A stretch of DNA of 64,000 nt from Halomonas sp. A40-4. Lineage in GTDB: Bacteria > Pseudomonadota > Gammaproteobacteria > Pseudomonadales > Halomonadaceae. The notes beneath the pieces were generated by a model. The model was not told the DNA's origin and ran no database searches. It worked only from the letters and a program-made list of their open reading frames with translations. The position numbers were made by a program, and so were the translations under genes. The DNA is taken from the NCBI RefSeq assembly GCF_015767635.1, contig NZ_CP065230.1:1302001-1366000 (forward strand). Reading direction: 5' to 3'. Shown piece by piece: positions 1 to 64,000 of the stretch; position 1 is the first letter of the stretch, and each line of letters opens with the position of its first letter.

Positions 1-69
1 GCCGGTGTTAAAACCGTCCGCTCCCTGGCGGAAATCGGCGACGCGCTGAAAGCAGTGACTGGCTGGTAA
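1..69 (+). CDS. sucD: Succinyl-CoA synthetase alpha subunit, C-terminal end (partial)
   Basis: The frame open from base 1 gives 22 residues before TAA. It contains AGVKTVRSLAEIGDAL and ends in TGW, which matches the usual C-terminus of the alpha subunit (SucD), the TCA-cycle enzyme that forms succinate and ATP/GTP from succinyl-CoA. Only the tail is present, so nothing can be said about catalytic residues. A factor-independent terminator follows 41 bases later, consistent with sucD as the last gene of its operon. The assignment rests on a short but characteristic tail. Confidence 0.8.
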   Translation, partial: AGVKTVRSLAEIGDALKAVTGW

Positions 70-110
70 ACGGTTACGTCGTCTGGTGTGTACAATACGC
101 GCCTGATATG

Positions 111-141
111 AAAAAAGAGCACCTACGGGTGCTCTTTTTTT
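111..141. terminator. Bidirectional terminator between sucD and a convergent gene
   Basis: A 7-bp stem (117-123 with 128-134, GAGCACC/GGTGCTC) with a TACG loop is flanked by six A on the left and seven T on the right, so it can terminate on both strands. The convergent minus-strand gene ends inside it: its stop codon at 123-125 lies at the stem-loop junction. Confidence 0.9.
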
Positions 142-1184
142 GTTTCTGGGAGGTAGCCATCGATTGAGGCGTTACGCCTGAACAAGCGAAATCCGTAGCT
201 GAGAAAAAACGGCGCGCCAGCGGCCAGATAAAGATGGTAGCTGACCAGTCGCCAGATCAGTACCGCAGCGGCGGCCTGTTCAGCGGCCATCAATGGCAGC
301 AGCAGCGAGCCCACGCCGACTTCCGCGGCGCCGGCACCGCCGGGCAAAAAGCTCAGTTGGCTGGCCGCCATGGCCAGCATTTGGGTCAGAAAGGTCCATA
401 CCCAATCGATGTTGCCGCCGACGCCCAGCACAGCCAGGTAAAGCAGGCTGTAGCGCATCAGCCAGTGCGCGGTGGTCAGCGCCATCATCGCAAGCAGGGT
501 AGTCCGCGGCAACGCCAGGGTTACCTTCAGTGCCTGACGAAACCCCAAAAAGCCTCGCGCAAGCCGTCGCCGCCGGTAACGGCTGAGCCAGGTGAGCCTG
601 AAGCGCTGCGCTCGCAATAAGCGTGGCAGATGGTAGATCAGCAGGCAGACCAGCGTGGCGACGATCACCAGCCCCGCCAAAGCTGATTGGACCAGCACCT
701 GGTGCGGCCAGTGCACATCACCAATCAACGACCACAGCACCAGCCCGCCGAGCATGCTGAGAAAAAACAGCATGTCGCAGCCCTGGTCAATCAGAAACAC
801 GGCACTGCCTTTGGAAGGCGGCAGCCCGCGCTGGGCCAATAGCACCAGCAGCGTGGCGGCACCGCCGCTGCCGCCTGGCGTGGCGCACAGGGCGAATTTG
901 GAAGCCAGCTCAATACCCAGGGCACCACGCTGGCCGAGCGCGCCTGCCCGGCCACCCAACATCAAACGCAGCCGCGCGGCGTTCAGGTTCCAGCATAGCG
1001 CGGCGAGCGTCAGCATCAGCAGCAGGATGCCGAGCGGGAACTGTCCGACTCGCTGCCAGGCGTCGCTGCCGCCGATCCAGGTGGTCAGCAACAGCGGTAA
1101 CCCCAGGGCCAGAACGATCATTGCGATAGGCAGCGACCGCCAGCGACGTCTGCTGCCGGGTTTAGCGAGGTTGGGGGAGCGCAT
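123..1184 (-). CDS. Polytopic membrane protein of the lysylphosphatidylglycerol synthase TM / UPF0104 type
   Basis: About 353 residues with many hydrophobic segments (for example MIVLALGLPLLLTTW near the N-terminus). The conserved-looking core has FLPGGAGAAEVG near the C-terminus and ATPGGSGGAATLL in the first third, typical of the LPG_synthase_TM/UPF0104 family of flippase-like membrane proteins. The chosen ATG begins MRSPNLAKPG; a longer reading would extend deep into the upstream gene. Its start overlaps the end of the glycosyltransferase by about 23 bases, so the two are probably co-translated. The pair suggests that a lipid-linked glycoconjugate is made and then moved or anchored in the inner membrane. 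The substrate is unknown. Confidence 0.75.
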   Translation of the reverse strand: MRSPNLAKPGSRRRWRSLPIAMIVLALGLPLLLTTWIGGSDAWQRVGQFPLGILLLMLTLAALCWNLNAARLRLMLGGRAGALGQRGALGIELASKFALCATPGGSGGAATLLVLLAQRGLPPSKGSAVFLIDQGCDMLFFLSMLGGLVLWSLIGDVHWPHQVLVQSALAGLVIVATLVCLLIYHLPRLLRAQRFRLTWLSRYRRRRLARGFLGFRQALKVTLALPRTTLLAMMALTTAHWLMRYSLLYLAVLGVGGNIDWVWTFLTQMLAMAASQLSFLPGGAGAAEVGVGSLLLPLMAAEQAAAAVLIWRLVSYHLYLAAGAPFFLSYGFRLFRRNASIDGYLPETKKEHP

Positions 1185-2280
1185 GGGGCAGGGCGATGTC
1201 GGTAAGGCTTTCATAGTGCGCCAGCAGGGCATGCATCACGCTATCCCAGTTGAAATGACGTTCCACATGGCGGCGCGCATAACGGCCGCTGGCGGCAATG
1301 TCGTTACTGAACAGCGCTTCGCAGGCATCGGCCATGGCGGCCGGGTCCAGCGGGCGGCACAGAATGCCCGCGCCGAGGGGAACGTTCTCGGCCAGTGCCC
1401 CGGCCCTGGCGGCCACTACCGGAATGCCGCTGGCCATGGCTTCCTGGGCGATCAGGCCAAAGGTTTCCCGCGTACCGGCATGCACCAGGGCGTCGCTGCT
1501 GGCCAGTGCCTTGGCGACCTCGTGCGCGCCGCAACAGCGGTCCACCACGGTGACGTTGCTGGGGACCTGGTGGGGCATCCCCGGGCCCATCAGCAGCAGG
1601 TGATAGCCGCCGCCCAGCTTGCGCATGGTGGCCAGCAGTACATCGATATTCTTTTCCCGGGAATAACGGCCGACGAAAATCAGCAGCTTTTTATGCGGGG
1701 GGATGCCCATGTTGGCGCGAAACTCAGCATCGTAATGAGTGGGATGAAAGTGGTTGAGGTCGACGCCCAGCGGCTGAACACGCACCTGCTCGACGCCCCA
1801 ATCCCGCAGACGGTCCGCCATGGCCTGGCAGGGCGCCAGCACACTGTCAAACTGGCCATAGAGGCGGCTCACGTAGCGAATCAAGCGCTGGCGTACGTGC
1901 CGTCCAAAGCGGTCACCCATCAAGCGTGGCAGGTCCGAGTGATAAAACCCGACTACGGGCACGCCCAACTGCTGGCCTGCCTCGAGCGCTGCCCAGGCGG
2001 TCACGTAGGGGTCGCCTGCCTCGATGATGTCGGGGCGCAGGCCCACCAATGCATTGCGCCAGGAAGCAGACCGCAGGGGAAAGCGATAGCCCTGGCCAAG
2101 GGGCAGGCGAAACGCCGGCAGGGTGTGCTGGTCGCCGAGACTGTCCCGTTCCGCGCCCGGGACCAGCAGGCTGGTGCGCAGTTCAGGGTAACGGGAAAAG
2201 ACGCGATGTTTGGCCTGAAGGTAGGTACGAACGCCGCCGCTGGCGGGGGCGTGAAACATGGTGACATCGGCGATGTGCAA
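1162..2280 (-). CDS. GT4-family glycosyltransferase (TTG start)
   Basis: A 372-residue GT-B glycosyltransferase of family 4. The N-terminal half has the GGVRTYL acceptor-side glycine loop. The C-terminal half has FVGRYSREKNIDVLL and the nucleotide-sugar motif around ETFGLIAQEAMASGIPVV, where the E-x7-E pattern is visible. It would transfer a sugar from a nucleotide-sugar donor, possibly mannosyl or glucosyl, to a lipid or glycan acceptor. The start is TTG, supported by a GGAGG ribosome-binding site five bases upstream; the next in-frame ATG lies seven codons in and is less well placed. It overlaps the following membrane-protein gene. Donor and acceptor cannot be read from the sequence. Confidence 0.85.
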   Translation of the reverse strand: MHIADVTMFHAPASGGVRTYLQAKHRVFSRYPELRTSLLVPGAERDSLGDQHTLPAFRLPLGQGYRFPLRSASWRNALVGLRPDIIEAGDPYVTAWAALEAGQQLGVPVVGFYHSDLPRLMGDRFGRHVRQRLIRYVSRLYGQFDSVLAPCQAMADRLRDWGVEQVRVQPLGVDLNHFHPTHYDAEFRANMGIPPHKKLLIFVGRYSREKNIDVLLATMRKLGGGYHLLLMGPGMPHQVPSNVTVVDRCCGAHEVAKALASSDALVHAGTRETFGLIAQEAMASGIPVVAARAGALAENVPLGAGILCRPLDPAAMADACEALFSNDIAASGRYARRHVERHFNWDSVMHALLAHYESLTDIALPHALPQPR

Positions 2281-2389
2281 GGGAACCTCCGTGCCGCTTG
2301 GATGATGTCAATTACCTTAACCAACAAATAAGTCAGTTCGACGACAGCGGCCGGCTCCCTGTTTATGGGCCTTATTGCGTAGCTAACAC

Positions 2390-2437
2390 TTGACTAATGC
2401 CGGGATAGGTCCAAGATACCATCTATATGGATGGTAT
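2390..2437 (+). promoter_or_regulatory. Promoter and candidate operator of the RHH regulator
   Basis: TTGACT at 2390-2395 looks like a -35 box. A perfect 8-bp inverted repeat, ATACCATC-N6-GATGGTAT, at 2416-2437 covers the expected -10/+1 region. A repressor bound there would block RNA polymerase. The regulator encoded just downstream belongs to the ribbon-helix-helix class, whose members often autoregulate through short repeats, so autoregulation is the simplest inference. Confidence 0.5.
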
Positions 2438-2500
2438 ATGGAGCCCAATTGGATGTTAGGTCGGTTGGGTAATCTCTTCCAGGGCAGCGAGGCATACCCT

Positions 2501-2917
2501 ATGAGCGTGCATGAACTACGCCGTCGATCCGGCGACTCCAGCGAGAAAATCACCATCAACCTGGGCGTTGTCGACCTGGGGCAGATCGACCTGCTGGTCC
2601 AGGAAGGTTTCTATTCCAACCGAACCGATCTGATTCGTACGGCCATTCGCAATCAGCTGGCGACCCACGCCGAGGTCGTGAAAGAGACCGTTACCCGCAA
2701 GGCATTCGTGCTGGGGCTTGAGCATTACAGTCGCGGGGACCTTGAAGCGCGGCAGGCTGCGGGGGAGATGTTGCAGATTCAGGTGCTGGGAATGGCCAGC
2801 ATCGCCGATGACGTCACCCCGGAGCTTGCCCTCGCCACTATCCAGTCGGTGGTGGTGCTTGGTGCCTTGCATGCCAGTCCGGCCGTCAAGGCCGCTCTGG
2901 CGGATCGAATCCACTAA
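2501..2917 (+). CDS. Ribbon-helix-helix (CopG/MetJ-type) transcriptional regulator
   Basis: 138 residues from the chosen ATG (MSVHELRRRSG), which has a GAGG ribosome-binding site eight bases upstream. An upstream ATG at 2453 with GGAG is possible and would add 16 residues. Residues about 17-50 fit an RHH fold: a beta strand (KITINLGVVDL) followed by two helices around FYSNRTDLIRTAIRNQL. The C-terminal two thirds are helical and unassigned. The stop overlaps an ATG of the next frame (TAATG), and the PHB depolymerase start follows within 15 bases, so translation is likely coupled. This suggests a regulator of PHB mobilisation. It may also act elsewhere in the PHA network. Confidence 0.75.
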   Translation: MSVHELRRRSGDSSEKITINLGVVDLGQIDLLVQEGFYSNRTDLIRTAIRNQLATHAEVVKETVTRKAFVLGLEHYSRGDLEARQAAGEMLQIQVLGMASIADDVTPELALATIQSVVVLGALHASPAVKAALADRIH

Positions 2918-2931
2918 TGAGGGACATGACC

Positions 2932-4053
2932 ATGATCAGCGCCAGCATCACCCAGCGAATGGAAGAAGCAACCCGACTCACGCGCGCGGGCAAGCTCCAC
3001 GACGCCATGGCCCTCCTGAAGGGCATCATGCCAGAAACACCAGCCGAGCAAACGCCGACACCAACATCCCGGGGAGGACACACCTTCGAGGGCACCTGGG
3101 AGGTCGTCGATGACCCGGCAGCGCCGACGTCACCGTCTGGCAATGCACGGCGAGCGCATGCTGGCGCGTTCACCACCGGCAGCTTTAGCTGCCGAGCGGG
3201 CGCACGTGATTACAAGCTTTTTATCCCCAGCGGCTATCACGGGCAGGCGCTTCCGCTGGTGGTGATGCTGCACGGCTGCACCCAGAATCCCGATGACTTT
3301 GCGGCGGGAACCGACATGAACCGGCTGGCCGAAGCGCAGCAATGTTGCGTGCTTTATCCAGCCCAGCCGACGACCGCTAATACGTCAAAGTGCTGGAACT
3401 GGTTCAAGGCCGAAGACCAGCAGCGCGAGGGCGGCGAGCCCGCCATCCTCGCAGGCATGACCCGCCAGGTTATCCACCAGCACGGGCTCGATGCCGGGCG
3501 CGTCTACGTCGCCGGGCTTTCCGCCGGTGCTGCCATGGCCACGACTCTGGCGATGACCTACCCGGACCTGTTTGCGGCGGTGGGCGTGCACTCCGGCCTG
3601 CCCCATGGCGTGGCGAAGAGCCTACCCGATGCGTTGGGTGCAATGCAGGGCGGCACCGGGCCTCTGGGCGGTGCTGCGCAAAGCGCCACGTGGGCATCAA
3701 AGGTGCCGGCGATCATCTTCCATGGTGACCGCGACACCACCGTTCACCCGAGCAATGCCGACCGCGTTGCCGCCCAGTACGCCTCCCATCCTGGGGGTGG
3801 AAAGGGCGGGCCTCACGGAGCTGGCGGCCAAACTACCGTCGAACAGGGCCGCGTGGCCAACGGGCATGCCTACACGCGTACGGTTCATCGCGATGCCAGC
3901 GGCAAGCCAAGCATGGAGCAGTGGCAGGTACACGGAGCGGGCCACGCCTGGTCAGGCTGCAGCGTGAAGGGCAGCTACACAGACCCCAAAGGCTCTGATG
4001 CGACAAGCGAAATGCTGCGTTTCTTCTTTCAGCACCAGTTGGCCCAGACTTAG
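2932..4053 (+). CDS. Poly(3-hydroxybutyrate) depolymerase family esterase
   Basis: 373 residues from the ATG at 2932, chosen because GAGGGA ends seven bases before it; ATGs at 2917 and 2926 are poorly spaced. It is an alpha/beta hydrolase of the PHB depolymerase esterase family. The oxyanion region has MLHGCTQNPDDF, the lipase box is GLSAGAA with Ser about 197, the acid is in HGDRDTTVHP (Asp about 268), and the base is in GAGHAWSG (His about 338). A poorly conserved 80-residue N-terminal part precedes the hydrolase domain. No signal peptide is seen, so it probably acts on intracellular polymer or soluble esters. It sits directly downstream of the RHH regulator. Activity on acetyl-xylan-like or feruloyl esters cannot be excluded. 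Confidence 0.85.
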   Translation: MISASITQRMEEATRLTRAGKLHDAMALLKGIMPETPAEQTPTPTSRGGHTFEGTWEVVDDPAAPTSPSGNARRAHAGAFTTGSFSCRAGARDYKLFIPSGYHGQALPLVVMLHGCTQNPDDFAAGTDMNRLAEAQQCCVLYPAQPTTANTSKCWNWFKAEDQQREGGEPAILAGMTRQVIHQHGLDAGRVYVAGLSAGAAMATTLAMTYPDLFAAVGVHSGLPHGVAKSLPDALGAMQGGTGPLGGAAQSATWASKVPAIIFHGDRDTTVHPSNADRVAAQYASHPGGGKGGPHGAGGQTTVEQGRVANGHAYTRTVHRDASGKPSMEQWQVHGAGHAWSGCSVKGSYTDPKGSDATSEMLRFFFQHQLAQT

Positions 4054-4091
4054 CCACTTGATAGAAGGTCAATAGACAATCGTTACGACAG

Positions 4092-4127
4092 ACACAACAA
4101 CGGCGCCCTAGGGCGCCGTTGTTGTGT
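4092..4127. terminator. Perfect 17-bp inverted repeat between convergent genes
   Basis: Two 17-base arms (4092-4108 and 4111-4127) are perfectly complementary around a 2-base centre. The inner half is GC-only and the outer half is ACAACA/TGTTGT. It lies between the depolymerase and rnb, which converge, so it most likely serves as a shared transcription end, although a run of T is missing. Confidence 0.6.
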
Positions 4128-4150
4128 ATCGCGTAGGTTGACTGGCTGGC

Positions 4151-6091
4151 TTAAGCGGCGGGTTTTGCCACCAGCGAGCGGGTTTCTTCACGGGCTTCGG
4201 TGAGCACGACGCGAAGGCTGTCGCCGAGCTTGTAGCGCTCTTCACCTTCGATCTGGATGCGGCCCTCTTTATCGTCGATGACCACCTTGCTGCGGTCGCT
4301 GTGCATCAAGGGGGCGGGGATAAAGGCGGTGGCGCCGTTTTCGACCAGGCGAACGCGCATGCCGCCACGGTTGATTGCCATGATCTCGGCGTCAAAGGTG
4401 TCCTGGTTTTGCGCGGCCGGTGTCAGGTAGCGCACATAGAGCCAGTCTTTGACGTCGCGCTCGGCCATGCGATTCAGACGGCGGCGCTCGGTCAACTGCT
4501 CGGTGAGCTGCTGACTGGCTTCGGCCGGAGCCTGTTCACCCTTCAGCACGCGCTTGATCAAGCGATGGTTGACCATATCGCCGTACTTACGAATCGGCGA
4601 GGTCCAGGTGGCGTAGGCGGCAAGGCCCAAGCCAAAGTGCGGGCCGGGTTGGGCCGACATGCTGGTAAAGCCCTGGAAGCGGCGCAGGCGGGCATCCAGC
4701 CAGGCGTCGTCGCGGCTTTCCAGCGCGCGCTTGAGGTCTTTGTAGTGGGCAAGCTCGGTTAACGCCTGCTGATCCACCTCAATTTCCTGACCCGCCAGGA
4801 ACTCCTGCGCGGCTTCGGCTTTCTCGGGCTCAAAGGCGCGGTGCACGTTGAAGATGCCGTGGCCGATGTGCTGGGCGAGGAAATCGGCGCAACAGGCGTT
4901 GGCGGCAATCATCGACTCTTCGATCATGCGGTTGGCAATCCGCCGATCCTCGGTGCGAATCCCCAGAACATTCCCCGCATCGTCCAGGTCAAAGACATAG
5001 TCGGGACGATCCTTGAAGACCAGGGCATGCTCGTTACGCCAGGCGGTACGCGCTTCGGTTAAATCGCGCAGCGCGGTCAGCTGTTCGGCAATGTTATCCG
5101 CTGGTGCCCAGTCACCCTGGCCGTCGATCCAGTCAGACACGTGGTCGTAAGCCAGTTTGGCGTGGGATTTAACAGTGGCGGCAAAAAAGCGGTAATTGCC
5201 CAGGCTACCGTCGGCATTGATATCCAGCGTGCAGGCCAGTGCCGGGCGTTCTTGGTCCTCCCACAGCGAGCACAGCTCATCCGACAACTTCTCTGGCAGC
5301 ATGGTGACGTTCTGGCCGGGCAAATACACCGTAAAGGCGCGGGTGCGCGCTTCGAGATCGGCGGCGTGGCCTTCTTCCACATAGGCGGTAGGGTCGGCGA
5401 TGGCGACGCTCATCTGCCAGCCGCCTTCGGCGCGCGGCGTGACGTGCAGCGCGTCATCCATATCGCGGGTTTTTTCACCGTCGATGGTAAAGAAGGGCTG
5501 TGCCGTCAGGTCTTCACGGGCGAGGCCTTCATCGTGCAGTGGCCAGTCGTCGCCCGCATTGGGAGATGCCTGTTCAAGGGCATGACGGGCAAGCGTGACA
5601 CGCCATGGCACGGCGGGGTCGTCGGATTTGGCTACCAGCTCGTCAATCTGGCTGAAAAAACCGCGATCATTTTCTTTCAGCGGGTGACGCACCAGGCGGG
5701 CGACGACCCAATCACCATCCGCAATGGTCGACTCATCCAGGCTGTTCTTGATGCGCGCTTTAAGCACGTTACGGATCGAGGGATGATCCGGCACGACGGC
5801 AAGGCGGTCTTCGCGCTTTTGCACACGAGCAACAAAACGGTCGAGCCCCGCTTCAATCAGCTTCTCGGGCTCAAGGGATTTTTTATCGCCGTTTTCATGG
5901 ATGACGCCCTCGACACGGTCGCCGTGCAGCACCTGTTTCATGGCGGGGGGCGGCACGAAATAGGATTCACCGTCGTCGGTTTCAAGAAACCCGAAGCCTT
6001 TCTCGGTAGCTTTGATCACCCCTTCGGCACGTGGGGTGGTATCGCGAATCTGTTGCTTGAGCGAGGCAAGCACGGAATTGTTTTGCAGCAT
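4151..6091 (-). CDS. rnb: Exoribonuclease II
   Basis: 646 residues, close to the 644 of E. coli RNase II, with the same architecture. Cold-shock OB domains come first (TPRAEGVIKATEKGFGFLE, then HGDRVEGVIHENG), followed by the RNB catalytic domain with the aspartate cluster at TRDMDDALH and a C-terminal S1-type domain with GGMRVRLVENGATAFIP. It degrades single-stranded RNA processively from the 3' end with Mg2+, releasing 5'-NMPs, in the cytoplasm. The shorter RNB and tail regions and the missing basic C-terminal extension favour RNase II over RNase R. It is a single transcription unit, divergent from the HAD gene. Confidence 0.93.
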   Translation of the reverse strand: MLQNNSVLASLKQQIRDTTPRAEGVIKATEKGFGFLETDDGESYFVPPPAMKQVLHGDRVEGVIHENGDKKSLEPEKLIEAGLDRFVARVQKREDRLAVVPDHPSIRNVLKARIKNSLDESTIADGDWVVARLVRHPLKENDRGFFSQIDELVAKSDDPAVPWRVTLARHALEQASPNAGDDWPLHDEGLAREDLTAQPFFTIDGEKTRDMDDALHVTPRAEGGWQMSVAIADPTAYVEEGHAADLEARTRAFTVYLPGQNVTMLPEKLSDELCSLWEDQERPALACTLDINADGSLGNYRFFAATVKSHAKLAYDHVSDWIDGQGDWAPADNIAEQLTALRDLTEARTAWRNEHALVFKDRPDYVFDLDDAGNVLGIRTEDRRIANRMIEESMIAANACCADFLAQHIGHGIFNVHRAFEPEKAEAAQEFLAGQEIEVDQQALTELAHYKDLKRALESRDDAWLDARLRRFQGFTSMSAQPGPHFGLGLAAYATWTSPIRKYGDMVNHRLIKRVLKGEQAPAEASQQLTEQLTERRRLNRMAERDVKDWLYVRYLTPAAQNQDTFDAEIMAINRGGMRVRLVENGATAFIPAPLMHSDRSKVVIDDKEGRIQIEGEERYKLGDSLRVVLTEAREETRSLVAKPAA

Positions 6092-6252
6092 GAGGTCAAT
6101 CAGTTGGCGAAGGATAGGGTGCCACTATACGGATTACCGCGGGCCGCGCCAATTGTCGTTGCCGTTGGTCGATTTGGAAGACGACAAGTCAACTACTTAC
6201 ATGCAGTTTGCCGAATCGGGTAAGCTATTGGTTCATCACTCGGGAGCGCGCT

Positions 6253-7050
6253 ATGACACCACGGCTAATTGTTTCGGATCTGGATGGAACCCTGCTGGGG
6301 AGTGATCATCGGCTGCACGATGAGACGGTTGACGTACTTCGCCAGTTGCATGGTCAGGGGCATCACGTCGCGCTGGCGTCGGGCCGTCATTATCACGATA
6401 TGCGGGTGTTCCGTGATCAACTGGCGATTCCGGCGCACTTGATCAGTACCAACGGCGCTTATGTGCACGACCCGCAGGATACCTTGCTCGCCGCCAACCA
6501 TGTTGCCCCGGAACACGCACAGACACTGATCGATCTTCCGCGCCCGCCCCAGGTACGGCTTAATCTTTACCGTGAAAGCGGCTGGCATATCGATGCTGAG
6601 GCCCCGCACTTACTGTCACTTCATGCGTCTACCGGCTTTCGTTATGACGTCGTACCGCCCGCGCAGATGGACACTAACGGTGTCGGCAAAGTGCTTTATC
6701 TGGGCGACCCAGCCGCGTTGAAACGGCTGGAGGCCAAGGCGCAGGAAGCTCATGGTGACGCGCTGCATATTACCTACTCGACAGTCGATTCGCTGGAAAT
6801 CATGGCCCGCGGCGTCAACAAAGGGGTCGCGCTATCATCACTGCTGGAACGGTTGGGGTTAACGGTTGCCGACTGCCTCGCCTTTGGCGATAACCTCAAC
6901 GATACCGAAATGCTGGATCTGGCGGGTGAAGCCCAGGTGATGGCCAACGCCCATCCGGCGTTGTTTGATCGCGTCACCGGCGCTAAACGTATTGGTCATC
7001 ATGGTGAGGCGGCGGTTGCCCAGTGGTTACGCGAGCGCTTTGCGCTGTAA
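6253..7050 (+). CDS. Cof-type HAD-IIB family phosphatase
   Basis: 265 residues. The start MTPRLIVSDLDG follows a GGGAG ribosome-binding site and places HAD motif I (DLDGTLL) at the N-terminus, as in the family. Motif II is LASGRHYHD, motif III lies around the Lys of NKGVALSSLL, and motif IV is FGDNLNDTEML. The C2B cap lies between motifs II and III. Such enzymes dephosphorylate small sugar phosphates, FMN-like or pyridoxal phosphates; the substrate cannot be read from the sequence. It stands alone, divergent from rnb and upstream of the glucose two-component pair. Confidence 0.88.
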   Translation: MTPRLIVSDLDGTLLGSDHRLHDETVDVLRQLHGQGHHVALASGRHYHDMRVFRDQLAIPAHLISTNGAYVHDPQDTLLAANHVAPEHAQTLIDLPRPPQVRLNLYRESGWHIDAEAPHLLSLHASTGFRYDVVPPAQMDTNGVGKVLYLGDPAALKRLEAKAQEAHGDALHITYSTVDSLEIMARGVNKGVALSSLLERLGLTVADCLAFGDNLNDTEMLDLAGEAQVMANAHPALFDRVTGAKRIGHHGEAAVAQWLRERFAL

Positions 7051-7116
7051 CAGGCTACCACCTTAGTCGAGGCAGCCTTGTCACCTGCGCTTGGCTCGCC
7101 CATGATCATCTTCCCT

Positions 7117-7122
7117 TATAAT
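7117..7122 (+). promoter_or_regulatory. Likely -10 box for gltR-gtrS
   Basis: A perfect TATAAT lies 25 bases before the response-regulator start, followed by further AT-rich sequence. The best -35 candidate, TTGGCT at 7091-7096, is 20 bases away, which is long, so an activator may be needed. Confidence 0.45.
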
Positions 7123-7147
7123 AATAGCGTGGGATCAGCCTGCCTCG

Positions 7148-7900
7148 ATGACAACCGCTACCATGACATCGTCCACCCCGACCAAGCCCGCCACGCTGTT
7201 CGTGGTCGACGACGACCCGGAAATATGTGAACTGCTGGCAGATTATCTGGGCCGTCATGGCTATCATGTGCTTACCGCCCAGGATGCCGATGCGTTGAGA
7301 ACCCTTATGCAACAGACGTCGGCAGATCTACTGATCGTCGATCTGATGCTGCCGGGGGACGATGGCTTTTCGATCTGCCGTGAAGTGCGACGCCAAAGCG
7401 ACGTGCCGATTATCATGCTCACCGCCAGTGCCGATGAAACCGACCGCATTCTGGGCCTGGAGTTGGGCGCCGATGACTATCTTGGCAAGCCGTTCAACCC
7501 GCGCGAACTGCTGGCGCGCATCAAGGCGGTCATGCGTAGAACCCGACCCGCTCAACTCGCATCCAGCGCTGATCAGGCGCGCTGCGTGAGCTTCGGCGGC
7601 TGGCAGCTGGATCGGATGACCCGGGAACTGATCGACCAGCAGGGCGAACGTACAGCGTTGTCCGGGGCCGATTTTCAACTGCTTCAGGTCTTCCTGGAGC
7701 GCCCCGCCACGGTACTGTCCCGCGACGATCTCTATGCGCTCACCCGTGGCCGCGACGCCCCGCCGCTGGACCGCTCGATCGATGTACACGTCTGCCGACT
7801 TCGCCAGCGACTGGGAGAAGACGCCCAGCATTCGCAACTGATCCGCACCGTCCGGGGAGCGGGTTACATATTAACCGCCCGTGTTGACGCGCTGACGTGA
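7148..7900 (+). CDS. gltR: OmpR-family response regulator, GltR-like
   Basis: 250 residues. The receiver domain starts with FVVDDDPE and has the phospho-acceptor Asp at about residue 65 (LLIVDLMLPGDDG), the Thr of MLTAS and the Lys of LGKPFNP. The C-terminal winged helix shows RSIDVHVCRLRQRLGED and ends in TVRGAGYIL. It overlaps the kinase gene by four bases (GTGA). Position before gtrS and the gts glucose transporter matches the Pseudomonas gltR-gtrS-gts arrangement, where the system controls glucose/2-ketogluconate-responsive sugar uptake. The specific name is therefore by context. A start at the internal ATG, five codons later, is possible. Confidence 0.85.
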   Translation: MTTATMTSSTPTKPATLFVVDDDPEICELLADYLGRHGYHVLTAQDADALRTLMQQTSADLLIVDLMLPGDDGFSICREVRRQSDVPIIMLTASADETDRILGLELGADDYLGKPFNPRELLARIKAVMRRTRPAQLASSADQARCVSFGGWQLDRMTRELIDQQGERTALSGADFQLLQVFLERPATVLSRDDLYALTRGRDAPPLDRSIDVHVCRLRQRLGEDAQHSQLIRTVRGAGYILTARVDALT

Positions 7901-9384
7901 CCCCTTTGCGCTGGCTAGCCCTCAAGCGGCGTGTCGCGCGCTGGTTGCCGACCACGTTACGCGGTCGCTTCGTGATTATCATGCTGGCCGGGGTGTTGGT
8001 CGCTCAGGTGGCAAGCTATGCGATCTGGACGTCTCAAGTGCGTTCAAGTCAGTTGCGACAGCTGGATGAGCTGTCGACCAATATGGCGTTCAGTATCGCA
8101 TCCACGATGCAGTATTTTCGTTCATTGCCCTATGAGTATCGACACATCGTGCTCGACCAGTTGCGCAACATGGGCGGCACGCGATTTTTTGTCAGCATCA
8201 ACGAGCGGCGCTTGACCATCGAGGATATTGGCTCGGGCCCGGAGAAGCGGGTGGTGGTGGATAACGTGCGCAATATTCTCACCGAGCAGCTCAATATCGA
8301 CGATGTGGTGGTGGAGTTCTCCCGGCCCGAGACGCTTCGCGTCTTGAATAACGAAGTGTTACTCAAGGACTTGCCGCCGCGATGGGGCCAGCATAGCCTG
8401 CTGATGGAGCCACTTTCGCCCCCGATTCTGGTTGTCCAACTGGAGCTGGCTCCGGACACCTGGCTTTACGTGGCCACGCTGCTTGGGGTGCCGGATATTT
8501 TCACCGGCTATCGCTGGCTTTCCGAAGAGCGCGTACTGGTCGGGCTACTGGTGCTGCTCAGCGTGATAGCCCTGTCATTGCTGGGGATTCGTAGTGCGAC
8601 CCGCCCCCTGGCTCGGCTCTCCAGAGCGGCACTGCAGCTTGGCGACGACCTGGATATGCCGCCGCTCAAGGAGAGTGGGCCCAAAGAGGTCGCCGCCACC
8701 GCGGTGGCATTCAACCGGATGCAACAGCGTATTCGGGAGCAGATCGAGGAACGCGAACGGTTGTTTTCGGCGATCTCTCATGATCTGAAAACGCCGCTGA
8801 CGCGCCTGCGTCTGCGCGCCGAAATGCTGGAGGATGAGGTTCAGCGGGAGCGTTTCTGTGCGGCCCTGGACGAACTCGATAGCCTGGTCAAGGGCGCACT
8901 GGCGTCGGTAAAAGGGCTGGATCTGCATGAAACGCCAGAGCCGGTGGACCTTGCGTCACTCATAGACGACATCGCCGGGGAACTTCGACTTCAGGGCGGC
9001 TACGTGACGGTCCAGGGCAAGGCCGCACCACTCATGGTCAAGCCGATGGCCTTCAAGCGCTGTCTGGCGAATCTGCTGGAAAATGCCGTCTTCTATGGTC
9101 ACCACGCGGATGTATCGCTGGCGGACCAGGCGGGCGTCGTGACGATCCAGATTCGCGACCACGGCCCTGGCATTCCGGACGACCAGTTTTCCCGCGTGTT
9201 TTCGCCGTTTGTTCGCCTGGAGCCGTCGCGCAGCCGCCATACCGGGGGCAGTGGGCTCGGCCTGGGTATTGCCCGCCACATCGCCCGTGCCCACGGCAGC
9301 GATATCCAACTGGCGAATCATCCAGAGGGCGGTCTGTGCGTCATCCTGACCGTGCCGCACCATGAAACTATTACGGATTTGTAA
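7897..9384 (+). CDS. gtrS: Sensor histidine kinase, GtrS-like
   Basis: 495 residues with a GTG start overlapping the gltR stop. A first membrane segment is near residues 25-45 (FVIIMLAGVLVAQVASYAIW), then a periplasmic sensor of about 160 residues, then a second segment (LVGLLVLLSVIALSLLGI), a HAMP linker, and HisKA with the phosphorylated His in SAISHDLKTPLTRL. The HATPase domain has the N box (LANLLENAVFYG), G1 (DHGPGIPD) and G2 (GGSGLGLGIA). It would sense a sugar-derived ligand in the periplasm and phosphorylate the GltR-like regulator. Its partner and the transporter operon that follows support the GtrS reading. Confidence 0.85.
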   Translation: MTPLRWLALKRRVARWLPTTLRGRFVIIMLAGVLVAQVASYAIWTSQVRSSQLRQLDELSTNMAFSIASTMQYFRSLPYEYRHIVLDQLRNMGGTRFFVSINERRLTIEDIGSGPEKRVVVDNVRNILTEQLNIDDVVVEFSRPETLRVLNNEVLLKDLPPRWGQHSLLMEPLSPPILVVQLELAPDTWLYVATLLGVPDIFTGYRWLSEERVLVGLLVLLSVIALSLLGIRSATRPLARLSRAALQLGDDLDMPPLKESGPKEVAATAVAFNRMQQRIREQIEERERLFSAISHDLKTPLTRLRLRAEMLEDEVQRERFCAALDELDSLVKGALASVKGLDLHETPEPVDLASLIDDIAGELRLQGGYVTVQGKAAPLMVKPMAFKRCLANLLENAVFYGHHADVSLADQAGVVTIQIRDHGPGIPDDQFSRVFSPFVRLEPSRSRHTGGSGLGLGIARHIARAHGSDIQLANHPEGGLCVILTVPHHETITDL

Positions 9385-9426
9385 TAAACCTTAAACACTA
9401 TGCAGGACTCGGTAACGCCCATGGGA

Positions 9427-9443
9427 GCGTATATACAGTACGC
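9427..9443 (+). promoter_or_regulatory. Small inverted repeat in the gtsA promoter region
   Basis: GCGTA-N7-TACGC lies 47 bases before the gtsA start in a 106-base gap. It could be an operator for the GltR-like regulator or another sugar-responsive factor. No consensus is known well enough to name the binder. Confidence 0.3.
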
Positions 9444-9490
9444 TGTTGGATGTCATTGACGATACACAACAACAACAGCAGGAGTTACCC

Positions 9491-10771
9491 ATGCCCATGT
9501 TGAAGAAAACCGCGTTGAACAAAACTTCCCTTGTCCTTGCCACGACGCTCGCTGGCCTCTCCATGACCGGCCAGGCTCAGGCCAATGAGGTAGAAGTACT
9601 GCACTGGTGGACCTCCGGTGGTGAAGCGCGGGCGGCTAACGTGCTCAAAGATCTGATGGAGGCTGAAGGTTACGGATGGAAAGATTTTGCCGTTGCCGGT
9701 GGTGGGGGTGAAACGGCCATGACGGTGCTCAAGTCGCGTGCCATGTCGGGCAACCCGCCCTCGGCGGCACAGATCAAGGGACCCGAGATTCAAGAGTGGG
9801 GCGAGCTTGGCTTGCTCGGCAGCCTGAATGATGTCGCTGAGGCGGAAGATTGGGATGCGTTATTGCCCGATGTTGTTGCCGACATTATGCAGTACGACGG
9901 CGAGTACGTGGCAGTGCCGGCCAACGTTCACCGGGTCAACTGGCTATGGGCCAACCCGGAGGTACTGGATGACGCTGGCGTTGAAATGCCCACTACCCTT
10001 GATGAGCTGTTTGACGCAGGCGAGGCCATTCGCGATGCGGGCTATATTCCGCTAGCGCATGGTGGTCAGGCGTGGCAGGACGCCACCATCTTTGAAAGCG
10101 TTGTGATCGGCAGTCAGGGGGGCGAATTTTATCAGCGCGCGTTAGTCGATCTTGACCCCGAGGCCCTGGGCGGCGATCAGATGGTTGATGCACTGGAGGA
10201 CTTCAAGCGGTTGCGCACACTGATGGATGACGGCATGTCCGGGCGCGACTGGAATATCGCCACCGGGATGGTGATCGACGGTGAGGCCGCCATGCAGATG
10301 ATGGGCGACTGGGCCAAAGGCGAGTTTACTGCCCGAGGTCTGACAGCAGGGGAGGACTACCTGTGCGCCCCGGCACCGGGAACCGAGGATGTCTTTGCTT
10401 TCAATATCGACAGCCTGGCCATGTTCCGGGTCAGCGATGACGACGAGCGGGAAGCCCAGCAGGCGCTGGCCCGTCTGGTACTCGAGCCCACCTTCCAGGA
10501 AGCCTTCAATCTGGCCAAGGGCTCGATTCCCGCACGGCCCGATCTGGACATGAGCGAGTTTGACAGCTGTGCACAGCAGTCGCTCAGCGATTTCCAGCGC
10601 ACCGCTGAAGAGGGCGGGCTGGTGCCGAGCATGGCGCACGGTATGGCCGTACGTGCTGATATCCAGGGGGCTATCTTCGACGTGGTGACCAACTACTTCA
10701 ACGACGACGACATGCAAGCCGAAGAAGCCGCGGAGCGGCTGGTCAACGCGGCTGAAGCAGCCTCGTTCTAA
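9491..10771 (+). CDS. gtsA: Glucose/mannose ABC transporter substrate-binding protein
   Basis: 426 residues from the ATG preceded by GGAG with a six-base spacer. A Sec signal peptide ends at QAQA, just before NEVEVLHWWTSGGE, the usual start of the mature GtsA-type sugar-binding protein. Family signatures include AVAGGGGETAMTVLKSRA, AQIKGPEIQEW and MQMMGDWAKGEF. It binds glucose (and probably mannose) in the periplasm for GtsBCD. It is the first gene of gtsABCD. A hairpin downstream may keep its message more abundant than the permease genes, as is common for binding proteins. Confidence 0.92.
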   Translation: MPMLKKTALNKTSLVLATTLAGLSMTGQAQANEVEVLHWWTSGGEARAANVLKDLMEAEGYGWKDFAVAGGGGETAMTVLKSRAMSGNPPSAAQIKGPEIQEWGELGLLGSLNDVAEAEDWDALLPDVVADIMQYDGEYVAVPANVHRVNWLWANPEVLDDAGVEMPTTLDELFDAGEAIRDAGYIPLAHGGQAWQDATIFESVVIGSQGGEFYQRALVDLDPEALGGDQMVDALEDFKRLRTLMDDGMSGRDWNIATGMVIDGEAAMQMMGDWAKGEFTARGLTAGEDYLCAPAPGTEDVFAFNIDSLAMFRVSDDDEREAQQALARLVLEPTFQEAFNLAKGSIPARPDLDMSEFDSCAQQSLSDFQRTAEEGGLVPSMAHGMAVRADIQGAIFDVVTNYFNDDDMQAEEAAERLVNAAEAASF

Positions 10772-10802
10772 CGTTCATTCGCAACCTGTATAGGCGCTGA
10801 CC

Positions 10803-10825
10803 GGCACCGCCGTGCTGGCGGCGCC
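10803..10825 (+). promoter_or_regulatory. Intercistronic hairpin between gtsA and gtsB
   Basis: GCACCGCC and GGCGGCGC can pair with one mismatch around a five-base loop. There is no T run, so it looks like an RNA-stabilising or attenuating hairpin rather than a terminator. Confidence 0.4.
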
Positions 10826-10852
10826 ATCGCTTCCTGGCGAGGACGTTTCCCC

Positions 10853-11779
10853 ATGAAAAACACTTCTACGGCGCGTGTCGGGCATCCTGCTCCGCGTGCC
10901 TCGACCTCGAGTGGGTTGCAGGCGTGGTTACCACGCCTGGTGCTTGCTCCCTCGGTGGCCATTTCGCTGTTCTTTGTTTACGGCTTCATGCTGTGGACCT
11001 TTATTCTGTCGCTGACCAGCTCACGCATGCTGCCCAGCTACGACTTTGTCGGCTTTGGTCAGTATGCGCGCTTGATGCAAAACGATCGCTGGTGGGTGGC
11101 ATCCACCAACCTGATGATTTTCGGCTCGCTGTTCGTGGTGATTTGCCTGGTGATTGGCGTACTGCTGGCGATGCTGCTCGACCAGAAAATCCGCCAGGAA
11201 GGCGCATTGCGCACGATTTACCTCTACCCCATGGCGCTATCTTTTATCGTCACCGGGGTCGTCTGGAAGTGGTTGCTGAACCCCAGTCTGGGGATTCAGG
11301 CCATGGTCCGCAGTTGGGGCTTCGAGTCATTCCGCTTTGACTGGCTGGTCGATTCGGACATGGTGATTTACACCCTGGTGATTGCCGCCGTATGGCAGGC
11401 GTCAGGGTTTGTCATGGCGCTGTTTCTGGCCGGATTGAGGGGCATTGACGACAGCATCATCAAGGCCGCCCAGTTGGATGGTGCCAGCCTGCCGCGTGTT
11501 TACTGGCGGGTGGTAATGCCCTGCCTGCGCCCCGTGGTGTTCAGCGCGGTGATGATCCTGGCGCACATTGCCATCAAGAGTTTCGACCTGGTGGTTGCCT
11601 TGACAGGCGGTGGACCCGGTTATGCATCCGACCTGCCCGCCACCTTCATGTACGCCCATGCGTTTAACCGCGCGCAGATTGGCCTGGGCTCGGCGAGCGC
11701 CATGCTAATGCTGGGCGGTGTGCTGGCCATTCTGATTCCGTATCTGTATTCCGAATTGAGGAGCCGTCGGCATGGCTAA
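10853..11779 (+). CDS. gtsB: Sugar ABC transporter permease, MalF type
   Basis: 308 residues with six predicted membrane segments, the first near LVLAPSVAISLFFVYGF. The EAA loop that contacts the ATPase is visible as IIKAAQLDGASLPRVYWRVV. A GAGGA ribosome-binding site is suitably placed. It forms the membrane channel with GtsC in glucose import. Its last eight bases overlap the gtsC start, pointing to coupled synthesis of the two permeases in equal amounts. Confidence 0.92.
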   Translation: MKNTSTARVGHPAPRASTSSGLQAWLPRLVLAPSVAISLFFVYGFMLWTFILSLTSSRMLPSYDFVGFGQYARLMQNDRWWVASTNLMIFGSLFVVICLVIGVLLAMLLDQKIRQEGALRTIYLYPMALSFIVTGVVWKWLLNPSLGIQAMVRSWGFESFRFDWLVDSDMVIYTLVIAAVWQASGFVMALFLAGLRGIDDSIIKAAQLDGASLPRVYWRVVMPCLRPVVFSAVMILAHIAIKSFDLVVALTGGGPGYASDLPATFMYAHAFNRAQIGLGSASAMLMLGGVLAILIPYLYSELRSRRHG

Positions 11780-12650
11780 TGTGATTCGTCGTCAAACGCT
11801 AGCCGCGCGCGTCAGTCGACTGGCGGTATACAGCGTGCTGATCCTCGCGGCCCTGTTCTATCTCCTGCCGCTGGCGGTGATGTTGATGACCTCGGTGAAA
11901 CCGCTCAGTGAAATCAGCGCCGGCACGCTGCTGACACTGCCGCAAAACCCGACGCTGGCGCCATGGACCAAAGCCTGGGGCGAGGCCTGTACCGGCATGC
12001 GCTGTGATGGGGTTGGCGGCTACTTCTGGAATTCCTTCGCGATTGTGATTCCCGCCGTGCTGATCTCCACAACGATTGGTGCGCTGAACGGCTACGCGCT
12101 GACCAAATGGCGCTTCAAAGGCTCGGAACTGGTTTTTGCGCTGATGCTGTTTGGCTGTTTCATTCCGTTTCAGGTGGTGTTGCTGCCCATGGCGCAAACC
12201 CTGGGGTGGCTGGGTATTTCAAGCTCACGTGCGGGGTTGGTTCTGGTGCACGTGGTGTTCGGGATTGCCTTTACGACGCTGTTTTTCCGCAACTTTTATG
12301 TCGGCATTCCCAATGAACTGGTATCAGCGGCAAAGCTGGATGGCGCGGGGTTCTTCCGTATTTTCTGGCGTATCCTTCTGCCCGTCTCGACACCGATCAT
12401 CGTGGTATCGGTGATCTGGCAGTTTACCCAGATATGGAACGACTTTCTGTTCGGGGTGGCGTTCTCGGCCCACAACACCCAGCCCGTCACCGTGGCGCTC
12501 AATAACCTGGTCAATACCTCCACCGGCGTGCGCGAATACAACGTGGATATGGCAGCCGCGATGATCGCTGCGCTGCCCACCTTGGTGGTCTACGTGCTGG
12601 CAGGAAAATACTTCGTGCGTGGGCTGACGGCGGGCTCGGTTAAAGGCTAA
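11772..12650 (+). CDS. gtsC: Sugar ABC transporter permease, MalG type
   Basis: 292 residues with six membrane segments (first near [17 protein letters not shown]). The EAA motif appears as [20 protein letters not shown]. It pairs with GtsB to form the translocation path for glucose and related hexoses. It overlaps gtsB and is followed after 20 bases by the ATPase gene. The extra loop containing [13 protein letters not shown] is a recognisable feature of the GtsC subfamily. Confidence 0.92.
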
Positions 12651-12670
12651 TAACAAATAGGATTTTCATT

Positions 12671-13792
12671 ATGGCAGCGTTAGAAATCCACAATGTGCGC
12701 AAAGAGTTTGGCGCCGAGCGGGTCCTTAAAGATGTCAGCATCTCGATTGATTCCGGCGAGTTTCTGATATTGGTGGGCCCGTCTGGCTGCGGCAAGTCGA
12801 CGTTAATGAACACCATTGCCGGGCTCGAACCGGTCACCTGCGGCAATATTTATATCGATGGCGAAGACGTCACCTGGCGTCCCCCGTCTGATCGGGATAT
12901 TGCCATGGTGTTCCAGTCCTATGCCCTCTACCCGAGCATGACGGTGCGTCAGAACATCAGCTTCGGGCTTGAAATGCGCAAGGTGCCAAAGCCAGAGCGT
13001 GAGGCTGCGGTCGAGCGCGTCGCCGACCTGCTGCAGATCACTCCGTTGCTTGAGCGCAAGCCTTCGCAACTGTCAGGCGGGCAACGCCAGCGGGTGGCCA
13101 TGGGGCGTGCGCTGGCGCGGGAGCCCAAGGTCTATCTGTTTGATGAGCCGCTATCCAATCTGGACGCCAAGCTGCGGGTGGATATGCGCACCGAGATCAA
13201 AAAGCTCCACCAGCGTCTGGGCACAACGATTGTTTACGTGACCCACGATCAGGTTGAGGCAATGACGCTGGCAGACTGCATTGCGGTCATGCGTGACGGA
13301 CATATTTTGCAGCTAGGCAGCCCAGACGAGGTGTATAACAATCCGGTGGATATGTTCGTGGCCGGTTTTATGGGGTCGCCATCGATGAACTTTATCAGCG
13401 CGATGCTTGAGCGTGATGGTGACGGCTATGCGGTACGTATCGCCACGCCGGATGAGGAGGACCTGTGCCTGCCCTGGCCAGCGGCACGGGTTACCGACGC
13501 CATGACCGAGCAGCTGGGCAAGCCGGTGACTCTGGGCCTGCGCCCCGAGCATTTCAGCGAGGAGGATGAGCGCTTGAGCGCCCAGGCGGAAGGGACGCTG
13601 ATGCATGCCAGCGTCACCGTCGTTGAGCCGACCGGCGCCGATATGCTGCTGCGCCTGCCACTGGGTGAGCAGGAGGTCACCGCGCGGGTAGGGCCCAAAT
13701 GTGCCGTTGCCACCGGCGAACGCCTGGCGCTGCGGGTTGATATGGCCCGGGCGATCCTGTTCAACGCCGAGACCGAGAAGCGACTCGCGTAA
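12671..13792 (+). CDS. gtsD: Sugar ABC transporter ATP-binding protein, UgpC/MalK type
   Basis: 373 residues. The nucleotide-binding domain has Walker [10 protein letters not shown], the signature LSGGQRQR, Walker [13 protein letters not shown] and the switch His in [13 protein letters not shown]-terminal TOBE-type regulatory domain begins near residue 235 and includes LGLRPEHF. It energises the GtsBC channel at the cytoplasmic face and may serve other CUT1 permeases. It is the last gene of the operon: a strong terminator follows within 16 bases. Confidence 0.93.
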
Positions 13793-13807
13793 GCGCTCAA
13801 ACCTGCG

Positions 13808-13847
13808 GACAAAAAAAGCCCTGCCAGATCAGCAGGGCTTTTTTGTC
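13808..13847. terminator. Bidirectional terminator between gtsD and the BCCT gene
   Basis: A long stem (GACAAAAAAAGCCCTGC with GCAGGGCTTTTTTGTC, one A bulged) around a seven-base loop has A-rich and T-rich sides. It serves both the gts operon and the convergent carrier gene. Confidence 0.93.
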
Positions 13848-13859
13848 ACCGTTTTCCTT

Positions 13860-15500
13860 TCAACTGCGTAAGTGCCGCAATTCGCCATTGAGCGCCTTGA
13901 TGATCGAGTAGCACATCAACAGGAGTACAATGGAGAACGGAATCGCGGTGGCGGTGACGCCCGCCTGAAGCGCTGACAGCCCACCGCCGATGAGCAGCAC
14001 GATCGCGATGAGCCCTTCCACGATGGCCCAGAACATTCGCTGCGGCCGTGGCGCATCGATCTTGCCGCCAGCGGTGATGGTATCGATCACCAGAGAACCG
14101 GAGTCCGAGGAGGTGACAAAGAAGATCAGCGCCAGGACGATGCCCAGGGTCGACATCAGGCCCGTCAGTGGCAGTTCGTTGAGCATGCCGAACAGCGAGA
14201 GCTCGGGTCTGTAGCTGTCGATCACATACTCCTTGACCAGGCTGGCGGCAGGGTTGGCGTAGAGCTGATCGAGCGCGGTCGAGCCGAAGACACCCATCCA
14301 GATAAAGATGAACAGGCTGGGTACCAGCAGCACACAAAGCACGAACTCACGCACCGTACGGCCCCGCGATACTCGCGCGATGAACATACCGACGAACGGT
14401 GCCCAACTGATCCACCACGCCCAGTAGAAGATGGTCCAGGACTGGCGATAGGCATCGTCGTCACGGCCGAAAGGCGCTGATAATGGCAGAAAGTCAGTGA
14501 CATAGGTGGCAAGTCCTGACCAGAACCCGCTGAGCGCGACCAGGGTGGGACCGGCGAACAGCACGAAAAAGAAGAACAGGACGGCCAGGATCATGTTGAT
14601 CTCGGAGAGCTTCTTCAAGCCGCCCTCTAGCCCGCGCCAGACCGATACCAGCGCCACTGCGGTGACCAGAATGATGACGATGACCTGGGTGAAGGTACTC
14701 ACCTCCAGGCCGAAGACGAAGTTCATCCCCGCATTGGCCTGCTGAGCCCCAAGCCCGAGCGAGGTCGCCAGCCCAAAGAGGGTGGAAAACACTGCCAGAA
14801 TATCGATGACATGCCCCCACCAGCCCCAGACGCGCTCGCCAAGAATCGGAAAGAACGCCGAGCGGATAGAGAAGGGTAGGCCCTTGTTGTAGGTAAAGAT
14901 GCCCAGTGCCAGTGCCATCACCACATACACTGCCCAGCCGTGGATGCCCCAATGCAGGTAGGTGCCAGCAAGGCCCAGGGCGCTGGCGTCGGCAATTGCT
15001 TCAGGGATCAACTCCCCGTCGCTCCCGAACGGCGAGGTAACCCCCAAAGGCAGGGAGACGTTGGCATGATAAACCGGCTCCAGCACCCCGAAGAACAGCA
15101 GGCCGATGCCGATCCCGGCGGTGAACAGCATCGCAAACCAGGAGAGGTAGCTGTGCTCTGGACGGGCATCAGGGCCGCCCAGCCTGACCGATCCGTGGGG
15201 CAGGACGACCAGCGCCAGGGAAAACAGAATAAAGAAGTCCACGATGATCATGAAGTACCAGTCCAGTGTCCCCGTGGAGAAGGCGACGATGGCCTGGAAG
15301 GTGTTGCTTGCCCGATCGGGGAACAACAGGGTGAGGAGAATGAAAATAATTGACGCAACTGCTGATACAGCAAAGACCCGGTTGTGAATATCAAAACCAA
15401 AGGGGCCGAGTTTTCCTGAGATATTGTCTTGGCCAACGACATAGTCAGTCTGCATGTCGTCTGCCATGGGTGGGGATTCAGAATCGCTTGAATCATTCAT
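13860..15500 (-). CDS. BCCT-family osmolyte transporter (betaine/choline/carnitine type)
   Basis: 546 residues with about 12 membrane segments. The BCCT tryptophan signature is clear: FYWAWWISWAPFVGMF followed by IARVSRGRTVREF. The glycine-rich stretch of TM3 reads TAGIGIGLLFFG, so the Met of BetP's GMGIG is replaced by Ile. The family imports quaternary ammonium compounds, mostly with Na+, and is central to osmoprotection in halophiles. The N-terminal cytoplasmic tail is acidic and the C-terminal tail is short, which may limit osmosensing of the BetP kind. The start is preceded by GAGGAGAAA. Betaine versus choline or ectoine cannot be decided. Confidence 0.9.
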   Translation of the reverse strand: MNDSSDSESPPMADDMQTDYVVGQDNISGKLGPFGFDIHNRVFAVSAVASIIFILLTLLFPDRASNTFQAIVAFSTGTLDWYFMIIVDFFILFSLALVVLPHGSVRLGGPDARPEHSYLSWFAMLFTAGIGIGLLFFGVLEPVYHANVSLPLGVTSPFGSDGELIPEAIADASALGLAGTYLHWGIHGWAVYVVMALALGIFTYNKGLPFSIRSAFFPILGERVWGWWGHVIDILAVFSTLFGLATSLGLGAQQANAGMNFVFGLEVSTFTQVIVIILVTAVALVSVWRGLEGGLKKLSEINMILAVLFFFFVLFAGPTLVALSGFWSGLATYVTDFLPLSAPFGRDDDAYRQSWTIFYWAWWISWAPFVGMFIARVSRGRTVREFVLCVLLVPSLFIFIWMGVFGSTALDQLYANPAASLVKEYVIDSYRPELSLFGMLNELPLTGLMSTLGIVLALIFFVTSSDSGSLVIDTITAGGKIDAPRPQRMFWAIVEGLIAIVLLIGGGLSALQAGVTATAIPFSIVLLLMCYSIIKALNGELRHLRS

Positions 15501-15604
15501 GCAAGATTTCTCCTCATTCGAGAATGGTGAGACAAGCGACTATCATGGCGACAATCAGCGTTGAAACCTAACGGGCTTTCAACGGAAGCCGCCTATCAGG
15601 ATGT

Positions 15605-16654
15605 TTACTGCCGGGATGAGCGGTCTTGGGGCGTGGTTTCCTTGTCGAGGCGCTTGATTTGTCGCCACAGATCCTGGCGCAAGTCGCTGAGTTTGGGTTG
15701 CTCTTCGGCGGTAAAAGCCACCGGGCGGCACAGCTGTTGCGCGCGTAGCCCAAGGCGGGCGCTGAGCAGTCCGGTGGCGAGGCCCTGGCCGGCCCTTGCG
15801 GACAGGCGACTGGCCAGATCCAGCGATAGCATATCCATGCTGGCATCGGTGGCGAGCTCGCTTGCCCCGGCAAACGCCATGTTATGCAACACGTGGCGAA
15901 ACAGCCGCAGACGGCTGGCGTAGCCCAGTTCAAGACCATAAAGACGGCATAGCCGATCCACCATCGCCAGGCTGCGCCAGGCCACCAGCGCCATGTCGAC
16001 CAGTGTCAGGGGGCTGACTGCCACCATGATGGCGGTTTCGCCGGACATGCGTGTAATCAAGCGCTGTGCTTCCCGGTCCCGGGGGGCGAGGAGGTGGTAG
16101 CGCAATAATGTCTGGATCTCTTCGCCGCTATGGTGGGGCTGACAGGCGCCTCTGAACGCTTGCCAGTGCGGATCATCGTCGGCCAGCTTGAGCTGGCGTT
16201 TGAGCTGTTCGGCCATCTGCTGGGCTTGCTTGGCAGAGCGTTCAGGCAGCTCGGCCAGGTCGCTGCGCAGCCGGTCGTGGCGTTTTAAGCGTCTTAAGCG
16301 GCCCAGTTCCTTGAGCAACGATAATCCGCCCAGTCCGATCAAACCAATGCCGAATGCCTGCCAGGCCATCGTCAACCACTGGGACTGGGCCATCGCCTCG
16401 GGAATACCCGTGGCCAGTTCCAGGGTGCCCAATACGGCGCCCCCGCCCAGCGCCAGCATCAGCCCCCAGCGGCGTTTGCGCGGCGCGCCTAGACGAGCCT
16501 CGGGGAGGGCTTTTTCCTCGGCGGAAGGGGGCAGGGGCTGGTGGTGATCGGTAGGCGTAAAGGTTTTACGCTGGCGCAGCTCGGCATCAGGACCGTCGCG
16601 GGTTTCCTGGGGGTCATCAAGGCTGAAGTGCCGACGTGGCTGAGGGGTGGTCAT
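15605..16654 (-). CDS. ycjF: YcjF/TIGR01620-family membrane protein (DUF697)
   Basis: 349 residues. A charged N-terminal region is followed by two hydrophobic segments (LMLALGGGAVLGTLELATGI and AFGIGLIGLGGLSLL) and a DUF697 domain in the C-terminal half with ETAIMVAVSPLTLVDMALV. It overlaps ycjX by four bases, the standard ycjX-ycjF arrangement. The pair is linked to envelope stress in enterics, but the biochemical role is not established. It is an inner-membrane protein. Confidence 0.88.
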   Translation of the reverse strand: MTTPQPRRHFSLDDPQETRDGPDAELRQRKTFTPTDHHQPLPPSAEEKALPEARLGAPRKRRWGLMLALGGGAVLGTLELATGIPEAMAQSQWLTMAWQAFGIGLIGLGGLSLLKELGRLRRLKRHDRLRSDLAELPERSAKQAQQMAEQLKRQLKLADDDPHWQAFRGACQPHHSGEEIQTLLRYHLLAPRDREAQRLITRMSGETAIMVAVSPLTLVDMALVAWRSLAMVDRLCRLYGLELGYASRLRLFRHVLHNMAFAGASELATDASMDMLSLDLASRLSARAGQGLATGLLSARLGLRAQQLCRPVAFTAEEQPKLSDLRQDLWRQIKRLDKETTPQDRSSRQ

Positions 16655-18039
16655 GTGAGTTTATCTCCAATCAGCCAATCGATAGCGGCGTCCATGCGAA
16701 TGTGACCAAGGGCTTCAGATCGCGTATCCATTGGGCGAAAGCTGGGGAAGTCGAAGCCTTGCTGTTGCCAGAAGTCGTGCGTCGGCAAGCGGGGCGGCAC
16801 ATCGCCGGGATACACCAGGACATCTTCGCCCTCAAGCGTGGTGCCCCGCAGGGCGGGCGAACGCTGACCGTTATGCACCACTTCGCGGGCTTCGGTGGCA
16901 CGAATCGCGGCCAGCGAAAGTGCCTTGACAGGAATGTTGGCAAAGCGCAGATCCTTGAGCGGCTCGGCCAGCAGGGCTTCCAGCAGTTGTACGACATGGC
17001 GGTGCTGGTCGGGGGTGACATGGTCCGCTTTGGTGGCGGCGATAGCCAGCTTATCGATCTTGGGGGCAAACAGCCGCGTCAAAAGGCTTCGCTGGCCATA
17101 ATCAAAGCTGTGCATCAGCTGGCTGAGCGCCTGGGACAGGTCCTCGAACCGCTCAGGCCCGGCATTGAGCGCACCCAATACATCCACCAGGACGATCTGG
17201 CGGTCGAAGCGGCGGAAATGGTCACGGTAAAAGGGGCGCACGACCTGCTGCTGGTAGTAGCGAAAGCGCGCCGCCAGGGTGGCATACAGGCTGTCAGGAG
17301 GAAGTGCCTCCAGTTGTTCTTTGGGCATATTGAGCTTGGGAAGCGGGAAAAACTGCAATACCGGCGCCCCGTCCAGCTCGCCTGGCAATAAAAACCGCCC
17401 CGGCTGGAGGTTGGAGAACCCGGCCTGTTTGGCGCGTCGAAGCCCCTGAGCATAAGCTTCAGCTAGGCTTGCCAGTTGCGCTTCGTCGGCGTCGGCAGCG
17501 GGGTCGAGGGTTTCCACCTCGGTCAGCCATTCTTGGAACATGGCGCGGCGCTGGTCGCCTGAGTGCAGCGGCTGTGCCTGGCACCAACTGTAAAAATCGT
17601 GCTGCAGCAGTGGTAAATCGAGCAGCCACTCGCCGGGATAATCGAATAAATCCAGCGTGAGATGGGCGATGTCGGGCGCTAACCAGCCCTGATGAGCGGG
17701 GCGGTAGCGTAACTGCAGACGCAGTTCGCTGATCCCCCGGGTGGGCTCAGGCCAACGGGGTGGGGTATCGCGCAGCGCGGCCATTCCCGGGTCGTAGGGA
17801 AATCGCGGCACGCCCAGGTCAGGCTGGTTAAGGCGTTGGGCGCCGAGCAAGCGCCCCTCGCGGGCTGCCGGCAGCAGGTCTAGCTGTGCTTCAACGCCAG
17901 CGTGGCGGAGTTGATTGACCAGGGAGGTCAAAAAGGCCGTTTTGCCCGCCTGGGAGAGGCCGGTGACCGCCAGCCGAAGCTGGCGGTCGCGGCCGCGTTC
18001 TATCAGGTTACTCAGCTCGCGATGAAACGGCTGGCGCAT
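16651..18039 (-). CDS. ycjX: YcjX-family P-loop NTPase (DUF463)
   Basis: 462 residues from the ATG at 18039, which has AGAGGA eight bases upstream; the 41 codons further upstream overlap the mutarotase gene. The Walker A motif is GLSQAGKT near residue 30. A possible Walker B aspartate lies in IVLVDVLGALNAG and a base-recognition TKAD in AATKADHVTP. It is a predicted GTPase/ATPase that acts with the membrane protein YcjF encoded next. The mechanism is unknown. The 33-base gap to yeaD suggests one operon, yeaD-ycjX-ycjF. Confidence 0.88.
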   Translation of the reverse strand: MRQPFHRELSNLIERGRDRQLRLAVTGLSQAGKTAFLTSLVNQLRHAGVEAQLDLLPAAREGRLLGAQRLNQPDLGVPRFPYDPGMAALRDTPPRWPEPTRGISELRLQLRYRPAHQGWLAPDIAHLTLDLFDYPGEWLLDLPLLQHDFYSWCQAQPLHSGDQRRAMFQEWLTEVETLDPAADADEAQLASLAEAYAQGLRRAKQAGFSNLQPGRFLLPGELDGAPVLQFFPLPKLNMPKEQLEALPPDSLYATLAARFRYYQQQVVRPFYRDHFRRFDRQIVLVDVLGALNAGPERFEDLSQALSQLMHSFDYGQRSLLTRLFAPKIDKLAIAATKADHVTPDQHRHVVQLLEALLAEPLKDLRFANIPVKALSLAAIRATEAREVVHNGQRSPALRGTTLEGEDVLVYPGDVPPRLPTHDFWQQQGFDFPSFRPMDTRSEALGHIRMDAAIDWLIGDKLT

Positions 18040-18071
18040 GGCGCGTTGTCCTCTATCAAGGTTTGCAAAGC

Positions 18072-18941
18072 TCAGCTTCTGCTTAACGTGGTACCCAGTA
18101 GATGTTGGGCACCGGGGACCAGCCATACGGGATCCAGACGGGTATTGGCGGCCTCGACACACACAAAGCGTTTGGCGGCCTCGATAGAGGTATCAGCAGG
18201 GGGCTGTTGGTCCGGGTGCCACACCACGGTGGAATCGCTGGACTGTTTGCCGATGCGCAGCGTGCGGGGGCCGTCATGAAGCATCACGGCTTCGTTGGAG
18301 TGATAGATACGGTCTACCGCACCGCGAATGGCCAGGATGCCTTGCTGCTCGCTTTCCGCAAAGTCGCGCAGCTTGTCGAGATAGCGTGCACCGGTCAACC
18401 CTTCCAGTCGGCACTGATGAGCATCGTCGACCGCGAGATAGGAATGCAGTGCGCCACTGACCTTTACCGGGCTTTCGCCCACGTTTTCAGTGATCAATTC
18501 CACTGCGAGCCGCTGGGCATTGGCCTGGACGACCGCGCGCACCGTCAGTTGGGAGTGCAACGGCTGCGTCGGGGAGAGGTGAAGTTCGATTCCCTCGGCA
18601 TGTTCATCGGCCGCTTCCAACCGCCAGTCGGCATGCCGCGCCAAGCCGTGGAAGGTGCCGCTCCGGTCGGGCGTTTCGTCAGCGTAGCGTTCATCGGCAA
18701 ACCAGGGCCAGCAAAGCGGAATGCCGCCACGGATGGCTCCAGGCATGGGCTGTGGGGTGGGGGTTACCCATAACCAGCCAAGGTCATTGGGTGGTCGAAA
18801 GTGCAGCACCTGGGCACCTTGCAGCGAGACAATCAGTTCCCCCCAGGGGGCGTTGAACAGTACAAGGTCGCGGCCTTGCCAGTGAGACGTTTGCTGGCCG
18901 TCTACACCATCAAGCAACTGCTGGAGGGAGTCGGGAATCAT
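18072..18941 (-). CDS. yeaD: D-hexose-6-phosphate mutarotase (YeaD-like aldose epimerase)
   Basis: 289 residues from the ATG with AAAGGA seven bases upstream. Family landmarks are the N-terminal GAQVLHFRPP, IRGGIPLCWPWF, HGLARHADWRL with the catalytic His, and GALHSYLAVDD. It interconverts alpha and beta anomers of glucose-6-phosphate, feeding glycolysis or the Entner-Doudoroff route. Proximity to the glucose importer fits. It is the first gene of a probable operon with ycjX and ycjF and is divergent from the GlsB-like gene. Confidence 0.88.
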   Translation of the reverse strand: MIPDSLQQLLDGVDGQQTSHWQGRDLVLFNAPWGELIVSLQGAQVLHFRPPNDLGWLWVTPTPQPMPGAIRGGIPLCWPWFADERYADETPDRSGTFHGLARHADWRLEAADEHAEGIELHLSPTQPLHSQLTVRAVVQANAQRLAVELITENVGESPVKVSGALHSYLAVDDAHQCRLEGLTGARYLDKLRDFAESEQQGILAIRGAVDRIYHSNEAVMLHDGPRTLRIGKQSSDSTVVWHPDQQPPADTSIEAAKRFVCVEAANTRLDPVWLVPGAQHLLGTTLSRS

Positions 18942-19057
18942 AGGCAATCCTTTTTTCAGCGTAGCCACTGTCAATGAATATTATTAACGCCGTGTGCTAT
19001 GTTAAAACACGCAAGGAAACAGGATAACATTAACCACAGGTACGGAAAGGAGGCGAT

Positions 19058-19300
19058 ATGGGTTTCATTGCTTGGTTGATTATTGGTGGTCTGGCTGGCT
19101 GGATTGCTGGCAACATCATGCGAGGCGGAGGTTTTGGCGTTTTGGGCAATATCGGCGTCGGCATTGTGGGCGCCGTCTTGGGTGGTTTCCTGTTTAGCCT
19201 GTTGGGTCTGCAGGCCGGTGGGTTTATCGGGTCACTGGTAACGGCCATCGTCGGCGCTGTGGTGTTGCTGTGGGTTATCAGCAAGGTGAAACAGTCCTAG
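19058..19300 (+). CDS. GlsB/YeaQ/YmgE-family small membrane protein
   Basis: 80 residues made almost entirely of three hydrophobic, glycine-rich segments; MGFIAWLIIGGLAGWIAGNI at the N-terminus is the family hallmark. AAGGAGG sits just before the start. Members are small inner-membrane, stress-induced proteins of unknown mechanism, once called transglycosylase-associated. It forms a monocistronic unit ended by a terminator. Confidence 0.9.
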   Translation: MGFIAWLIIGGLAGWIAGNIMRGGGFGVLGNIGVGIVGAVLGGFLFSLLGLQAGGFIGSLVTAIVGAVVLLWVISKVKQS

Positions 19301-19334
19301 CGTCCTAGTCGGCAATTAACCGTTGGGCACTTGC

Positions 19335-19372
19335 CACGAACCCGCGCCGTTAAGCGCGGGTTCGTGTGTTTT
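19335..19372 (+). terminator. Terminator of the GlsB-like gene
   Basis: A 13-bp GC-rich stem (19335-19347 with 19354-19366, CACGAACCCGCGC/GCGCGGGTTCGTG) around a CGTTAA loop is followed by TGTTTT. The convergent lipoprotein gene ends six bases further on. Confidence 0.85.
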
Positions 19373-19377
19373 GGGCG

Positions 19378-19968
19378 TTACCAGCCGCCCTGGCTTTCAA
19401 GCAGGCTGCGCGTATTGTTGTTCAACGCAAGCCTGAAGTCGGCACTCCCCAGGACCATGGCATCACTTGAACGCACCACGCGGGCACTGACGTAGACATA
19501 ATCCTGCCCCTGTGCGTAGGTTCCCATCAAGATGGAGCGTGCATCGTGCTGTGCGCTCAGACGCTGAACTTGCCGAGACAGGATCAGCTCGCCAACGCTT
19601 TCTTCGATAAACATGCTGTCGCGCATCTTGACCTCGCGCACCTGCATGCCCTGGCGCCCCAGTGCCGATGCCATGAGTTCCGAGCTGATACGCCCAAGCG
19701 TGGAGGATTGACTCAGGTTGTCGATGCTCACGAACGTCGCGGCAATCATGGGGCTATAACGTGTTATGTCGGGGTTGCTTGCCACCATCTGCTCAGCCGC
19801 TTTTTGTGCAAGTTGGGGCAGGTCTGGAGCGGGTTCCTGTTGTTGCGTATTACCGCCGCCAAGCGCACTACAACCCATAAGGCTCAATACAAAAAGACCG
19901 GCCGTTAACCACCGGATAGCGGAAAGCGGGCGCGTTAAGTGCATAACGGAAAATGACATCGCAGACAT
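19378..19968 (-). CDS. FlgO-like outer-membrane lipoprotein
   Basis: 196 residues from the ATG at 19968, preceded by AGGTGG; that site overlaps the stop of the previous gene, so the two are coupled. A lipobox is at VLSLMGCSA. The rest resembles the FlgO domain: repeated-strand regions with IAATFVSIDNLSQSSTLGRI, RQGMQVREVKMRDSMFI and ARVVRSSDAMVLGSADF. FlgO proteins help outer-membrane stability and flagellar function in Vibrio, but no flagellar gene is in this window, so the role is open. It acts in the periplasm or at the outer membrane. Confidence 0.75.
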   Translation of the reverse strand: MSAMSFSVMHLTRPLSAIRWLTAGLFVLSLMGCSALGGGNTQQQEPAPDLPQLAQKAAEQMVASNPDITRYSPMIAATFVSIDNLSQSSTLGRISSELMASALGRQGMQVREVKMRDSMFIEESVGELILSRQVQRLSAQHDARSILMGTYAQGQDYVYVSARVVRSSDAMVLGSADFRLALNNNTRSLLESQGGW

Positions 19969-19972
19969 GGCA

Positions 19973-20707
19973 TTACCACCTATCCGTAATGGAAACCGAC
20001 GGCGTTGACGGCGCTGAGGGGGTACGGTCGGGCGCATAGTGACGTCGGTCGCCGCTGTTAATGTAATAAATGTTCGACGATGAATAGAGGATTTGCTCAC
20101 CGTCGAGAATCTGGGTGGTGACGATGATCTCTTCGTTACCGGTGTGTGTCCAACTGCCGCTGGTCACGTCAGCGGCGACAGCGGCCGGGATAAGTCCCAG
20201 GGCGGGTTCCGCCCATTGATTGATCGGTATCGCGGCCACGGCTATACCGCCTGCCAAGGCGGTGAATGCCCCCATCGGTGGGCGTACAAAGTCTCGATCC
20301 CGGTGCTCAACGACGTCAACGTCAATATGAACCTCGGCGCTGCTGGGCAGAGGTTTGGTGGTCAGGTTGGCACCGCGCGAGACCAGTTCACTGGTGAGCA
20401 GAGTCCGAAAGCCGCGGCCAAATTCGCCGCCGCTGTAGGCGTGGTTGGCGTCTTGCGGGGCATCCGGGATGTGTAAATCGCGGAAACGGACACGCTCGCG
20501 CTTCAGGATCTGCGTCGCCTCATGGCGGGCAAGAACATTCCAGTGATGGGCAGCCTGCATGCGCTGCTGTTCACTATAGGGATACGTAGTGGCAATGGGC
20601 GCTTGCGAGGTATTGGCATAGAAGCAGCCACTTAGCGTCAGACAGGCCATGCCGATGACGAGTGGGCGTAGCGCTGACGAGGGTATATCAATTTTACGGG
20701 TGCGCAC
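19973..20707 (-). CDS. Putative lipoprotein of unknown function, upstream of the FlgO-like gene
   Basis: 244 residues from a GTG (MRTRKIDIPSS...) chosen because AAGGAA lies seven bases upstream and it places a lipobox (LTLSGCFYAN) at the right distance for a lipoprotein signal. A longer start at 20773 is possible. The mature part has a compact domain (FGRGFRTLLTSELVSRGANL and a beta-rich stretch). A hydrophobic stretch, MGAFTALAGGIAVAAIPI, may insert in a membrane. The C-terminus is Pro/Ser-rich. The order fits an operon with the FlgO-like protein. I do not recognise the family. Confidence 0.7.
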   Translation of the reverse strand: MRTRKIDIPSSALRPLVIGMACLTLSGCFYANTSQAPIATTYPYSEQQRMQAAHHWNVLARHEATQILKRERVRFRDLHIPDAPQDANHAYSGGEFGRGFRTLLTSELVSRGANLTTKPLPSSAEVHIDVDVVEHRDRDFVRPPMGAFTALAGGIAVAAIPINQWAEPALGLIPAAVAADVTSGSWTHTGNEEIIVTTQILDGEQILYSSSNIYYINSGDRRHYAPDRTPSAPSTPSVSITDRW

Positions 20708-20823
20708 CGGGTGGTTCCTTCTCGCTACGAAACGGCTTTTTGATAGACTAGGCAGCGCTAATGACAACGCCACGCATTAATAGTCGGCCAGGGGGCCAAA
20801 AACTTGAATGAGTAATCACACGG

Positions 20824-21813
20824 ATGCTTGAAGATCACCGCAGTGGACCTCGCCACGACTCGCTCATGTCCCCGTACCGTGAAGATGACAGCGGTAGCAT
20901 CTGGATGGTGAGCTACATCGATATCATGACGCTGCTGGTGGCGCTGTTTGTGATCATCATTGCGGCAGCCGGTGCCACAAGCCCGGCGTGGATGGCCACA
21001 GAACCACCACCTGAACCGCTTTTTGATTCGCCTCCGCCGCTTGAAGTACCGCTGCCAGAAGCCCTTGCCAATATGCGTGATGAGCGAAGATATTCGACCA
21101 ACTGGCTGGGTGGCGAGTTGCTGACCAGCACGATCACGGCGGCTCAGGGGGTGGTTGGGCGCCCCAGACGAACCACGCGGGGTGTCCCCCCGCTGCTCGC
21201 CATGCCTGACCCGGTAGCAGAATCACCAGCCGCGTTGCCTGAACGCCGTTTGCCGATGCCCTTGGTGCCGGTTGAACAGTCAGCGCTTCAATTTCCGCTG
21301 GCTGATTATATGGTGGTCCTCACGGATAACCCCCCAAGTAATGTCGAGACGCTCAGCGATAATGCCATTGACGCTGCATTGGCCCTGAGAGAGCAGATGG
21401 AGAGCTCCCCTTATCTACCTGATTTAGAAGGTGTCGAAGTCTCACGGGTAGAAGAAGGTATCAGTTTGCGAGTGCAGGACAAGCTGCTGTTTCCCTCAGC
21501 AGAAGCCGGGTTAACCGATGGTGGAAGCGAACTGATCAGCACGTTGCTTGACACCGTCCAGCGTTATGACGGTGAAGTATGGGTTGAGGGCCATACGGAT
21601 AGTCGAACGATTGACACCCCTGAATATTCATCCAACTGGGCGCTATCCAGTGCCCGGGCGATCGCGATTGTGGAGGCCTTGGAAGAGGCGGGCGTTGCAT
21701 CGGATCGCTTACGTGCCGTTGGGCTGGCGGCTACTCAATCCCTGGCAGATAATGACACGGCAGAAGGGCGGGCGCGTAACCGCCGAGTCGAAGTTGTCAT
21801 CCACGTAGAATAA
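20824..21813 (+). CDS. Orphan MotB/OmpA-like membrane protein
   Basis: 329 residues. A single membrane helix near residues 27-48 (YIDIMTLLVALFVIIIAAAG) carries an Asp placed like the proton-conducting Asp of MotB. A long Pro-rich linker follows (about residues 50-140). The C-terminal OmpA/MotB peptidoglycan-binding domain spans about 215-329, with LLFPSAEAGLTDGG, VEGHTDSRTID and the arginine-rich NRRVEVVIHVE end. No MotA partner lies beside it. It is divergent from the two lipoprotein genes, one FlgO-like. It could be a stator-like or Pal/TolR-like energy-coupled envelope protein, or a simple cell-wall anchor. The start is uncertain; ATG at 20866 is an alternative. Confidence 0.75.
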   Translation: MLEDHRSGPRHDSLMSPYREDDSGSIWMVSYIDIMTLLVALFVIIIAAAGATSPAWMATEPPPEPLFDSPPPLEVPLPEALANMRDERRYSTNWLGGELLTSTITAAQGVVGRPRRTTRGVPPLLAMPDPVAESPAALPERRLPMPLVPVEQSALQFPLADYMVVLTDNPPSNVETLSDNAIDAALALREQMESSPYLPDLEGVEVSRVEEGISLRVQDKLLFPSAEAGLTDGGSELISTLLDTVQRYDGEVWVEGHTDSRTIDTPEYSSNWALSSARAIAIVEALEEAGVASDRLRAVGLAATQSLADNDTAEGRARNRRVEVVIHVE

Positions 21814-21824
21814 AACCCTTGCAG

Positions 21825-21919
21825 AAAAAAAGCCCGCCGGGGAAGGCGGGCATAAAGGGCTTGGCTCACTGCAGCCCACTGGCAGAGGGGGTGGGGTGCA
21901 CAGGGTTGCCAGTGGGTAC
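21825..21919 (-). ncRNA. Candidate small RNA with C-rich hairpin loop
   Basis: On the minus strand a promoter-like pair is followed by a transcript of about 95 nt. It has a perfect 10-bp stem (21907-21916 with 21875-21884), a 22-nt loop rich in C (ending CACCCCACCCCCTC), a short linker, and a terminator hairpin of GCCCGCC/GGCGGGC followed by seven U. No plausible reading frame with a ribosome-binding site is seen. C-rich loops in other bacteria pair with G-rich ribosome-binding sites, so it may be a trans-acting repressor. The terminator has its U run only on this strand, so it does not belong to the plus-strand gene. Confidence 0.7.
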
Positions 21920-21925
21920 AATTTG

Positions 21926-21953
21926 AGTATAGCTATTTATTAAGTCTTGCCAA
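21926..21953 (-). promoter_or_regulatory. Sigma-70 promoter of the candidate small RNA
   Basis: Read on the minus strand, TTGGCA (21948-21953) and TATACT (21926-21931) are separated by 16 bases. Each matches the consensus at five of six positions. Predicted start of RNA is near 21919. Confidence 0.65.
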
Positions 21954-21994
21954 GCTTTGTATTGGTTTTTTTGTTATCAAATGTAATGCTGGGC

Positions 21995-22053
21995 GGCACC
22001 ATCCTGGCGCTGGTGTCTGTGCATGCCCTCCCTGAGTGCACCAAAAAAGCGCG
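21995..22053 (+). promoter_or_regulatory. Two NtrC-like sites upstream of gpgP
   Basis: Both 17-mers follow the enteric pattern TGCACC-N5-GGTGCA. Site 1 (21995-22011) is GGCACC-N5-GGCGCT, nine of twelve matches. Site 2 (22037-22053) is TGCACC-N5-AGCGCG, nine of twelve. Centres are 42 bp apart, four helical turns, so dimers would bind on the same face. They lie about 162 and 120 bases before the predicted sigma-54 start, where NtrC enhancers usually sit. Confidence 0.55.
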
Positions 22054-22137
22054 CTGCAATGTCTGCCTCGGGGGCAACCGTTCTCGCCTCTGGGTATTCC
22101 CCCTCTCCACCTTATGGATATCAAAGCGTTAAAAGTG

Positions 22138-22154
22138 TTGGCACGTATTGTGCT
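22138..22154 (+). promoter_or_regulatory. Sigma-54 promoter of gpgP-gpgS
   Basis: The sequence reads TTGGCACG-TATT-GTGCT. The invariant GG (22140-22141) and GC (22152-22153) are ten bases apart, and the match to TTGGCACG-N4-TTGCW has one difference. Predicted start is near 22165, leaving a leader of about 72 nt. A weak sigma-70 reading (TTGGCA, 17 bases, TAAACA) uses the same bases and is the main alternative. Confidence 0.65.
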
Positions 22155-22236
22155 AGGCAATAAACACGCTGTCATCGCCATCTCCAACAAGTGGTGATTG
22201 AGCGCGTCCACCGCTTAGCAGTAGAGAGGCTGCGCC

Positions 22237-23145
22237 ATGCTTGAACACGCCAGCGCTTCGGCGCCCCCTGATGACCAAGTGGAGCTGTCGCGCCTCGTGG
22301 TCACCGACCTCGACGGTTCGCTGCTTGACCACCATAGCTATGACGCTTCCCCGGCGAGGACTTGGCTCGCCCGATTAAAGCAGGCGAAGATACCGGTGAT
22401 CCCCGTGACCAGTAAAACGCGTGCTGAACTGCTTCCTCTGCGTGAAACGCTTGGGCTAACGATGACCCCGTTCGTGGCTGAAAATGGTGCTGTCATCGGC
22501 CTTCCGCCTGGTTGGTGCCACGCGCGGCTGGATCGGCCGGGCAACGGCCGCGACGGGATGGTCATCAAGCATCCAAGCGTTGATATTGGTTTTATTCGGG
22601 CCCGTTTGAAGGTCTGGCGCAAACGGCTCGATGTGCGGTTTACCCCGATGAGTGAGCTTACCCTTGACGACTTGACGGGGCTGACCGGACTCGACGCTAT
22701 CCAGGCACAACTTGCCCGCCAGCGCGAGGGTAGCGAGCCCTTGCTGTGGCACGACGATGACGCGTCGCTGGAGACGTTTCGCCGCGCCCTGGAAGGTGAC
22801 GGCCTGCAACTTACCCAGGGTGGCCGCTTTTATCATGTTATGGGTCGTGCATCCGACAAGGGCAGTGCGGTCACCTGGCTGGTTGGGCGATTCCGGGCGC
22901 TGCGCGGTCGTGAGCCGCTGTCCATCGGCCTGGGCGATGGCCCCAACGACGTGTCGATGTTAAACGTCGTCGATCAGGCGGTCGTGATCCGTGGCCACCA
23001 TGAGCTGACGGTTGACCCTACTAACCCCCATCTTTACCGCACACAAGCCACTGGCCCCGAGGGCTGGGTGGAAGGCATGTCTCACTGGTGGGGTAACGCG
23101 TTTACGCCGACCAATCCGCGTGATGCAAAGGAGGCAAACGCATGA
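22237..23145 (+). CDS. gpgP: Glucosyl-3-phosphoglycerate phosphatase (MpgP-type HAD)
   Basis: 302 residues of the mannosyl-3-phosphoglycerate phosphatase branch of HAD-IIB. HAD motif I is VTDLDGSLLD, motif II is VTSKTRAEL, motif III involves the Lys of RASDKGSAV, and motif IV is GLGDGPNDVSML. It removes phosphate from glucosyl-3-phosphoglycerate to give glucosylglycerate, a compatible solute that contains no nitrogen. AGAGG precedes the start. The gene overlaps gpgS by four bases. Similarity to MpgP would allow mannosylglycerate, but the adjacent synthase is of the GpgS class, so glucosylglycerate is favoured. Confidence 0.85.
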   Translation: MLEHASASAPPDDQVELSRLVVTDLDGSLLDHHSYDASPARTWLARLKQAKIPVIPVTSKTRAELLPLRETLGLTMTPFVAENGAVIGLPPGWCHARLDRPGNGRDGMVIKHPSVDIGFIRARLKVWRKRLDVRFTPMSELTLDDLTGLTGLDAIQAQLARQREGSEPLLWHDDDASLETFRRALEGDGLQLTQGGRFYHVMGRASDKGSAVTWLVGRFRALRGREPLSIGLGDGPNDVSMLNVVDQAVVIRGHHELTVDPTNPHLYRTQATGPEGWVEGMSHWWGNAFTPTNPRDAKEANA

Positions 23146-24362
23146 GTGATTTCCACCAGAACGGCGTGATTACTGACTTTCACAATCTGACGCGTCGCCC
23201 GGTTGAGGCGCTGGAAGAAGAACTCAGCCAGTTTGCCCGGCGGCGCCCGATGGGGTTGATCCTGCCATCATTGTTTTCAGAGCTTGAGGGTCCGGCACTT
23301 TCGGCCATTGTCGATGAACTGGTCAAGGTACCCTATCTCGGCGAGATCGTGATTGGCCTGGACCGGGCCGATCGCGAGCAGTTTTTATATGCACGGGAGT
23401 TCTTTTCACGCCTGCCTCAGCACACACGTATCCTATGGAACGACGGGCCCCGCCTGCGTGCCCTGGACACCGAGCTTGAACAGCACGGGCTGGGCGCACT
23501 TGAACCTGGTAAAGGGCGCAACGTCTGGTATTGCGCGGGTTATGTATTGGCGTCTGGGCGGTCATCGGTGGTGGGGCTGCACGACTGCGATATTCTGACC
23601 TACGACCGGGGGCTGCTGGCACGATTGATGTACCCGGTTGCCCATCCCCGTTTTAACTACAGTTTCTGCAAGGGCTACTACCCGCGCATTGCCGAGGGAA
23701 AACTCAACGGGCGAGTATCGCGCCTGATGGTGACGCCGCTGCTGAGGGCGCTAAAAACTGTGTGTGGTCCGTTGCCTTACCTCGATTACCTGGACAGCTT
23801 CCGCTATCCGCTCTCGGGTGAGTTCGCCATGCGTAGCGACGTGTTGGAGGGGATCCGCATCCCGGCAGACTGGGGGCTTGAGATTGGCGTTCTCTCCGAG
23901 CTTCAACGCAATTACTCGCCGCGTCAGCTTTGTCAGGTCGACATTGCCGATGCCTACGACCATAAGCACCAGCCGGTCAGCGAGGAAAACCCTGATACCG
24001 GTTTGAACCGCATGAGCCTGGATATCGCCAAAGCCCTTTACCGAAAGCTGGCCACTCAAGGGATCACGTTCAGCAGTGAAGATTTTCGCACCCTGAAAGC
24101 CACCTACTACCGGCTGGCGTTGGACCTGATCGAGGCTTATGACCATGACGCCACTATGAACGGTTTGAGTCTGGATCGTCACAGCGAAGAGCAGGCCGTT
24201 GAACTGTTCGCCAGCAACCTGCTGGAAGCGGGCAACCTGTTTCTGGATAATCCCCGCGAACGACCCTTTATTCCCAGTTGGAACCGCGTTCAGGCAGCGG
24301 TGCCCGACATTCTAACGCGAATGCATGAGGCAGTAGAGCTGGATAACCAGGGCGATGTTTAA
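23142..24362 (+). CDS. gpgS: Glucosyl-3-phosphoglycerate synthase (GT81)
   Basis: 406 residues, the length of bacterial and archaeal GpgS enzymes. The N-terminal GT-A domain has EIVIGLDRADREQF, GKGRNVWYCAGYVLA and the metal-binding motif in VVGLHDCDILTYD. The acceptor region includes YPLSGEFAMRSDVLEGIRIP and DWGLEIGVLSEL. The C-terminal part is helical. It joins a glucosyl group from a nucleotide sugar to 3-phosphoglycerate in the cytoplasm; GpgP then dephosphorylates the product. The ATGA overlap with gpgP implies coupled translation. A hairpin follows the stop. Confidence 0.88.
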   Translation: MSDFHQNGVITDFHNLTRRPVEALEEELSQFARRRPMGLILPSLFSELEGPALSAIVDELVKVPYLGEIVIGLDRADREQFLYAREFFSRLPQHTRILWNDGPRLRALDTELEQHGLGALEPGKGRNVWYCAGYVLASGRSSVVGLHDCDILTYDRGLLARLMYPVAHPRFNYSFCKGYYPRIAEGKLNGRVSRLMVTPLLRALKTVCGPLPYLDYLDSFRYPLSGEFAMRSDVLEGIRIPADWGLEIGVLSELQRNYSPRQLCQVDIADAYDHKHQPVSEENPDTGLNRMSLDIAKALYRKLATQGITFSSEDFRTLKATYYRLALDLIEAYDHDATMNGLSLDRHSEEQAVELFASNLLEAGNLFLDNPRERPFIPSWNRVQAAVPDILTRMHEAVELDNQGDV

Positions 24363-24387
24363 GGTAGTTTTAGCCAATGTGCGAGGA

Positions 24388-24425
24388 CTGGCTGGGCAGG
24401 CCATGTAAGGGACTTGCCCAGCCAG
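24388..24425. terminator. Inverted repeat between gpgS and the chemoreceptor gene
   Basis: Eleven paired bases (CTGGCTGGGCA/TGCCCAGCCAG) flank a 16-base loop between convergent genes. There is no clear T run on either side, so it is a likely but imperfect termination point. Confidence 0.55.
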
Positions 24426-24436
24426 AAAGGCTTTAT

Positions 24437-26020
24437 TTAGCCATGGTGAGAGGAGGGAAGGGTCTGCATTGCGGCTTGGGACCCGGCAATCTGGAAATGT
24501 GAAACCCGCTGGCGTAGCTCAAAGCTGAGATCCGCCAAGCGTTGGGTGGCCCCGGTGCTTTCTTGTACCAGTCCGGCATTTTGCTGGGTCATTTGATCCA
24601 TCTGGGTGACAGCCTCGTTGACCTGCTCGATGCCATAGCTTTGTTCCTTGGTAGCCGCCGAGATTTCTTTCACTAACGTATCAAGCTGCCGAATATTGTC
24701 GACGATACCGCTAATCACGCTACCGGTGTCGCGCACCTGGCGGCTACCTTGCGTGATATGGGTGTCAGAGTTGTCGATCAGTGTCTTAATCTCTTGTGCC
24801 GCTGCCGCTGAACGGCTGGCCAGTTGGCGGACTTCACTGGCGACCACGGCAAAGCCACGCCCCTGTTCACCCGCCCGAGCCGCTTCAACAGAGGCGTTAA
24901 GCGCCAATATATTGGTTTGAAACGCAATCGAGTCGATCGTCTCGATGATACTGCTCATTTGTTTCGCGCTATCGTTAATCGTCGACATGGTATCGATCAC
25001 TGATGCCATCGCTTCGCTACCTTGCTGAGCATTGTCGGTGGTTTTGCTTGCCAACTGGCTTGCGTGGTCAGCGTGTTCGGCGTTTTGTTTTACCGTTGCC
25101 GTCAGTTGCTCCATGCTGGAAGCGGTCTCGGCGAGGGACGCCGCTTGTTGTTCTGTCCGCGTGGATAACTCTTCGTTAACGCCGACGATCTGTTCAACAG
25201 AGGTGTTCACGTTATCCGCGCTCTGGTGAATGCTGCCAATGGTGTCTGATAGCGTTTCACGCATACGATCAATATCAAACAGCAGGCTTTGCTGATCGCG
25301 GGCGGAGAGTTGTGTCGTGCGCGTTAAATCGCCGTCGGCAATATGCCGAACCACGCTGGCGGCGTAGCGTGGGTCACCCCCTAAACGGCGGGACACATCG
25401 CGAATCACCCAGCCCATCAGTAGCGTCACCGGCACCCCAATGATCAGCAAAATAACGGCTGAGCGAATCAGACTCGACACAAACGCCGCGTTGATATCGT
25501 CGACATACACGCCGGAGGCCAGCGACCATCCCCATTCGGGCAAGTGGTCGACGTAGCTCAACTTGGGAATTTGCTCCTCACCGCCCAGGCGGGTGGAGTA
25601 GTAACCCACGTGACCGCCTCCAGCCTGCGCCACTTCGAGCAGCTCGGCATACAGCAGTAAGCCGCTGGCATCCTGGTAGTCCGTCATGCTGGTGCCGGTA
25701 TCGCGGCTAGGGTGAGAAACGATGTTCAGGTCGTTATCAAACGCAAAAATATACTCGCCGTCCCCAAAGCGAACGCTGGCCATGTTGTCTACGGCCCGCT
25801 CTTGGGCTTCTTCAAGGCTCAGTTCTCCTGCATCGACTTTTGCCTGGAGCGCCTCAATCTGGCTATGTACGCTTTCGATAACGTACTGCAGGCTATCCCG
25901 CCGTTCACTCTCGATGGTTTGTCGATTTTCCCATGCCAGCCAACCGACCATTAACAGCATGGCGATCCAGATAATGGCAAGCGTACCCCACAGTTTTTGT
26001 GTTGTTGTCATGCGCGTCAT
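24437..26020 (-). CDS. Methyl-accepting chemotaxis protein with Cache sensor
   Basis: 527 residues. A first membrane segment lies at about 10-30 ([17 protein letters not shown]). A periplasmic single-Cache-type sensor covers about 31-185, with [22 protein letters not shown] and [15 protein letters not shown]. The second membrane segment is [21 protein letters not shown] and the signalling domain follow, with the hairpin tip [30 protein letters not shown] (positions about 367-396). It signals small-molecule ligands, often carboxylates, to CheA/CheW encoded elsewhere. AGGA precedes the ATG. A sigma-28-like promoter lies upstream, consistent with flagellar-regulon control. Confidence 0.93.
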
Positions 26021-26078
26021 AATGCTTCCTGATGATGTCGATAATATGTGTTATGTGTGAGAACCAGCCACATAGTAC

Positions 26079-26105
26079 TTATCGACCCGATCAGTAAAAT
26101 CTTGA
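26079..26105 (-). promoter_or_regulatory. Sigma-28 (FliA) promoter of the chemoreceptor gene
   Basis: On the minus strand TCAAGATT-N11-GTCGATAA matches the flagellar consensus TAAAGTTT-N11-GCCGATAA at 13 of 16 positions with the exact spacing. It lies about 59 bases before the start codon. Confidence 0.7.
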
Positions 26106-26183
26106 CTAACCACACGAGTTGTCCAGTTAATAAATTTTATTGTTTACATGTAAAATATTTATATTAATTTCTTCTAATTTATT

Positions 26184-26223
26184 GGCTTGTACAAGCCAGA
26201 AGCGACAATATTGCCGCCTCTGG
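26184..26223. repeat. Palindrome and adjoining inverted repeat
   Basis: A perfect 14-bp palindrome (GGCTTGTACAAGCC, 26184-26197) is followed by an imperfect 28-base inverted repeat (26196-26223, CCAGAAGCGACAAT with two mismatched positions). It lies in an AT-rich stretch after the zinc-ribbon gene and upstream of the chemoreceptor promoter. It could stop transcription from the small gene or bind a protein. Confidence 0.4.
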
Positions 26224-26263
26224 CCGATAGCATCGTCTGAAGGGGGCGTTAAAAAGCCCAGCG

Positions 26264-26479
26264 TCAACCAGCGCGGGCGTGCGTCAGCGTATCAAGCGCA
26301 CTTCGCGGTATACCGGTGCTGGTTTGGCAGCTCAAACAGCGCAAGACGGCGCTTTGCTCGCCAGTACCTTCGAGGCGAAAGCGGGCTAAAAATACTGAGG
26401 TGGTTGATTCGAAATTACCGCAGCGGCGACAAATGATGTCAACACCGCGAACTTTGTAGTTAATGATGATAGGTTGCAC
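26264..26479 (-). CDS. Small zinc-ribbon protein, unknown function
   Basis: 71 residues from a GTG start. The strongest support is an AGGAGG ribosome-binding site five bases before it. Two CxxC knuckles, CRRC at about residues 17-20 and CLSC at about 48-51, are spaced as in a small zinc ribbon. The remaining sequence shows no membrane segment or signal. No family is recognised. It is divergent from the GGA-rich small RNA and its regulatory palindrome and may share that control region. It could be a nucleic-acid or protein adaptor. Confidence 0.65.
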   Translation of the reverse strand: MQPIIINYKVRGVDIICRRCGNFESTTSVFLARFRLEGTGEQSAVLRCLSCQTSTGIPRSALDTLTHARAG

Positions 26480-26515
26480 GCTGACCTCCTACCCGTGGGT
26501 GTTGTTGGGCCTAGC

Positions 26516-26533
26516 CGTGAATTACGCGTCACA
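26516..26533 (+). promoter_or_regulatory. Candidate GacA/UvrY binding palindrome
   Basis: An 18-bp imperfect palindrome, GTGAA-N6-GTCAC with flanks C and A, resembles the TGTAAG/TGTGAG-N6-CTTACA element upstream of rsm/csr RNA genes at eight of twelve positions. It is centred about 120 bases before the predicted start of the GGA-rich RNA. Confidence 0.4.
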
Positions 26534-26643
26534 CAACCCGGCAGCGACAAGTGGTGGACTATTAACCATAGGCCATTGCGATGACATCGGTGAGCAAATT
26601 AATCATTTTTTTCGGCTTTCATATCCTGGGTTAGATAAACCAA

Positions 26644-26804
26644 GGCTTTAGAAGTGCACTGTGAACATCTACCGCAGAGGATGCGCACTAGGGAAAACCA
26701 AGCAGGACGCTTGATGGACTCAAGGATGCACGAACAGGACGTTCGTGAAGACTTTTCAAGGAAGACATGACGAAACCCCGACCAGAGATGGTCGGGGTTT
26801 TTTC
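26644..26804 (+). ncRNA. RsmY/RsmZ/CsrB-type regulatory RNA
   Basis: About 160 nt with seven GGA motifs (26679, 26692, 26705, 26716, 26724, 26737, 26760). Two sit in loops of perfect hairpins: CAAGC-AGGAC-GCTTG (26699-26713) and CACGAAC-AGGAC-GTTCGTG (26729-26747). A third GGA, at 26679, is framed by GCA/TGC. The RNA ends in a strong terminator with a T run. This is the architecture of RNAs that sequester CsrA/RsmA. TAGATA at 26632-26637 is the likely -10; the -35 is poor, as expected of a GacA-dependent promoter. The 5' end is estimated. Confidence 0.85.
26773..26803. terminator. Terminator of the GGA-rich RNA
   Basis: AAACCCCGACC pairs perfectly with GGTCGGGGTTT around a six-base loop, followed by T to 26803. 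It ends 18 bases before the stop of the convergent M42 peptidase gene. Confidence 0.92.
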
Positions 26805-26820
26805 ATGGGACACGCCGCAA

Positions 26821-28086
26821 TTAATCGGCTTTATCGTCGTTTTTTTCCTCGTCGGGTTTGTCGCTGCCCTGATGGCCGAGTGGGCTTGCCTGGTCAAGGC
26901 GTGGATGGTTATCGAGGAATTCACGCTTGAGGTCAGGCAGCTTATCCAGCGCTTTCAGTGTGTGGGTTAACGCATGGATGGCGGCCAATACATCCTGAGT
27001 ATTGCCGGTTTCCGAAATCGTGTGCATGTTGCGGATCGGGAAACCAATCGACGTGGCGGCACTGTCTACAGACGCCAACACCCCTGCCATACCGTCGGTG
27101 CCCGTATCAACGCCGACCATGTCGCGCTGCATGGGGATCTCGTTCGCCTTGGCGGCTTCGGCAATCACGCGGTTCAACTGTTCACTGGCGATCGAGCCCA
27201 CCGCCATGGTGAAGCCCTTGCCCATCTCTAACGGCTGCATGCGTTTGTCGCCGATGCCGGGAGCGGCCACGTAGTCGTGGTTCACATCGACGCCAATCAG
27301 CGCATCAGGTTTCATTTCGCCCGCCATAACGCGGCTGCCGAAACGGCCAATCTCTTCGTAGCTGGCAATCGCGAACAATACGCGTACATTTTGGGTGCCG
27401 CCTGCCTCGGCAATTAAGCGCGCTACTTCAGCGGTTACAAAGCAGCCCAGGCCGTTATCCAGATAGGCGCCGTAGAAGGTGTCGGGGCTGAAGCCGGGGC
27501 GAATAGGGCGATCAAAAATAATCGAGTCGCCGGGGCGTACGCCGAGGTTCAATACCTGCTGTTTCTTGTTTTCGCCGTGGATCTGCAGGTCCAGATAGAT
27601 CTGCTCTTTCTTCAGGCCTTTGCTGCCATCGCGCATGGCGGGGTCAGAAAAATGAATGGCGCCCAGGGCTTCCACCGTGCCGCCTTCAATGCAGCGGTAG
27701 TTGCCGGGGGCTTCCGGGTCTTCGCTAAACAGCTTCACTTCATGGCCGACCAGTACGGTGGGCAAGAAGGAGTCTGTGTTGATCCAGATCTTGCCGTCTT
27801 CACCAATGGAGCGGACCTGCATGCGGATTTTATCCGCATGGCCGATGATCATGACCTTGAACATGTCATCCTGACCGGGATGGGTGTCGAGCACGACGCC
27901 CGCATTGCCCTTGAACTGGTGCAGATGCCAGTCCGCAGGGGCGAAAGACTCAAAATGCGGTTTTAGCACGCCGTACGTCATCGCTGCCTCCAGGCCCACA
28001 GGGCTGGGGGCGGCAAGAATATCGCGCATCAGTTTGAATTGCGCGTCAGGCATCGGTTGTGTCCAGGGTTTTGCACTATCGCTCAT
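26821..28086 (-). CDS. M42-family metallopeptidase (aminopeptidase/endoglucanase M)
   Basis: 421 residues. Metal-binding residues typical of the dinuclear M42 family are visible: His in IIGHADKIRM, Asp in YGAYLDNGLG, the catalytic Glu pair in ASYEEIGRFG, Asp in IGVDVNHDY and the C-terminal His in IRNMHTISETG. It would remove N-terminal residues from peptides in the cytoplasm. The last 30 residues form a highly charged tail (DKPDEEKNDDKAD), a common halophile-like extension. It is monocistronic, convergent with the GGA-rich RNA. Confidence 0.88.
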   Translation of the reverse strand: MSDSAKPWTQPMPDAQFKLMRDILAAPSPVGLEAAMTYGVLKPHFESFAPADWHLHQFKGNAGVVLDTHPGQDDMFKVMIIGHADKIRMQVRSIGEDGKIWINTDSFLPTVLVGHEVKLFSEDPEAPGNYRCIEGGTVEALGAIHFSDPAMRDGSKGLKKEQIYLDLQIHGENKKQQVLNLGVRPGDSIIFDRPIRPGFSPDTFYGAYLDNGLGCFVTAEVARLIAEAGGTQNVRVLFAIASYEEIGRFGSRVMAGEMKPDALIGVDVNHDYVAAPGIGDKRMQPLEMGKGFTMAVGSIASEQLNRVIAEAAKANEIPMQRDMVGVDTGTDGMAGVLASVDSAATSIGFPIRNMHTISETGNTQDVLAAIHALTHTLKALDKLPDLKREFLDNHPRLDQASPLGHQGSDKPDEEKNDDKAD

Positions 28087-28254
28087 TCAGCTTTCTCCCG
28101 TTGGTGGATAATGCAGCCTAGTGTGCCAGATTATGCAACCATACGCGCACTTGGCAGGCGACGTTTAGACGATGCCATGTCAGTGAGGTTCAGCTTATGA
28201 TGGGTTTAGTAAAGCCGCATATGGCAATCATGAGCTCACGACGAGGGCGTCGAT

Positions 28255-29481
28255 ATGACCACCGCTACCCTTCGCTCCCAGCGCTTCAAGGTGCTGCTGG
28301 CGGGTGTGTTCAGTCAGTTGCTGTGTATTGGGGTGGCGCGTTTTGCCTATACGCCGCTATTGCCCGTCATGCAGCAGCAGAGTTGGATAGGCGACGCCGA
28401 TGGCGGCTGGCTGGCAGCGCTGAACTACGCCGGCTATATGCTCGGCGCCCTGCTGGCGGCAACCGTGCGCAGCATCCATGTCAAAGATACCTTGTATCGG
28501 CTGTGTCTGGTGCTGGCAGTGCTCACCACGGCGGGTATGGCCTTGACCGAGCATTTCTGGCTCTGGGCGGGACTGCGCTTTCTGGCGGGGTTTTCAAGCA
28601 GCGGTGCGATGCTGCTGGCCTCTGGGCTGATCATGCATTGGCTGATTCAGCACCGCCAGCGCGTTGAACTGGGCATGCATTTCGCCGGGTTGGGCCTGGG
28701 CATTGTGCTCGCTGCCGTTGCGGTAGAAGCGATGCTGGCGCTGTCAATGGACTGGCAGGCGCAGTGGTGGGCGTTCAGCGTGCTCGCGGTAGGGCTGTTG
28801 GTGCCCGCCTGGCGCTGGCTGCCGCGGCCATCGACTGTCGTGACCGGTACCTCGGGGGATAAGACCGCCGCCGCTAAACCACCCACCCATACCTTTATGC
28901 GCTGGATGCTGGCCGCCTATTTCTGTGCGGGTTATGGCTATGTGATCAGCGCCACCTTTATTGTCACGATTGTGGAACGCGAACCGCTGTTGGCCGGTGC
29001 CGGTAACTGGACCTTCGCATTGGTGGGGCTGGCGGCGGCCCCTGCGGTCATCCTGTGGGACCTTGTGGCGCGCCGTATCGGCTATTTGGGAGCCCTGATA
29101 CTGGCCATGAGCCTACAGGTTATCGGTATTGTGCTGCCCGCCATGACAACAAATCTGGCGGCGGTGCTGCTCAGCGCAGTGCTTTATGGCGGCACCTTTC
29201 TGGGTTGTGTCAGCCTGGTGCTGACCATGGCGGGTCGGTTATATCCCGCCAGCCCGGCAAGGCTGATGGGCAAAATGACCCTGGCCTACGGCAGCGCGCA
29301 GATCATCGCCCCGGCGCTCACCGGCATGCTGGCGGAGGTGACCGGCCATTATAACGTCGGCCTCTGGCTGGCGGGTGGCTTTGTAGCTCTGGGGGCGCTG
29401 TTGCTCGCCTGGCTGCGGCGCGTCGACCAAACCGCGCAGCGTCTCGATGCCGACGCCAAAGCAGCGGTTTATGCCACGTAA
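28255..29481 (+). CDS. YbfB/YjiJ-family MFS transporter
   Basis: 408 residues with about 12 membrane segments. The N-terminus has GVARFAYTPLLPVMQ, a signature of the YbfB/YjiJ branch of the major facilitator superfamily, followed by WLAALNYAGYMLGALLAA. The second half begins near residue 215 after a short hydrophilic loop. Substrates of this branch are not well known; efflux of small molecules is assumed. It stands alone and may be followed by independent transcription of the SNF carrier. Confidence 0.88.
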   Translation: MTTATLRSQRFKVLLAGVFSQLLCIGVARFAYTPLLPVMQQQSWIGDADGGWLAALNYAGYMLGALLAATVRSIHVKDTLYRLCLVLAVLTTAGMALTEHFWLWAGLRFLAGFSSSGAMLLASGLIMHWLIQHRQRVELGMHFAGLGLGIVLAAVAVEAMLALSMDWQAQWWAFSVLAVGLLVPAWRWLPRPSTVVTGTSGDKTAAAKPPTHTFMRWMLAAYFCAGYGYVISATFIVTIVEREPLLAGAGNWTFALVGLAAAPAVILWDLVARRIGYLGALILAMSLQVIGIVLPAMTTNLAAVLLSAVLYGGTFLGCVSLVLTMAGRLYPASPARLMGKMTLAYGSAQIIAPALTGMLAEVTGHYNVGLWLAGGFVALGALLLAWLRRVDQTAQRLDADAKAAVYAT

Positions 29482-29564
29482 TCGACGAGCGCGCGCCACG
29501 TTTTTTTGCGCATTCGCTGCAAAATCCCTAGGATAAGCGCTTTTTTCCAACAGGGTGGTAGATC

Positions 29565-31028
29565 ATGGCGTCTTCTGGGCAACCGCGCATCCAATGGTTA
29601 GGCCGCTGGGGCTTTATGCTGGCGGCGACGGGCTCGGCCGTTGGATTAGGCAATATTTGGAAGTTTCCCTATATCACCGGTGAATTTGGTGGTGGGGCCT
29701 TCGTGCTGGTCTACCTCGCCTGTATCTTGGCGGTGGGCGTGCCGGTCATGATGACCGAGATTGCCTTTGGGCGGCGCGGCCTGGGTAGCCCCGTCGATGC
29801 CATTCGGCGGGTGGTCAACGAGTCCGGTCGGTCTTCAGCATGGTCATTGATCGGCTGGATGGCGATGCTCTGCGGCTTCATGATTCTGTCGTTTTATGTC
29901 GTTGTGGCAGGCTGGTCGTTCTCCTACCTTTGGAAGATGCTGACCGGCGGACTTTCGGGTAGCAGCGTTGACGATATGGCCGCGGTGTTTGGGGCCAATA
30001 ACGCTAACCCCTGGAATCTGGGCTTCTGGAGCACCCTGGTCACGCTGCTGACCATGCTGATCGTCGGTAAAGGTGTACAGGAAGGCATTGAAAAGAACGT
30101 CAGTTGGATGATGCCAGGGCTGGTATTGATGCTGGCACTGTTGATTGTGTTTGGCGTTTTCTCCGGCGGCTTTGGTCAGGCGTTCAGTTTCCTGTTTTCT
30201 TTCAATGCGGGCAGTCTGTCCAGTGAAGGCATGCTGGCCGCGCTGGGGCACGCGTTTTTTACGCTATCGCTGGCTTCCGGGGCAATCCTGACTTACGGCA
30301 GCTATCTACCAAAAGGGACTTCCATCGGCCGCACTACGCTAAGCGTGGCGATTGCCGACACCGTGGTGGCGTTAATGGCCGGACTGGCCATTTTTCCGGT
30401 GATTTTTGCCAACGGCATGGATCCTGCTGAAGGCCCAGGGCTTATTTTCATGAGCTTGCCACTGGCGTTTCAAGCGATGCCGTTGGGGACGCTGTTTGGC
30501 ATTCTGTTTTTCCTGATGCTGTCGATGGCCGCACTGACCTCGGCGATTTCAATGGTCGAGGCGACGGTATCCTGGCTATGTGATAACAAAGGTATCTCGC
30601 GTAAAGCAGCTTCGTGGGGCACGGGTATCGTGCTATGGCTGATCAGTACCCTGGCGATGCTGTCGTTCAACCTGGGCGCCGACTGGACGCTGGCGGGGAA
30701 GAATTTCTTTGACTGGCTGGACTACCTGACCTCGCGCTTAATGATGCCGCTGGGCGGCCTGGGCATGGTCGTGCTGGCAGGCTTTGTGTTGAAGAGCGAG
30801 ACGTTTCGCGATGAACTGGGGCTTGCGCCGCTGCCTTATGCGCTGTGGCTGACCATGGTGCGTTACGTTAGCCCGCTCGGGATTGTGGTGATCTTTATCG
30901 ACGCGCTGGGAATCTATCAGGTCTCGTTTGTCGCGCACTGGCCGTGGTTACTGGTGATTCTGGGTGCCATGGTGGCGTTGGGCGAAACGTTAAGCCCGCG
31001 TCTGCACCATGTGTGGAAGCACCGCTGA
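29565..31028 (+). CDS. Neurotransmitter:sodium symporter (SNF) family transporter
   Basis: 487 residues with 11-12 membrane segments. TM1 carries the unwound Na+/substrate motif ATGSAVGLGNIWKFPYI, followed by EFGGGAFVLVYL. Na+-site residues are also suggested by TLSLASGAILTYGSYL in TM6. Bacterial members (LeuT, TnaT) import amino acids with sodium. The specific amino acid is unknown. It ends close to umuC on the other strand (six-base gap). Confidence 0.92.
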   Translation: MASSGQPRIQWLGRWGFMLAATGSAVGLGNIWKFPYITGEFGGGAFVLVYLACILAVGVPVMMTEIAFGRRGLGSPVDAIRRVVNESGRSSAWSLIGWMAMLCGFMILSFYVVVAGWSFSYLWKMLTGGLSGSSVDDMAAVFGANNANPWNLGFWSTLVTLLTMLIVGKGVQEGIEKNVSWMMPGLVLMLALLIVFGVFSGGFGQAFSFLFSFNAGSLSSEGMLAALGHAFFTLSLASGAILTYGSYLPKGTSIGRTTLSVAIADTVVALMAGLAIFPVIFANGMDPAEGPGLIFMSLPLAFQAMPLGTLFGILFFLMLSMAALTSAISMVEATVSWLCDNKGISRKAASWGTGIVLWLISTLAMLSFNLGADWTLAGKNFFDWLDYLTSRLMMPLGGLGMVVLAGFVLKSETFRDELGLAPLPYALWLTMVRYVSPLGIVVIFIDALGIYQVSFVAHWPWLLVILGAMVALGETLSPRLHHVWKHR

Positions 31029-31034
31029 GGGCTG

Positions 31035-32348
31035 TTACGGCTTCGGCTGTTGCCGTTTTTTCCGGGCATCGGCAATCGCGCCGGGGTGAGTGCCGGCTTC
31101 CAGTAGCTCATCCCAGCGCGTGGTAAAACGGTTGGAACGGTGGGCACAACGTAGGTGCCATGGCGCGTCGTCATCGGTCATCCCGAAGCGGATCGTGTCT
31201 TGCCCCATACGCTGGTTGATGGCGTCCACCGTGGCCATTAGCAGCGGATGGTGTCGAGCGGGTGCATCGAGCAGCGATAGCTGATGCTGTTGGGCATCGA
31301 CGAGATCCAGCAACATCACGCCGGCTTTCATGAACCGATAGCCGGGTCGATATATCTGTTCAAGGCCCTGGCGGACGGCGTCGAGAATAACGCGTGTATC
31401 GTCGCTGGGGGTGGGTAACGCGACCAGGGTGTGGGGAAAGTACTGTGGCTGGTCTCGACGATGGCGGTTGGTTTTCAAGAACAACATCACCGAGCGTGTC
31501 AGGCTGTGCTGTTCGCGAAGTTTTTCGGCACTACGCTGGGCATGGCGGCGCAGTGCCTCGTGTACCTGAGTTTTTACCCCGGTGGGTTGACCGAAAGAGC
31601 GGGATGTCATGATGCGCTGGCGGGGTTGATCCACCGCGTTCATTTCCAGGCAGGGGGTGCCACGCAGTTCCAGGGCAGTGCGTGCCAGCACCACGGAAAA
31701 GCGTTTGCGCAGCTGTTTTTTATCGCACTCGCGTAACGCCCAGGCGCTATGGATGCCGCTAATGGCAAGCCGTTCGGCAAGCCGCCTGCCCACGCCCCAT
31801 ACTTCGCTGACCGGCGTTTGCTTTAGCAAGGCTGTGGTGTTGGCATCATTCCCGCCAAGCAGGCAAACGCCCTGGTAGTGTGGCTGCTTCTTGGCCGCAT
31901 GATTGGCGAGCTTGGCCAGGGTGTGGGTCGGTGCCAGACCGATGCATACCGGTAATCCAAGGCAACGATGTATGTCCCGATGTAGGCGCTCACCCAGAGC
32001 CTGGCACTGGTGCTTGCTCATGCCCTCCAGATAGATAAACATTTCATCGATGGAGTAGGGGGCGATGTCGGGGCAAGCGTCGTGCAGCAGTTGGGCGAGC
32101 CGTGCCGACATGTCGCCATACAGCTCATAGTTGGATGACAGCAGATGAATCTCGCCGCGCTGGCGTAGCCCTTCCAGTTTGAAGGCGGGAGTGCCCATGG
32201 GAATGTCCATCGCTTTCATTTCCGCGGAGCGGGCAATCACGCAGCCATAGTTATTGGACATCACACCAACGGCTTTGCTCTCCAGGTGAGGCTGGAAGAC
32301 GCGTTCGCAGCTGACGTAAAAATTGTTGGCGTCGACAAGACCGATCAT
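31035..32348 (-). CDS. umuC: DNA polymerase V catalytic subunit
   Basis: 437 residues of the Y-family polymerase UmuC branch. The palm begins with IGLVDANNFYVSCERVF (first metal Asp), and the second acidic cluster is PYSIDEMFIYLEG. The fingers/little-finger parts follow, with TSRSFGQPTGVKT. It carries out error-prone translesion synthesis with UmuD'2. It starts 10 bases after umuD, so the two form one SOS-regulated operon. The C-terminal helical end is basic (ARKKRQQPKP). Confidence 0.95.
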   Translation of the reverse strand: MIGLVDANNFYVSCERVFQPHLESKAVGVMSNNYGCVIARSAEMKAMDIPMGTPAFKLEGLRQRGEIHLLSSNYELYGDMSARLAQLLHDACPDIAPYSIDEMFIYLEGMSKHQCQALGERLHRDIHRCLGLPVCIGLAPTHTLAKLANHAAKKQPHYQGVCLLGGNDANTTALLKQTPVSEVWGVGRRLAERLAISGIHSAWALRECDKKQLRKRFSVVLARTALELRGTPCLEMNAVDQPRQRIMTSRSFGQPTGVKTQVHEALRRHAQRSAEKLREQHSLTRSVMLFLKTNRHRRDQPQYFPHTLVALPTPSDDTRVILDAVRQGLEQIYRPGYRFMKAGVMLLDLVDAQQHQLSLLDAPARHHPLLMATVDAINQRMGQDTIRFGMTDDDAPWHLRCAHRSNRFTTRWDELLEAGTHPGAIADARKKRQQPKP

Positions 32349-32358
32349 GACCGTTACA

Positions 32359-32802
32359 TCACCGCAGGTATTCGTGAATGACCGCCCGAACCACCCCCCA
32401 TACCTGACACTCGCTGTCTTTCAGGGGCAGCGGTGGGTAATGGGGGTGAGCGGAGCACAAATGCGGCGTGCCGCGATAGAGCGCGTAGCGCTTGATCAGA
32501 AGTTCGTCGTCGAACATGGCCACCAGAATATGCCCCAGACGGGGCGAGAGGCTGCGGTCAACCACCAGCAGGTCGCGATCGAAAATCCCCCAACCCTCCA
32601 TGCTGTCACCGGTGGCGGTCAGGTAAAACGTGTGGGTGGGGTTCTTGATCAGGCGCACGTTGAGATCCAGCGTGCGCGGTTCGTAATCCTGGGCGGGGGA
32701 GGGGAAGCCGCTAAACCCAGCGCGGCCATGTAGGGGAGGAAAGGGCAGCGACTGATGCGTTAACGGCACGGCTGGCGCGATAGGCGATAACGGCTGCGTC
32801 AT
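32359..32802 (-). CDS. umuD: DNA polymerase V accessory protein, LexA-like peptidase
   Basis: 147 residues from the ATG preceded by AGGAGG; an upstream ATG overlaps that site and is rejected. The self-cleavage site is the Ala-Gly in HGRAGFSGFPSPAQDY. The catalytic Ser lies in TGDSMEG and the Lys in ELLIKRY. RecA-stimulated cleavage produces UmuD', which pairs with UmuC. A LexA-type box lies just upstream. Confidence 0.95.
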   Translation of the reverse strand: MTQPLSPIAPAVPLTHQSLPFPPLHGRAGFSGFPSPAQDYEPRTLDLNVRLIKNPTHTFYLTATGDSMEGWGIFDRDLLVVDRSLSPRLGHILVAMFDDELLIKRYALYRGTPHLCSAHPHYPPLPLKDSECQVWGVVRAVIHEYLR

Positions 32803-32826
32803 GGTCAGCCTCCTCACTGGTAGTAT

Positions 32827-32842
32827 ATGTATTTATATACAG
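32827..32842 (-). promoter_or_regulatory. LexA (SOS) box of umuDC
   Basis: The 16-mer reads CTGTATATAAATACAT on the minus strand, matching CTG-N10-CAG except in the last base. Outer flanking TA on one side completes the extended consensus. It is centred about 32 bases before the umuD start. Confidence 0.8.
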
Positions 32843-32902
32843 TATTTGGCCATGAGGATAAAATTGCAAGGGCTGGCCGTCTTTAGGAACCTTCGTGAAG
32901 GT

Positions 32903-32995
32903 TTATCTTGCCAGCCAGAGGCCCACCACAATGGCGCTGGTCACGGCGATAAAAAAGACCCAGTTGCGTGTTCGGGTGTCACGGTGGGGTTTCAT
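32903..32995 (-). CDS. 30-residue membrane microprotein
   Basis: A short frame encodes MKPHRDTRTR followed by one hydrophobic helix (NWVFFIAVTSAIVVGLWLA) and a final Arg. A GAGG site lies at proper distance before the ATG, and the positive-inside charge pattern predicts an N-in single-pass inner-membrane peptide. A small inverted repeat (32888-32903) lies at the stop. No function is known; similar tiny proteins regulate larger membrane proteins. Confidence 0.55.
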   Translation of the reverse strand: MKPHRDTRTRNWVFFIAVTSAIVVGLWLAR

Positions 32996-33139
32996 AAAAG
33001 CCTCATTAGCAGGAAAAAGATGGACGTTGGCGAGCGCCCGTAATTTTGTACAGACATCGGTGTTTGGCATGGTACCGTTTGTGCTTTATGCCGTCATCTT
33101 GCCGCCTGGGGCGGTTGGTTTGCTTAGGATAGGTTCATA

Positions 33140-34036
33140 ATGTCTCGACCCACTGCAACGCGTTATCCTCATTCCCTTTACCTCGCCCAAGGTCGTCTGG
33201 CGGCGCTGAGCTGGGGGCGTGATGCGGCCCCTACTTGGCTGGCGCTCCACGGCTGGCTCGATAACGCGGCGAGTTTTTCCCGGTTAGCGCCGTTGCTGGT
33301 GGAAGCACTGGATATTCGCATTGTGGCTATCGATTTTCGTGGTCACGGGCATTCAGCACATGCGCCGGCGGGCGAGGATTATGCGCTGTGGGATTATTGC
33401 CACGACGTGCTTGATGCCATGGACGATTTGGCCATTGAGCGAGTGGCATTGCTCGCCCACTCCATGGGCGCCGCGGTGGCCTGCCTATTGGCTGCCGCCG
33501 TGCCGGAGCGCATTGAGTTCATGACGCTGCTGGATGGCTTGGGTGCGCTCAATACGCCCTCTGGTGACACGACAAGCCAACTGCGCAAGGGGTTAATGGC
33601 GCATAGGCGGCCCATTTCCCGGGCGCCGCGTTATCCTGATCTGGCCACCGCGGTGGCGGCTCGAGTGGCCGGTGGCGTTACACCGTTAGACACCATCACC
33701 GCCACGCCGCTGGTGGAGCGCAATGCCGACGTAACGGCCGACGGACACGTGCAGATGCGCACCGACAGCCGCTTGTTGAAGCCATCGCTGGTACGCTTTA
33801 CACCTTCCCAAGTGTTAGCGCTACTGGCCGACATCCAGGCACCGGTGCTATTGATAGAAGGTGAGGAGGGCATCTTAGGCAAGCGCGACTGGGCAGAAAA
33901 AGCCCGCCAGGCGGTACCGCACTTAACACGCCATGTACTGGCAGGCGGTCATCACCTTCACCTGGAGCCCAAGGCGGTATCTGGGGTTGCCGAGGTGATG
34001 ACGCAATCATTAATGAAACGTCGGGATCAGTCGTAG
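33140..34036 (+). CDS. Alpha/beta-fold hydrolase
   Basis: 298 residues. The oxyanion HGW (LALHGWLDNAASF), the nucleophile elbow AHSMGAAVA with Ser, and the C-terminal catalytic His in VLAGGHHLHLE mark an alpha/beta hydrolase. The acid is probably the Glu/Asp of LLIEGEEG. A likely carboxylesterase or thioesterase of the MhpC/YbfF kind; the substrate is unknown. It is followed after ten bases by the patatin gene, suggesting a two-gene lipid-hydrolysis unit. Confidence 0.85.
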   Translation: MSRPTATRYPHSLYLAQGRLAALSWGRDAAPTWLALHGWLDNAASFSRLAPLLVEALDIRIVAIDFRGHGHSAHAPAGEDYALWDYCHDVLDAMDDLAIERVALLAHSMGAAVACLLAAAVPERIEFMTLLDGLGALNTPSGDTTSQLRKGLMAHRRPISRAPRYPDLATAVAARVAGGVTPLDTITATPLVERNADVTADGHVQMRTDSRLLKPSLVRFTPSQVLALLADIQAPVLLIEGEEGILGKRDWAEKARQAVPHLTRHVLAGGHHLHLEPKAVSGVAEVMTQSLMKRRDQS

Positions 34037-34046
34037 GAAACGAGCG

Positions 34047-35084
34047 ATGAACGAACAGAGCCTGACCGATGGCAGTGTATCGAGAGGTAATAAAGTGGCA
34101 CTGGTGCTGGGTAGCGGCGGTGCCCGGGGCTATGCACACATCGGCGTGATTGAGGCGTTGGAGGCACGGGGCTACGAGATCATCTCGATCGCCGGGTGTT
34201 CCATGGGCGCGCTGATAGGCGGTATTTATGCGTCGGGTAAACTGCCTGACTATCGCGAATGGGTGTGTGATCTGGACTATCTGGATGTGCTCAGGCTGGT
34301 CGATGTGACCTGGAGCCCAATGGGTGCCATGCGGGCCAGCAAGATCATGAGCAAGTTGGAAGGGCTGGTGGGCGATACATTGATGGAAGACCTGCCGATT
34401 CCGGTGACCACCGTGGCCACTGATCTGGTGCGCCAGCGCGAGGTATGGTTTCAAAACGGCCCGCTGCTGCGCGCGATACGGGCATCAATCGCCGTCCCCG
34501 GCGTGATTACCCCTGTGCATCTGGGGGATCAGGTACTGGTCGACGGAGGTCTGCTGAACCCGCTGCCCATGATGCCCATACTGGCCGCCCACGAAGCAGA
34601 TTTTGTGGTGGCGGTGAACGTGACTGCCCACAGCCCGCAGCCGGTGTCTTTGGAGGCACTGCTTCCCAAGGATGAGAATAACGACAGCCGCACCACCCGG
34701 GAGCGTGACCGCGATGCCAATATTGGCGGCTGGATGGACGAGGTGCGCGCCACCACGCGGCGGCTATGGAGCGAACTGGGCAGCAGTAGCGAAGAAGAGG
34801 GTGAGGTGGATGAAACGATGGACCTTCGCGGCAAGCGCGAATGGGGCAAGCTGGATATGATCCTCGAATCATTCGATATTACCCAGGCGGCACTGGCCAA
34901 ATATAAAATTGCCGGTTACCCGCCCGATATTCTCATCGAAGTGCCCAAAACGGTGTGCAGTACCTACGAGTTTCACCGTGCCAAGGATCTGATCCGCCTG
35001 GGCCGTCATCTGGCCGATGAGGCCCTGGCGCGGCACGTGCCCGATAGTGCGTCGGATGCGCAAGAATCGGGTGTGGCAGAATAA
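34047..35084 (+). CDS. Patatin-like phospholipase (RssA-type)
   Basis: 345 residues. The glycine-rich oxyanion loop is GSGGARGYAHIGV, the nucleophile Ser is in GCSMGALIGG, and the catalytic Asp is in VDGGLLNPLP. An acidic insert (SSSEEEGEVDETMD) lies about residues 248-261. The family hydrolyses acyl chains from glycerolipids. No membrane anchor is visible. It probably shares a transcript with the upstream hydrolase. Confidence 0.87.
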   Translation: MNEQSLTDGSVSRGNKVALVLGSGGARGYAHIGVIEALEARGYEIISIAGCSMGALIGGIYASGKLPDYREWVCDLDYLDVLRLVDVTWSPMGAMRASKIMSKLEGLVGDTLMEDLPIPVTTVATDLVRQREVWFQNGPLLRAIRASIAVPGVITPVHLGDQVLVDGGLLNPLPMMPILAAHEADFVVAVNVTAHSPQPVSLEALLPKDENNDSRTTRERDRDANIGGWMDEVRATTRRLWSELGSSSEEEGEVDETMDLRGKREWGKLDMILESFDITQAALAKYKIAGYPPDILIEVPKTVCSTYEFHRAKDLIRLGRHLADEALARHVPDSASDAQESGVAE

Positions 35085-35089
35085 CGAGA

Positions 35090-35659
35090 CTACTGACCGC
35101 GCTTACGTAGCAGGATATAGACCGCACCGGTGCCGCCGTCGATCTCGATGGCGGAACAGAATGCCAGGACCCCGGGCCACTCGCGCAGCCAAGCATTGGT
35201 GTGGCTTTTAAGCACTGGAAAATCGGCAGTGGTGCCCCAGGCCTTGCCGTGGACAACCAGCACGCAGCGAAGCCCCTGAGCGGTCGCGTCACGCAGGAAG
35301 CTCTCTAGCTCCAGCCGGGCTTCTTCAAGGGTGTAGCCATGTAAATCTAGGCCAGCCTGCCAAGCCGTCTGGCCGCGCTTGAGTTGGCTGAAGGTGCGCC
35401 AGGGCAAATCGGCGACGCTGAATTCCAGGTATTCGGAAGGACGTACCGCCTCGACCCGGCCGTCGGATGTGCGGCCGCTGGTGGCAAAGGTACTGCTTTC
35501 CACCGCCGCCTGCCGTCTGGCCTGCTGGGCATCATCATTGCGCTTGGGTTTGCCGGGGTCGGCCTGATTGGTGGCCATGCGACGCACGCCCGCGGCTTTC
35601 AGCGCCTGGCGGAAAGCACTGATATCGTCATCATCGGGCAGGTGGCGGTGTCGTGTCAT
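35090..35659 (-). CDS. Smr-domain endonuclease family protein
   Basis: 189 residues from the ATG at 35659 (MTRHRHLPDDDD). The C-terminal Smr domain has LDLHGYTLEEARLEL, VVHGKAWG and GTGAVYILLRK, close to E. coli SmrA. SmrA/SmrB cleave nucleic acid, and SmrB acts on mRNA in collided ribosomes. The neighbourhood (divergent from prmB, next to aroC) recalls smrB-prmB-aroC in E. coli, while the motif order and GGTGAVY end look more like SmrA. Cytoplasmic. Confidence 0.85.
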   Translation of the reverse strand: MTRHRHLPDDDDISAFRQALKAAGVRRMATNQADPGKPKRNDDAQQARRQAAVESSTFATSGRTSDGRVEAVRPSEYLEFSVADLPWRTFSQLKRGQTAWQAGLDLHGYTLEEARLELESFLRDATAQGLRCVLVVHGKAWGTTADFPVLKSHTNAWLREWPGVLAFCSAIEIDGGTGAVYILLRKRGQ

Positions 35660-35815
35660 GACAGGCTCAAATGGCAAATGGGCAAAACGGAGAACAGGCG
35701 CACAGTATAGCGAGATGCACGCTGCTGTGAACCGGGCAGCGTCAAAGGTACAATCTTTTCTTTAGCCATGCCGTCTCCCGATGGGGATGGTCGCCTTTGT
35801 TGACCAGGAGCCAAT

Positions 35816-36775
35816 GTGACCCAGCCTCTCAACGCCGAGACTTCGCCTTCCTCCCTCACCCTGCCGGATACGGCGCTGGTGAGCGAGCTCATAACCTTAC
35901 GTGACTACCTGCGCTGGGTATCCAGCGAGTTCTATTTGGCGGGACTCTATTACGGCCATGGCACCGAGTCGGCATGGGACGAAGCCGTTGCGCTGTGTCT
36001 GGGGGCACTGCATTTGCCCTGGAATGTCGACCCGGGTGTACAGGATGCGCGGTTGTTGCCGATGGAGCGCGAGCGCATAGTGGTCCTTACCCGTGAGCGA
36101 ATCACCACGCGCCGACCGCTGCCTTACCTGTTGGGTGAGGCTTTTTTTGCCGGTTATCCGTTTAACGTTGATGAACGCGTGCTGATCCCGCGCTCACCGA
36201 TGGCGGAGCTGATCGAGGACGGCTTCGCGGCCTGGTTCCCCGAGGAGCCGCCCGAGCGGGTACTGGATTTGTGCACCGGCTCCGGTTGTATCGGCATTGC
36301 CACCGCGCTTTATTTGCCCACTTGCGAGGTGACGCTGGCCGACATTAGCCAGGAAGCCCTTGCCGTGGCGCGCCAGAATATCACCCGCCACGATGTCGGC
36401 GAGCGCGTACGTGCGGTGGAAGCTGACGTGTTCAGCGGGCTGGAGGGCCAGCGCTTTGATGTCATTATTTCGAACCCGCCCTATGTCGATCAGCGTGACT
36501 TGGCCACCATGCCCGCCGAATTTCGCCACGAGCCTGCTTTAGCGCTGGGAGCGGGTAGCGACGGTCTGGATATCGTACGACGCATTCTGCGCGAGGCACG
36601 TGCGCACCTGACCGATGAGGGGTGGCTGATCGTCGAAGTGGGCAACTCAGACCGCCACGTGGAGGCTGCTTTTCCAGAAGTGGCGTTCATGTGGCTTGAA
36701 TTCGAGCGTGGCGGCCAGGGTGTCTTTGCCCTGAGCGCTGCTGAACTCGACGCCCATGCGGCGTCTTTTGCGTGA
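35816..36775 (+). CDS. prmB: 50S ribosomal protein L3 N5-glutamine methyltransferase
   Basis: 319 residues with a GTG start preceded by AGGAG. The catalytic NPPY motif is in [16 protein letters not shown]-binding residues are in [14 protein letters not shown], and the HemK-like [16 protein letters not shown] precedes it. It methylates a glutamine of ribosomal protein L3. It is followed within 15 bases by aroC, as in E. coli. Confidence 0.93.
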
Positions 36776-36788
36776 GGAACTAAGGCTC

Positions 36789-37880
36789 ATGTCCGGCAAT
36801 ACATTTGGCAAACTATTTACCGTTACCACCTTCGGGGAAAGCCACGGCCCGGCGCTAGGCGCGATCGTCGATGGCTGCCCGCCAGGGTTGCCACTCTCCG
36901 AGGCGGATCTGCAGCACGACCTGGACCGCCGCCGCCCCGGTAGCTCGCGGTATACCACCCAGCGCCAGGAAGCGGACCAGGTGAAAATCCTGTCGGGCGT
37001 TTTCGAAGGCAAAACGACCGGCACCTCGATTGGTTTGATCATCGAGAACACCGATCAACGCTCGAAAGATTATTCAAAAATCAAGGACCAGTTTCGCCCT
37101 GCCCACGCGGACTACACCTATCACCACAAGTATGGTCACCGTGACTATCGTGGGGGAGGGCGTTCAAGCGCGCGGGAAACCGCGGTGCGGGTCGCCGCGG
37201 GTGCCATTGCCAAACAGTATCTGGCGGCTCAGGGAGTGCAGGTGCGTGGCTATATGAGCCAGCTCGGCCCGATCAAGATAGATTTCAATTCCTGGGATGC
37301 CGTCGGGCAGAACGCGTTTTTCTGCCCCGATCCCGCCAAAGTGCCCGAGCTTGAGGACTACATGGATCAATTGCGCCGCGATCAGGATTCCGTCGGCGCG
37401 GAGATCACCGTGGTGGCTGAAGGTGTTCCGGTCGGGCTGGGTGAGCCGGTATTTGATCGCCTGGATGCTGATCTGGCGCATGGTTTGATGAGTATTAATG
37501 CGGTAAAAGGGATTGAGATTGGCGCCGGGTTTGGGTGCATCGATCAACGAGGCAGTGAGCATCGCGACGAGATGACGCCGGAAGGCTTTTTGTCCAACCA
37601 CGCCGGCGGTGTTCTGGGGGGGATTTCCAGCGGCCAGCCCATTGTGGCCCGCCTGGCGCTCAAGCCGACGTCGAGCATCACCACGCCGGGGCGCTCGATC
37701 GACGTCAACGGCAATGCCGTCGAGGTGGTGACCAAAGGTCGTCATGACCCTTGCGTGGGTATTCGCGCAACGCCCATCGCGGAAGCGATGATGGCGATAA
37801 CGTTGATGGATCACTGGCTGCGGCAGCGTGGGCAAAACGGTGCAGTAAGCGTTGATACACCACGTTTAACCCAACGCTAA
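36789..37880 (+). CDS. aroC: Chorismate synthase
   Basis: 363 residues beginning [20 protein letters not shown], the family start. Signature regions are GCPPGLPL, the RxxSSARET region ([19 protein letters not shown]) and [10 protein letters not shown]. It converts 5-enolpyruvylshikimate-3-phosphate to chorismate with reduced FMN, the last step of the shikimate pathway. The short gap after prmB suggests a joint transcript. Confidence 0.97.
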
Positions 37881-37953
37881 CGGCAAGGTGTCCCTCGCAT
37901 ATCGCTGCTACACTCAAATAAAACAATATTGGTTAATGAAGCAGGAGCCGCCA

Positions 37954-38340
37954 ATGAAGATTAACGTTGAGTTCGATCTCACCCCCGATGAGTTTCGCCA
38001 AGCGCTGGGGTTGCCCGACGTTGGAGCGTTTCAGCAACACCTGCTTGAGAACATCCAGCGGCAAATGGAGTCCGGCGTTGAGGGGTATGACCCCATGAGC
38101 CTGATGCGGCCTTTCCTGCAGCAGCCCATGATGCAGCAGGGCCTTTCACAGGGGTTGTCCAATTTCGGCACCTATCAGCAGATGATGCTGGATATGTTGA
38201 AACAAGCCGGGAATGCCAGTAGCAGCGATGCACCTGAAGAGGAAAAGGCTCAAAGTGGCACGACAAGTACCAAGAGCGCCAATGCTAATACCAAGGCAAC
38301 GGCATCTTCCCGGTCACGGGCAAAACGGAAATCGGAGTAA
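37954..38340 (+). CDS. DUF6489-type small protein upstream of phasin
   Basis: 128 residues from the ATG preceded by AGGAG. The N-terminus (MKINVEFDLTPDEFRQALG) is the family mark. The middle is Met/Gln-rich and amphipathic (PMMQQGLSQG), and the C-terminus is a Ser/Ala/Lys tail like that of phasins. Location before phaP-phaC suggests a granule-associated or PHA-linked role. The function is not proven. Confidence 0.7.
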   Translation: MKINVEFDLTPDEFRQALGLPDVGAFQQHLLENIQRQMESGVEGYDPMSLMRPFLQQPMMQQGLSQGLSNFGTYQQMMLDMLKQAGNASSSDAPEEEKAQSGTTSTKSANANTKATASSRSRAKRKSE

Positions 38341-38389
38341 TGAAACCCGGACACGACCAAAGCGCTAGAGGCCGTTTTCGTCAAGGTAG

Positions 38390-38434
38390 TTGCAACATGC
38401 CCTGTCAATCATTACTCTTTTTGCAGTGCAGCAA
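38390..38434 (+). promoter_or_regulatory. phaP promoter with TGCA-rich operator candidate
   Basis: TTGCAA (38390-38395) and TACTCT (38413-38418) are 17 bases apart. Directly after comes TTGCAGTGCAGCAA (38421-38434), which recalls the TGC/GCA-rich sites bound by PhaR repressors upstream of phasin genes. PhaR is not encoded in this window. Confidence 0.4.
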
Positions 38435-38494
38435 TTCGTGTTCAAGTGAGTCACTCACGGCTCATGCCAAGGAACGAATAGAGGAGTAGATACC

Positions 38495-38929
38495 ATGCAA
38501 GATAAAATGATGGACGCCTTCAACGCCCAGACCCGCCAAATGTTTGAGCCGATGCGCAAGATGAACTCGCTGATGCTCAACAACATGGAAAAGATGACCC
38601 AATATCAGCTGGAAGCGATGAAGCGCTACAGCCAGATGGGTACCGAGCGCCTGCGCAGCGCAACCGACGTTCAGGATGCTGAAAGCCTGCGCGACTTCGG
38701 CACGCAGCAAGCGGCGATGATGAACGAGCTGTCTCAGAAAATGCAGGAAGACGCTCGCGTGATGAGCGAGATGAGCCTTGAATTCAAGGCAGAGATGGAA
38801 AAGCTGTTTGGTGAAGCAGGCAAGCAGATGGCCGACCAGGCCAGCGCCGCGGCCAAAGGCGAGCAGCCAGCCGCCGCCAAGGGTGAGCAGTCCGCAAAAG
38901 CGAGCAGCCAATCCTCGCGTAAAAGCTGA
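38495..38929 (+). CDS. phaP: Phasin (PHA granule-associated protein)
   Basis: 144 residues, almost all amphipathic helix, rich in Met, Gln and Glu (MFEPMRKMNSLMLNNMEKMT), with an Ala/Lys/Ser-rich C-terminal tail and no cysteine. Phasins coat PHA granules and limit their size. GAGGAG precedes the start. A hairpin follows, with phaC 112 bases on, so phaP can be made in excess of the synthase. Confidence 0.9.
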   Translation: MQDKMMDAFNAQTRQMFEPMRKMNSLMLNNMEKMTQYQLEAMKRYSQMGTERLRSATDVQDAESLRDFGTQQAAMMNELSQKMQEDARVMSEMSLEFKAEMEKLFGEAGKQMADQASAAAKGEQPAAAKGEQSAKASSQSSRKS

Positions 38930-38944
38930 TTGACCCGATTGATC

Positions 38945-38973
38945 GCGGCGCCCAAGGGCGCCGCGCCTATTTT
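38945..38973 (+). terminator. Attenuating hairpin between phaP and phaC
   Basis: GCGGCGCCC pairs with GGGCGCCGC around AA, followed by GCCTATTTT. The T run is interrupted, so partial read-through into phaC is likely. Confidence 0.65.
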
Positions 38974-39040
38974 GAGCCTTTGATTACCTGCCATCAAACA
39001 GGCTGCGTTAGCGTTGCCGCGCCGGTAAAGGAGAACGAAG

Positions 39041-40888
39041 ATGTCAGCAGAGTGGGAATTACCGCCCCATGGCCTTTCTCAAGAAGAGCTGGAAGCGTGG
39101 AATGCACAGCTGAAAGATATTGGTGAGCAGTATCAAGGACTCATGCAGGATCTGTTATCGCGCATTGCGCCAAGCGAAGCGGCAGACTCCGTGTATAGCG
39201 ACATGCGGGAAAGCTTTGAAGCCGGCGCGCAGTCATTAATGCAGAACCCGACGCTATTATGGCAGACCCAGTCACGCCTGTTGCAGGACCAGTGGCTGCT
39301 GTGGCAGCAGGGCATGCGGGCGATGGCCGGTGAAGAGGTATCGCCAATGGTCACGCCGGAGAAAGGCGACCGGCGATTCAAGGACGAGGCCTGGACCCGG
39401 GAACCCCACTTCATGGCCATCATGCAGCAGTACCTGCTGTTTTCCCAGATGGTGGATGAGCTGGTGGACAGTCTGAGCGGGATGGACGAAACCCATAAGC
39501 GCAACCTGGCCTTTTATGCGCGTCAGGTCGTCAACGCGATGTCGCCGACCAACTTTGTCACGACGAACCCCGAGGTCATGCGCCGCACGCTGGAAACCAA
39601 GGGGCAGAATCTGGTGGAGGGGCTTGAGCGGCTGCGCGATGACCTGGCCAATTCTGCCGAGGGCATCAACGTCCGTATGACGGATCGCAGTGCCTTTGGC
39701 GTTGGCGAAAACATCGCCGTTACCCCTGGGGCCGTGGTGTATGAAAATGAGTTGATGCAGCTGATCCAGTACACGCCCACCACCGAAAAAACCTATAAAA
39801 CACCACTGCTGGTCGTGCCACCGTGGATCAACAAGTACTACGTACTGGATCTGCGCGAAGATAATTCGATGATGAAATGGCTTGTCGACCAGGGGCATAG
39901 CGTATTTCTGATTTCCTGGCGCAATCCGGGGCCGGAACAGCATGACATCACCTGGGCCGATTACATGCAGTTGGGCCCGATTACCGCCATGGAAGCGATT
40001 GAAAAGGCTTGCGGTGAAAAGTCCGTCAATCTGTTGAGTTACTGCGTTGGCGGCACGCTGACGGCATCGACCGTGGCCTATCTCACCAGCACACGGCGTG
40101 GCCGCAAGGTTAAATCGGTGACCTACATGGCCACCCTGCAGGACTTCCGTGATCCCGGCGATATCGGTGTATTCCTCAACGAACGCGTCGTAGAGGGCAT
40201 TGAAGAGAGTATGCAGTTGAAAGGGTATCTGGACGGGCGCTCGATGGCCTATACCTTTAACCTGCTGCGTGAAAACGATCTTTTCTGGTCGTTCTACATC
40301 AATAATTATCTGAAAGGTGAAACCCCGGCTGCCTTCGACCTGCTTTACTGGAACACGGACGGTACCAACCTGCCTGCCGGAACCCATGCCTGGTACCTGC
40401 GGCACATGTACCTGGAGAACAAGCTGGTCGAGCCCGGCGGCATCGAACTTGACGGGGTGAAGATCGATCTCAGGAAAATATCGGCGCCCAGCTATTTTGT
40501 GTCGGCCAAGGAAGACCATATTGCCAAGTGGAACAGCTCCTATTACGGCGCGCTGTTGCCAAAAGGGCCATCAACCTTTGTGCTGGGCGGTTCGGGGCAC
40601 ATTGCCGGTATCGTCAATCCGCCCCATAAGCAAAAATATGGCCACTGGACGAACGATCAGCTGCCTGAAAGCCATGAAGCCTGGTTTGAGGGGGCGACCT
40701 TCAATGAAGGGTCGTGGTGGCCTCACTGGCAGGCCTGGGTCACCGAAAATGGCTATGCGGACCCGGATCCGAAAAAAATGGTCGCCGCACGTCAGCCAGG
40801 TGAGGGCGAGTTAAGCGTGATCGAGCCCGCCCCCGGGCGCTATGTAAAGACCACGATTCCTGAAGTGTTGGGTGAAATACCTGAATAG
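39041..40888 (+). CDS. phaC: Class I poly(3-hydroxyalkanoate) synthase
   Basis: 615 residues. The catalytic triad is readable: Cys335 in the lipase-like box LSYCVGG, Asp492 in AKEDHIA, and His520 in GSGHIAG. The N-terminal 190 residues form the poorly conserved domain, followed by VTPGAVVYENELMQLIQY, a family mark. It polymerises 3-hydroxyacyl-CoA (short chain in class I) at the granule surface. No phaA or phaB lies nearby, as in other Halomonas-like genomes. Confidence 0.96.
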   Translation: MSAEWELPPHGLSQEELEAWNAQLKDIGEQYQGLMQDLLSRIAPSEAADSVYSDMRESFEAGAQSLMQNPTLLWQTQSRLLQDQWLLWQQGMRAMAGEEVSPMVTPEKGDRRFKDEAWTREPHFMAIMQQYLLFSQMVDELVDSLSGMDETHKRNLAFYARQVVNAMSPTNFVTTNPEVMRRTLETKGQNLVEGLERLRDDLANSAEGINVRMTDRSAFGVGENIAVTPGAVVYENELMQLIQYTPTTEKTYKTPLLVVPPWINKYYVLDLREDNSMMKWLVDQGHSVFLISWRNPGPEQHDITWADYMQLGPITAMEAIEKACGEKSVNLLSYCVGGTLTASTVAYLTSTRRGRKVKSVTYMATLQDFRDPGDIGVFLNERVVEGIEESMQLKGYLDGRSMAYTFNLLRENDLFWSFYINNYLKGETPAAFDLLYWNTDGTNLPAGTHAWYLRHMYLENKLVEPGGIELDGVKIDLRKISAPSYFVSAKEDHIAKWNSSYYGALLPKGPSTFVLGGSGHIAGIVNPPHKQKYGHWTNDQLPESHEAWFEGATFNEGSWWPHWQAWVTENGYADPDPKKMVAARQPGEGELSVIEPAPGRYVKTTIPEVLGEIPE

Positions 40889-40912
40889 GTGACCAAGTAC
40901 GTTCCGCCTGAT

Positions 40913-40941
40913 GAAGCCCTGCCTTAACGGTGGGGCTTTTT
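40913..40941 (+). terminator. Terminator of phaC
   Basis: A ten-pair stem with two G-U pairs (AAGCCCTGCC/GGTGGGGCTT) around TTAAC is followed by T to 40941. Confidence 0.88.
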
Positions 40942-41127
40942 TCGTATAACCAGACAATCGACGGTGTCGCTGACATAATGTCGCATCAGGGTTGCGGAAA
41001 CCTGGAATCTGGCTATGGTGATGAAGCTTTTGAGATGCTCAACAACGTCAGCGCGCAAAGCGTCTAGCGTGTCAGTTGACTAGAACAGCACCGAAAAACT
41101 CAGTCCTTCCCCAAAAGGAGAAATAAG

Positions 41128-41580
41128 ATGGTCAGTCACCTATTCAAGGCCCCTCGGCTGTTAGCCGGTGGCATGCTGCTGATGCTGATAACCGCCGGAC
41201 ATGCCAGTGGACAGGACGTGCAGGTCAGTAACGCGCGATTGAGTTTGTTGCCCGGTGAGCAGCCGGGAGCGGGGTATTTTCAGCTACATAATACCGGCGA
41301 CGAGACAGCTGTTTTAGTCGGCGCGCAAAGCGAGGCCTTTGAAGACGTCGAGATCCATATGAGCAGCGAGGAAAATGGCATGGCGCATATGCACGCCATG
41401 GAGCAAGTGGAAATCGAGGCGGGGGAGCGTTTCGAGTTTGCCCCAAAAGGCCATCACTTGATGTTTATCGGGCGTCTGAAAACCTTTTCTGAAGGTGATG
41501 ATGTCGAGGTGCTGCTGGAGTTTGACGATGCTCAGCAGCTGTCGGTCACGTTCGATGTGGTATCCCCTGTATCGCTTTAA
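41128..41580 (+). CDS. Periplasmic copper chaperone PCu(A)C
   Basis: 150 residues with a signal peptide ending near GHASG. The copper ligands fit the H-M-x10-M-x21-H-x-M pattern: IHMSSEENGMAHMHAM in the first part and KGHHLMF later. It binds Cu(I) in the periplasm and delivers it to the CuA site of cytochrome oxidase. The SCO gene follows after 24 bases and is the usual partner. AAAGGAG precedes the start. Confidence 0.92.
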   Translation: MVSHLFKAPRLLAGGMLLMLITAGHASGQDVQVSNARLSLLPGEQPGAGYFQLHNTGDETAVLVGAQSEAFEDVEIHMSSEENGMAHMHAMEQVEIEAGERFEFAPKGHHLMFIGRLKTFSEGDDVEVLLEFDDAQQLSVTFDVVSPVSL

Positions 41581-41604
41581 TACGCTGTCACGCAGGACGA
41601 GTTA

Positions 41605-42186
41605 ATGATTAAACAGTTGTTTATTGTGCTGGCTGCGCTGTGGCTCGTCGGCTGTGTTGATCGAAGCTGGCGCACGGCAGAAACCCACGAGATCATGCCG
41701 CCACTGGATTTTTCGTTGATTGACGAAAACGGTCAGGCCGTCGAGGCTGAAGAGTATCGGGGTAAGGTCACACTGGTTTACTTTGGGTATACCTATTGCC
41801 CGGATGTGTGCCCGATTACGCTGGCCAGACTGGCAGGCACGTTGAACCGATTGGACGATGACGTCCGTGACGACATCCAGGTGCTGTTCATCTCCGTTGA
41901 CCCGAAGCGTGATACCCCCGAGGTCGTAAAGCGCTACACCAATGCCTTCGGCACTGAGTTTATTGGCATTACGGGAGACCTGGCGGAAATAGACGCCCTG
42001 ACCAACCGTATGCGTGTCACGTATGATTACGAAGAACCCAACCAGCGTGGTGACTATATTGTGACGCACACAAGCGCGGTTTTTGCATTTGACCGGGAAG
42101 GAGAGGCACGATTCCTGATCCGTGACAGCCATCCGATCACTGACGCCGTTGCCGATATCAACCAGCTGGTGGATCAGGGGGACTAG
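41605..42186 (+). CDS. SCO1/SenC/PrrC-family copper chaperone lipoprotein
   Basis: 193 residues. A lipobox is at LWLVGCVD. The thioredoxin-like domain has the copper-binding CPDVCP motif in YTYCPDVCPITLARL and a downstream His (YIVTHTSAVFAF). It helps assemble CuA of cytochrome c oxidase, acting as thiol-disulfide reductase or metallochaperone. It forms an operon with the PCu(A)C gene. Confidence 0.92.
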   Translation: MIKQLFIVLAALWLVGCVDRSWRTAETHEIMPPLDFSLIDENGQAVEAEEYRGKVTLVYFGYTYCPDVCPITLARLAGTLNRLDDDVRDDIQVLFISVDPKRDTPEVVKRYTNAFGTEFIGITGDLAEIDALTNRMRVTYDYEEPNQRGDYIVTHTSAVFAFDREGEARFLIRDSHPITDAVADINQLVDQGD

Positions 42187-42187
42187 G

Positions 42188-42529
42188 TTACTGGCAGGCG
42201 ACGGATAGACTGCAGCGCGACTTATAACGTCGTGACTTTATATCCAGGATCACGTCGTCGCTTTGCGTATCGTACATGAACGACGCGTAGCCGCGGTCAG
42301 ACGAAGCGGTACGGTACAGCCCACAAATAGTGTAGCCGTATTGCACCTTCTGTAGCTTGGCAAGCTCGATGTCACCGGGGGAACCGAGGGTTTGCGACAG
42401 GGCACGCTGAATATCATCGTCGACATTGCTGTCGGATAATGCCTGTCCGCCAAAAATGGCGCCGCCCAGTAGCAACGCCAGGATTACCGGAAGCGCGACG
42501 AGCAATAAGAAGGGGCGAGATTTAAGCAT
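42188..42529 (-). CDS. Hypothetical single-pass membrane protein
   Basis: 113 residues from the ATG with AGGT seven bases upstream. One membrane helix or uncleaved signal (PFLLLVALPVILALLLGGAIF) lies at the N-terminus. The rest is probably periplasmic and contains three Cys (TICGLY, SRCSL and near the end VACQ), which could form a disulfide. No family is recognised. It is downstream of lnt on the same strand, 59 bases after its stop. Confidence 0.6.
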   Translation of the reverse strand: MLKSRPFLLLVALPVILALLLGGAIFGGQALSDSNVDDDIQRALSQTLGSPGDIELAKLQKVQYGYTICGLYRTASSDRGYASFMYDTQSDDVILDIKSRRYKSRCSLSVACQ

Positions 42530-42587
42530 GGCAATACCTGTAACGGCGTTATCGACACCCGGCCGCATACCGACCTGATTGCCCAGT

Positions 42588-44054
42588 TTACCGGCGGCGA
42601 GTCTGCGGCACACCCACCAGCACCATGAGTGCGGCTAAAAACCACACCGGCCAGCTTCCCATCCGGGTAAACGGCGTTAACCCCTGGGTGGCGTAGAACT
42701 CGCCGGCGAGCGATGTGGTCTCGAACTGGGGCGCGCGCTCGACCACGCGACCCTGTGCATCAATGATCGCGGTAATGCCGTTGCTGGTCGCACGAAGCAC
42801 GTAGCGGCCATTTTCCAGCGCCCTGAGACGCGCCATCTGCAAGTGTTGGTGCGGGCCGATCGAGTCGCCAAACCAGGTATCGTTGGACAGCGTCATCAAT
42901 ACATCGCTGTCTCTGGCGCGGTCGGCCACCAATTGCGGGTAAATGATTTCATAGCAGATGGCATTGCCGATGCTGACCCCCGCAGCCTGCATTGGCGCCT
43001 GGTCGGACTCCCCTTTGGTAAAGCTCGACATGGGCAGGTTGAAAAAGTCGATAGCCCCGCGCAGCAGACTTTCCAGTGGCAGGTATTCGCCAAAGGGCAC
43101 TAAATGCTCTTTTTGATAGCTGCCTTCGACATTACCCACACCTACCACGCTGTTGAAGTAGCGCTCGTTGATGTCACGCTGAACGATGCCGGTCATCAGT
43201 GCCGTGTCGGTGGGCAGATTGCTCTGTACGCGCTCAAGCACCGGGCGTGCCTGGGTTTCCACCATGGGCAGGGCCGTTTCCGGCCACACAATCAGGTCAA
43301 CGTTATCGGCGACGTCGCGGGTCAAGTCGCTGTAAATGTTGGCGGCATTGCGCTGGCCTTCAGGGGTCCATTTTTCGAGCTGGGGAAGATTGCCCTGTAG
43401 CAGTGCGACCCGCGTGGGTGTTTCGGCGGGTGTGGTCCACTGCGAGGGCAACGCCAGTGGTAACAGCCAGACAGCCGCCAGTGGCGCGAGTGTCCACCAT
43501 TGGCGGCGCAGCAGCAGCGCCGCGCCGAGTGTGCCACTGAGGGCAACCAGCAGCGATAGCAGATAGACACCGCCGATGGGCGCCCAGCCGGCCAGCGGCG
43601 AGTCTACATAGCCTGAGCCGAGTAATAGCCAGGGAAAACCGGTGAATAGGTAGGTGCGCAGGACTTCTCCCAGCACCCAGATGCCGGCAAAGCTGACAAG
43701 GGCCAGTCGGGGGCCGGTAAAGCGGCGGTAGAGCCACAGCGTGCCGGCGTAAAACAGCGCCAGTACGCAGACGAACAGGGCGGTGAGAAACAGCGCAAGC
43801 GGTACGCCGGTATAGCCGTAGTCGTGGATCGATACGTAGACCCAGGAAGCACCGCTGCCAAACAACGCCACCCCGTAGAGCCAGCCCTTGAGGGCCGCCT
43901 GGGCGGCGGTCAGTTGATGAGTGCCTGCGTACATCAAGCCTGCGGCAACCGGCCCTAACCACCATAGCTCAAATGGTGACGCCGTCAGCGTTGTGAGGCC
44001 GCCAGCCATCAGTGCGGCGATTAGCTGTCGATACACAGCTGGGATGCTACCCAT
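42588..44054 (-). CDS. lnt: Apolipoprotein N-acyltransferase
   Basis: 488 residues. Six to seven membrane helices come first, then the nitrilase-like domain with Glu in LIVWPETALPM, Lys in YQKEHLVPFGEYLPL and Cys in IGNAICYEIIYP. It transfers the third acyl chain to the N-terminal Cys of lipoproteins in the inner membrane. It closes the miaB-ybeZ-ybeY-ybeX-lnt cluster. Lnt is essential in most Gammaproteobacteria and serves the several lipoproteins in this window. Confidence 0.96.
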   Translation of the reverse strand: MGSIPAVYRQLIAALMAGGLTTLTASPFELWWLGPVAAGLMYAGTHQLTAAQAALKGWLYGVALFGSGASWVYVSIHDYGYTGVPLALFLTALFVCVLALFYAGTLWLYRRFTGPRLALVSFAGIWVLGEVLRTYLFTGFPWLLLGSGYVDSPLAGWAPIGGVYLLSLLVALSGTLGAALLLRRQWWTLAPLAAVWLLPLALPSQWTTPAETPTRVALLQGNLPQLEKWTPEGQRNAANIYSDLTRDVADNVDLIVWPETALPMVETQARPVLERVQSNLPTDTALMTGIVQRDINERYFNSVVGVGNVEGSYQKEHLVPFGEYLPLESLLRGAIDFFNLPMSSFTKGESDQAPMQAAGVSIGNAICYEIIYPQLVADRARDSDVLMTLSNDTWFGDSIGPHQHLQMARLRALENGRYVLRATSNGITAIIDAQGRVVERAPQFETTSLAGEFYATQGLTPFTRMGSWPVWFLAALMVLVGVPQTRRR

Positions 44055-44094
44055 AGCGAGATATCCTTATGTCCTGAACGTTGAGGCGTGAAGG

Positions 44095-44985
44095 CTAGGT
44101 GTCGTTCTGCTCGTCGTCGCTGCTGTCAGGGCGTTGTTCCCGGTAGGCCTCAAGCAGGCGGATGCGGCGGTTGTCGGCGTTGAGGACCTCAAAGCGCCAA
44201 CCGCCCAGGTGGGTATATTCGCCGCGTTGCGGCAGGTGGCCAAATTGCTGCATCACCAGTCCGCCGATGGTATCGAATTCATCGTCAGAGAACTGGGTAT
44301 CGAAGTGCTCGTTAAAGTCGTCGATGGTGGTGAGGGCACGGATGGCATAGCGCTTGTTGTCGAGCTCGCGAATATCCTCTTCCTCGTCGGCGTCGTGCTC
44401 ATCTTCAATGTTGCCGACAATCTGCTCAAGAATATCCTCGATGGTAATAATGCCCGCCGTGCCACCGTATTCGTCGACCACAACGGCCATGTGGTTGTGG
44501 GTGTCGCGGAACTCTTTAAGCAGGCTGTTGAGTCGTTTGGATTCAGGAATGAACATCGCCGAGCGAACGATATCAGCCAGTTGAAACGCATCGCGCTCGG
44601 CCTGGGTCTGTGAAAGCAGCGGTAACAAATCCTTGACCAGCAGAATGCCTTTTACATCGTCAAGGTTTTCGCCAATCACCGGATAGCGTGAGTGACCGGT
44701 CTCTTGAATGAGCGCCAGGTACTCTTCGCTGGTCTGATCAAGAGTGATCGCCGAGATCTGTGAGCGGGGGATAAGGATTTCGCGAACCTGTTGGTCGCTG
44801 ATTTCCAGTGCGCCTTCAATGATCATGATGGCGTCCTGATCAAGCTTTAAACGCCCTGCCGCGTGGCGTAGAAATTCCAGTAACTCATCGCGGGAGCTGG
44901 GTTCGTCGTTGTCGCCCGAAAGGGCGCTAAAGAGTTTCTCGAGCCAGGATCGTTGATTGGCGTTGCTCGATCGGTCTTCGCTCAT
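44095..44985 (-). CDS. ybeX: CorC/YbeX CBS-pair protein
   Basis: 296 residues. A CBS pair lies in the centre (ILIPRSQISAITLD..., VVVDEYGGTAGIITIEDILE), and the C-terminal CorC_HlyC domain is DTIGGLVMQQFGHLPQRGE. The highly acidic linker (DEHDADEEEDIRELD) is notable. It is cytosolic, linked to Mg2+/Co2+ efflux and to ribosome-related functions with YbeY/YbeZ. Confidence 0.94.
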   Translation of the reverse strand: MSEDRSSNANQRSWLEKLFSALSGDNDEPSSRDELLEFLRHAAGRLKLDQDAIMIIEGALEISDQQVREILIPRSQISAITLDQTSEEYLALIQETGHSRYPVIGENLDDVKGILLVKDLLPLLSQTQAERDAFQLADIVRSAMFIPESKRLNSLLKEFRDTHNHMAVVVDEYGGTAGIITIEDILEQIVGNIEDEHDADEEEDIRELDNKRYAIRALTTIDDFNEHFDTQFSDDEFDTIGGLVMQQFGHLPQRGEYTHLGGWRFEVLNADNRRIRLLEAYREQRPDSSDDEQNDT

Positions 44986-45086
44986 GCAGGTAATCTCTTG
45001 TTGACGGACTCAGGTAGCGTGATTCGAAAGGACGTTTTATCACTGACCGGGGGCGCGGTACCAGTTCAACGTATGGGCCTTAAGTC

Positions 45087-45554
45087 TCATATGTCGCCAA
45101 TATAAGGGTCGGTGATACCCAGGGTGGCAAGCAGCTCGCGCTCACATTGCTCCATCACCTCGGCGTCTTCCTCCTCAATGTGATCATAGCCCAACAAATG
45201 CAAGGTGCCGTGAATCACCATATGGGCGTAATGATGCTCAAGGGCTTTATGCTGTTCTGCAGCCTCTTTTACAACAATGGCATGGCAAATCACCAGATCG
45301 CCGAGTAATGGCAGCGTGATGCCCGGTGGATTCTCGAACGGGAATGACAACACGTTGGTGGGCTTATCCTTGCCCCGGTAATCATGATTGAGCGACTGAC
45401 TTTCAGCGAGATCGACGAAACGCACGGTCAATTCCTGACGTGGGTCGTCGGGGTGCCGGGCAAGCACATCGCCCACCCAGCGGATGAGCTGTGCCTGCGT
45501 CGGTAGCTGTTGGTCGTCGATAGCCGCCTGACGATCGATCACGATATCACTCAT
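45087..45554 (-). CDS. ybeY: Endoribonuclease YbeY (rRNA maturation)
   Basis: 155 residues with the zinc motif H-x3-H-x5-H as HGTLHLLGYDHIEEEDA, the family signature, and FVDLAESQSLNHDYRGKDKPTNVLSF at positions about 47-72. It takes part in 16S rRNA 3' maturation and ribosome quality control. Its ATG overlaps ybeZ by four bases. Confidence 0.95.
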   Translation of the reverse strand: MSDIVIDRQAAIDDQQLPTQAQLIRWVGDVLARHPDDPRQELTVRFVDLAESQSLNHDYRGKDKPTNVLSFPFENPPGITLPLLGDLVICHAIVVKEAAEQHKALEHHYAHMVIHGTLHLLGYDHIEEEDAEVMEQCERELLATLGITDPYIGDI

Positions 45555-46630
45555 CGCTTGGTATCCCCTGGGCCTTCGCGGCCTTGCAGGCGGGCTTCCC
45601 GCTCTTGCTGGCGCGTTTCCCGGCGGGCGCGTTCCTCGGCTTCCTGCTGGGACTCGAAGGCGTCGTAGGCTTCAATTATTCGCTGCACCAGTGGGTGGCG
45701 AACCACGTCCTTGGCGGCAAAGTGGGTGACGCCAATTCCAGGCGTGTCTTTCAGCACGTCGAGTACCTGAATCAGGCCCGAGCGCTGGCCCTTGGGCAGA
45801 TCGACCTGGGTGACGTCACCGGTAATTACGGCGGTGGAGCCAAAGCCAATACGCGTCAGGAACATTTTCATTTGTTCGGGCGTGGTGTTCTGGCTCTCAT
45901 CCAGAATGATATAGGCATTGTTGAGCGTCCTGCCACGCATGTAAGCCAGCGGGGCAATTTCGATCACCTGGCGTTCGATCAGTTTGGCGACCTGTTCGAA
46001 GCCGATCATTTCGTAGAGCGCATCGTAGAGCGGACGCAGGTAAGGATCGATTTTCTGGGCGAGATCGCCAGGCAGAAAGCCGAGCTTCTCACCGGCCTCC
46101 ACTGCCGGGCGGACCAGTAAAATACGTCGCACTGCCTGCTGGTTGAGCGCTTCCACGGCGGCCGCGACGGCAAGGTAAGTTTTACCGGTACCCGCCGGAC
46201 CAATGCCGAAGTTGATGTCGTGCTCGCGAATGCTGGTGACGTAGCGCTGCTGATTAAGGCCACGGGGCTTGATCATGGTACGTGGTGTACGCATGATCAC
46301 TTCGCCGCTGTCGCCTTCAATATCGTCTTCTTCCTCCAGCGCTTCCAGGCCGGATTCCTGGAGAAACAGGTGGACCGTGTCGGCCGATACTTCTTCCGCC
46401 GCTGTTTCACGGTAGAGGTGTTCCAGCACGTTGGCAGCGGCTTTGATGCGATTGGCGGGCCCAGCCAACTGGAACACATTGCCTCGGTTGCGCAGCGTTA
46501 CGTCCAGGCGGCTTTCGATCAACTTCAGGTGCTCATCCTGCTGACCACACAGGCTGGCAAGGCGCTGTGGGTCATTGGGTTCAAGGCTTAATGTGGTAAT
46601 GCGGTTGGCCTGAGGCGATGGCTGGCTCAA
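45551..46630 (-). CDS. ybeZ: PhoH-family ATPase YbeZ
   Basis: 359 residues. Walker A is GPAGTGKTYLAV, and Walker B lies at AYIILDESQNTTPEQMKM. The N-terminal KH-like region precedes it, and the C-terminal 35 residues are Arg/Glu-rich. It associates with YbeY in RNA processing. The small gap after miaB contains a hairpin (TGCCCCAA/TTGGGGCA). Confidence 0.94.
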   Translation of the reverse strand: MSQPSPQANRITTLSLEPNDPQRLASLCGQQDEHLKLIESRLDVTLRNRGNVFQLAGPANRIKAAANVLEHLYRETAAEEVSADTVHLFLQESGLEALEEEDDIEGDSGEVIMRTPRTMIKPRGLNQQRYVTSIREHDINFGIGPAGTGKTYLAVAAAVEALNQQAVRRILLVRPAVEAGEKLGFLPGDLAQKIDPYLRPLYDALYEMIGFEQVAKLIERQVIEIAPLAYMRGRTLNNAYIILDESQNTTPEQMKMFLTRIGFGSTAVITGDVTQVDLPKGQRSGLIQVLDVLKDTPGIGVTHFAAKDVVRHPLVQRIIEAYDAFESQQEAEERARRETRQQEREARLQGREGPGDTKR

Positions 46631-46716
46631 GAGTGAAAAACCTGTCGGTTGATGGGTGTCAATGTCAGCTTACTGCCCCAAGCGGTGTTGGGGCAATTAC
46701 CTGGGATAAGCGATGT

Positions 46717-48060
46717 TCAATAACGCTCAGGGGAGGCGAGTTCACCGCGCAGTGAATTGGGCAGGGCCTCGGTGATTTCCACGTCCACGAAGTAGCCGAT
46801 CAGCTCGGTGGGATTGGCGGCGCGGAAGTTGACCACCCGGTTATTTTCCGTGCGCCCGGACAGTTGACCTGGGTCTTTTGGCGAAAAGCCGGTCACCAGG
46901 ATGCGCTGGGTAGTGCCCACCATGCGACGGCTGATCTGGCCAGCCTGCTGGAGAATACGCGCCTGCAAGATCGCCAGACGTTCTTTCTTGACGCTTTCCG
47001 GTGTTTCATCCTCAAGCGCGGCGGCTGGTGTGCCGGGGCGTGCCGAGAAAACAAAGCTGAACGAGTGGTCGAACCCTATGCGATGGATCAGGTCCATCGT
47101 CGCTTCAAAGTCTTCTTCCGTCTCGCCGGGGAAGCCAATGATAAAGTCGGAGGAAAAGCTTATATCCGGGCGGTTGGCACGAATCCGCTCCATCTTTTCG
47201 ATATAGGCCTCTGCCGTGTGGCCACGCTTCATCGCGCTCAAGATGCGGTCCGAGCCCGATTGCACCGGCAGGTGCAGGTGACTGACCAGCTCGGGTATAT
47301 CGGCGTAGGCATCCACCAGACTGTCAGTGAACTCAACCGGGTGCGAAGTGGTGAAGCGAATGCGGTCGATGCCCTCGACCGCCGCGACACAGGCGATCAG
47401 TTCAGCAAGGTCAATTTCATCGCCCAGCTGGTTTTCGCCCCGATAGGCGTTGACGTTCTGGCCGAGAAGGTTGACTTCGCGCACGCCCTGGTCGGCGAGG
47501 TGAATGACCTCATCCATCACCGCTTCAAACGGCCGAGAGACTTCTTCGCCGCGGGTGTAGGGCACCACACAGAACGAGCAGTACTTCGAGCAGCCTTCCA
47601 TGATCGACACAAAGGCGGTGGCACCGTCTGAGGTCGGTTTAGGCAGGTGGTCGAATTTCTCGATTTCCGGAAAGGTCACATCCACCGCGGCAATTTGATT
47701 GTCGCGGCGTGCATCCAGCATGGATGGCACCCGGTGCAGTGTCTGCGGCCCAAACACCATGTCCACATGGGGTGCTCGCTTGCGCAATGCTTCGCCTTCC
47801 TGGCTTGCAACGCAGCCACCGACGCCAATGACCAGATCGGGATTGGCGTCCTTGAGTTTTTTCCAGCGTCCCAGCTGATGGAACACCTTTTCCTGCGCTT
47901 TTTCACGAATGGAGCAGGTGTTGAGAAGAATGACATCGGCTTCGCGCTCGTTATCAGTCAGTTCGAGCTGATGAGAAACGCCGAGCATGTCCGCCATGCG
48001 GGAGGAGTCATACTCGTTCATTTGGCAGCCGTGCGTTTTGATGAAGAGCTTCTTCGCCAT
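46717..48060 (-). CDS. miaB: tRNA-2-methylthio-N6-dimethylallyladenosine synthase
   Basis: 447 residues. The UPF0004 domain has [15 protein letters not shown] and [11 protein letters not shown]. The radical-SAM CxxxCxxC is in [23 protein letters not shown] domain closes the protein. It adds the 2-methylthio group at A37 of tRNAs reading UNN codons. It opens the ybeZYX-lnt operon. Confidence 0.97.
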
Positions 48061-48191
48061 CGGTACCTGTCATCTATGGGTCGTCGGAAGGACGAGGGAT
48101 GAATGGAGTGTCGTTGCGCCTGGGCGCCTATGATTGTGCGCATTATACGGACACAACCAACGGGCGGCTAGCGTTGACGCGGAATCGATGC

Positions 48192-48219
48192 TTGACCGTT
48201 ACGTTTCTATCAGTATACT
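48192..48219 (+). promoter_or_regulatory. Promoter of the tRNA-Asn cluster
   Basis: TTGACC and TATACT are separated by 16 bases, and the first tRNA begins 20 bases after the -10. Both boxes match five of six consensus bases. Confidence 0.75.
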
Positions 48220-48239
48220 ACGCACCGTGTTTGAGCAGT

Positions 48240-48315
48240 TCCCCGATAGCTCAGTTGGTAGAGCAAATGACTGTTAATCATTGGGTCGCAGGTTCGAGTC
48301 CTGCTCGGGGAGCCA
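48240..48315 (+). tRNA. tRNA-Asn(GTT), copy 1
   Basis: 76 nt including encoded CCA. Acceptor TCCCCGA/TCGGGGA, D arm with AGCTCAGTTGGTAGAGC, anticodon GTT at 48273-48275 in a CTGTTAA loop, T loop GGTTCGAGTCC. Confidence 0.97.
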
Positions 48316-48350
48316 ATAAACTGATCTCAAATACGGCAATATTAGATTGT

Positions 48351-48426
48351 TCCTCGATAGCTCAGTTGGTAGAGCAAATGACTGTTAATCATTGGGTCGC
48401 AGGTTCGAGTCCTGCTCGAGGAGCCA
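48351..48426 (+). tRNA. tRNA-Asn(GTT), copy 2 with compensatory acceptor change
   Basis: 76 nt, identical to copy 1 except for acceptor pair 4: TCCTCGA/TCGAGGA, a C-G pair replaced by U-A. Both bases changed together, so the copy is functional. Encoded CCA is present. Confidence 0.96.
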
Positions 48427-48473
48427 AATTGCCCCGCACGATATATTCCTACCGTTTACGGTAGTTCTATTGT

Positions 48474-48549
48474 TCCCCGATAGCTCAGTTGGTAGAGCAA
48501 ATGACTGTTAATCATTGGGTCGCAGGTTCGAGTCCTGCTCGGGGAGCCA
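48474..48549 (+). tRNA. tRNA-Asn(GTT), copy 3
   Basis: 76 nt with the same sequence as copy 1 and encoded CCA. The spacers (35 and 47 bases) differ in sequence, so the array arose by duplication that is not very recent. Confidence 0.97.
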
Positions 48550-48732
48550 TCTAGCGTCTGTTTTCCTTCCTTTTATGACGCCAGCCATTAATCGATTCCG
48601 CTTGTCCTTTGTTTAATTCTTCTTGACGCTACTATTGTCGAGCGCCTGATGTCTTGCTTCTGCGTGGCTGCTTGACGCGTATTGCCAGCGGCTTTGCCGA
48701 TGCTTACGCCAGTGGCGTAAACTATCCGCATT

Positions 48733-49119
48733 ATGGATCAGGTGGGGATAATCGTCTTGGGAAAATCCACTCCGTTGAATGCACTGCAGGTATTCAAGTG
48801 CTTGAGCGATGAAACGCGATTGATGCTGATGCTGTTGATTGCCCATGAGCAATCGCTGTGCGTGTGCGAAATGACCTATGTGCTTGAAGAGTCCCAGCCC
48901 AAGGTGTCGCGTCATCTGGCGCAGCTTCGCCAGTGCGGGCTGCTGGTGGACCAGCGGGACGGGCAATGGGTGTATTATCAGCTAGCGCCGCAATTGCCGA
49001 CTTGGGCGCGGCATATTCTCGAGTCTGCACAGCAGGGCAGTGCGGCCCGATTGGCCCGTTTGACGCAACGCTTGGCTGCCATGGGCGACCGACCAACGCG
49101 TCGAGCGGCGCTCTGCTAG
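48733..49119 (+). CDS. ArsR/SmtB-family metal(loid)-responsive repressor
   Basis: 128 residues. The winged-helix domain shows FKCLSDETRLMLMLLI, the recognition region SQPKVSRHLAQLRQCGLLV, and the wing DGQWVYYQLAP. The sensing motif is LCVCEM, so two of the three Cys of E. coli ArsR are present and the third position is not Cys; two are usually enough. It would repress metal(loid) resistance genes, but no arsenic operon adjoins it. The N-terminus is uncertain; a later TTG/GTG start could trim up to 14 residues. Confidence 0.85.
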   Translation: MDQVGIIVLGKSTPLNALQVFKCLSDETRLMLMLLIAHEQSLCVCEMTYVLEESQPKVSRHLAQLRQCGLLVDQRDGQWVYYQLAPQLPTWARHILESAQQGSAARLARLTQRLAAMGDRPTRRAALC

Positions 49120-49191
49120 CCCGCTAAAAACAGCGCCGATGCCATTGTGACACCGGCGCGGTTGCAGCCTTTCCTTTTTACGCTAATTCGC

Positions 49192-51285
49192 TTACCGATT
49201 GACGAACCGCTGGGTGCTTTCCAGGTGCGCGTAATCGAGCAGAATTTCGGCGGCTTCCAGCACTTGGGCGCGCTCTACTGAGGTGTCATCCTCCTCGTCG
49301 GTATTGCTGTCTTCACCGTCACTGTCGCTAAGCGCGGCTTCGTCGCGAGCGTCGGTCCACTCTTCCAGTTCTTCAAGCCCCAGGGCGCGACGACGCTGGT
49401 TTTCCAGTGCCAACTGCTCGGCTTCCTGAGCCTGGGTTTCACGTTCGCGCTGCTCACGATTCAGGCTGACGCTGGTATTCTGCTCGCGAAGCTCCCGGGA
49501 CAACGCCGATTGCCGCTCCAGGTAGCGGAAGTTGGGATTTTCCTCCGCGCGATTCTGGTGGGCTGATTGAAGCGCATCAAGGTAGCGCTCAGGTTCTCCG
49601 TAGCGCCGGTACTGGACGTCCTGAACCGTATCCCATTCCAGGGCGTGGTCCAGGCTGCTTTCGCCAATGCGCTCCGGGTCGATCAGGCTAGGGAACTCGA
49701 TGTCGGGTTCGACGCCGCGGTTCTGGGTACTCGCGCCGGAAATGCGATAGAACTTGGCGCGGGTAAGCTTGATTTCGCCATGGCTCAAATCATTCAGCGT
49801 CTGCACCGTGCCCTTCCCAAAGGTCTGGCTACCCATCACGATACCGCGGCCATAGTCCTGGATGGCCCCAGCGAGAATCTCTGACGCCGAAGCTGATAGC
49901 CGGTTCACCAGCACGCCCATTGGACCGTCGTAAAGCGTGCCTGCTTCACTGTCGCCGTAGAGGTTGATACGCCCATCAGCGTCGCGAACCTGAACGGTGG
50001 GGCCACGGTCGATAAACAGGCCAATCAGCGAGTTGGCTTCCTGAAGGGCGCCGCCGCCGTTGTTGCGCAGGTCAAGCACGATACCTTCAACATCCTGGCG
50101 TTTTAACTGCTCGATTTCCTTGGCAACGTCGCGGGTGGTACTACGGTAGTCATCTTCTCCCGCCTGCCAGGCGTCGAAGTCGACATAAAAGGTGGGGATT
50201 TCGATCACCCCGAGGCGGTGGGTATCGCCATCACGTTCGACATTAATCACCTCGCTCTGGGCGGCCTGGTCTTCCAGGTCGACCGTATCGCGGGTGATTT
50301 CAACGGTTTGTGAGCGGGTCATGTCGACCGCCTGGGCGGGCACGACATCCAGCTTTACCACGGAACCTTTGGGGCCGCGAATCAGGTCGACCACGTTGTC
50401 CAGGCGCATGCCAACCACGTTGACCATCTCACCGTCTTCCTGGCCGACGCCGATAATTCGATCGGCGGGCTCAAGTACACCGGCGCGCTCAGCGGGGCCG
50501 CCCGCGACCAGGCTGGAGACTTTGACGTATTCGCCGTCGGATTGCAGGAGTGCGCCGATGCCTTCCAGCGAGAGGCTCATTTGAATATCAAACGATTCGC
50601 CCTGGCGTGGTGAGAGGTAGCTGGTATGCGGGTCAATGGTGCCGGTCACCGCGGCCATGATCAAGCCAAAGACGTCTTCCGGTTCGGTTTGCTCCAGGCG
50701 TGAAAGCTGCCCCTCGTAACGCTGGCGAAGATTATCAACGATCTGTTCCTCGTCCTGATCGCTCAGGGCCAGCGTCAGGGCATCATTTTTCAGCCGTTTT
50801 TGCCACAATGCATCCAGCTCGCGCTGACTCTCGGCCCAGGCGGCGTCCTCGCGGTCAAGCTCAAGGCGCTCGTTGCCCTGGAAGTTGAACGTCGCCTCGT
50901 CATCGAGGTGTTCGAGCAGCCATTCAATCCGAGCGGTATGGCGCTCGTTGAGGCGGTTGTAAAGGGCGAACGCCTCATCCAGATCGCCGTCGAAAAGCGT
51001 GTCGGCCAGATCGGTTTCCAGATGACGGTAGGGCTCAATGTCGCTGCTTAGCAGGTAGGCCCGTTGGCCATCCAGGATATCCAAGTAGCGATCAAAGGCT
51101 TCTTGCGACCAGGCTTTATCAAAGCTGACATCGGCGTAGTGGCCATAGCGGAGCGAATCGGCAATTTCGACCGCCGCCTGGCGCTGTTCTTCGGTCGGCT
51201 CAAGTTGCGCTATTGCCATCGGGCTGGTGACAACCAGCATGATGGTTAGGGCGACTGAGCGCGAAAGCGTTGCAAACAAGCTCAT
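49192..51285 (-). CDS. prc: Tail-specific periplasmic protease
   Basis: 697 residues, near the 682 of E. coli Prc. A signal peptide ends at PMAIA. The PDZ domain is around YVKVSSLVAGGPAERAGVLE. The S41 catalytic domain has Ser in LSASASEILAG and Lys in TFGKGTVQTL. A long charged C-terminal part follows. It trims C-termini of periplasmic proteins, among them penicillin-binding proteins and peptidoglycan hydrolases. Confidence 0.95.
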   Translation of the reverse strand: MSLFATLSRSVALTIMLVVTSPMAIAQLEPTEEQRQAAVEIADSLRYGHYADVSFDKAWSQEAFDRYLDILDGQRAYLLSSDIEPYRHLETDLADTLFDGDLDEAFALYNRLNERHTARIEWLLEHLDDEATFNFQGNERLELDREDAAWAESQRELDALWQKRLKNDALTLALSDQDEEQIVDNLRQRYEGQLSRLEQTEPEDVFGLIMAAVTGTIDPHTSYLSPRQGESFDIQMSLSLEGIGALLQSDGEYVKVSSLVAGGPAERAGVLEPADRIIGVGQEDGEMVNVVGMRLDNVVDLIRGPKGSVVKLDVVPAQAVDMTRSQTVEITRDTVDLEDQAAQSEVINVERDGDTHRLGVIEIPTFYVDFDAWQAGEDDYRSTTRDVAKEIEQLKRQDVEGIVLDLRNNGGGALQEANSLIGLFIDRGPTVQVRDADGRINLYGDSEAGTLYDGPMGVLVNRLSASASEILAGAIQDYGRGIVMGSQTFGKGTVQTLNDLSHGEIKLTRAKFYRISGASTQNRGVEPDIEFPSLIDPERIGESSLDHALEWDTVQDVQYRRYGEPERYLDALQSAHQNRAEENPNFRYLERQSALSRELREQNTSVSLNREQRERETQAQEAEQLALENQRRRALGLEELEEWTDARDEAALSDSDGEDSNTDEEDDTSVERAQVLEAAEILLDYAHLESTQRFVNR

Positions 51286-51425
51286 CAGTCAAGCTCTCCC
51301 GGATTTGTGTACACTCATGCTTTCCTAGACCCGCATCTGAGCAATGAGTTGCGAAGGCCGAAGGAGCATTGTAGCAGGTCACCTGCTTTGCTGAGACTCA
51401 AACATGTCGGTAAATGAGGATTTCA

Positions 51426-52742
51426 ATGTCCGAAATATTCAACGCTGATCGCGTTTCGCGGTTATGCGAGTTCTTGCGCCAGTCCCCCACTCCTTGGCAC
51501 GCCACTCATGCCATGGCGGAACGTCTGGCGCAAGCGGGTTTCGAGCGTCTGGAAGAAACGGCCAATTGGCAATTGTCGCCCGGTCAGCGCTACTACGTGA
51601 CACGCAACGATTCATCCTTGATCGCCTTTCAACTGCCCAAAGGGCCACTGCAAAGCATGCGCATGCTGGGGGCTCATACCGATAGCCCCGGGCTGCGTTT
51701 AAAGCCCAATGCCACCCAGCATGCCGCTGGTTGGCTTCAGTTGGGGGTGCAGGTATATGGCGGTGCCTTGCTTGCGCCGTGGTTTGATCGCGATCTGGGG
51801 ATCGCGGGACGGGTGCATATCCGCCACGCCGATGGGCAACTGGAAAGTGTGCTGCTTAACGTTGATCGGCCGGTAGCGATGATTCCGAGTCTGGCGATTC
51901 ACCTTGATCGTGACGTCAATACCGGTCGCAGCATCAACCCGCAGACCCAGATGGCGCCCGTGCTGATGCAAAGCGATACCGAAAGGCTCGAGGATCTGCT
52001 GGCATGCTGGCTGGAAGCCGAGCATGGCCTGCGGGCGGTCGACGTGGTGGACTTTGAGTTGGGCTTTTACGACGTTCAACCGCCTTCGCTGGTGGGCGTC
52101 AACCAGGAACTGATCGCAAGCGCGCGGCTGGATAACCTGCTGTCGTGTTTTGTAGGCCTGGAAGCGTTGCTCGACTGCGACGGTCAGCAGGGGGCGCTGC
52201 TGGTCGCCAATGATCATGAGGAAGTCGGCAGTGCCAGCGCCTGCGGTGCTCAGGGGCCGTTTCTGGGCGATGTGCTGAAGCGTATCAATGCACAAATGGG
52301 CAGGGGGAGTGAAAAGGGCAGCGACGAATCACTGATTCAACTGATCCAGTCATCGCTGATGATCTCTTGTGATAACGCTCATGGGCTGCATCCCAACTTT
52401 GCCGAAAAGCACGATGAGCAGCACGGACCGTTGCTGAATGCCGGGCCGGTCATCAAGATCAATGCCAGCCAGCGCTACGCGACCAATAGCGTGACAGGCG
52501 CGTTGTTTCGGGATATCTGTCGCGCCGCCGACGTGCCGGTGCAGTCGTTTGTGACACGGTCTGACATGGGCTGCGGCAGCACCATCGGCCCGATTACCGC
52601 CACTGAGGTCGGCGTGCCCACCATTGATGTGGGGCTACCCCAGTGGGCGATGCACTCGGTGCGCGAAACGGCGGGTACCCACGACGTCGAGCACCTTACC
52701 CGGGCGCTGGTCGGCTTTTTAAACCGCAAGATGCTGAATTGA
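51426..52742 (+). CDS. apeB: M18-family aminopeptidase
   Basis: 438 residues from the ATG after GAGGA. Metal ligands typical of M18 are His in LGAHTDSPGL, Asp in ARLDNLLSC, Glu in NDHEEVGSA, and His near the C-terminus (PQWAMHSVRET). It cleaves N-terminal, often acidic, residues from peptides in the cytoplasm. It is monocistronic, with a strong terminator. Confidence 0.93.
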   Translation: MSEIFNADRVSRLCEFLRQSPTPWHATHAMAERLAQAGFERLEETANWQLSPGQRYYVTRNDSSLIAFQLPKGPLQSMRMLGAHTDSPGLRLKPNATQHAAGWLQLGVQVYGGALLAPWFDRDLGIAGRVHIRHADGQLESVLLNVDRPVAMIPSLAIHLDRDVNTGRSINPQTQMAPVLMQSDTERLEDLLACWLEAEHGLRAVDVVDFELGFYDVQPPSLVGVNQELIASARLDNLLSCFVGLEALLDCDGQQGALLVANDHEEVGSASACGAQGPFLGDVLKRINAQMGRGSEKGSDESLIQLIQSSLMISCDNAHGLHPNFAEKHDEQHGPLLNAGPVIKINASQRYATNSVTGALFRDICRAADVPVQSFVTRSDMGCGSTIGPITATEVGVPTIDVGLPQWAMHSVRETAGTHDVEHLTRALVGFLNRKMLN

Positions 52743-52759
52743 GCCTATCTGTCACCCAT

Positions 52760-52795
52760 AAAAAAGCCCGCTGACAGAGTCAGCGGGCTTTTTTT
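52760..52795. terminator. Bidirectional terminator after apeB
   Basis: A 16-pair stem (AAAAAAGCCCGCTGAC/GTCAGCGGGCTTTTTT) around AGA has A and T runs on the two sides. It also serves the tRNA-Met on the other strand. Confidence 0.95.
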
Positions 52796-52805
52796 AATAT
52801 TTGCT

Positions 52806-52882
52806 TGGTGGCTACGCCCTGATTTGAACAGGGGACCCCATCATTATGAGTGATGTGCTCTAACCAGCTGAGCTACGTAGCC
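52806..52882 (-). tRNA. tRNA-Met(CAT), elongator
   Basis: 77 nt including encoded CCA. Acceptor GGCTACG/CGTAGCC is fully paired, unlike initiator tRNA. Anticodon CAT at 52846-52848, T arm with TTCAAAT. Confidence 0.95.
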
Positions 52883-52943
52883 ATTCAACGGAAGCGCATG
52901 ATACGCATCTGCCTTGGCCGCGTCAAGCCCGCCATGCTCGGCG

Positions 52944-54371
52944 TTACGGTTCACCGGCCGATAGCGGTAACCATTGCATGGCGGGCGCAATCACGTCCTG
53001 GTAGTTACGGATTCGTTGTACATAGTGCACCGGCTCATACCCTCGGGCGTAACCATAGCGTGTCTGCGGGTAGTAGCGCTTGTCGGCTTTGAGCGGCAGG
53101 ACTTCCTTCATGTCCTCCCAGGAATTCGGGTCTTTGCCCAGCTCCCGGGCCAGCTTTTGCGCATCCAGCACATGGCCGCGGCCAATGTTGTAGCTTGCCA
53201 GGGCCAGGTAGGTGCGATCCGGTTCGGGGAGGTTGTCGGGAAGGCGTTGATGGCGGTCGGCAAGATAGCGGGCGCCACCATCGATGGACGCTGCCGGGTT
53301 CAGGCGATTGTCGACACCCAGGGATTGGGCCGTGTTCTGCGTCAGCATCATGATGCCACGCACACCGGTAGGGGAGACCGCTTGCGGGTCCCAGTGCGAC
53401 TCCTGGTAGGCCAGTGCGGCGAGCAGGTCGGCTGGCATGCCGGTCTCTTCCTGAGCCTCCAGGAAAAGGTCGAGGAAGTCCGGCAGGCGTTCGTCGATGC
53501 GCCGGTTGAGCGCACGCAGATCAACAAAGTCGAACTCGCTGATATAGGCGTAGTAGCGTTGCTGCACCTCGTTGATGCTTTCCTGGCCCTCGGGGGTTGC
53601 CATCCACCTGTCGGCCATATTGGCCAGGGCCTGTTGGTTGGCGGGTAGATACCAGCCCAGCCGGTCGCCGCTGGTGAGGTTGATGGCCACTTCCAGGTGT
53701 GGGAAGTGGCGGCGGACCAACTGCACGATATTGGAGTCGGCAACGGTGCAGTCAATACGCTTCTCGGCCACTTCGGTCAGTAATATCTCAGTGGTGCGCG
53801 GATCTTCCTCGAAGTCGATGCCCGTATGCTGGTTGACCAGGCTCTGCAGTTTTGCGGCGTAGCTGGAGTCTTCCGTGACCCGGATATCGACCCCGGCCAT
53901 TTCTTCTACCTGGCGTGGCATGGGGCGCATGTCGCGGTGACAGACCAGTTGCTCGACAATATCGGTGTGAGTGGGGCCTTGGCGGAAGTGTTCATCCCGG
54001 GAGGGCAGGTGCGTCAGCCCAGCGGCGGCGAGCTGTTGCTCACCGCCCTGCAAAGATTGGAGCACCCCTGAAGTGGACTCGGCAAGTGTCCATTCAACCT
54101 CCCAGTCGTTGGCGTCGGCGAACGCTTCCACAAGGTCGTGCTCGGGACCCGCGGGATTCCCGTGGCGATCAAGGTAGTAGGTCGTGGCGCTGTTGCGGGT
54201 AACGACGTTAAGCGATCCGCCCGGTTCAGGCGGATCGATCTGCGTGATCGTCGGCTCGCTCTGGCCGCAACCTGAAAGCATGACCAGCGGGAGCAGAAGG
54301 CTGAAAATAACCCGATTGGATCGGGATGTATGACCAATCGTGCGGTCATCTGGGTAGCAGGAATTAGGCAT
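52944..54371 (-). CDS. mltF: Membrane-bound lytic murein transglycosylase F
   Basis: 475 residues. A lipobox (VMLSGCGQ) anchors it to the outer membrane. Residues about 55-265 form a family-3 solute-binding domain that regulates MltF. The SLT domain follows, with catalytic Glu in ALAYQESHWDPQAVSP and the GIMMLTQNTA motif. It cleaves peptidoglycan to form anhydromuramyl products. AGGG lies eight bases before the start. Confidence 0.95.
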   Translation of the reverse strand: MPNSCYPDDRTIGHTSRSNRVIFSLLLPLVMLSGCGQSEPTITQIDPPEPGGSLNVVTRNSATTYYLDRHGNPAGPEHDLVEAFADANDWEVEWTLAESTSGVLQSLQGGEQQLAAAGLTHLPSRDEHFRQGPTHTDIVEQLVCHRDMRPMPRQVEEMAGVDIRVTEDSSYAAKLQSLVNQHTGIDFEEDPRTTEILLTEVAEKRIDCTVADSNIVQLVRRHFPHLEVAINLTSGDRLGWYLPANQQALANMADRWMATPEGQESINEVQQRYYAYISEFDFVDLRALNRRIDERLPDFLDLFLEAQEETGMPADLLAALAYQESHWDPQAVSPTGVRGIMMLTQNTAQSLGVDNRLNPAASIDGGARYLADRHQRLPDNLPEPDRTYLALASYNIGRGHVLDAQKLARELGKDPNSWEDMKEVLPLKADKRYYPQTRYGYARGYEPVHYVQRIRNYQDVIAPAMQWLPLSAGEP

Positions 54372-54475
54372 TGATTAACCCTAGCAGGCTTCAGCGCCGC
54401 CAGGAAGACGGCGCTTAAACGCTGGGTTATCGGTCGTTAAGGTGCGCCGCTACCCTTGAGGGGGCCGGTTGCGGG

Positions 54476-55567
54476 CTAGACATTGAAACGGAAATGTACC
54501 ACGTCGCCATCCTTGACGATGTATTCCTTGCCTTCCAGTCGCCATTTACCCGCGTCTTTGGCCCCTTGCTCGCCGCCCAGTGAGACAAAATCATCAAAGG
54601 CGATCACCTCGGCGCGGATAAAGCCTTTCTGGAAGTCAGTATGGATGGCGCCAGCCGCTTCCGGTGCGGTGGCCCCTTGCTTGACGGTCCAGGCGCGCAC
54701 TTCCTTGACACCCGCCGTGAAATAGGTCTGCAGGCCGAGCAGCGCATAACCGGCGCGAATCACGCGGTCCAGGCCGGGTTCTTCCATCCCCATCTCGCTT
54801 AAGAACATCTCGCGTTCTTCGTCATCCAGCTCGGCGATTTCGGCTTCGATCTGGTTGCACACCGGCACCACGACAGCGCCTTCTTCAGCGGCGATTTCGT
54901 TGACCACGTCGAGATAAGGGTTATTGTCGAATCCGTCCTCATTGACGTTGGCAATATACATGGTGGGCTTGAGCGTCAAAAAGCCAAAGCTTTTCACCTG
55001 AAGCTGTTCTTCTTCGCTCAAGCCAAAGCTGCGTAGCGGCTGCCCCTCGGCGAGGTGCGGATGAATTTTATCCAGCACGGCCTTGGTGGCAATAGCGTCT
55101 TTATCGCCGCCTTTGACGACCCGTACCAGCCGCTGGCTGGCCTTTTCGACGGTATCCAGGTCGGCAAGCGCCAATTCAAGGTTGATGGTTTCGATATCAA
55201 TGCGTGGGTCGACCTGATTGGAGACGTGAATCACGTTGTCGTTATCGAAACAGCGCACCACGTGGGCGATGGCCTGCGTTTCGCGGATATTGGCCAGAAA
55301 CTTGTTGCCGAGCCCTTCGCCTTTTGATGCACCTGCCACTAGGCCGGCAATATCGACAAACTCCATGGTGGTCGGCAGGACTTTCTGCGGTTTGACGATC
55401 TCGGCCAACGCATTAAGGCGCGGGTCGGGCATGGGAACGATCCCGACGTTGGGCTCGATGGTGCAGAAGGGGAAGTTTTCTGCATCAATCCCCGACTTGG
55501 TAAGCGCATTGAAGAGTGTTGACTTGCCGACATTGGGCAGGCCGACGATGCCGCAGTTAAAACCCAT
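54476..55567 (-). CDS. ychF: Ribosome-binding ATPase YchF
   Basis: 363 residues of the Obg family. G1 is [13 protein letters not shown]3 is [20 protein letters not shown], and the non-canonical G4 is NVNEDG, which explains ATP use rather than GTP. The TGS domain ends the protein. It binds ribosomes and influences oxidative stress response and leaderless mRNA translation. Downstream of pth on the same strand, the usual pair. Confidence 0.96.
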
Positions 55568-55649
55568 AAAGTGTTCCTGAAATAAAATGGTAGGCGAGAA
55601 ATAATGGCCATTCTACGAGATCAGCCCGCTGCCAGCTACGGGGGCAACG

Positions 55650-56234
55650 CTACAGCTTGAAGCTGTGCAACTGATTCATGGCTTTGGCCCAGTCACCGGC
55701 CAGTGCCATGGGCAAGGTTGCCTGGCATTCTTCGATCGCGCGTTCAATCGCCGCTTGTTCTTCCTTGCCAGCGCGGCCCAGCACGTAGTTGGTCACCTGG
55801 CGTGCGTCGCCCGGGTGGCCGACGCCAATCCGTACGCGGTGAAACTGCTTCTGGTTGCCGAGTGCGCTGGCGATATCCCGCAGCCCGTTATGGCCGCCGT
55901 GGCCGCCACCGGTTTTATAACGCGCCTGACCAGGAGGCAGGTCGAGCTCGTCGTGGGCTACCAGCAGGTTCTCGGGGGCAAGCTTGAAAAACTGGCTCAG
56001 TGCCGCGACGGCCGCGCCGCTGCGATTCATAAAGGTGGCGGGCTTGAGAAGATGTACGTCCTGATCGCCGATGCGTACCTTGGCATAGTGCCCGAGGAAC
56101 TTTTTTTCCGGACGCAATTCGCTATGCACGCTGCCTGCAATGGCATCGACCAGCCAAAAGCCGGCGTTATGGCGCGTTGTCGCATACTCCGGCCCGGGGT
56201 TGCCGAGTCCAATGATGGCCGTTACCTGGCTCAT
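55650..56234 (-). CDS. pth: Peptidyl-tRNA hydrolase
   Basis: 194 residues from the ATG following GGAGG; a longer frame has no support. Catalytic residues: Asn and His in GLGNPGPEYATTRHNAGF, Asp in VAHDELDLPPG, and Asn in GGHGGHNGLRDI. It rescues peptidyl-tRNA released from stalled ribosomes. It is separated from rplY by a terminator, so it may also have its own promoter. Confidence 0.96.
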   Translation of the reverse strand: MSQVTAIIGLGNPGPEYATTRHNAGFWLVDAIAGSVHSELRPEKKFLGHYAKVRIGDQDVHLLKPATFMNRSGAAVAALSQFFKLAPENLLVAHDELDLPPGQARYKTGGGHGGHNGLRDIASALGNQKQFHRVRIGVGHPGDARQVTNYVLGRAGKEEQAAIERAIEECQATLPMALAGDWAKAMNQLHSFKL

Positions 56235-56320
56235 TTTCCACCTCCAAAAAATTTCCGGGAGAAATTTTTGACGCCGCGCCAGCGGCGGCCCGAGGGCGTC
56301 TGCCACGCATGGCAGGTCGC

Positions 56321-56349
56321 AAAAAAAATCAAGCGCCGAAGCGCTTGAT
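56321..56349 (-). terminator. Terminator of rplY
   Basis: On the minus strand a nine-pair stem (ATCAAGCGC/GCGCTTGAT) is closed by a stable TTCG tetraloop and followed by a run of eight T. Confidence 0.93.
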
Positions 56350-56393
56350 CTTAACATTACGAAGGCCGTGCAGGCACGGCCAACGCTGACAGC

Positions 56394-57056
56394 TTACTCG
56401 GCGCTTTTGTCTTCTTCGCCGTCACTGCCGCTTTCGCTTTCACCACCTTCATCTTCGTCGTCTTCAGTCGCACGAACCTTCATCTTGGTGATGCTAAGAA
56501 TCGCGTTGTCGTGATCTTCACCGTGAGACAGGTCAACCGAGGTGACGCCCGCCGGCAGGGTCAGGTCTGACAGGTGCAGCGTGGTGCCGACCTCGACATT
56601 GCTGATGTCAATTTCCAGGTAGTCAGGAAGATCTTTCGGCAAGCAGCTGATCGCCACTTCGTTAGCGAGAACGTGCAGTTCGCCGTCCTGGTCTTTGATG
56701 CCGACACACGCTTCTTCGCCCGTCACGTGCAACGGCACGTTCATGGTGATTTCGTGGGTGGCGTCAACACGCAGGAAGTCGGCATGGGTGAGCAGCGGCT
56801 TGTAGGGGTGACGCTGAAGGTCACGTACCACGACCTGCTCGTTTTTGCCGTCAATCACGAGCGTGATGACCGAGGAGAAGAACGATTCGTCTTCAATCGC
56901 CTTGTAAAAAGCGGTCTTTTCAACGGCGATCGACTGTGCGTCTTTGTTACCGCCGTAAACAACGGCCGGTACCTGTTCGTTCGCACGACGCAGGCGGCGG
57001 CTCGCACCTTTCCCCAGGTCGTTACGAACACTGGCTTTCAAGCTAAAATCAGACAT
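56394..57056 (-). CDS. rplY: 50S ribosomal protein L25 (Ctc form)
   Basis: 220 residues, the long L25/TL5/CTC form rather than the 94-residue E. coli type. The 5S rRNA-binding L25 domain is first ([21 protein letters not shown]), then the CTC beta domain. A C-terminal tail of Asp, Glu and Ser is strongly acidic, an adaptation often seen in halophiles. A hairpin (AGCCCG/CGGGCT) precedes it in the leader. Confidence 0.95.
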
Positions 57057-57152
57057 GGAATTGCCTCTTGGTTTTGAGTAAGGAAACGCCGCCGTCCGCG
57101 ACCAGACGACGACGTCTCCAGGAGCCCGTAAGCGGGCTGTGATGTCAGGCGA

Positions 57153-58094
57153 TTAGTGGAACATCGCGCTGACTGATTCTTCATTGCTGACGCGGCGGAT
57201 GGCTTCCGCGATCAGGCCAGCAACGCTCAATTGACGAATTTTACCGCTCCGCCGCGCTGCGTCGGAAAGCGGGATGGTGTCGGTCACCACGACTTCGTCA
57301 AGTTCTGAGTTGGTGATATTGTCGACGGCAGGGCCGGATAATATCGGGTGCGTGGCGTAGGCGACGACGCGCTTGGCACCGTGATCTTTCAGCGCTTCAC
57401 CGGCTTTGCACAGCGTACCGGCGGTGTCGATCATGTCGTCGACAACCACGCAGGTACGGCCTTCAATTTCACCGATAATGTGCATCACCTGGGCTTGGTT
57501 AGCCTGAGGGCGGCGTTTGTCGATGATGGCCAGATCGGCATTAAGCTGTTTAGCGATGGCGCGGGCACGCACAACGCCGCCGACATCGGGGGATACGACG
57601 ACCAGATCGCTGTAGTTCTGACGCTCGATGTCGTCGAGCAGAATCGGCGAGCCATAGACGTTATCGACCGGTACGTCGAAGAAGCCCTGGATCTGATCGG
57701 CGTGCAGATCCATGGTCATGACGCGATCAACCCCGGCCTTGACCATGATGTCGGCGACCACTTTGGCCGAGATGGGCACCCGTGCCGAACGCACTCGGCG
57801 GTCCTGGCGGGCATAGCCAAAGTAGGGCAGCACGGCCGTGATGCGAGTGGCTGAGGCGCGCCGCAGGGCGTCGACCATCAGGATCAGCTCCATCAAGTTG
57901 TCGTTAGTCGGCGCACAGGTGGACTGCAGGATGAAGACATCCTTACCGCGCACGTTCTCATTGATCTCGACCGCGATTTCACCGTCGCTGAATTGGCCCA
58001 CCGTGGCGTTACCCATACGGCTGTCCAAGCTCTCGGCAATTTTTTGAGCGAGTTCGGGATTGGCGTTCCCGGCGAAAACCATCAGTTTTGACAC
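57153..58094 (-). CDS. prs: Ribose-phosphate pyrophosphokinase
   Basis: 313 residues. The PRPP-synthase signature is [17 protein letters not shown], the ATP/flexible loop is [10 protein letters not shown], and the PRPP loop is [14 protein letters not shown]. It makes PRPP from ribose-5-phosphate and ATP for nucleotides, histidine and tryptophan. Context ispE, tRNA-Gln, prs, rplY, pth, ychF is standard for Gammaproteobacteria. Confidence 0.97.
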
Positions 58095-58152
58095 GCGCAG
58101 CCACCTTTGCAGTGTTGGGGTTCAGGGAGGAAAACGCAGGTCAGCGTTAGGC

Positions 58153-58227
58153 TGGCTGGGGTACCAGGACTCGAACCTGGGAATGCCGATACCAAAAACC
58201 GGTGCCTTACCACTTGGCTATACCCCA
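58153..58227 (-). tRNA. tRNA-Gln(TTG)
   Basis: 75 nt including encoded CCA. Acceptor TGGGGTA/TACCCCA, anticodon TTG at 58193-58195 in a TTTTGGT loop, T arm GGTTCGAGTCC. It lies between ispE and prs, the usual place. Confidence 0.96.
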
Positions 58228-58256
58228 GTAATGACCTAATGCGATGACCGGGCGAT

Positions 58257-59105
58257 TCAGCAGCCCAAAGCATCATGTAGAGGAGAGGTGTTGAGTCCGC
58301 GAGCTACCCAGGCGGAGCCATGATGGCCCGCTGCTTCGGCAACTGCGTGTGCCGTCTGCGCATCTTCGAATGCTGCAAACACACAGGCGCCCGTGCCGGT
58401 TAACCGGCTTGGTGCATGCTGTGATAGCCAGTCTAGGGCTTGTGCAATGGCTGGATAGTGCTGTTTGACCACCGCTTCACAGTCATTGCGCCACTCCGAC
58501 GCTCCCCCCTGCAGTGCGCGCGCCATAGTAATGGGGCGGCTGTCGCGTGTCAATTGCGGGTCCTGGAATACTGCCTGTGTCGAGACGCTGACACCGGGGT
58601 GAATGATCACAAACCAGGGGGTGTCGAGACCCACCGGGGTGAGCTGTTCACCAACGCCCTCGGCCCAGGCGGTGTGGCCATGAACAAAGACAGGGACGTC
58701 AGCGCCTAGCTGAAGCCCAAGTGCGGCGAGTTCGTCAAGCGAGAACCCAAGCTGCCAGATCGTGTTGAGGCCAACGAGTGTCGTGGCCGCATCGGAACTA
58801 CCGCCGCCCAGTCCACCGCCCATGGGCAACGTTTTGTCCAGGGTCAGCGTGGCACCCAGGCGGGTGCCGCTCACCTTTTGTAACAGCTGGGCAGCTCTTA
58901 CGATCAGGTTGTCATCGGCGGCGACGCCAGGCATGCGGCTAGTCAGTTGAATTACGCCGTCATCGCGGGAGGTGATGGTTAGCTGGTCGCATAAATCAAT
59001 AATCTGAAACAGCGTTTGCAGACGATGGTAGCCGTCCTCACGGCGACCTGTAATATGTAGAAGCCGATTCAGCTTGGCGGGCGCAGGCAGCGTCAGGGTT
59101 GTCAT
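58257..59105 (-). CDS. ispE: 4-diphosphocytidyl-2-C-methyl-D-erythritol kinase
   Basis: 282 residues of the GHMP kinase family. The start has PAPAKLNRLLHITGRREDGYH, the ATP loop is LPMGGGLGGGSSDAATTL, and motif III is in SRLTGTGACVFAAF. It phosphorylates CDP-methylerythritol in the MEP isoprenoid pathway. It follows lolB by ten bases. Confidence 0.96.
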   Translation of the reverse strand: MTTLTLPAPAKLNRLLHITGRREDGYHRLQTLFQIIDLCDQLTITSRDDGVIQLTSRMPGVAADDNLIVRAAQLLQKVSGTRLGATLTLDKTLPMGGGLGGGSSDAATTLVGLNTIWQLGFSLDELAALGLQLGADVPVFVHGHTAWAEGVGEQLTPVGLDTPWFVIIHPGVSVSTQAVFQDPQLTRDSRPITMARALQGGASEWRNDCEAVVKQHYPAIAQALDWLSQHAPSRLTGTGACVFAAFEDAQTAHAVAEAAGHHGSAWVARGLNTSPLHDALGC

Positions 59106-59115
59106 AATGCTTGGC

Positions 59116-59769
59116 TTACTGGCCTTCTTCGTCTGTGGAGCGCCATTCGTTAACGACCAGCGTGATGCGGATATCGTCGTAGTTCATCACCAGGCGGCGC
59201 GGTAGCCACATGCCTTCGAATCGCTCCCAGTCGCGATAATCGATTTCCCAGCCGGCCTGGACCAAATGACTGGGGAAGCCGAATTCGTCGGTTTCCATCT
59301 GGTAGTTATCATTACCGCCGGGCAGGCCACGTACCCAGTCGGGCATGGCGCTGACAGGCAGTGCCCAGCCTAATTGTTCTTCCATGAGGGCTTCGGGGGT
59401 TTCGGCCTCGAAGCGGCCTTCGCTGTTGGACAAGGTAAAGCGCCCCTCGCGTCCTTCCAGCACGTTACGTCCACCGCCAAAAGGACCGCTGATCAGCATG
59501 CGGAAATAATGTGGGTGCTGGTTCCAGTCGAGGTTGGCGCTGGTGCTTTCATCAGGGGTGCGCAACCCGGCCTTGCCAACCAGCGTCCAGGTGTCAAAGT
59601 CATTGACCCGGTCTTCCTGGGCGTCCCAGTCACCGGCTTGACGGCTGCCTTCGTCCTGGGGGACTTGAGTGGCGCACCCGGCGAGCAATAATGCCGCTGC
59701 ACAGGCCACAAGCCTCGATGCCCGGCGCAAGGGATGGGGCGGTATACAGGTGGAAGCAATAGTGGGCAT
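59116..59769 (-). CDS. lolB: Outer-membrane lipoprotein LolB
   Basis: 217 residues with a lipobox at LLLAGCATQ. The LolB beta-barrel fold shows WTLVGKAGLRTPDESTSANL and LLISGPFGGG. It receives lipoproteins from LolA and inserts them in the outer membrane. AAGGAG lies six bases before the ATG. It shares the lolB-ispE-tRNA-prs order of the group. Confidence 0.94.
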   Translation of the reverse strand: MPTIASTCIPPHPLRRASRLVACAAALLLAGCATQVPQDEGSRQAGDWDAQEDRVNDFDTWTLVGKAGLRTPDESTSANLDWNQHPHYFRMLISGPFGGGRNVLEGREGRFTLSNSEGRFEAETPEALMEEQLGWALPVSAMPDWVRGLPGGNDNYQMETDEFGFPSHLVQAGWEIDYRDWERFEGMWLPRRLVMNYDDIRITLVVNEWRSTDEEGQ

Positions 59770-59832
59770 GTCGGACTCCTTGTCAGTTCATCGGTCAACG
59801 GCTGTCGCGAGAGGGTAAGCGCCGGAGATGTT

Positions 59833-61587
59833 TTAGAGGTCGTTTGCTGGGTCGAGTTCGGGATAACGCTGTATTAATCCATCAATCGTCGGATGGTCCT
59901 GGGTGCGTTGCTGTACATCACGGATGATTTGGCGTGCTTCTTCGCTGCGCCCCAAGGCATGCAGCACCTCGGCAAGATGGCCGGCAATTTCTTGGTCGGG
60001 CATGCGCGCATAGGCTTTTTCGAGCCAGGGGAGGGCTTTCTCTGCATCGCCCAGGCGGTAATACACCCAGCCAAGGCTGTCGAGTACCGCGGGGTTGTCG
60101 CCGTCAAGCGCATAGGCGCGCTCAATCAACTCGCGGGCTTCTTCCAGACGACCGGGAAGATCGAGATCCGCCAGGGTATATCCCAGCGCATTCAGCGCCA
60201 CGGCATTGTCGGGTTCGATGCGAAGCACATGGCGCAGGTCTTCCTCCATTTGTTCAACATCGCCCATCTCCCAGGCGCGCATCGCGCGGAAGTAAAGTAG
60301 GTCGGTATCGTCTGGCGTGCGTGCCAACTCACGGGTAAGAAGAGTGTCGGCATCATTGGTGCGGCCCACTTCGTCGAGTAGTTGCACTTCCAGTTTGACC
60401 AGTTCGCTGAAGTAATCGTCGTGACGCATGCGTTCGACACGTAAAAAAGCACGTGCGTCGATGAGCCGGTCGTCATCAATGAGCATTTGCGCCGCCGTGG
60501 CGCGAGCGGGCAGGAATTCCTCACCGCTGTCGACCTGCCTGTAGTAAAGCAGTGCGTTGTCGGTATCGCCTTTAGACTGGGCAATCACGCCCAGTAAATA
60601 GTAGGCCAGGTTGGGTGTGTCATCCCGGCCCATTAGTGGCTGAAGAAGCCGCTGTGCGGGGTCGGGGTGGCCCTCATCCAGATAGAGCTGGGCAAGGGCG
60701 ACCCGTAACGCATCGCTGCCTGTGTGTCGATCGAGCAGGGCGTCGGTCTGCTGTTGGGCCGCATCAAGGTTGTCGAGTCGAATCTCGGCCTGAGCCAACA
60801 GTAATAAAAAGCGCACATCATCGGGGTTTTCCTGCAGGCCTTGGCGGGCAACCTGGCGGGCTTGGCCGGGGTTGCCGGTTTCAAACGCCAGTTGGCCTTC
60901 TACCAGCAGCAAGGAGGGACGCTCGCTCAAGCCTGAGGCCTGGTCAAGATAGTCACGAGCTTGTTCAGTGCGCCCGAGTGCCGCTTCCCAGAGCGCCGCC
61001 GCTAGCAGGGCATCGGCTTGTTGTGCCGGGTCACTGAACGAGGCCTGATTCAAATGCTCGACAAGGCGGCTTAGCAGCCGGTTGAGAGGGCCCTGTTCGG
61101 CGATGGCGGTTTCGGCGAAACCGGTGAGTTCGCCATCCTGATTCGCCTCACTCAAGGCCAGACGGCGCTCCAGGCTTGCCATCCAATTGCCCTGCTGCAG
61201 CGAAAGCGCAGCGAGAAGTCGATTGGGGGTGTCGGCCTCAGGGTTCAGGGTTTGCCAGCTCTGCGCCGCTTCTTCGATCAGGCTTTCGTCGTTGCTGAAA
61301 CGGGCGGCAAAAGTGGCGCGCTCAGCCAGTGCTTCGGCGCCGTAGCGTCTGGCAGCCTCAAGGTAACCCTGGCTGGCCCGCTTGAAGTCACCGCGCTGCC
61401 CGGCAAACTCTGCTTGCAGCAGCGTGCTCAAGCCAGCAGCATCCAGTCCCTGCGTAACAGGCGGGGCGTTATCCATGGGGTCGGCAGTTAATGAAAGCCG
61501 CTCGTCGTTGGCATTGGGCGACAATTGGCAGCCACTCACGGATAACGTGATGGTGGCCAGGAAAAATAGTAGCAGACGTAGTGGCAT
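59833..61587 (-). CDS. TPR-repeat lipoprotein
   Basis: 584 residues. A lipobox is at LSVSGCQLS, and the rest is a solenoid of about ten TPR-like repeats, for example AARRYGAEALAERATFAARF, ALNALGYTLADLDLPGRLEE and LDSLGWVYYRLGDAEKALPW. It is acidic. Proteins of this kind upstream of lolB in Pseudomonas and Halomonas are presumed outer-membrane scaffold lipoproteins; the function is unknown. It is divergent from hemA. Confidence 0.88.
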   Translation of the reverse strand: MPLRLLLFFLATITLSVSGCQLSPNANDERLSLTADPMDNAPPVTQGLDAAGLSTLLQAEFAGQRGDFKRASQGYLEAARRYGAEALAERATFAARFSNDESLIEEAAQSWQTLNPEADTPNRLLAALSLQQGNWMASLERRLALSEANQDGELTGFAETAIAEQGPLNRLLSRLVEHLNQASFSDPAQQADALLAAALWEAALGRTEQARDYLDQASGLSERPSLLLVEGQLAFETGNPGQARQVARQGLQENPDDVRFLLLLAQAEIRLDNLDAAQQQTDALLDRHTGSDALRVALAQLYLDEGHPDPAQRLLQPLMGRDDTPNLAYYLLGVIAQSKGDTDNALLYYRQVDSGEEFLPARATAAQMLIDDDRLIDARAFLRVERMRHDDYFSELVKLEVQLLDEVGRTNDADTLLTRELARTPDDTDLLYFRAMRAWEMGDVEQMEEDLRHVLRIEPDNAVALNALGYTLADLDLPGRLEEARELIERAYALDGDNPAVLDSLGWVYYRLGDAEKALPWLEKAYARMPDQEIAGHLAEVLHALGRSEEARQIIRDVQQRTQDHPTIDGLIQRYPELDPANDL

Positions 61588-61788
61588 GCGGATCTCAATC
61601 AGTTGGCCGAGTGCTCAGCATAGCGGCTTGCCTGCCTGCGGCAAAGTGGTGTGCGCCAGATCATTCTGTGCTGTGATAAGATAGTGCACTTTATCGTGCG
61701 GCGTTTAGCCCTCATATCTCTGTCCAGACTTGCCTGAGCAAGCCCAAATTGACGTGAAGACCGACACACTAGCGAAGACGCCTAACCC

Positions 61789-63102
61789 ATGACGCTCCTT
61801 GCCCTGGGAATTAATCATCGCACCGCCAGCATCGCCGTGCGCGAACAGGTTGCCTTTACACCGGCGCAGCTCGACCACGCGCTGATGGAGCTGCGTGCCC
61901 TCCCGCAAATCAGTGAGGCTGCGGTACTGTCGACCTGCAACCGGACAGAACTGTATTGCGTGACTGACGCGGCAGGCGAAAAAGCCGTCCTTGACTGGCT
62001 GAGCCGCTTTCATCAGTTAAAGGTCGATGAGCTGGCCCACTGTGCCTACCACTACCTGGATAATGAGGCGGTTCGCCACCTGATGCGGGTTGCTGTGGGG
62101 CTCGATTCCATGGTGCTTGGCGAGCCGCAAATTCTTGGTCAACTCAAAGAAGCCTATCAACAGGCCCGTGAAGCCCAAGGCTTGGGCAGCGAGCTCGAAC
62201 GGCTATTCCAGCATACGTTTGCCGTGGCCAAACAGGTACGCACAGAAACCGGTATCGGCAAGAACCCTGTGTCAGTCGCTTATGCGGCGGTCAGCATGGC
62301 CAGCCGGATTTTTGATGATTTTGGCCGTTCAAAAGCACTGTTGATCGGGGCAGGCGAGACTATTGAACTGGTCGCCCGACACCTCCATGAAGCCGGGGTG
62401 CGAAAGCTGACGGTAGCCAACCGGACCCGTGAGCGCGCCGAGCAGGTATCAGCGCCGCTCGGCGGCACGGCGATTACCCTGCCGGAGATCCCGGCGGCGC
62501 TGGAAGAAGCGGATATCGTGATTTCCTCCACGGCGTCTCCGCTACCGATTCTAGGCAAGGGAATGGTCGAGCGTGCCCTCAAGAAACGTCGTCATCGCCC
62601 GGTGTTCATGGTCGATATTGCCGTGCCTCGGGATATCGAGCCCGAAGTGGGCGACCTCGCCGATGTGTTCCTGTATACCGTTGATGACCTTGAAGAGGTT
62701 ATTCAGGAAAACCGTCGCCATCGTCAGGTGGCCGCTGATCAGGCGGAGTCACTGATTGAGCATGGCGTTAGCGGCTGGCAGCATGAGCGGCGTATTCGCC
62801 ATGGTGGCGAGCTTATTCGTGGTTATCGCCGCCATGGGGAGTCGCTGAGGGATACAGCGCGAGATCAGGCCCTTGAGCGGCTGGCGCGTGGCGAGGACCC
62901 GACAAAGGTTGTCGAGCGTCTGGCTCACCAACTGGCCAACCGGCTGATGCACCAGCCGACACAAACGCTGCGCGATGCGGCGTCTCAGGAAGATCACGCA
63001 CTATTGGAAGCCGCACCGCGCCTGTTAATGCCGCCCAAGCCAGCCTTTGAGAAACCCTCGACATCGACGGCCAATCGCCAGAAGGATGATACGCCCGCAT
63101 GA
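61789..63102 (+). CDS. hemA: Glutamyl-tRNA reductase
   Basis: 437 residues. The catalytic Cys is in [12 protein letters not shown], the NADPH-binding region is [13 protein letters not shown], and the dimerisation helices lie near the C-terminus. It reduces glutamyl-tRNA to glutamate-1-semialdehyde, the first step of heme synthesis. The last 25 residues extend beyond E. coli HemA. It overlaps prfA by four bases (ATGA), a classic coupling. Confidence 0.96.
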
Positions 63103-64000
63103 AAGAAACACTGCGCCAACGTTTAGATAGCTTTGCCGACCGATTTGAAGAGTTGTCGATGCTGTTGTCTGACCCTGAGGTGATCCAGGATCAGCAGCGG
63201 TTTCGCGATTACTCCCGCGAATATGCCGAACTTGATGAGCTGGTGGGGGCTTGGCAGCGCTATCGCCGAATCGAAAACGATATTGACGCAGCACAGCAGC
63301 TTAGCCAGGACAGCGACCCCGAGATACGCGAACTCGCTGAGATGGAGATCGACGACGGACGTGGGCAGTTGGACGCGTTAGATGCTGAACTCAAGCGACT
63401 GCTGGTGCCCAAGGACCCTGATGATGGTCGTGGCGTCTACCTGGAAGTCCGCGCGGGAACGGGCGGCGATGAAGCCTCATTGTTTGCCGGTGACCTGTTT
63501 CGCATGTATTCCCGGTATGCAGAAAAGCGCGGTTGGCGCGTGGAAGTGGTGAGTGCCAGCCATGGCGAGCAAGGCGGGTATAAAGAGATTATTTCCCGAG
63601 TTAAAGGTGATGGCGTCTACGCCCGGCTGAAATTTGAGTCGGGGGCGCACCGTGTTCAGCGCGTCCCCGCCACCGAATCCCAAGGGCGTATCCATACCTC
63701 GGCGTGTACCGTGGCCGTGATGCCCGAAGTCGACGATGTTGGTGATGTGGATATCAATGCCGGTGATCTGCGCGTCGATACCTTCCGCTCAAGCGGGGCG
63801 GGCGGTCAGCACGTCAACACTACCGACTCGGCGATTCGCATTACCCACCTGCCATCCGGCGTGGTCGTGGAATGCCAGGAAGAGCGCAGCCAGCATAAAA
63901 ACCGTGCCAAGGCGATGTCACTGCTGGCGGCCAAATTGAAGCAAAGTGCCCAGGACGCACAGCGCCAGGACCAGGCCGATACCCGCCGCTCGCTGGTGGG
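63099..64000 (+). CDS. prfA: Peptide chain release factor 1, N-terminal part (runs off the window)
   Basis: The first 300 codons are present; the gene continues beyond the window edge (about 360 in E. coli). The codon-recognition PAT triplet is in [14 protein letters not shown], and the peptidyl-transferase GGQ motif is in [11 protein letters not shown]. The PAT rather than SPF motif marks RF1, which reads UAA and UAG. It overlaps hemA. Confidence 0.97.

Follow-up and report, generated by a model that had tools for sequence, protein, structure and literature searches.

The two-gene operon gpgP-gpgS, located in the 64-kb stretch of DNA analyzed here (the window), is very likely driven from a sigma-54 promoter by NtrC under conditions of nitrogen limitation. 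This assignment to NtrC/RpoN, proposed in an earlier sequence-only reading of the region and very probably correct, is supported by the DNA elements observed upstream of gpgP, their conservation and their joint presence or absence among relatives, together with the regulator genes encoded in the genome and the matching promoters of two known NtrC targets, glnA and ntrBC. On these grounds, gpgPS is a well-supported candidate for a new target of a known regulator. The mechanism that we infer—covering induction by nitrogen starvation, NtrC binding, the transcription start site and a physiological benefit—would run as follows. Under nitrogen limitation, phosphorylated NtrC would bind paired 17-mers centered at about -162 and -120, which share one helical face and are separated by four turns; the bound protein would then loop to RNA polymerase carrying sigma-54 at 22139-22154 and open the promoter, perhaps assisted in this genus by an IHF-induced bend at about -40. 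Transcription of gpgP-gpgS would start near 22165, and glucosylglycerate, a nitrogen-free and negatively charged osmolyte, would be made.

Gene context and upstream elements of gpgPS

The operon resides in a complete 4.15-Mb genome, the nearest named relative of which, as judged by GpgS, is Vreelandella (Halomonas) subterranea. The start of gpgS overlaps the end of gpgP by four bases (ATGA), and a 423-bp intergenic region precedes gpgP, with a MotB/OmpA-like gene on its other side. The two genes form the pair expected of the glucosylglycerate pathway, a GpgS-type synthase adjoining an MPGP-family HAD phosphatase (NF040724 and TIGR01486, respectively); the score of GpgS (321.6 bits) lies below the 700-bit equivalog cut-off of NF040724, a model named for the methanogen GpgS, and the enzyme is therefore assigned by family rather than by equivalog. 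Matches of GpgS to mycobacterial GpgS structures in the PDB were weak. Within the Halomonadaceae, Chromohalobacter salexigens accumulates glucosylglycerate (PMC3308980), and the Chromohalobacter gpgPS loci have the sigma-54 element. The coordinates of all features are collected in Table 1.

Table 1. Features of the gpgPS locus (coordinates refer to the window; site positions are relative to the predicted transcript start; PWM scores come from sigma-54 and NtrC matrices drawn up from the generally known consensus rather than trained on the Halomonadaceae).
Feature	Coordinates	Strand	Evidence
NtrC-type enhancer site 1, GGCACCATCCTGGCGCT, centre about -162	21995..22011	+	PWM 13.3
Weaker overlapping NtrC-like 17-mer, TGCCCTCCCTGAGTGCA, about -133 (uncertain)	22024..22040	+	PWM 12.1
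NtrC-type enhancer site 2, TGCACCAAAAAAGCGCG, centre about -120	22037..22053	+	PWM 13.4
Perfect IHF consensus, TATCAAAGCGTTA, about -40, between enhancers and promoter	22119..22131	+	Consensus match
Sigma-54 (RpoN) -24/-12 promoter element, TGGCACGTATTGTGCT	22139..22154	+	PWM 17.7 of 20.1
Likely ribosome-binding site of gpgP, GAGAGG	22224..22229	+	Sequence; AGG motif before ATG kept in genus alignment
gpgP, glucosyl-3-phosphoglycerate phosphatase (HAD-IIB, MPGP family)	22237..23145	+	TIGR01486, 244.8 bits (cut-off of 164.75 exceeded)
gpgS, glucosyl-3-phosphoglycerate synthase	23142..24362	+	NF040724 GpgS_Meth, 321.6 bits, E 6.5e-96

The near-consensus sigma-54 promoter that the sequence-only reading had placed before gpgP is present: the element reads TTGGCACG-TATT-GTGCT, with the T of TGG at 22139, departs from TGGCACGN4TTGCW solely at -15 and carries its GG and GC 10 bp apart, as in the pattern TGGCAYRN4TTGCW. 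Its score was matched in 0.04% of 20,000 dinucleotide shuffles of the 423-bp intergenic region. The predicted start, about 12 nt past the GC, would leave a 72-nt leader to the gpgP ATG at 22237, on which no Rfam family was found at the gathering score. Sites were also ranked genome-wide by pattern searches: TGGCACGN5TGCW occurs exactly at seven sites in the 4.15-Mb genome—the gpgP element being one and the glnA promoter another—and a combined pattern of an NtrC half-site and a sigma-54 element has two matches, one of which is the gpgP upstream region. Elsewhere in the same genome, near 1664820 (L097), an exact sigma-54 element located between an AcoR-type-like regulator gene and a divergent oxidoreductase-like gene likely marks a separate sigma-54 target.

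Upstream of the promoter, NtrC-type sites 1 and 2 match TGCACY-N5-RGTGCA at 9/12 and 10/12 positions, respectively. The sequence-only reading had credited each with nine matches; the positions and the first count stand, the second count is higher by one, and the reported separation of 42 bp between the two centers was borne out. A single site of such quality arose in 0.7% of shuffles of the 205 bp upstream, and a second one in none of 5000. Both sites are imperfect (13.3-13.4 of a possible 22.3), and many relatives have stronger ones: the position of site 2 is occupied in sister genomes by TGCACCAGAAAAGTGCA (19.9) and CGCACCAAAAAAGTGCG (15.0), with site 1 kept in two close relatives only. The third, overlapping 17-mer (Table 1) is weaker or missing in the sister genomes. 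When two mismatches are allowed, the degenerate NtrC pattern occurs at 696 sites genome-wide against 488 in a reversed control, and is thus too frequent to be informative alone.

The IHF site is common to the closest relatives, and three further Vreelandella have a perfect site on the opposite strand, at about -52. Perfect IHF sites were found in 7 of 68 loci, where 0.16 would be expected, and six of the seven loci belong to this genus. This site is possibly a DNA-bending site in this genus. IHF as a general feature of the Halomonadaceae was rejected, the site being missing from most of the family.

The genome encodes RpoN (PF04552, 229.3 bits), NtrC (TIGR01818, 751 bits) and NtrB (NF008293, 347 bits). 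Moreover, the layout of palindrome and sigma-54 element seen at gpgP recurs at the glnA promoter (TGCACCTATATGGTGCG plus TTGGCACGCAACCTGCA) and before ntrB, at the ntrBC promoter (TGCGCCATTATGGTGCA plus TTTGGCGCGCTTTTTGCA). The glnK region was considered as a third positive control and discarded: its sigma-54-like site is imperfect, and an NtrC site could not be clearly made out.

We also observed a candidate small RNA on the minus strand (21953-21825), between the MotB-like gene and gpgP; 46 Vreelandella/Halomonas-type loci carry it ahead of gpgP. Its sigma-70 promoter (TTGGCA-N16-TATACT) would give a transcript of about 95 nt, predicted to run from ~21919 to 21825, with a fold of -39 kcal/mol and a GC hairpin plus T-run at the end. 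In a 35-sequence alignment, two-sided changes affect 7 of 22 consensus pairs and 99.5% of the cells pair. No Rfam family was assigned to the candidate at the gathering score.

Conservation and loss of the control elements

GpgS is encoded in 87 of the 121 Halomonadaceae genomes sampled, and the DNA upstream of gpgP was examined in 85 of these. The sigma-54 element, with presence called by score threshold, is kept in 67 of the 85 gpgPS loci and in 12 of 17 genera, at 25-154 bp ahead of gpgP and within flanking DNA that has diverged. Scores of at least 13 were reached in 61 loci (1.0 expected from shuffles) and scores of at least 17 in 32 (0.05 expected). Across 60 distinct element sequences, G-25, G-24, C-23, T-14, G-13 and C-12 are invariant, with most positions just outside approximately random—an invariance partly built in because the loci were picked by score, a circumstance that does not so affect the shuffle comparison.

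The NtrC-type sites, of the form TGCACCAN3TGGTGCA, are conserved alongside the promoter. Within 205 bp upstream, 17-mers scoring at least 12 occur in 58 of 68 element-bearing loci, compared with 0.9 expected from shuffles, and palindromes scoring at least 14 occur in 43 loci, compared with a mean of 0.2 for half-site-permuted palindromes; some are perfect or nearly so, e.g., TGCACCAAAGTGGTGCA in Salinicola corii. The sites are concentrated between -90 and -150 (median -119), and 43 loci have multiple sites, with spacings of 22-24, 40-43 and 62 bp, close to 21, 42 and 63 bp and thus to ~2, 4 and 6 helical turns. The commonest of these spacings is 40-43 bp, where the 42 bp at gpgP falls. In alignments, palindromes and promoter form islands in diverged DNA, and the variation of NtrC positions and spacings in helical steps suggests that the sites turn over under constraint.

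Promoter and enhancer sites also disappear together. All 18 of the 85 loci without a sigma-54 element likewise lack NtrC sites (best NtrC score, 6.8), and on a maximum-likelihood tree of GpgS the trait needs two changes—one separating a 17-row clade from the rest, the other a single loss in L045 (Modicisalibacter ilicicola)—against 22 with shuffled labels. A second set of 80 loci, with names attached and partly shared with the 85-locus set, showed decayed or missing sigma-54 elements in V. nanhaiensis (8.1), V. populi (-24 G changed to T), V. rituensis and V. zhuhanensis. Additionally, a gpgPS copy in Alloalcanivorax, with a GpgS 80% identical, has no NtrC site. The GG/GC pair and the 17-mers, for which the sequence-only reading had looked to an alignment of the family, are therefore kept far beyond chance but lost in a few relatives that retain gpgPS. 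These losses indicate that the control is lineage-specific rather than universal, and that it is old within the Halomonadaceae but dispensable.

Among 40 loci of other gammaproteobacterial families, no good match to the sigma-54 element was found near gpgP, and nothing outside the Halomonadaceae shares the sigma-54/NtrC layout, with the possible exception of one locus (L195, family f153). There, a weaker sigma-54-like sequence, CGGCACCGATGTTGCA, directly precedes gpgP, and 81 bp further upstream stands a near-perfect NtrC palindrome, CGCACCATAATGGTGCG (both within 2122-2218, numbered in the gpgS orientation); this layout possibly reflects an independent (convergent) origin of NtrC/sigma-54 control. 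A perfect sigma-54 match 919 bp ahead of gpgP in L170 was set aside, as it is accompanied by no NtrC site. In four loci outside the Halomonadaceae (L159, L170, L171 and L172), gpgP-gpgS belongs to a more extended cluster: it is preceded by a gene resembling P-loop kinases and followed by one of ~570-584 codons that may encode a phosphorylase. No such genes stand beside gpgPS in the window.

Other activators, other promoters and kinship

RpoN partners with many activators, and the sigma-54 promoter could in principle be driven by a different enhancer-binding protein that recognizes an NtrC-like site, with a signal other than nitrogen status. Some loci do combine strong sigma-54 elements with weak NtrC-type palindromes, H. 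korlensis, H. getboli and H. organivorans among them. We nevertheless regard such an activator as unlikely: the same palindrome precedes glnA and ntrBC in this very genome, most loci have it in strong form and at a suitable position, and no activator gene lies beside gpgPS in the 64-kb window.

Sigma-70 or sigma-38 promoters are common among osmolyte genes, and a weak sigma-70 pair overlapping the sigma-54 element (TTGGCA-N17-TAAACA) had been put forward in the sequence-only reading as the competing explanation. Both hexamers can indeed be read at 22138-22166, but the pair is weak, it is not called by a promoter scan, and its TAAACA is confined to the closest relatives. Across 68 loci, a -10 hexamer located 16-18 nt past TTGGCA reaches 4/6 matches in ten and does better in none, whereas the GG/GC pair is kept. 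It is thus highly improbable that the main transcription arises from this pair with the sigma-54 match secondary or accidental; an extra weak sigma-70 start elsewhere is possible. Finally, the notion that the conserved elements are due to chance or are a neutral by-product of genome kinship is barely credible, even though some rows are close relatives and element presence was threshold-called, since GG, C, TGC and the palindromes are retained across genera whose flanking DNA can no longer be aligned, with NtrC positions and spacing shifting in helical steps.

Nitrogen status and osmolyte choice

NtrC-dependent control of gpgPS, if true, would explain the synthesis of a nitrogen-free protectant when nitrogen is short. 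Glucosylglycerate is reported to accumulate at high salinity and nitrogen starvation (PMC11009771), and Dinoroseobacter shibae is reported to prefer this solute under nitrogen limitation (PMC9062515). These two sources, together with a title cited in PMC3662644, place the accumulation of glucosylglycerate under nitrogen limitation, at the metabolite level, in cyanobacteria, Dickeya/Erwinia chrysanthemi, Mycobacterium smegmatis and D. shibae. In the open-access literature searched, we found no account joining glucosylglycerate or gpgS to NtrC/RpoN (sigma-54) regulation, in agreement with the earlier remark that no described sigma-54-controlled gpgS operon was known to the sequence-only reading. 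The promoter would constitute a testable link between a nitrogen sensor and osmolyte choice, for which no transcriptional link in Proteobacteria was found in the open-access literature.

In a broader context, we consider it reasonably probable that the Halomonadaceae wired the synthesis of a nitrogen-free solute into the NtrC regulon, such that the osmolyte composition would be set by nitrogen status, either in place of salt or jointly with it, and nitrogen-rich ectoine would be spared when nitrogen is scarce; a similar arrangement may have evolved separately in a second gammaproteobacterial family. A direct genetic switch away from ectoine, betaine or glutamate, as suggested in the sequence-only reading, is supported on the gpgPS side only. 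In this genome, the region upstream of ectA has neither an NtrC-type site nor a well-placed sigma-54 element, and a decrease in ectoine, should it occur, would have to be brought about by nitrogen supply or other regulation. One prediction is that ammonium limitation could yield glucosylglycerate from ectoine-producing Halomonas strains.

Several known systems offer points of comparison. The glucosylglycerate accumulators listed above share with the proposed control of gpgPS both the solute and the physiological logic, whereas mycobacteria employ GlnR, a regulator unrelated to NtrC, in contrast to the NtrC/sigma-54 control proposed at gpgPS in the Halomonadaceae. For ectC of Halomonas elongata, an upstream sigma-54 promoter has been proposed from sequence only and is unverified according to a review (PMC5924519). 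This case likewise represents a proposed sigma-54 promoter for compatible-solute synthesis in the Halomonadaceae, but it concerns a nitrogen-containing solute and does not involve gpgPS. The closest architectural likeness is with NtrC promoters of the E. coli glnAp2 type, which combine a -24/-12 element with paired 17-bp palindromes ~100-160 bp upstream in helical register—and from whose targets gpgPS would differ in making an osmolyte rather than serving nitrogen assimilation or scavenging.

Follow-up and report, generated by a model that had tools for sequence, protein, structure and literature searches.

Most species have two to four sponge RNAs of the Csr/Rsm type, which sequester the regulator CsrA or RsmA (PMC11882849); Pseudomonas syringae has seven (PMC7911923), and Azotobacter vinelandii has eight to nine (PMC12923157, PMC7366521). 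In Escherichia coli, CsrB and CsrC titrate CsrA by means of repeated GGA motifs, of which they carry 22 and 14, respectively (PMC11882849). RsmX, RsmY and RsmZ of Pseudomonas (RF00195, RF00166) are about 110–130 nt long, carry several GGAs in linkers and in A(N)GGAX hairpin loops, end in a Rho-independent terminator and are preceded by GacA-type sites. The stem-loops SL3 and SL4 of RsmZ, with five-nucleotide A(N)GGAX loops, have been structurally solved with RsmE; RsmE has a lower affinity for pentaloops without the N nucleotide than for ANGGAX hexaloops, and GGAs in single-stranded stretches are additional binding sites in RsmZ (PMC4005645). RsmZ1-7 and RsmY of A. vinelandii are multiplied RsmA sponges activated by GacA, and the Rsm system of this species controls polyhydroxybutyrate (PHB) through phbR (PMC12923157, PMC9049629). 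RsmV and RsmW of Pseudomonas aeruginosa also sequester RsmA, although their transcription is independent of GacS/GacA (PMC7366521). For the Gac/CsrA system of Halomonas anticariensis, the mimic RNA was given as unknown in a 2020 review (PMC7366521).

Here, we analysed a stretch of 64,000 nucleotides (the window) from the single 4.15-Mb chromosome of Halomonas sp. A40-4, which belongs to the genus Vreelandella. The window contains a putative CsrA-sponge RNA gene of about 137 nt on the forward strand (26668..26804). We infer the start at 26668, to within about 5 nt, from the alignment of homologues and a -10-like CACTGT at 26658..26663 (+), where relatives carry a conserved CANNGT; the 3′ end corresponds to the T run of the terminator. 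The original prediction had the unit begin at 26644, upstream of this start. A conserved promoter element, TATCCTGGGTTAGATAA, occupies 26622..26638 (+), at about -46 to -30. Direct reading of the sequence gives seven GGA motifs, starting at 26679, 26692, 26705, 26716, 26724, 26737 and 26760 and spanning 84 nt in total, in agreement with the seven within 90 bases first noticed; RsmZ of Pseudomonas has eight.

In comparison with the Pseudomonas RNAs, the GGA motifs are presented in the same manner, in hairpin loops and in the linkers between them. Hairpin 1, CGC[AGAGGAT]GCG (26673..26685, +), is short and imperfect in the window copy, with a GGA in its loop, and is followed by a linker GGA of the AGGGA type whose position is conserved (26691..26695, +). 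The two AGGAC pentaloops on perfect stems were correctly described: hairpin 2, CAAGC[AGGAC]GCTTG (26699..26713, +), has a stem of 5 bp, and hairpin 3, CACGAAC[AGGAC]GTTCGTG (26729..26747, +), one of 7 bp. With their C-G-closed stems, these pentaloops correspond to the loops of SL3 and SL4 in RsmZ (PMC4005645). The linker CAAGGATG between them (26721..26728, +) agrees at every position with the RsmA consensus CAMGGAYG, and a further linker GGA of conserved position lies in AAGGAA (26758..26763, +). The unit is closed, as had been proposed, by an intrinsic terminator (26775..26803, +), with a GC-rich stem at 26775–26798 followed by the T run. A simple promoter and terminator scan missed this terminator and reported no promoter at the locus. 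The fold z-score of the RNA strand against shuffles is -5.1.

The density of GGA motifs was dropped as evidence: a run of seven in 84 nt turns up, on average, 1.1 times or so in a shuffled window of 64 kb with two strands counted, and since shuffled windows reach the same density, density alone proves nothing. Hairpins with AGGAC on a perfect stem are rarer, with 0.14 expected per window and three observed; two of these lie in the RNA, and the remaining one, at 10077, falls within a coding gene. The shuffled densities, together with mechanically called open reading frames that overlap the region, would fit a small protein-coding gene or GGAs clustered by chance. However, the overlapping reverse-strand frame is fragmented in relatives and the stems carry compensatory substitutions, which makes this the least credible of the alternatives considered here.

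Conservation was examined in an alignment of 36 homologues. Six GGA positions recur across them (columns 11-13, 30-34, 47-49, 68, 81 and 104-106), and columns 68 and 81, corresponding to the linker CAAGGATG and the loop of hairpin 3, hold a GGA in 36 of 36 copies. Across the four helices, the paired fraction of cells is 93.4%, compared with 82.8% in column shuffles, and changes on both sides occur in 20 of 26 helix pairs, including all four pairs of helix 1. In total, 98 cells are changed on both sides, against 29.3 in shuffles, while sliding the structure along the alignment lowers pairing to 28–41%. Loops that are held while the stems drift with compensation are what selection for the presentation of GGA loops would predict. 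The window RNA is a free-standing non-coding unit with its own terminator and with several GGAs in loops and linkers kept by selection.

The resemblance to the described RNAs is one of function rather than of family. The original prediction named an RsmZ/CsrB-type RNA and suggested searching with the corresponding covariance models. In the Rfam search, nothing reached the gathering score. With permissive settings, the RsmY model (RF00195) gave 23.0 bits (E 0.0012; gathering 57 bits), and the PrrB_RsmZ model (RF00166, gathering 44 bits) had no match in the whole genome. Moreover, none of 20 loci of the RNA family tested against the Rfam Csr/Rsm models reached the gathering score. The assignment by functional kind therefore stands, while that to the RsmY or RsmZ family does not. 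The family was found neither in Rfam nor in the literature searched. The window RNA is most likely a new instance of a known functional kind, the CsrA/RsmA-sequestering RNAs; what surprises is how many copies the sister genera carry and that the GacA box is absent across one genus, both described below.

A DNA search recovered similar sequence in 55 of 151 Halomonadaceae genomes, the weakest of these matches covering only the terminator. A covariance model of the RNA family (R1), which scores the window RNA at 128.2 bits, was subsequently used for genome searches and matched 97 of the 151 genomes at E <= 0.001, the weakest of these being uncertain. In a sample of 390 genomes from across the order, strong matches were confined to the Halomonadaceae; weak matches outside the family (<=42.7 bits) were not accepted as members, and a plasmid search gave zero matches. 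One contig labelled as a Candidatus Zipacnadia MAG shows the hairpin pattern without a match to the model, probably by chance.

The window genome contains one copy. Searches for second copies with R1, RF00166 and RF00195 gave, among the R1 runners-up inspected, only sequences with zero to two GGAs; one RF00195 match with seven GGAs lacks the hairpin pattern, appears coding-like by eye and was rejected. Most Vreelandella genomes carry one to five copies. Eight genomes of other genera, among them Modicisalibacter, Billgrantia and Litchfieldella, hold 8–17 dispersed copies each, counting matches with the sequence read and overlaps merged: 17 distinct loci in Modicisalibacter luteus DSM 23508 (G122), 13 in G126, 12 in M. 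xianhensis (G114), 11 in G123, 10 in Billgrantia pellis (G136), 9 in Litchfieldella xinjiangensis (G014) and 8 each in G023 and G039. The highest published copy number in the literature searched is nine, as in A. vinelandii with its eight to nine, compared with 17 in M. luteus. The 90 copies read in these eight genomes have 5–11 GGAs each. The mean pairwise identity of the M. luteus copies is 59%; therefore, most of them are old paralogues. With many copies in these genera and one here, the question of sponge redundancy becomes testable by comparison. At two places in M. luteus (L106/L107 and L098/L109), overlapping model matches mark two RNA units running together, apparently forming double-length sponges.

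In many Vreelandella, two RNA copies flank a zinc-ribbon-like gene (cf. window 26021–26263), in the common order RNA copy, zinc-ribbon gene, RNA copy, M42 peptidase gene. In the window, the zinc-ribbon-like gene (71 aa; 26264..26479, -) lies upstream of the RNA, and the M42 peptidase gene, a conserved neighbour, lies convergently downstream (26821..28086, -). The zinc-ribbon-like protein, with a CxxC...CxxC pattern, is 51–90% identical among Vreelandella and, notably, constantly placed by RNA copies; it matched zero families over cut-off in Pfam and NCBIfam. The Vreelandella copies fall mainly into two clades, each with its own promoter type (GATAA or TTAATG). The window genome and its nearest relatives have kept only a copy that is GATAA-type in sequence but occupies the right-hand position.

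This arrangement bears on whether the hairpins and terminator could instead be an mRNA leader or attenuator acting in cis on a downstream gene, as a weak match to the rimP leader model (28.3 bits, E 0.013, gathering 47) might indicate. That match, however, mainly covers the terminator stem and T run, and the next gene downstream, which encodes the M42 peptidase, runs in the opposite direction, with its 3′ end at 26821. In addition, the unit is mobile between contexts, and individual genomes from related genera carry 8–17 dispersed copies of it. A cis-acting leader is hence very improbable.

A titrating RNA of this kind presupposes a CsrA/RsmA homologue, and the genome indeed encodes one canonical CsrA of 62 aa, near identical to the Halomonas hydrothermalis CsrA printed in PMC12889724. 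A GacA scoring above the curated cut-off is present as well. The best match to the BarA family in the genome is a GacS/BarA-like hybrid kinase of 923 aa, which scores 645 bits (BarA equivalog cut-off 890) and whose domain order fits a GacS-like hybrid kinase. In Modicisalibacter, extra csrA paralogues directly adjoin a divergently transcribed RNA copy. In M. luteus, this RNA lies at 20919–21067 (-) of contig C12, with csrA genes at 21226 and 21856 (+), and it is preceded by a perfect TGTAAG-N6-CTTACA GacA box, TGTAAGCATTTTCTTACA; the same arrangement occurs in G126 (contig C23) and G114 (contig C28). These csrA-adjacent copies belong to the set found by plain DNA similarity to the window RNA. 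Modicisalibacter genomes with 12–17 RNAs have two to three csrA genes, and Billgrantia with 10–11 RNAs has one.

Because the GGAs are conserved, the stems covary, csrA is present in the genome, and sister copies have GacA-type sites or lie beside csrA, we assign a probability of about 0.93 to the window RNA being a non-coding CsrA sponge, and the original proposal that it titrates CsrA/RsmA and escapes gene callers is strongly supported. We infer that it is transcribed, binds CsrA and releases mRNAs. Once transcribed, its GGA-loop hairpins and GGA linkers would bind CsrA dimers, several of which could load on one RNA by analogy with RsmZ; the dimers would thereby be pulled off target mRNAs, and the effect of CsrA on their translation would be reversed. 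The size, terminator and T run are also compatible with a base-pairing small RNA of the Hfq type, in which the GGAs would be incidental. Conservation, however, falls on the GGAs of loops and linkers rather than on any long unpaired seed, the stems covary while the GGA loops stay, and sister copies adjoin csrA; we judge a base-pairing RNA as improbable as a leader. As a probable CsrA sponge, the Halomonadaceae RNA family is a candidate for the mimic RNA of the Gac/CsrA system in H. anticariensis.

Like RsmX, RsmY and RsmZ of Pseudomonas, sister copies of the window RNA are preceded by GacA-type sites, but these are absent in the genus of the window. The 18-bp site TGTAAG-N6-CTTACA was sought at the expected upstream position with up to three mismatches. 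In the eight multi-copy genomes, it precedes 35 of 90 copies (0.9% in shuffles), and the right half-site is in place in 67 of 90 (6% in shuffles). In contrast, the box was found in none of 60 Vreelandella copies, that of the window included, and the right half-site in one. Both groups share a palindrome-like element downstream of this site, at about -40, which reads TAACCNGGTTA in the other genera and TATCCNGGTTAGATAA in Vreelandella and is present in 54 of 90 and 51 of 60 copies, respectively (3–5% in shuffles). An altered GacA was rejected as the cause of the missing box: both groups retain the recognition helix SPKTVNTYRYR, and of the 14 GacA sequences compared, one from Vreelandella and one from Litchfieldella show a single substitution each. 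Therefore, the loss of the box lies in cis.

From the promoter sequences, control of the Vreelandella RNAs probably runs through the TATCCNGGTTAGATAA element, either by GacA along an unrecognised route or by another regulator. GacA may still reach the promoter, whether indirectly or by way of a diverged site; alternatively, another regulator may have taken over. It is possible, though we put it at slightly less than an even chance, that the Halomonadaceae possess an undescribed CsrA-sponge family with up to 17 loci under GacA, of which the Vreelandella members lost the box and now answer to another regulator via TATCCNGGTTAGATAA. RsmV and RsmW are considered to have arisen independently, whereas the RNAs described here form one homologous family that lacks the GacA box in a single genus. 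The absence of the box throughout that genus offers a natural example in which a global regulator may have been rewired.

It had further been proposed that the RNA links PHB storage, glucose uptake and motility. This was derived from co-location in the window, which also contains phaC (39041–40888) and genes for a FlgO-like protein, an MCP and a sugar-type ABC transporter, and it is not supported by the present analysis. For a trans-acting RNA, proximity to a gene such as phaC, about 12 kb away, says nothing about regulation. PHB is produced with former Halomonas species. Among them, H. bluephagenesis TD01 is cited in PMC9049629, the same work in which the Gac/Rsm system of Azotobacter promotes PHB through phbR. 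RNAs of this kind raise PHB there by titrating RsmA, which sets a precedent for the proposed link. Just upstream of phaC, the leader of the gene at 38495 (window 38455–38500, +) contains CCAAGGAACG together with a GGA at the ribosome-binding site. Judged by its sequence and its position ahead of phaC, this gene looks phasin-like, and its leader is a possible candidate CsrA target, which we note as a lead only.
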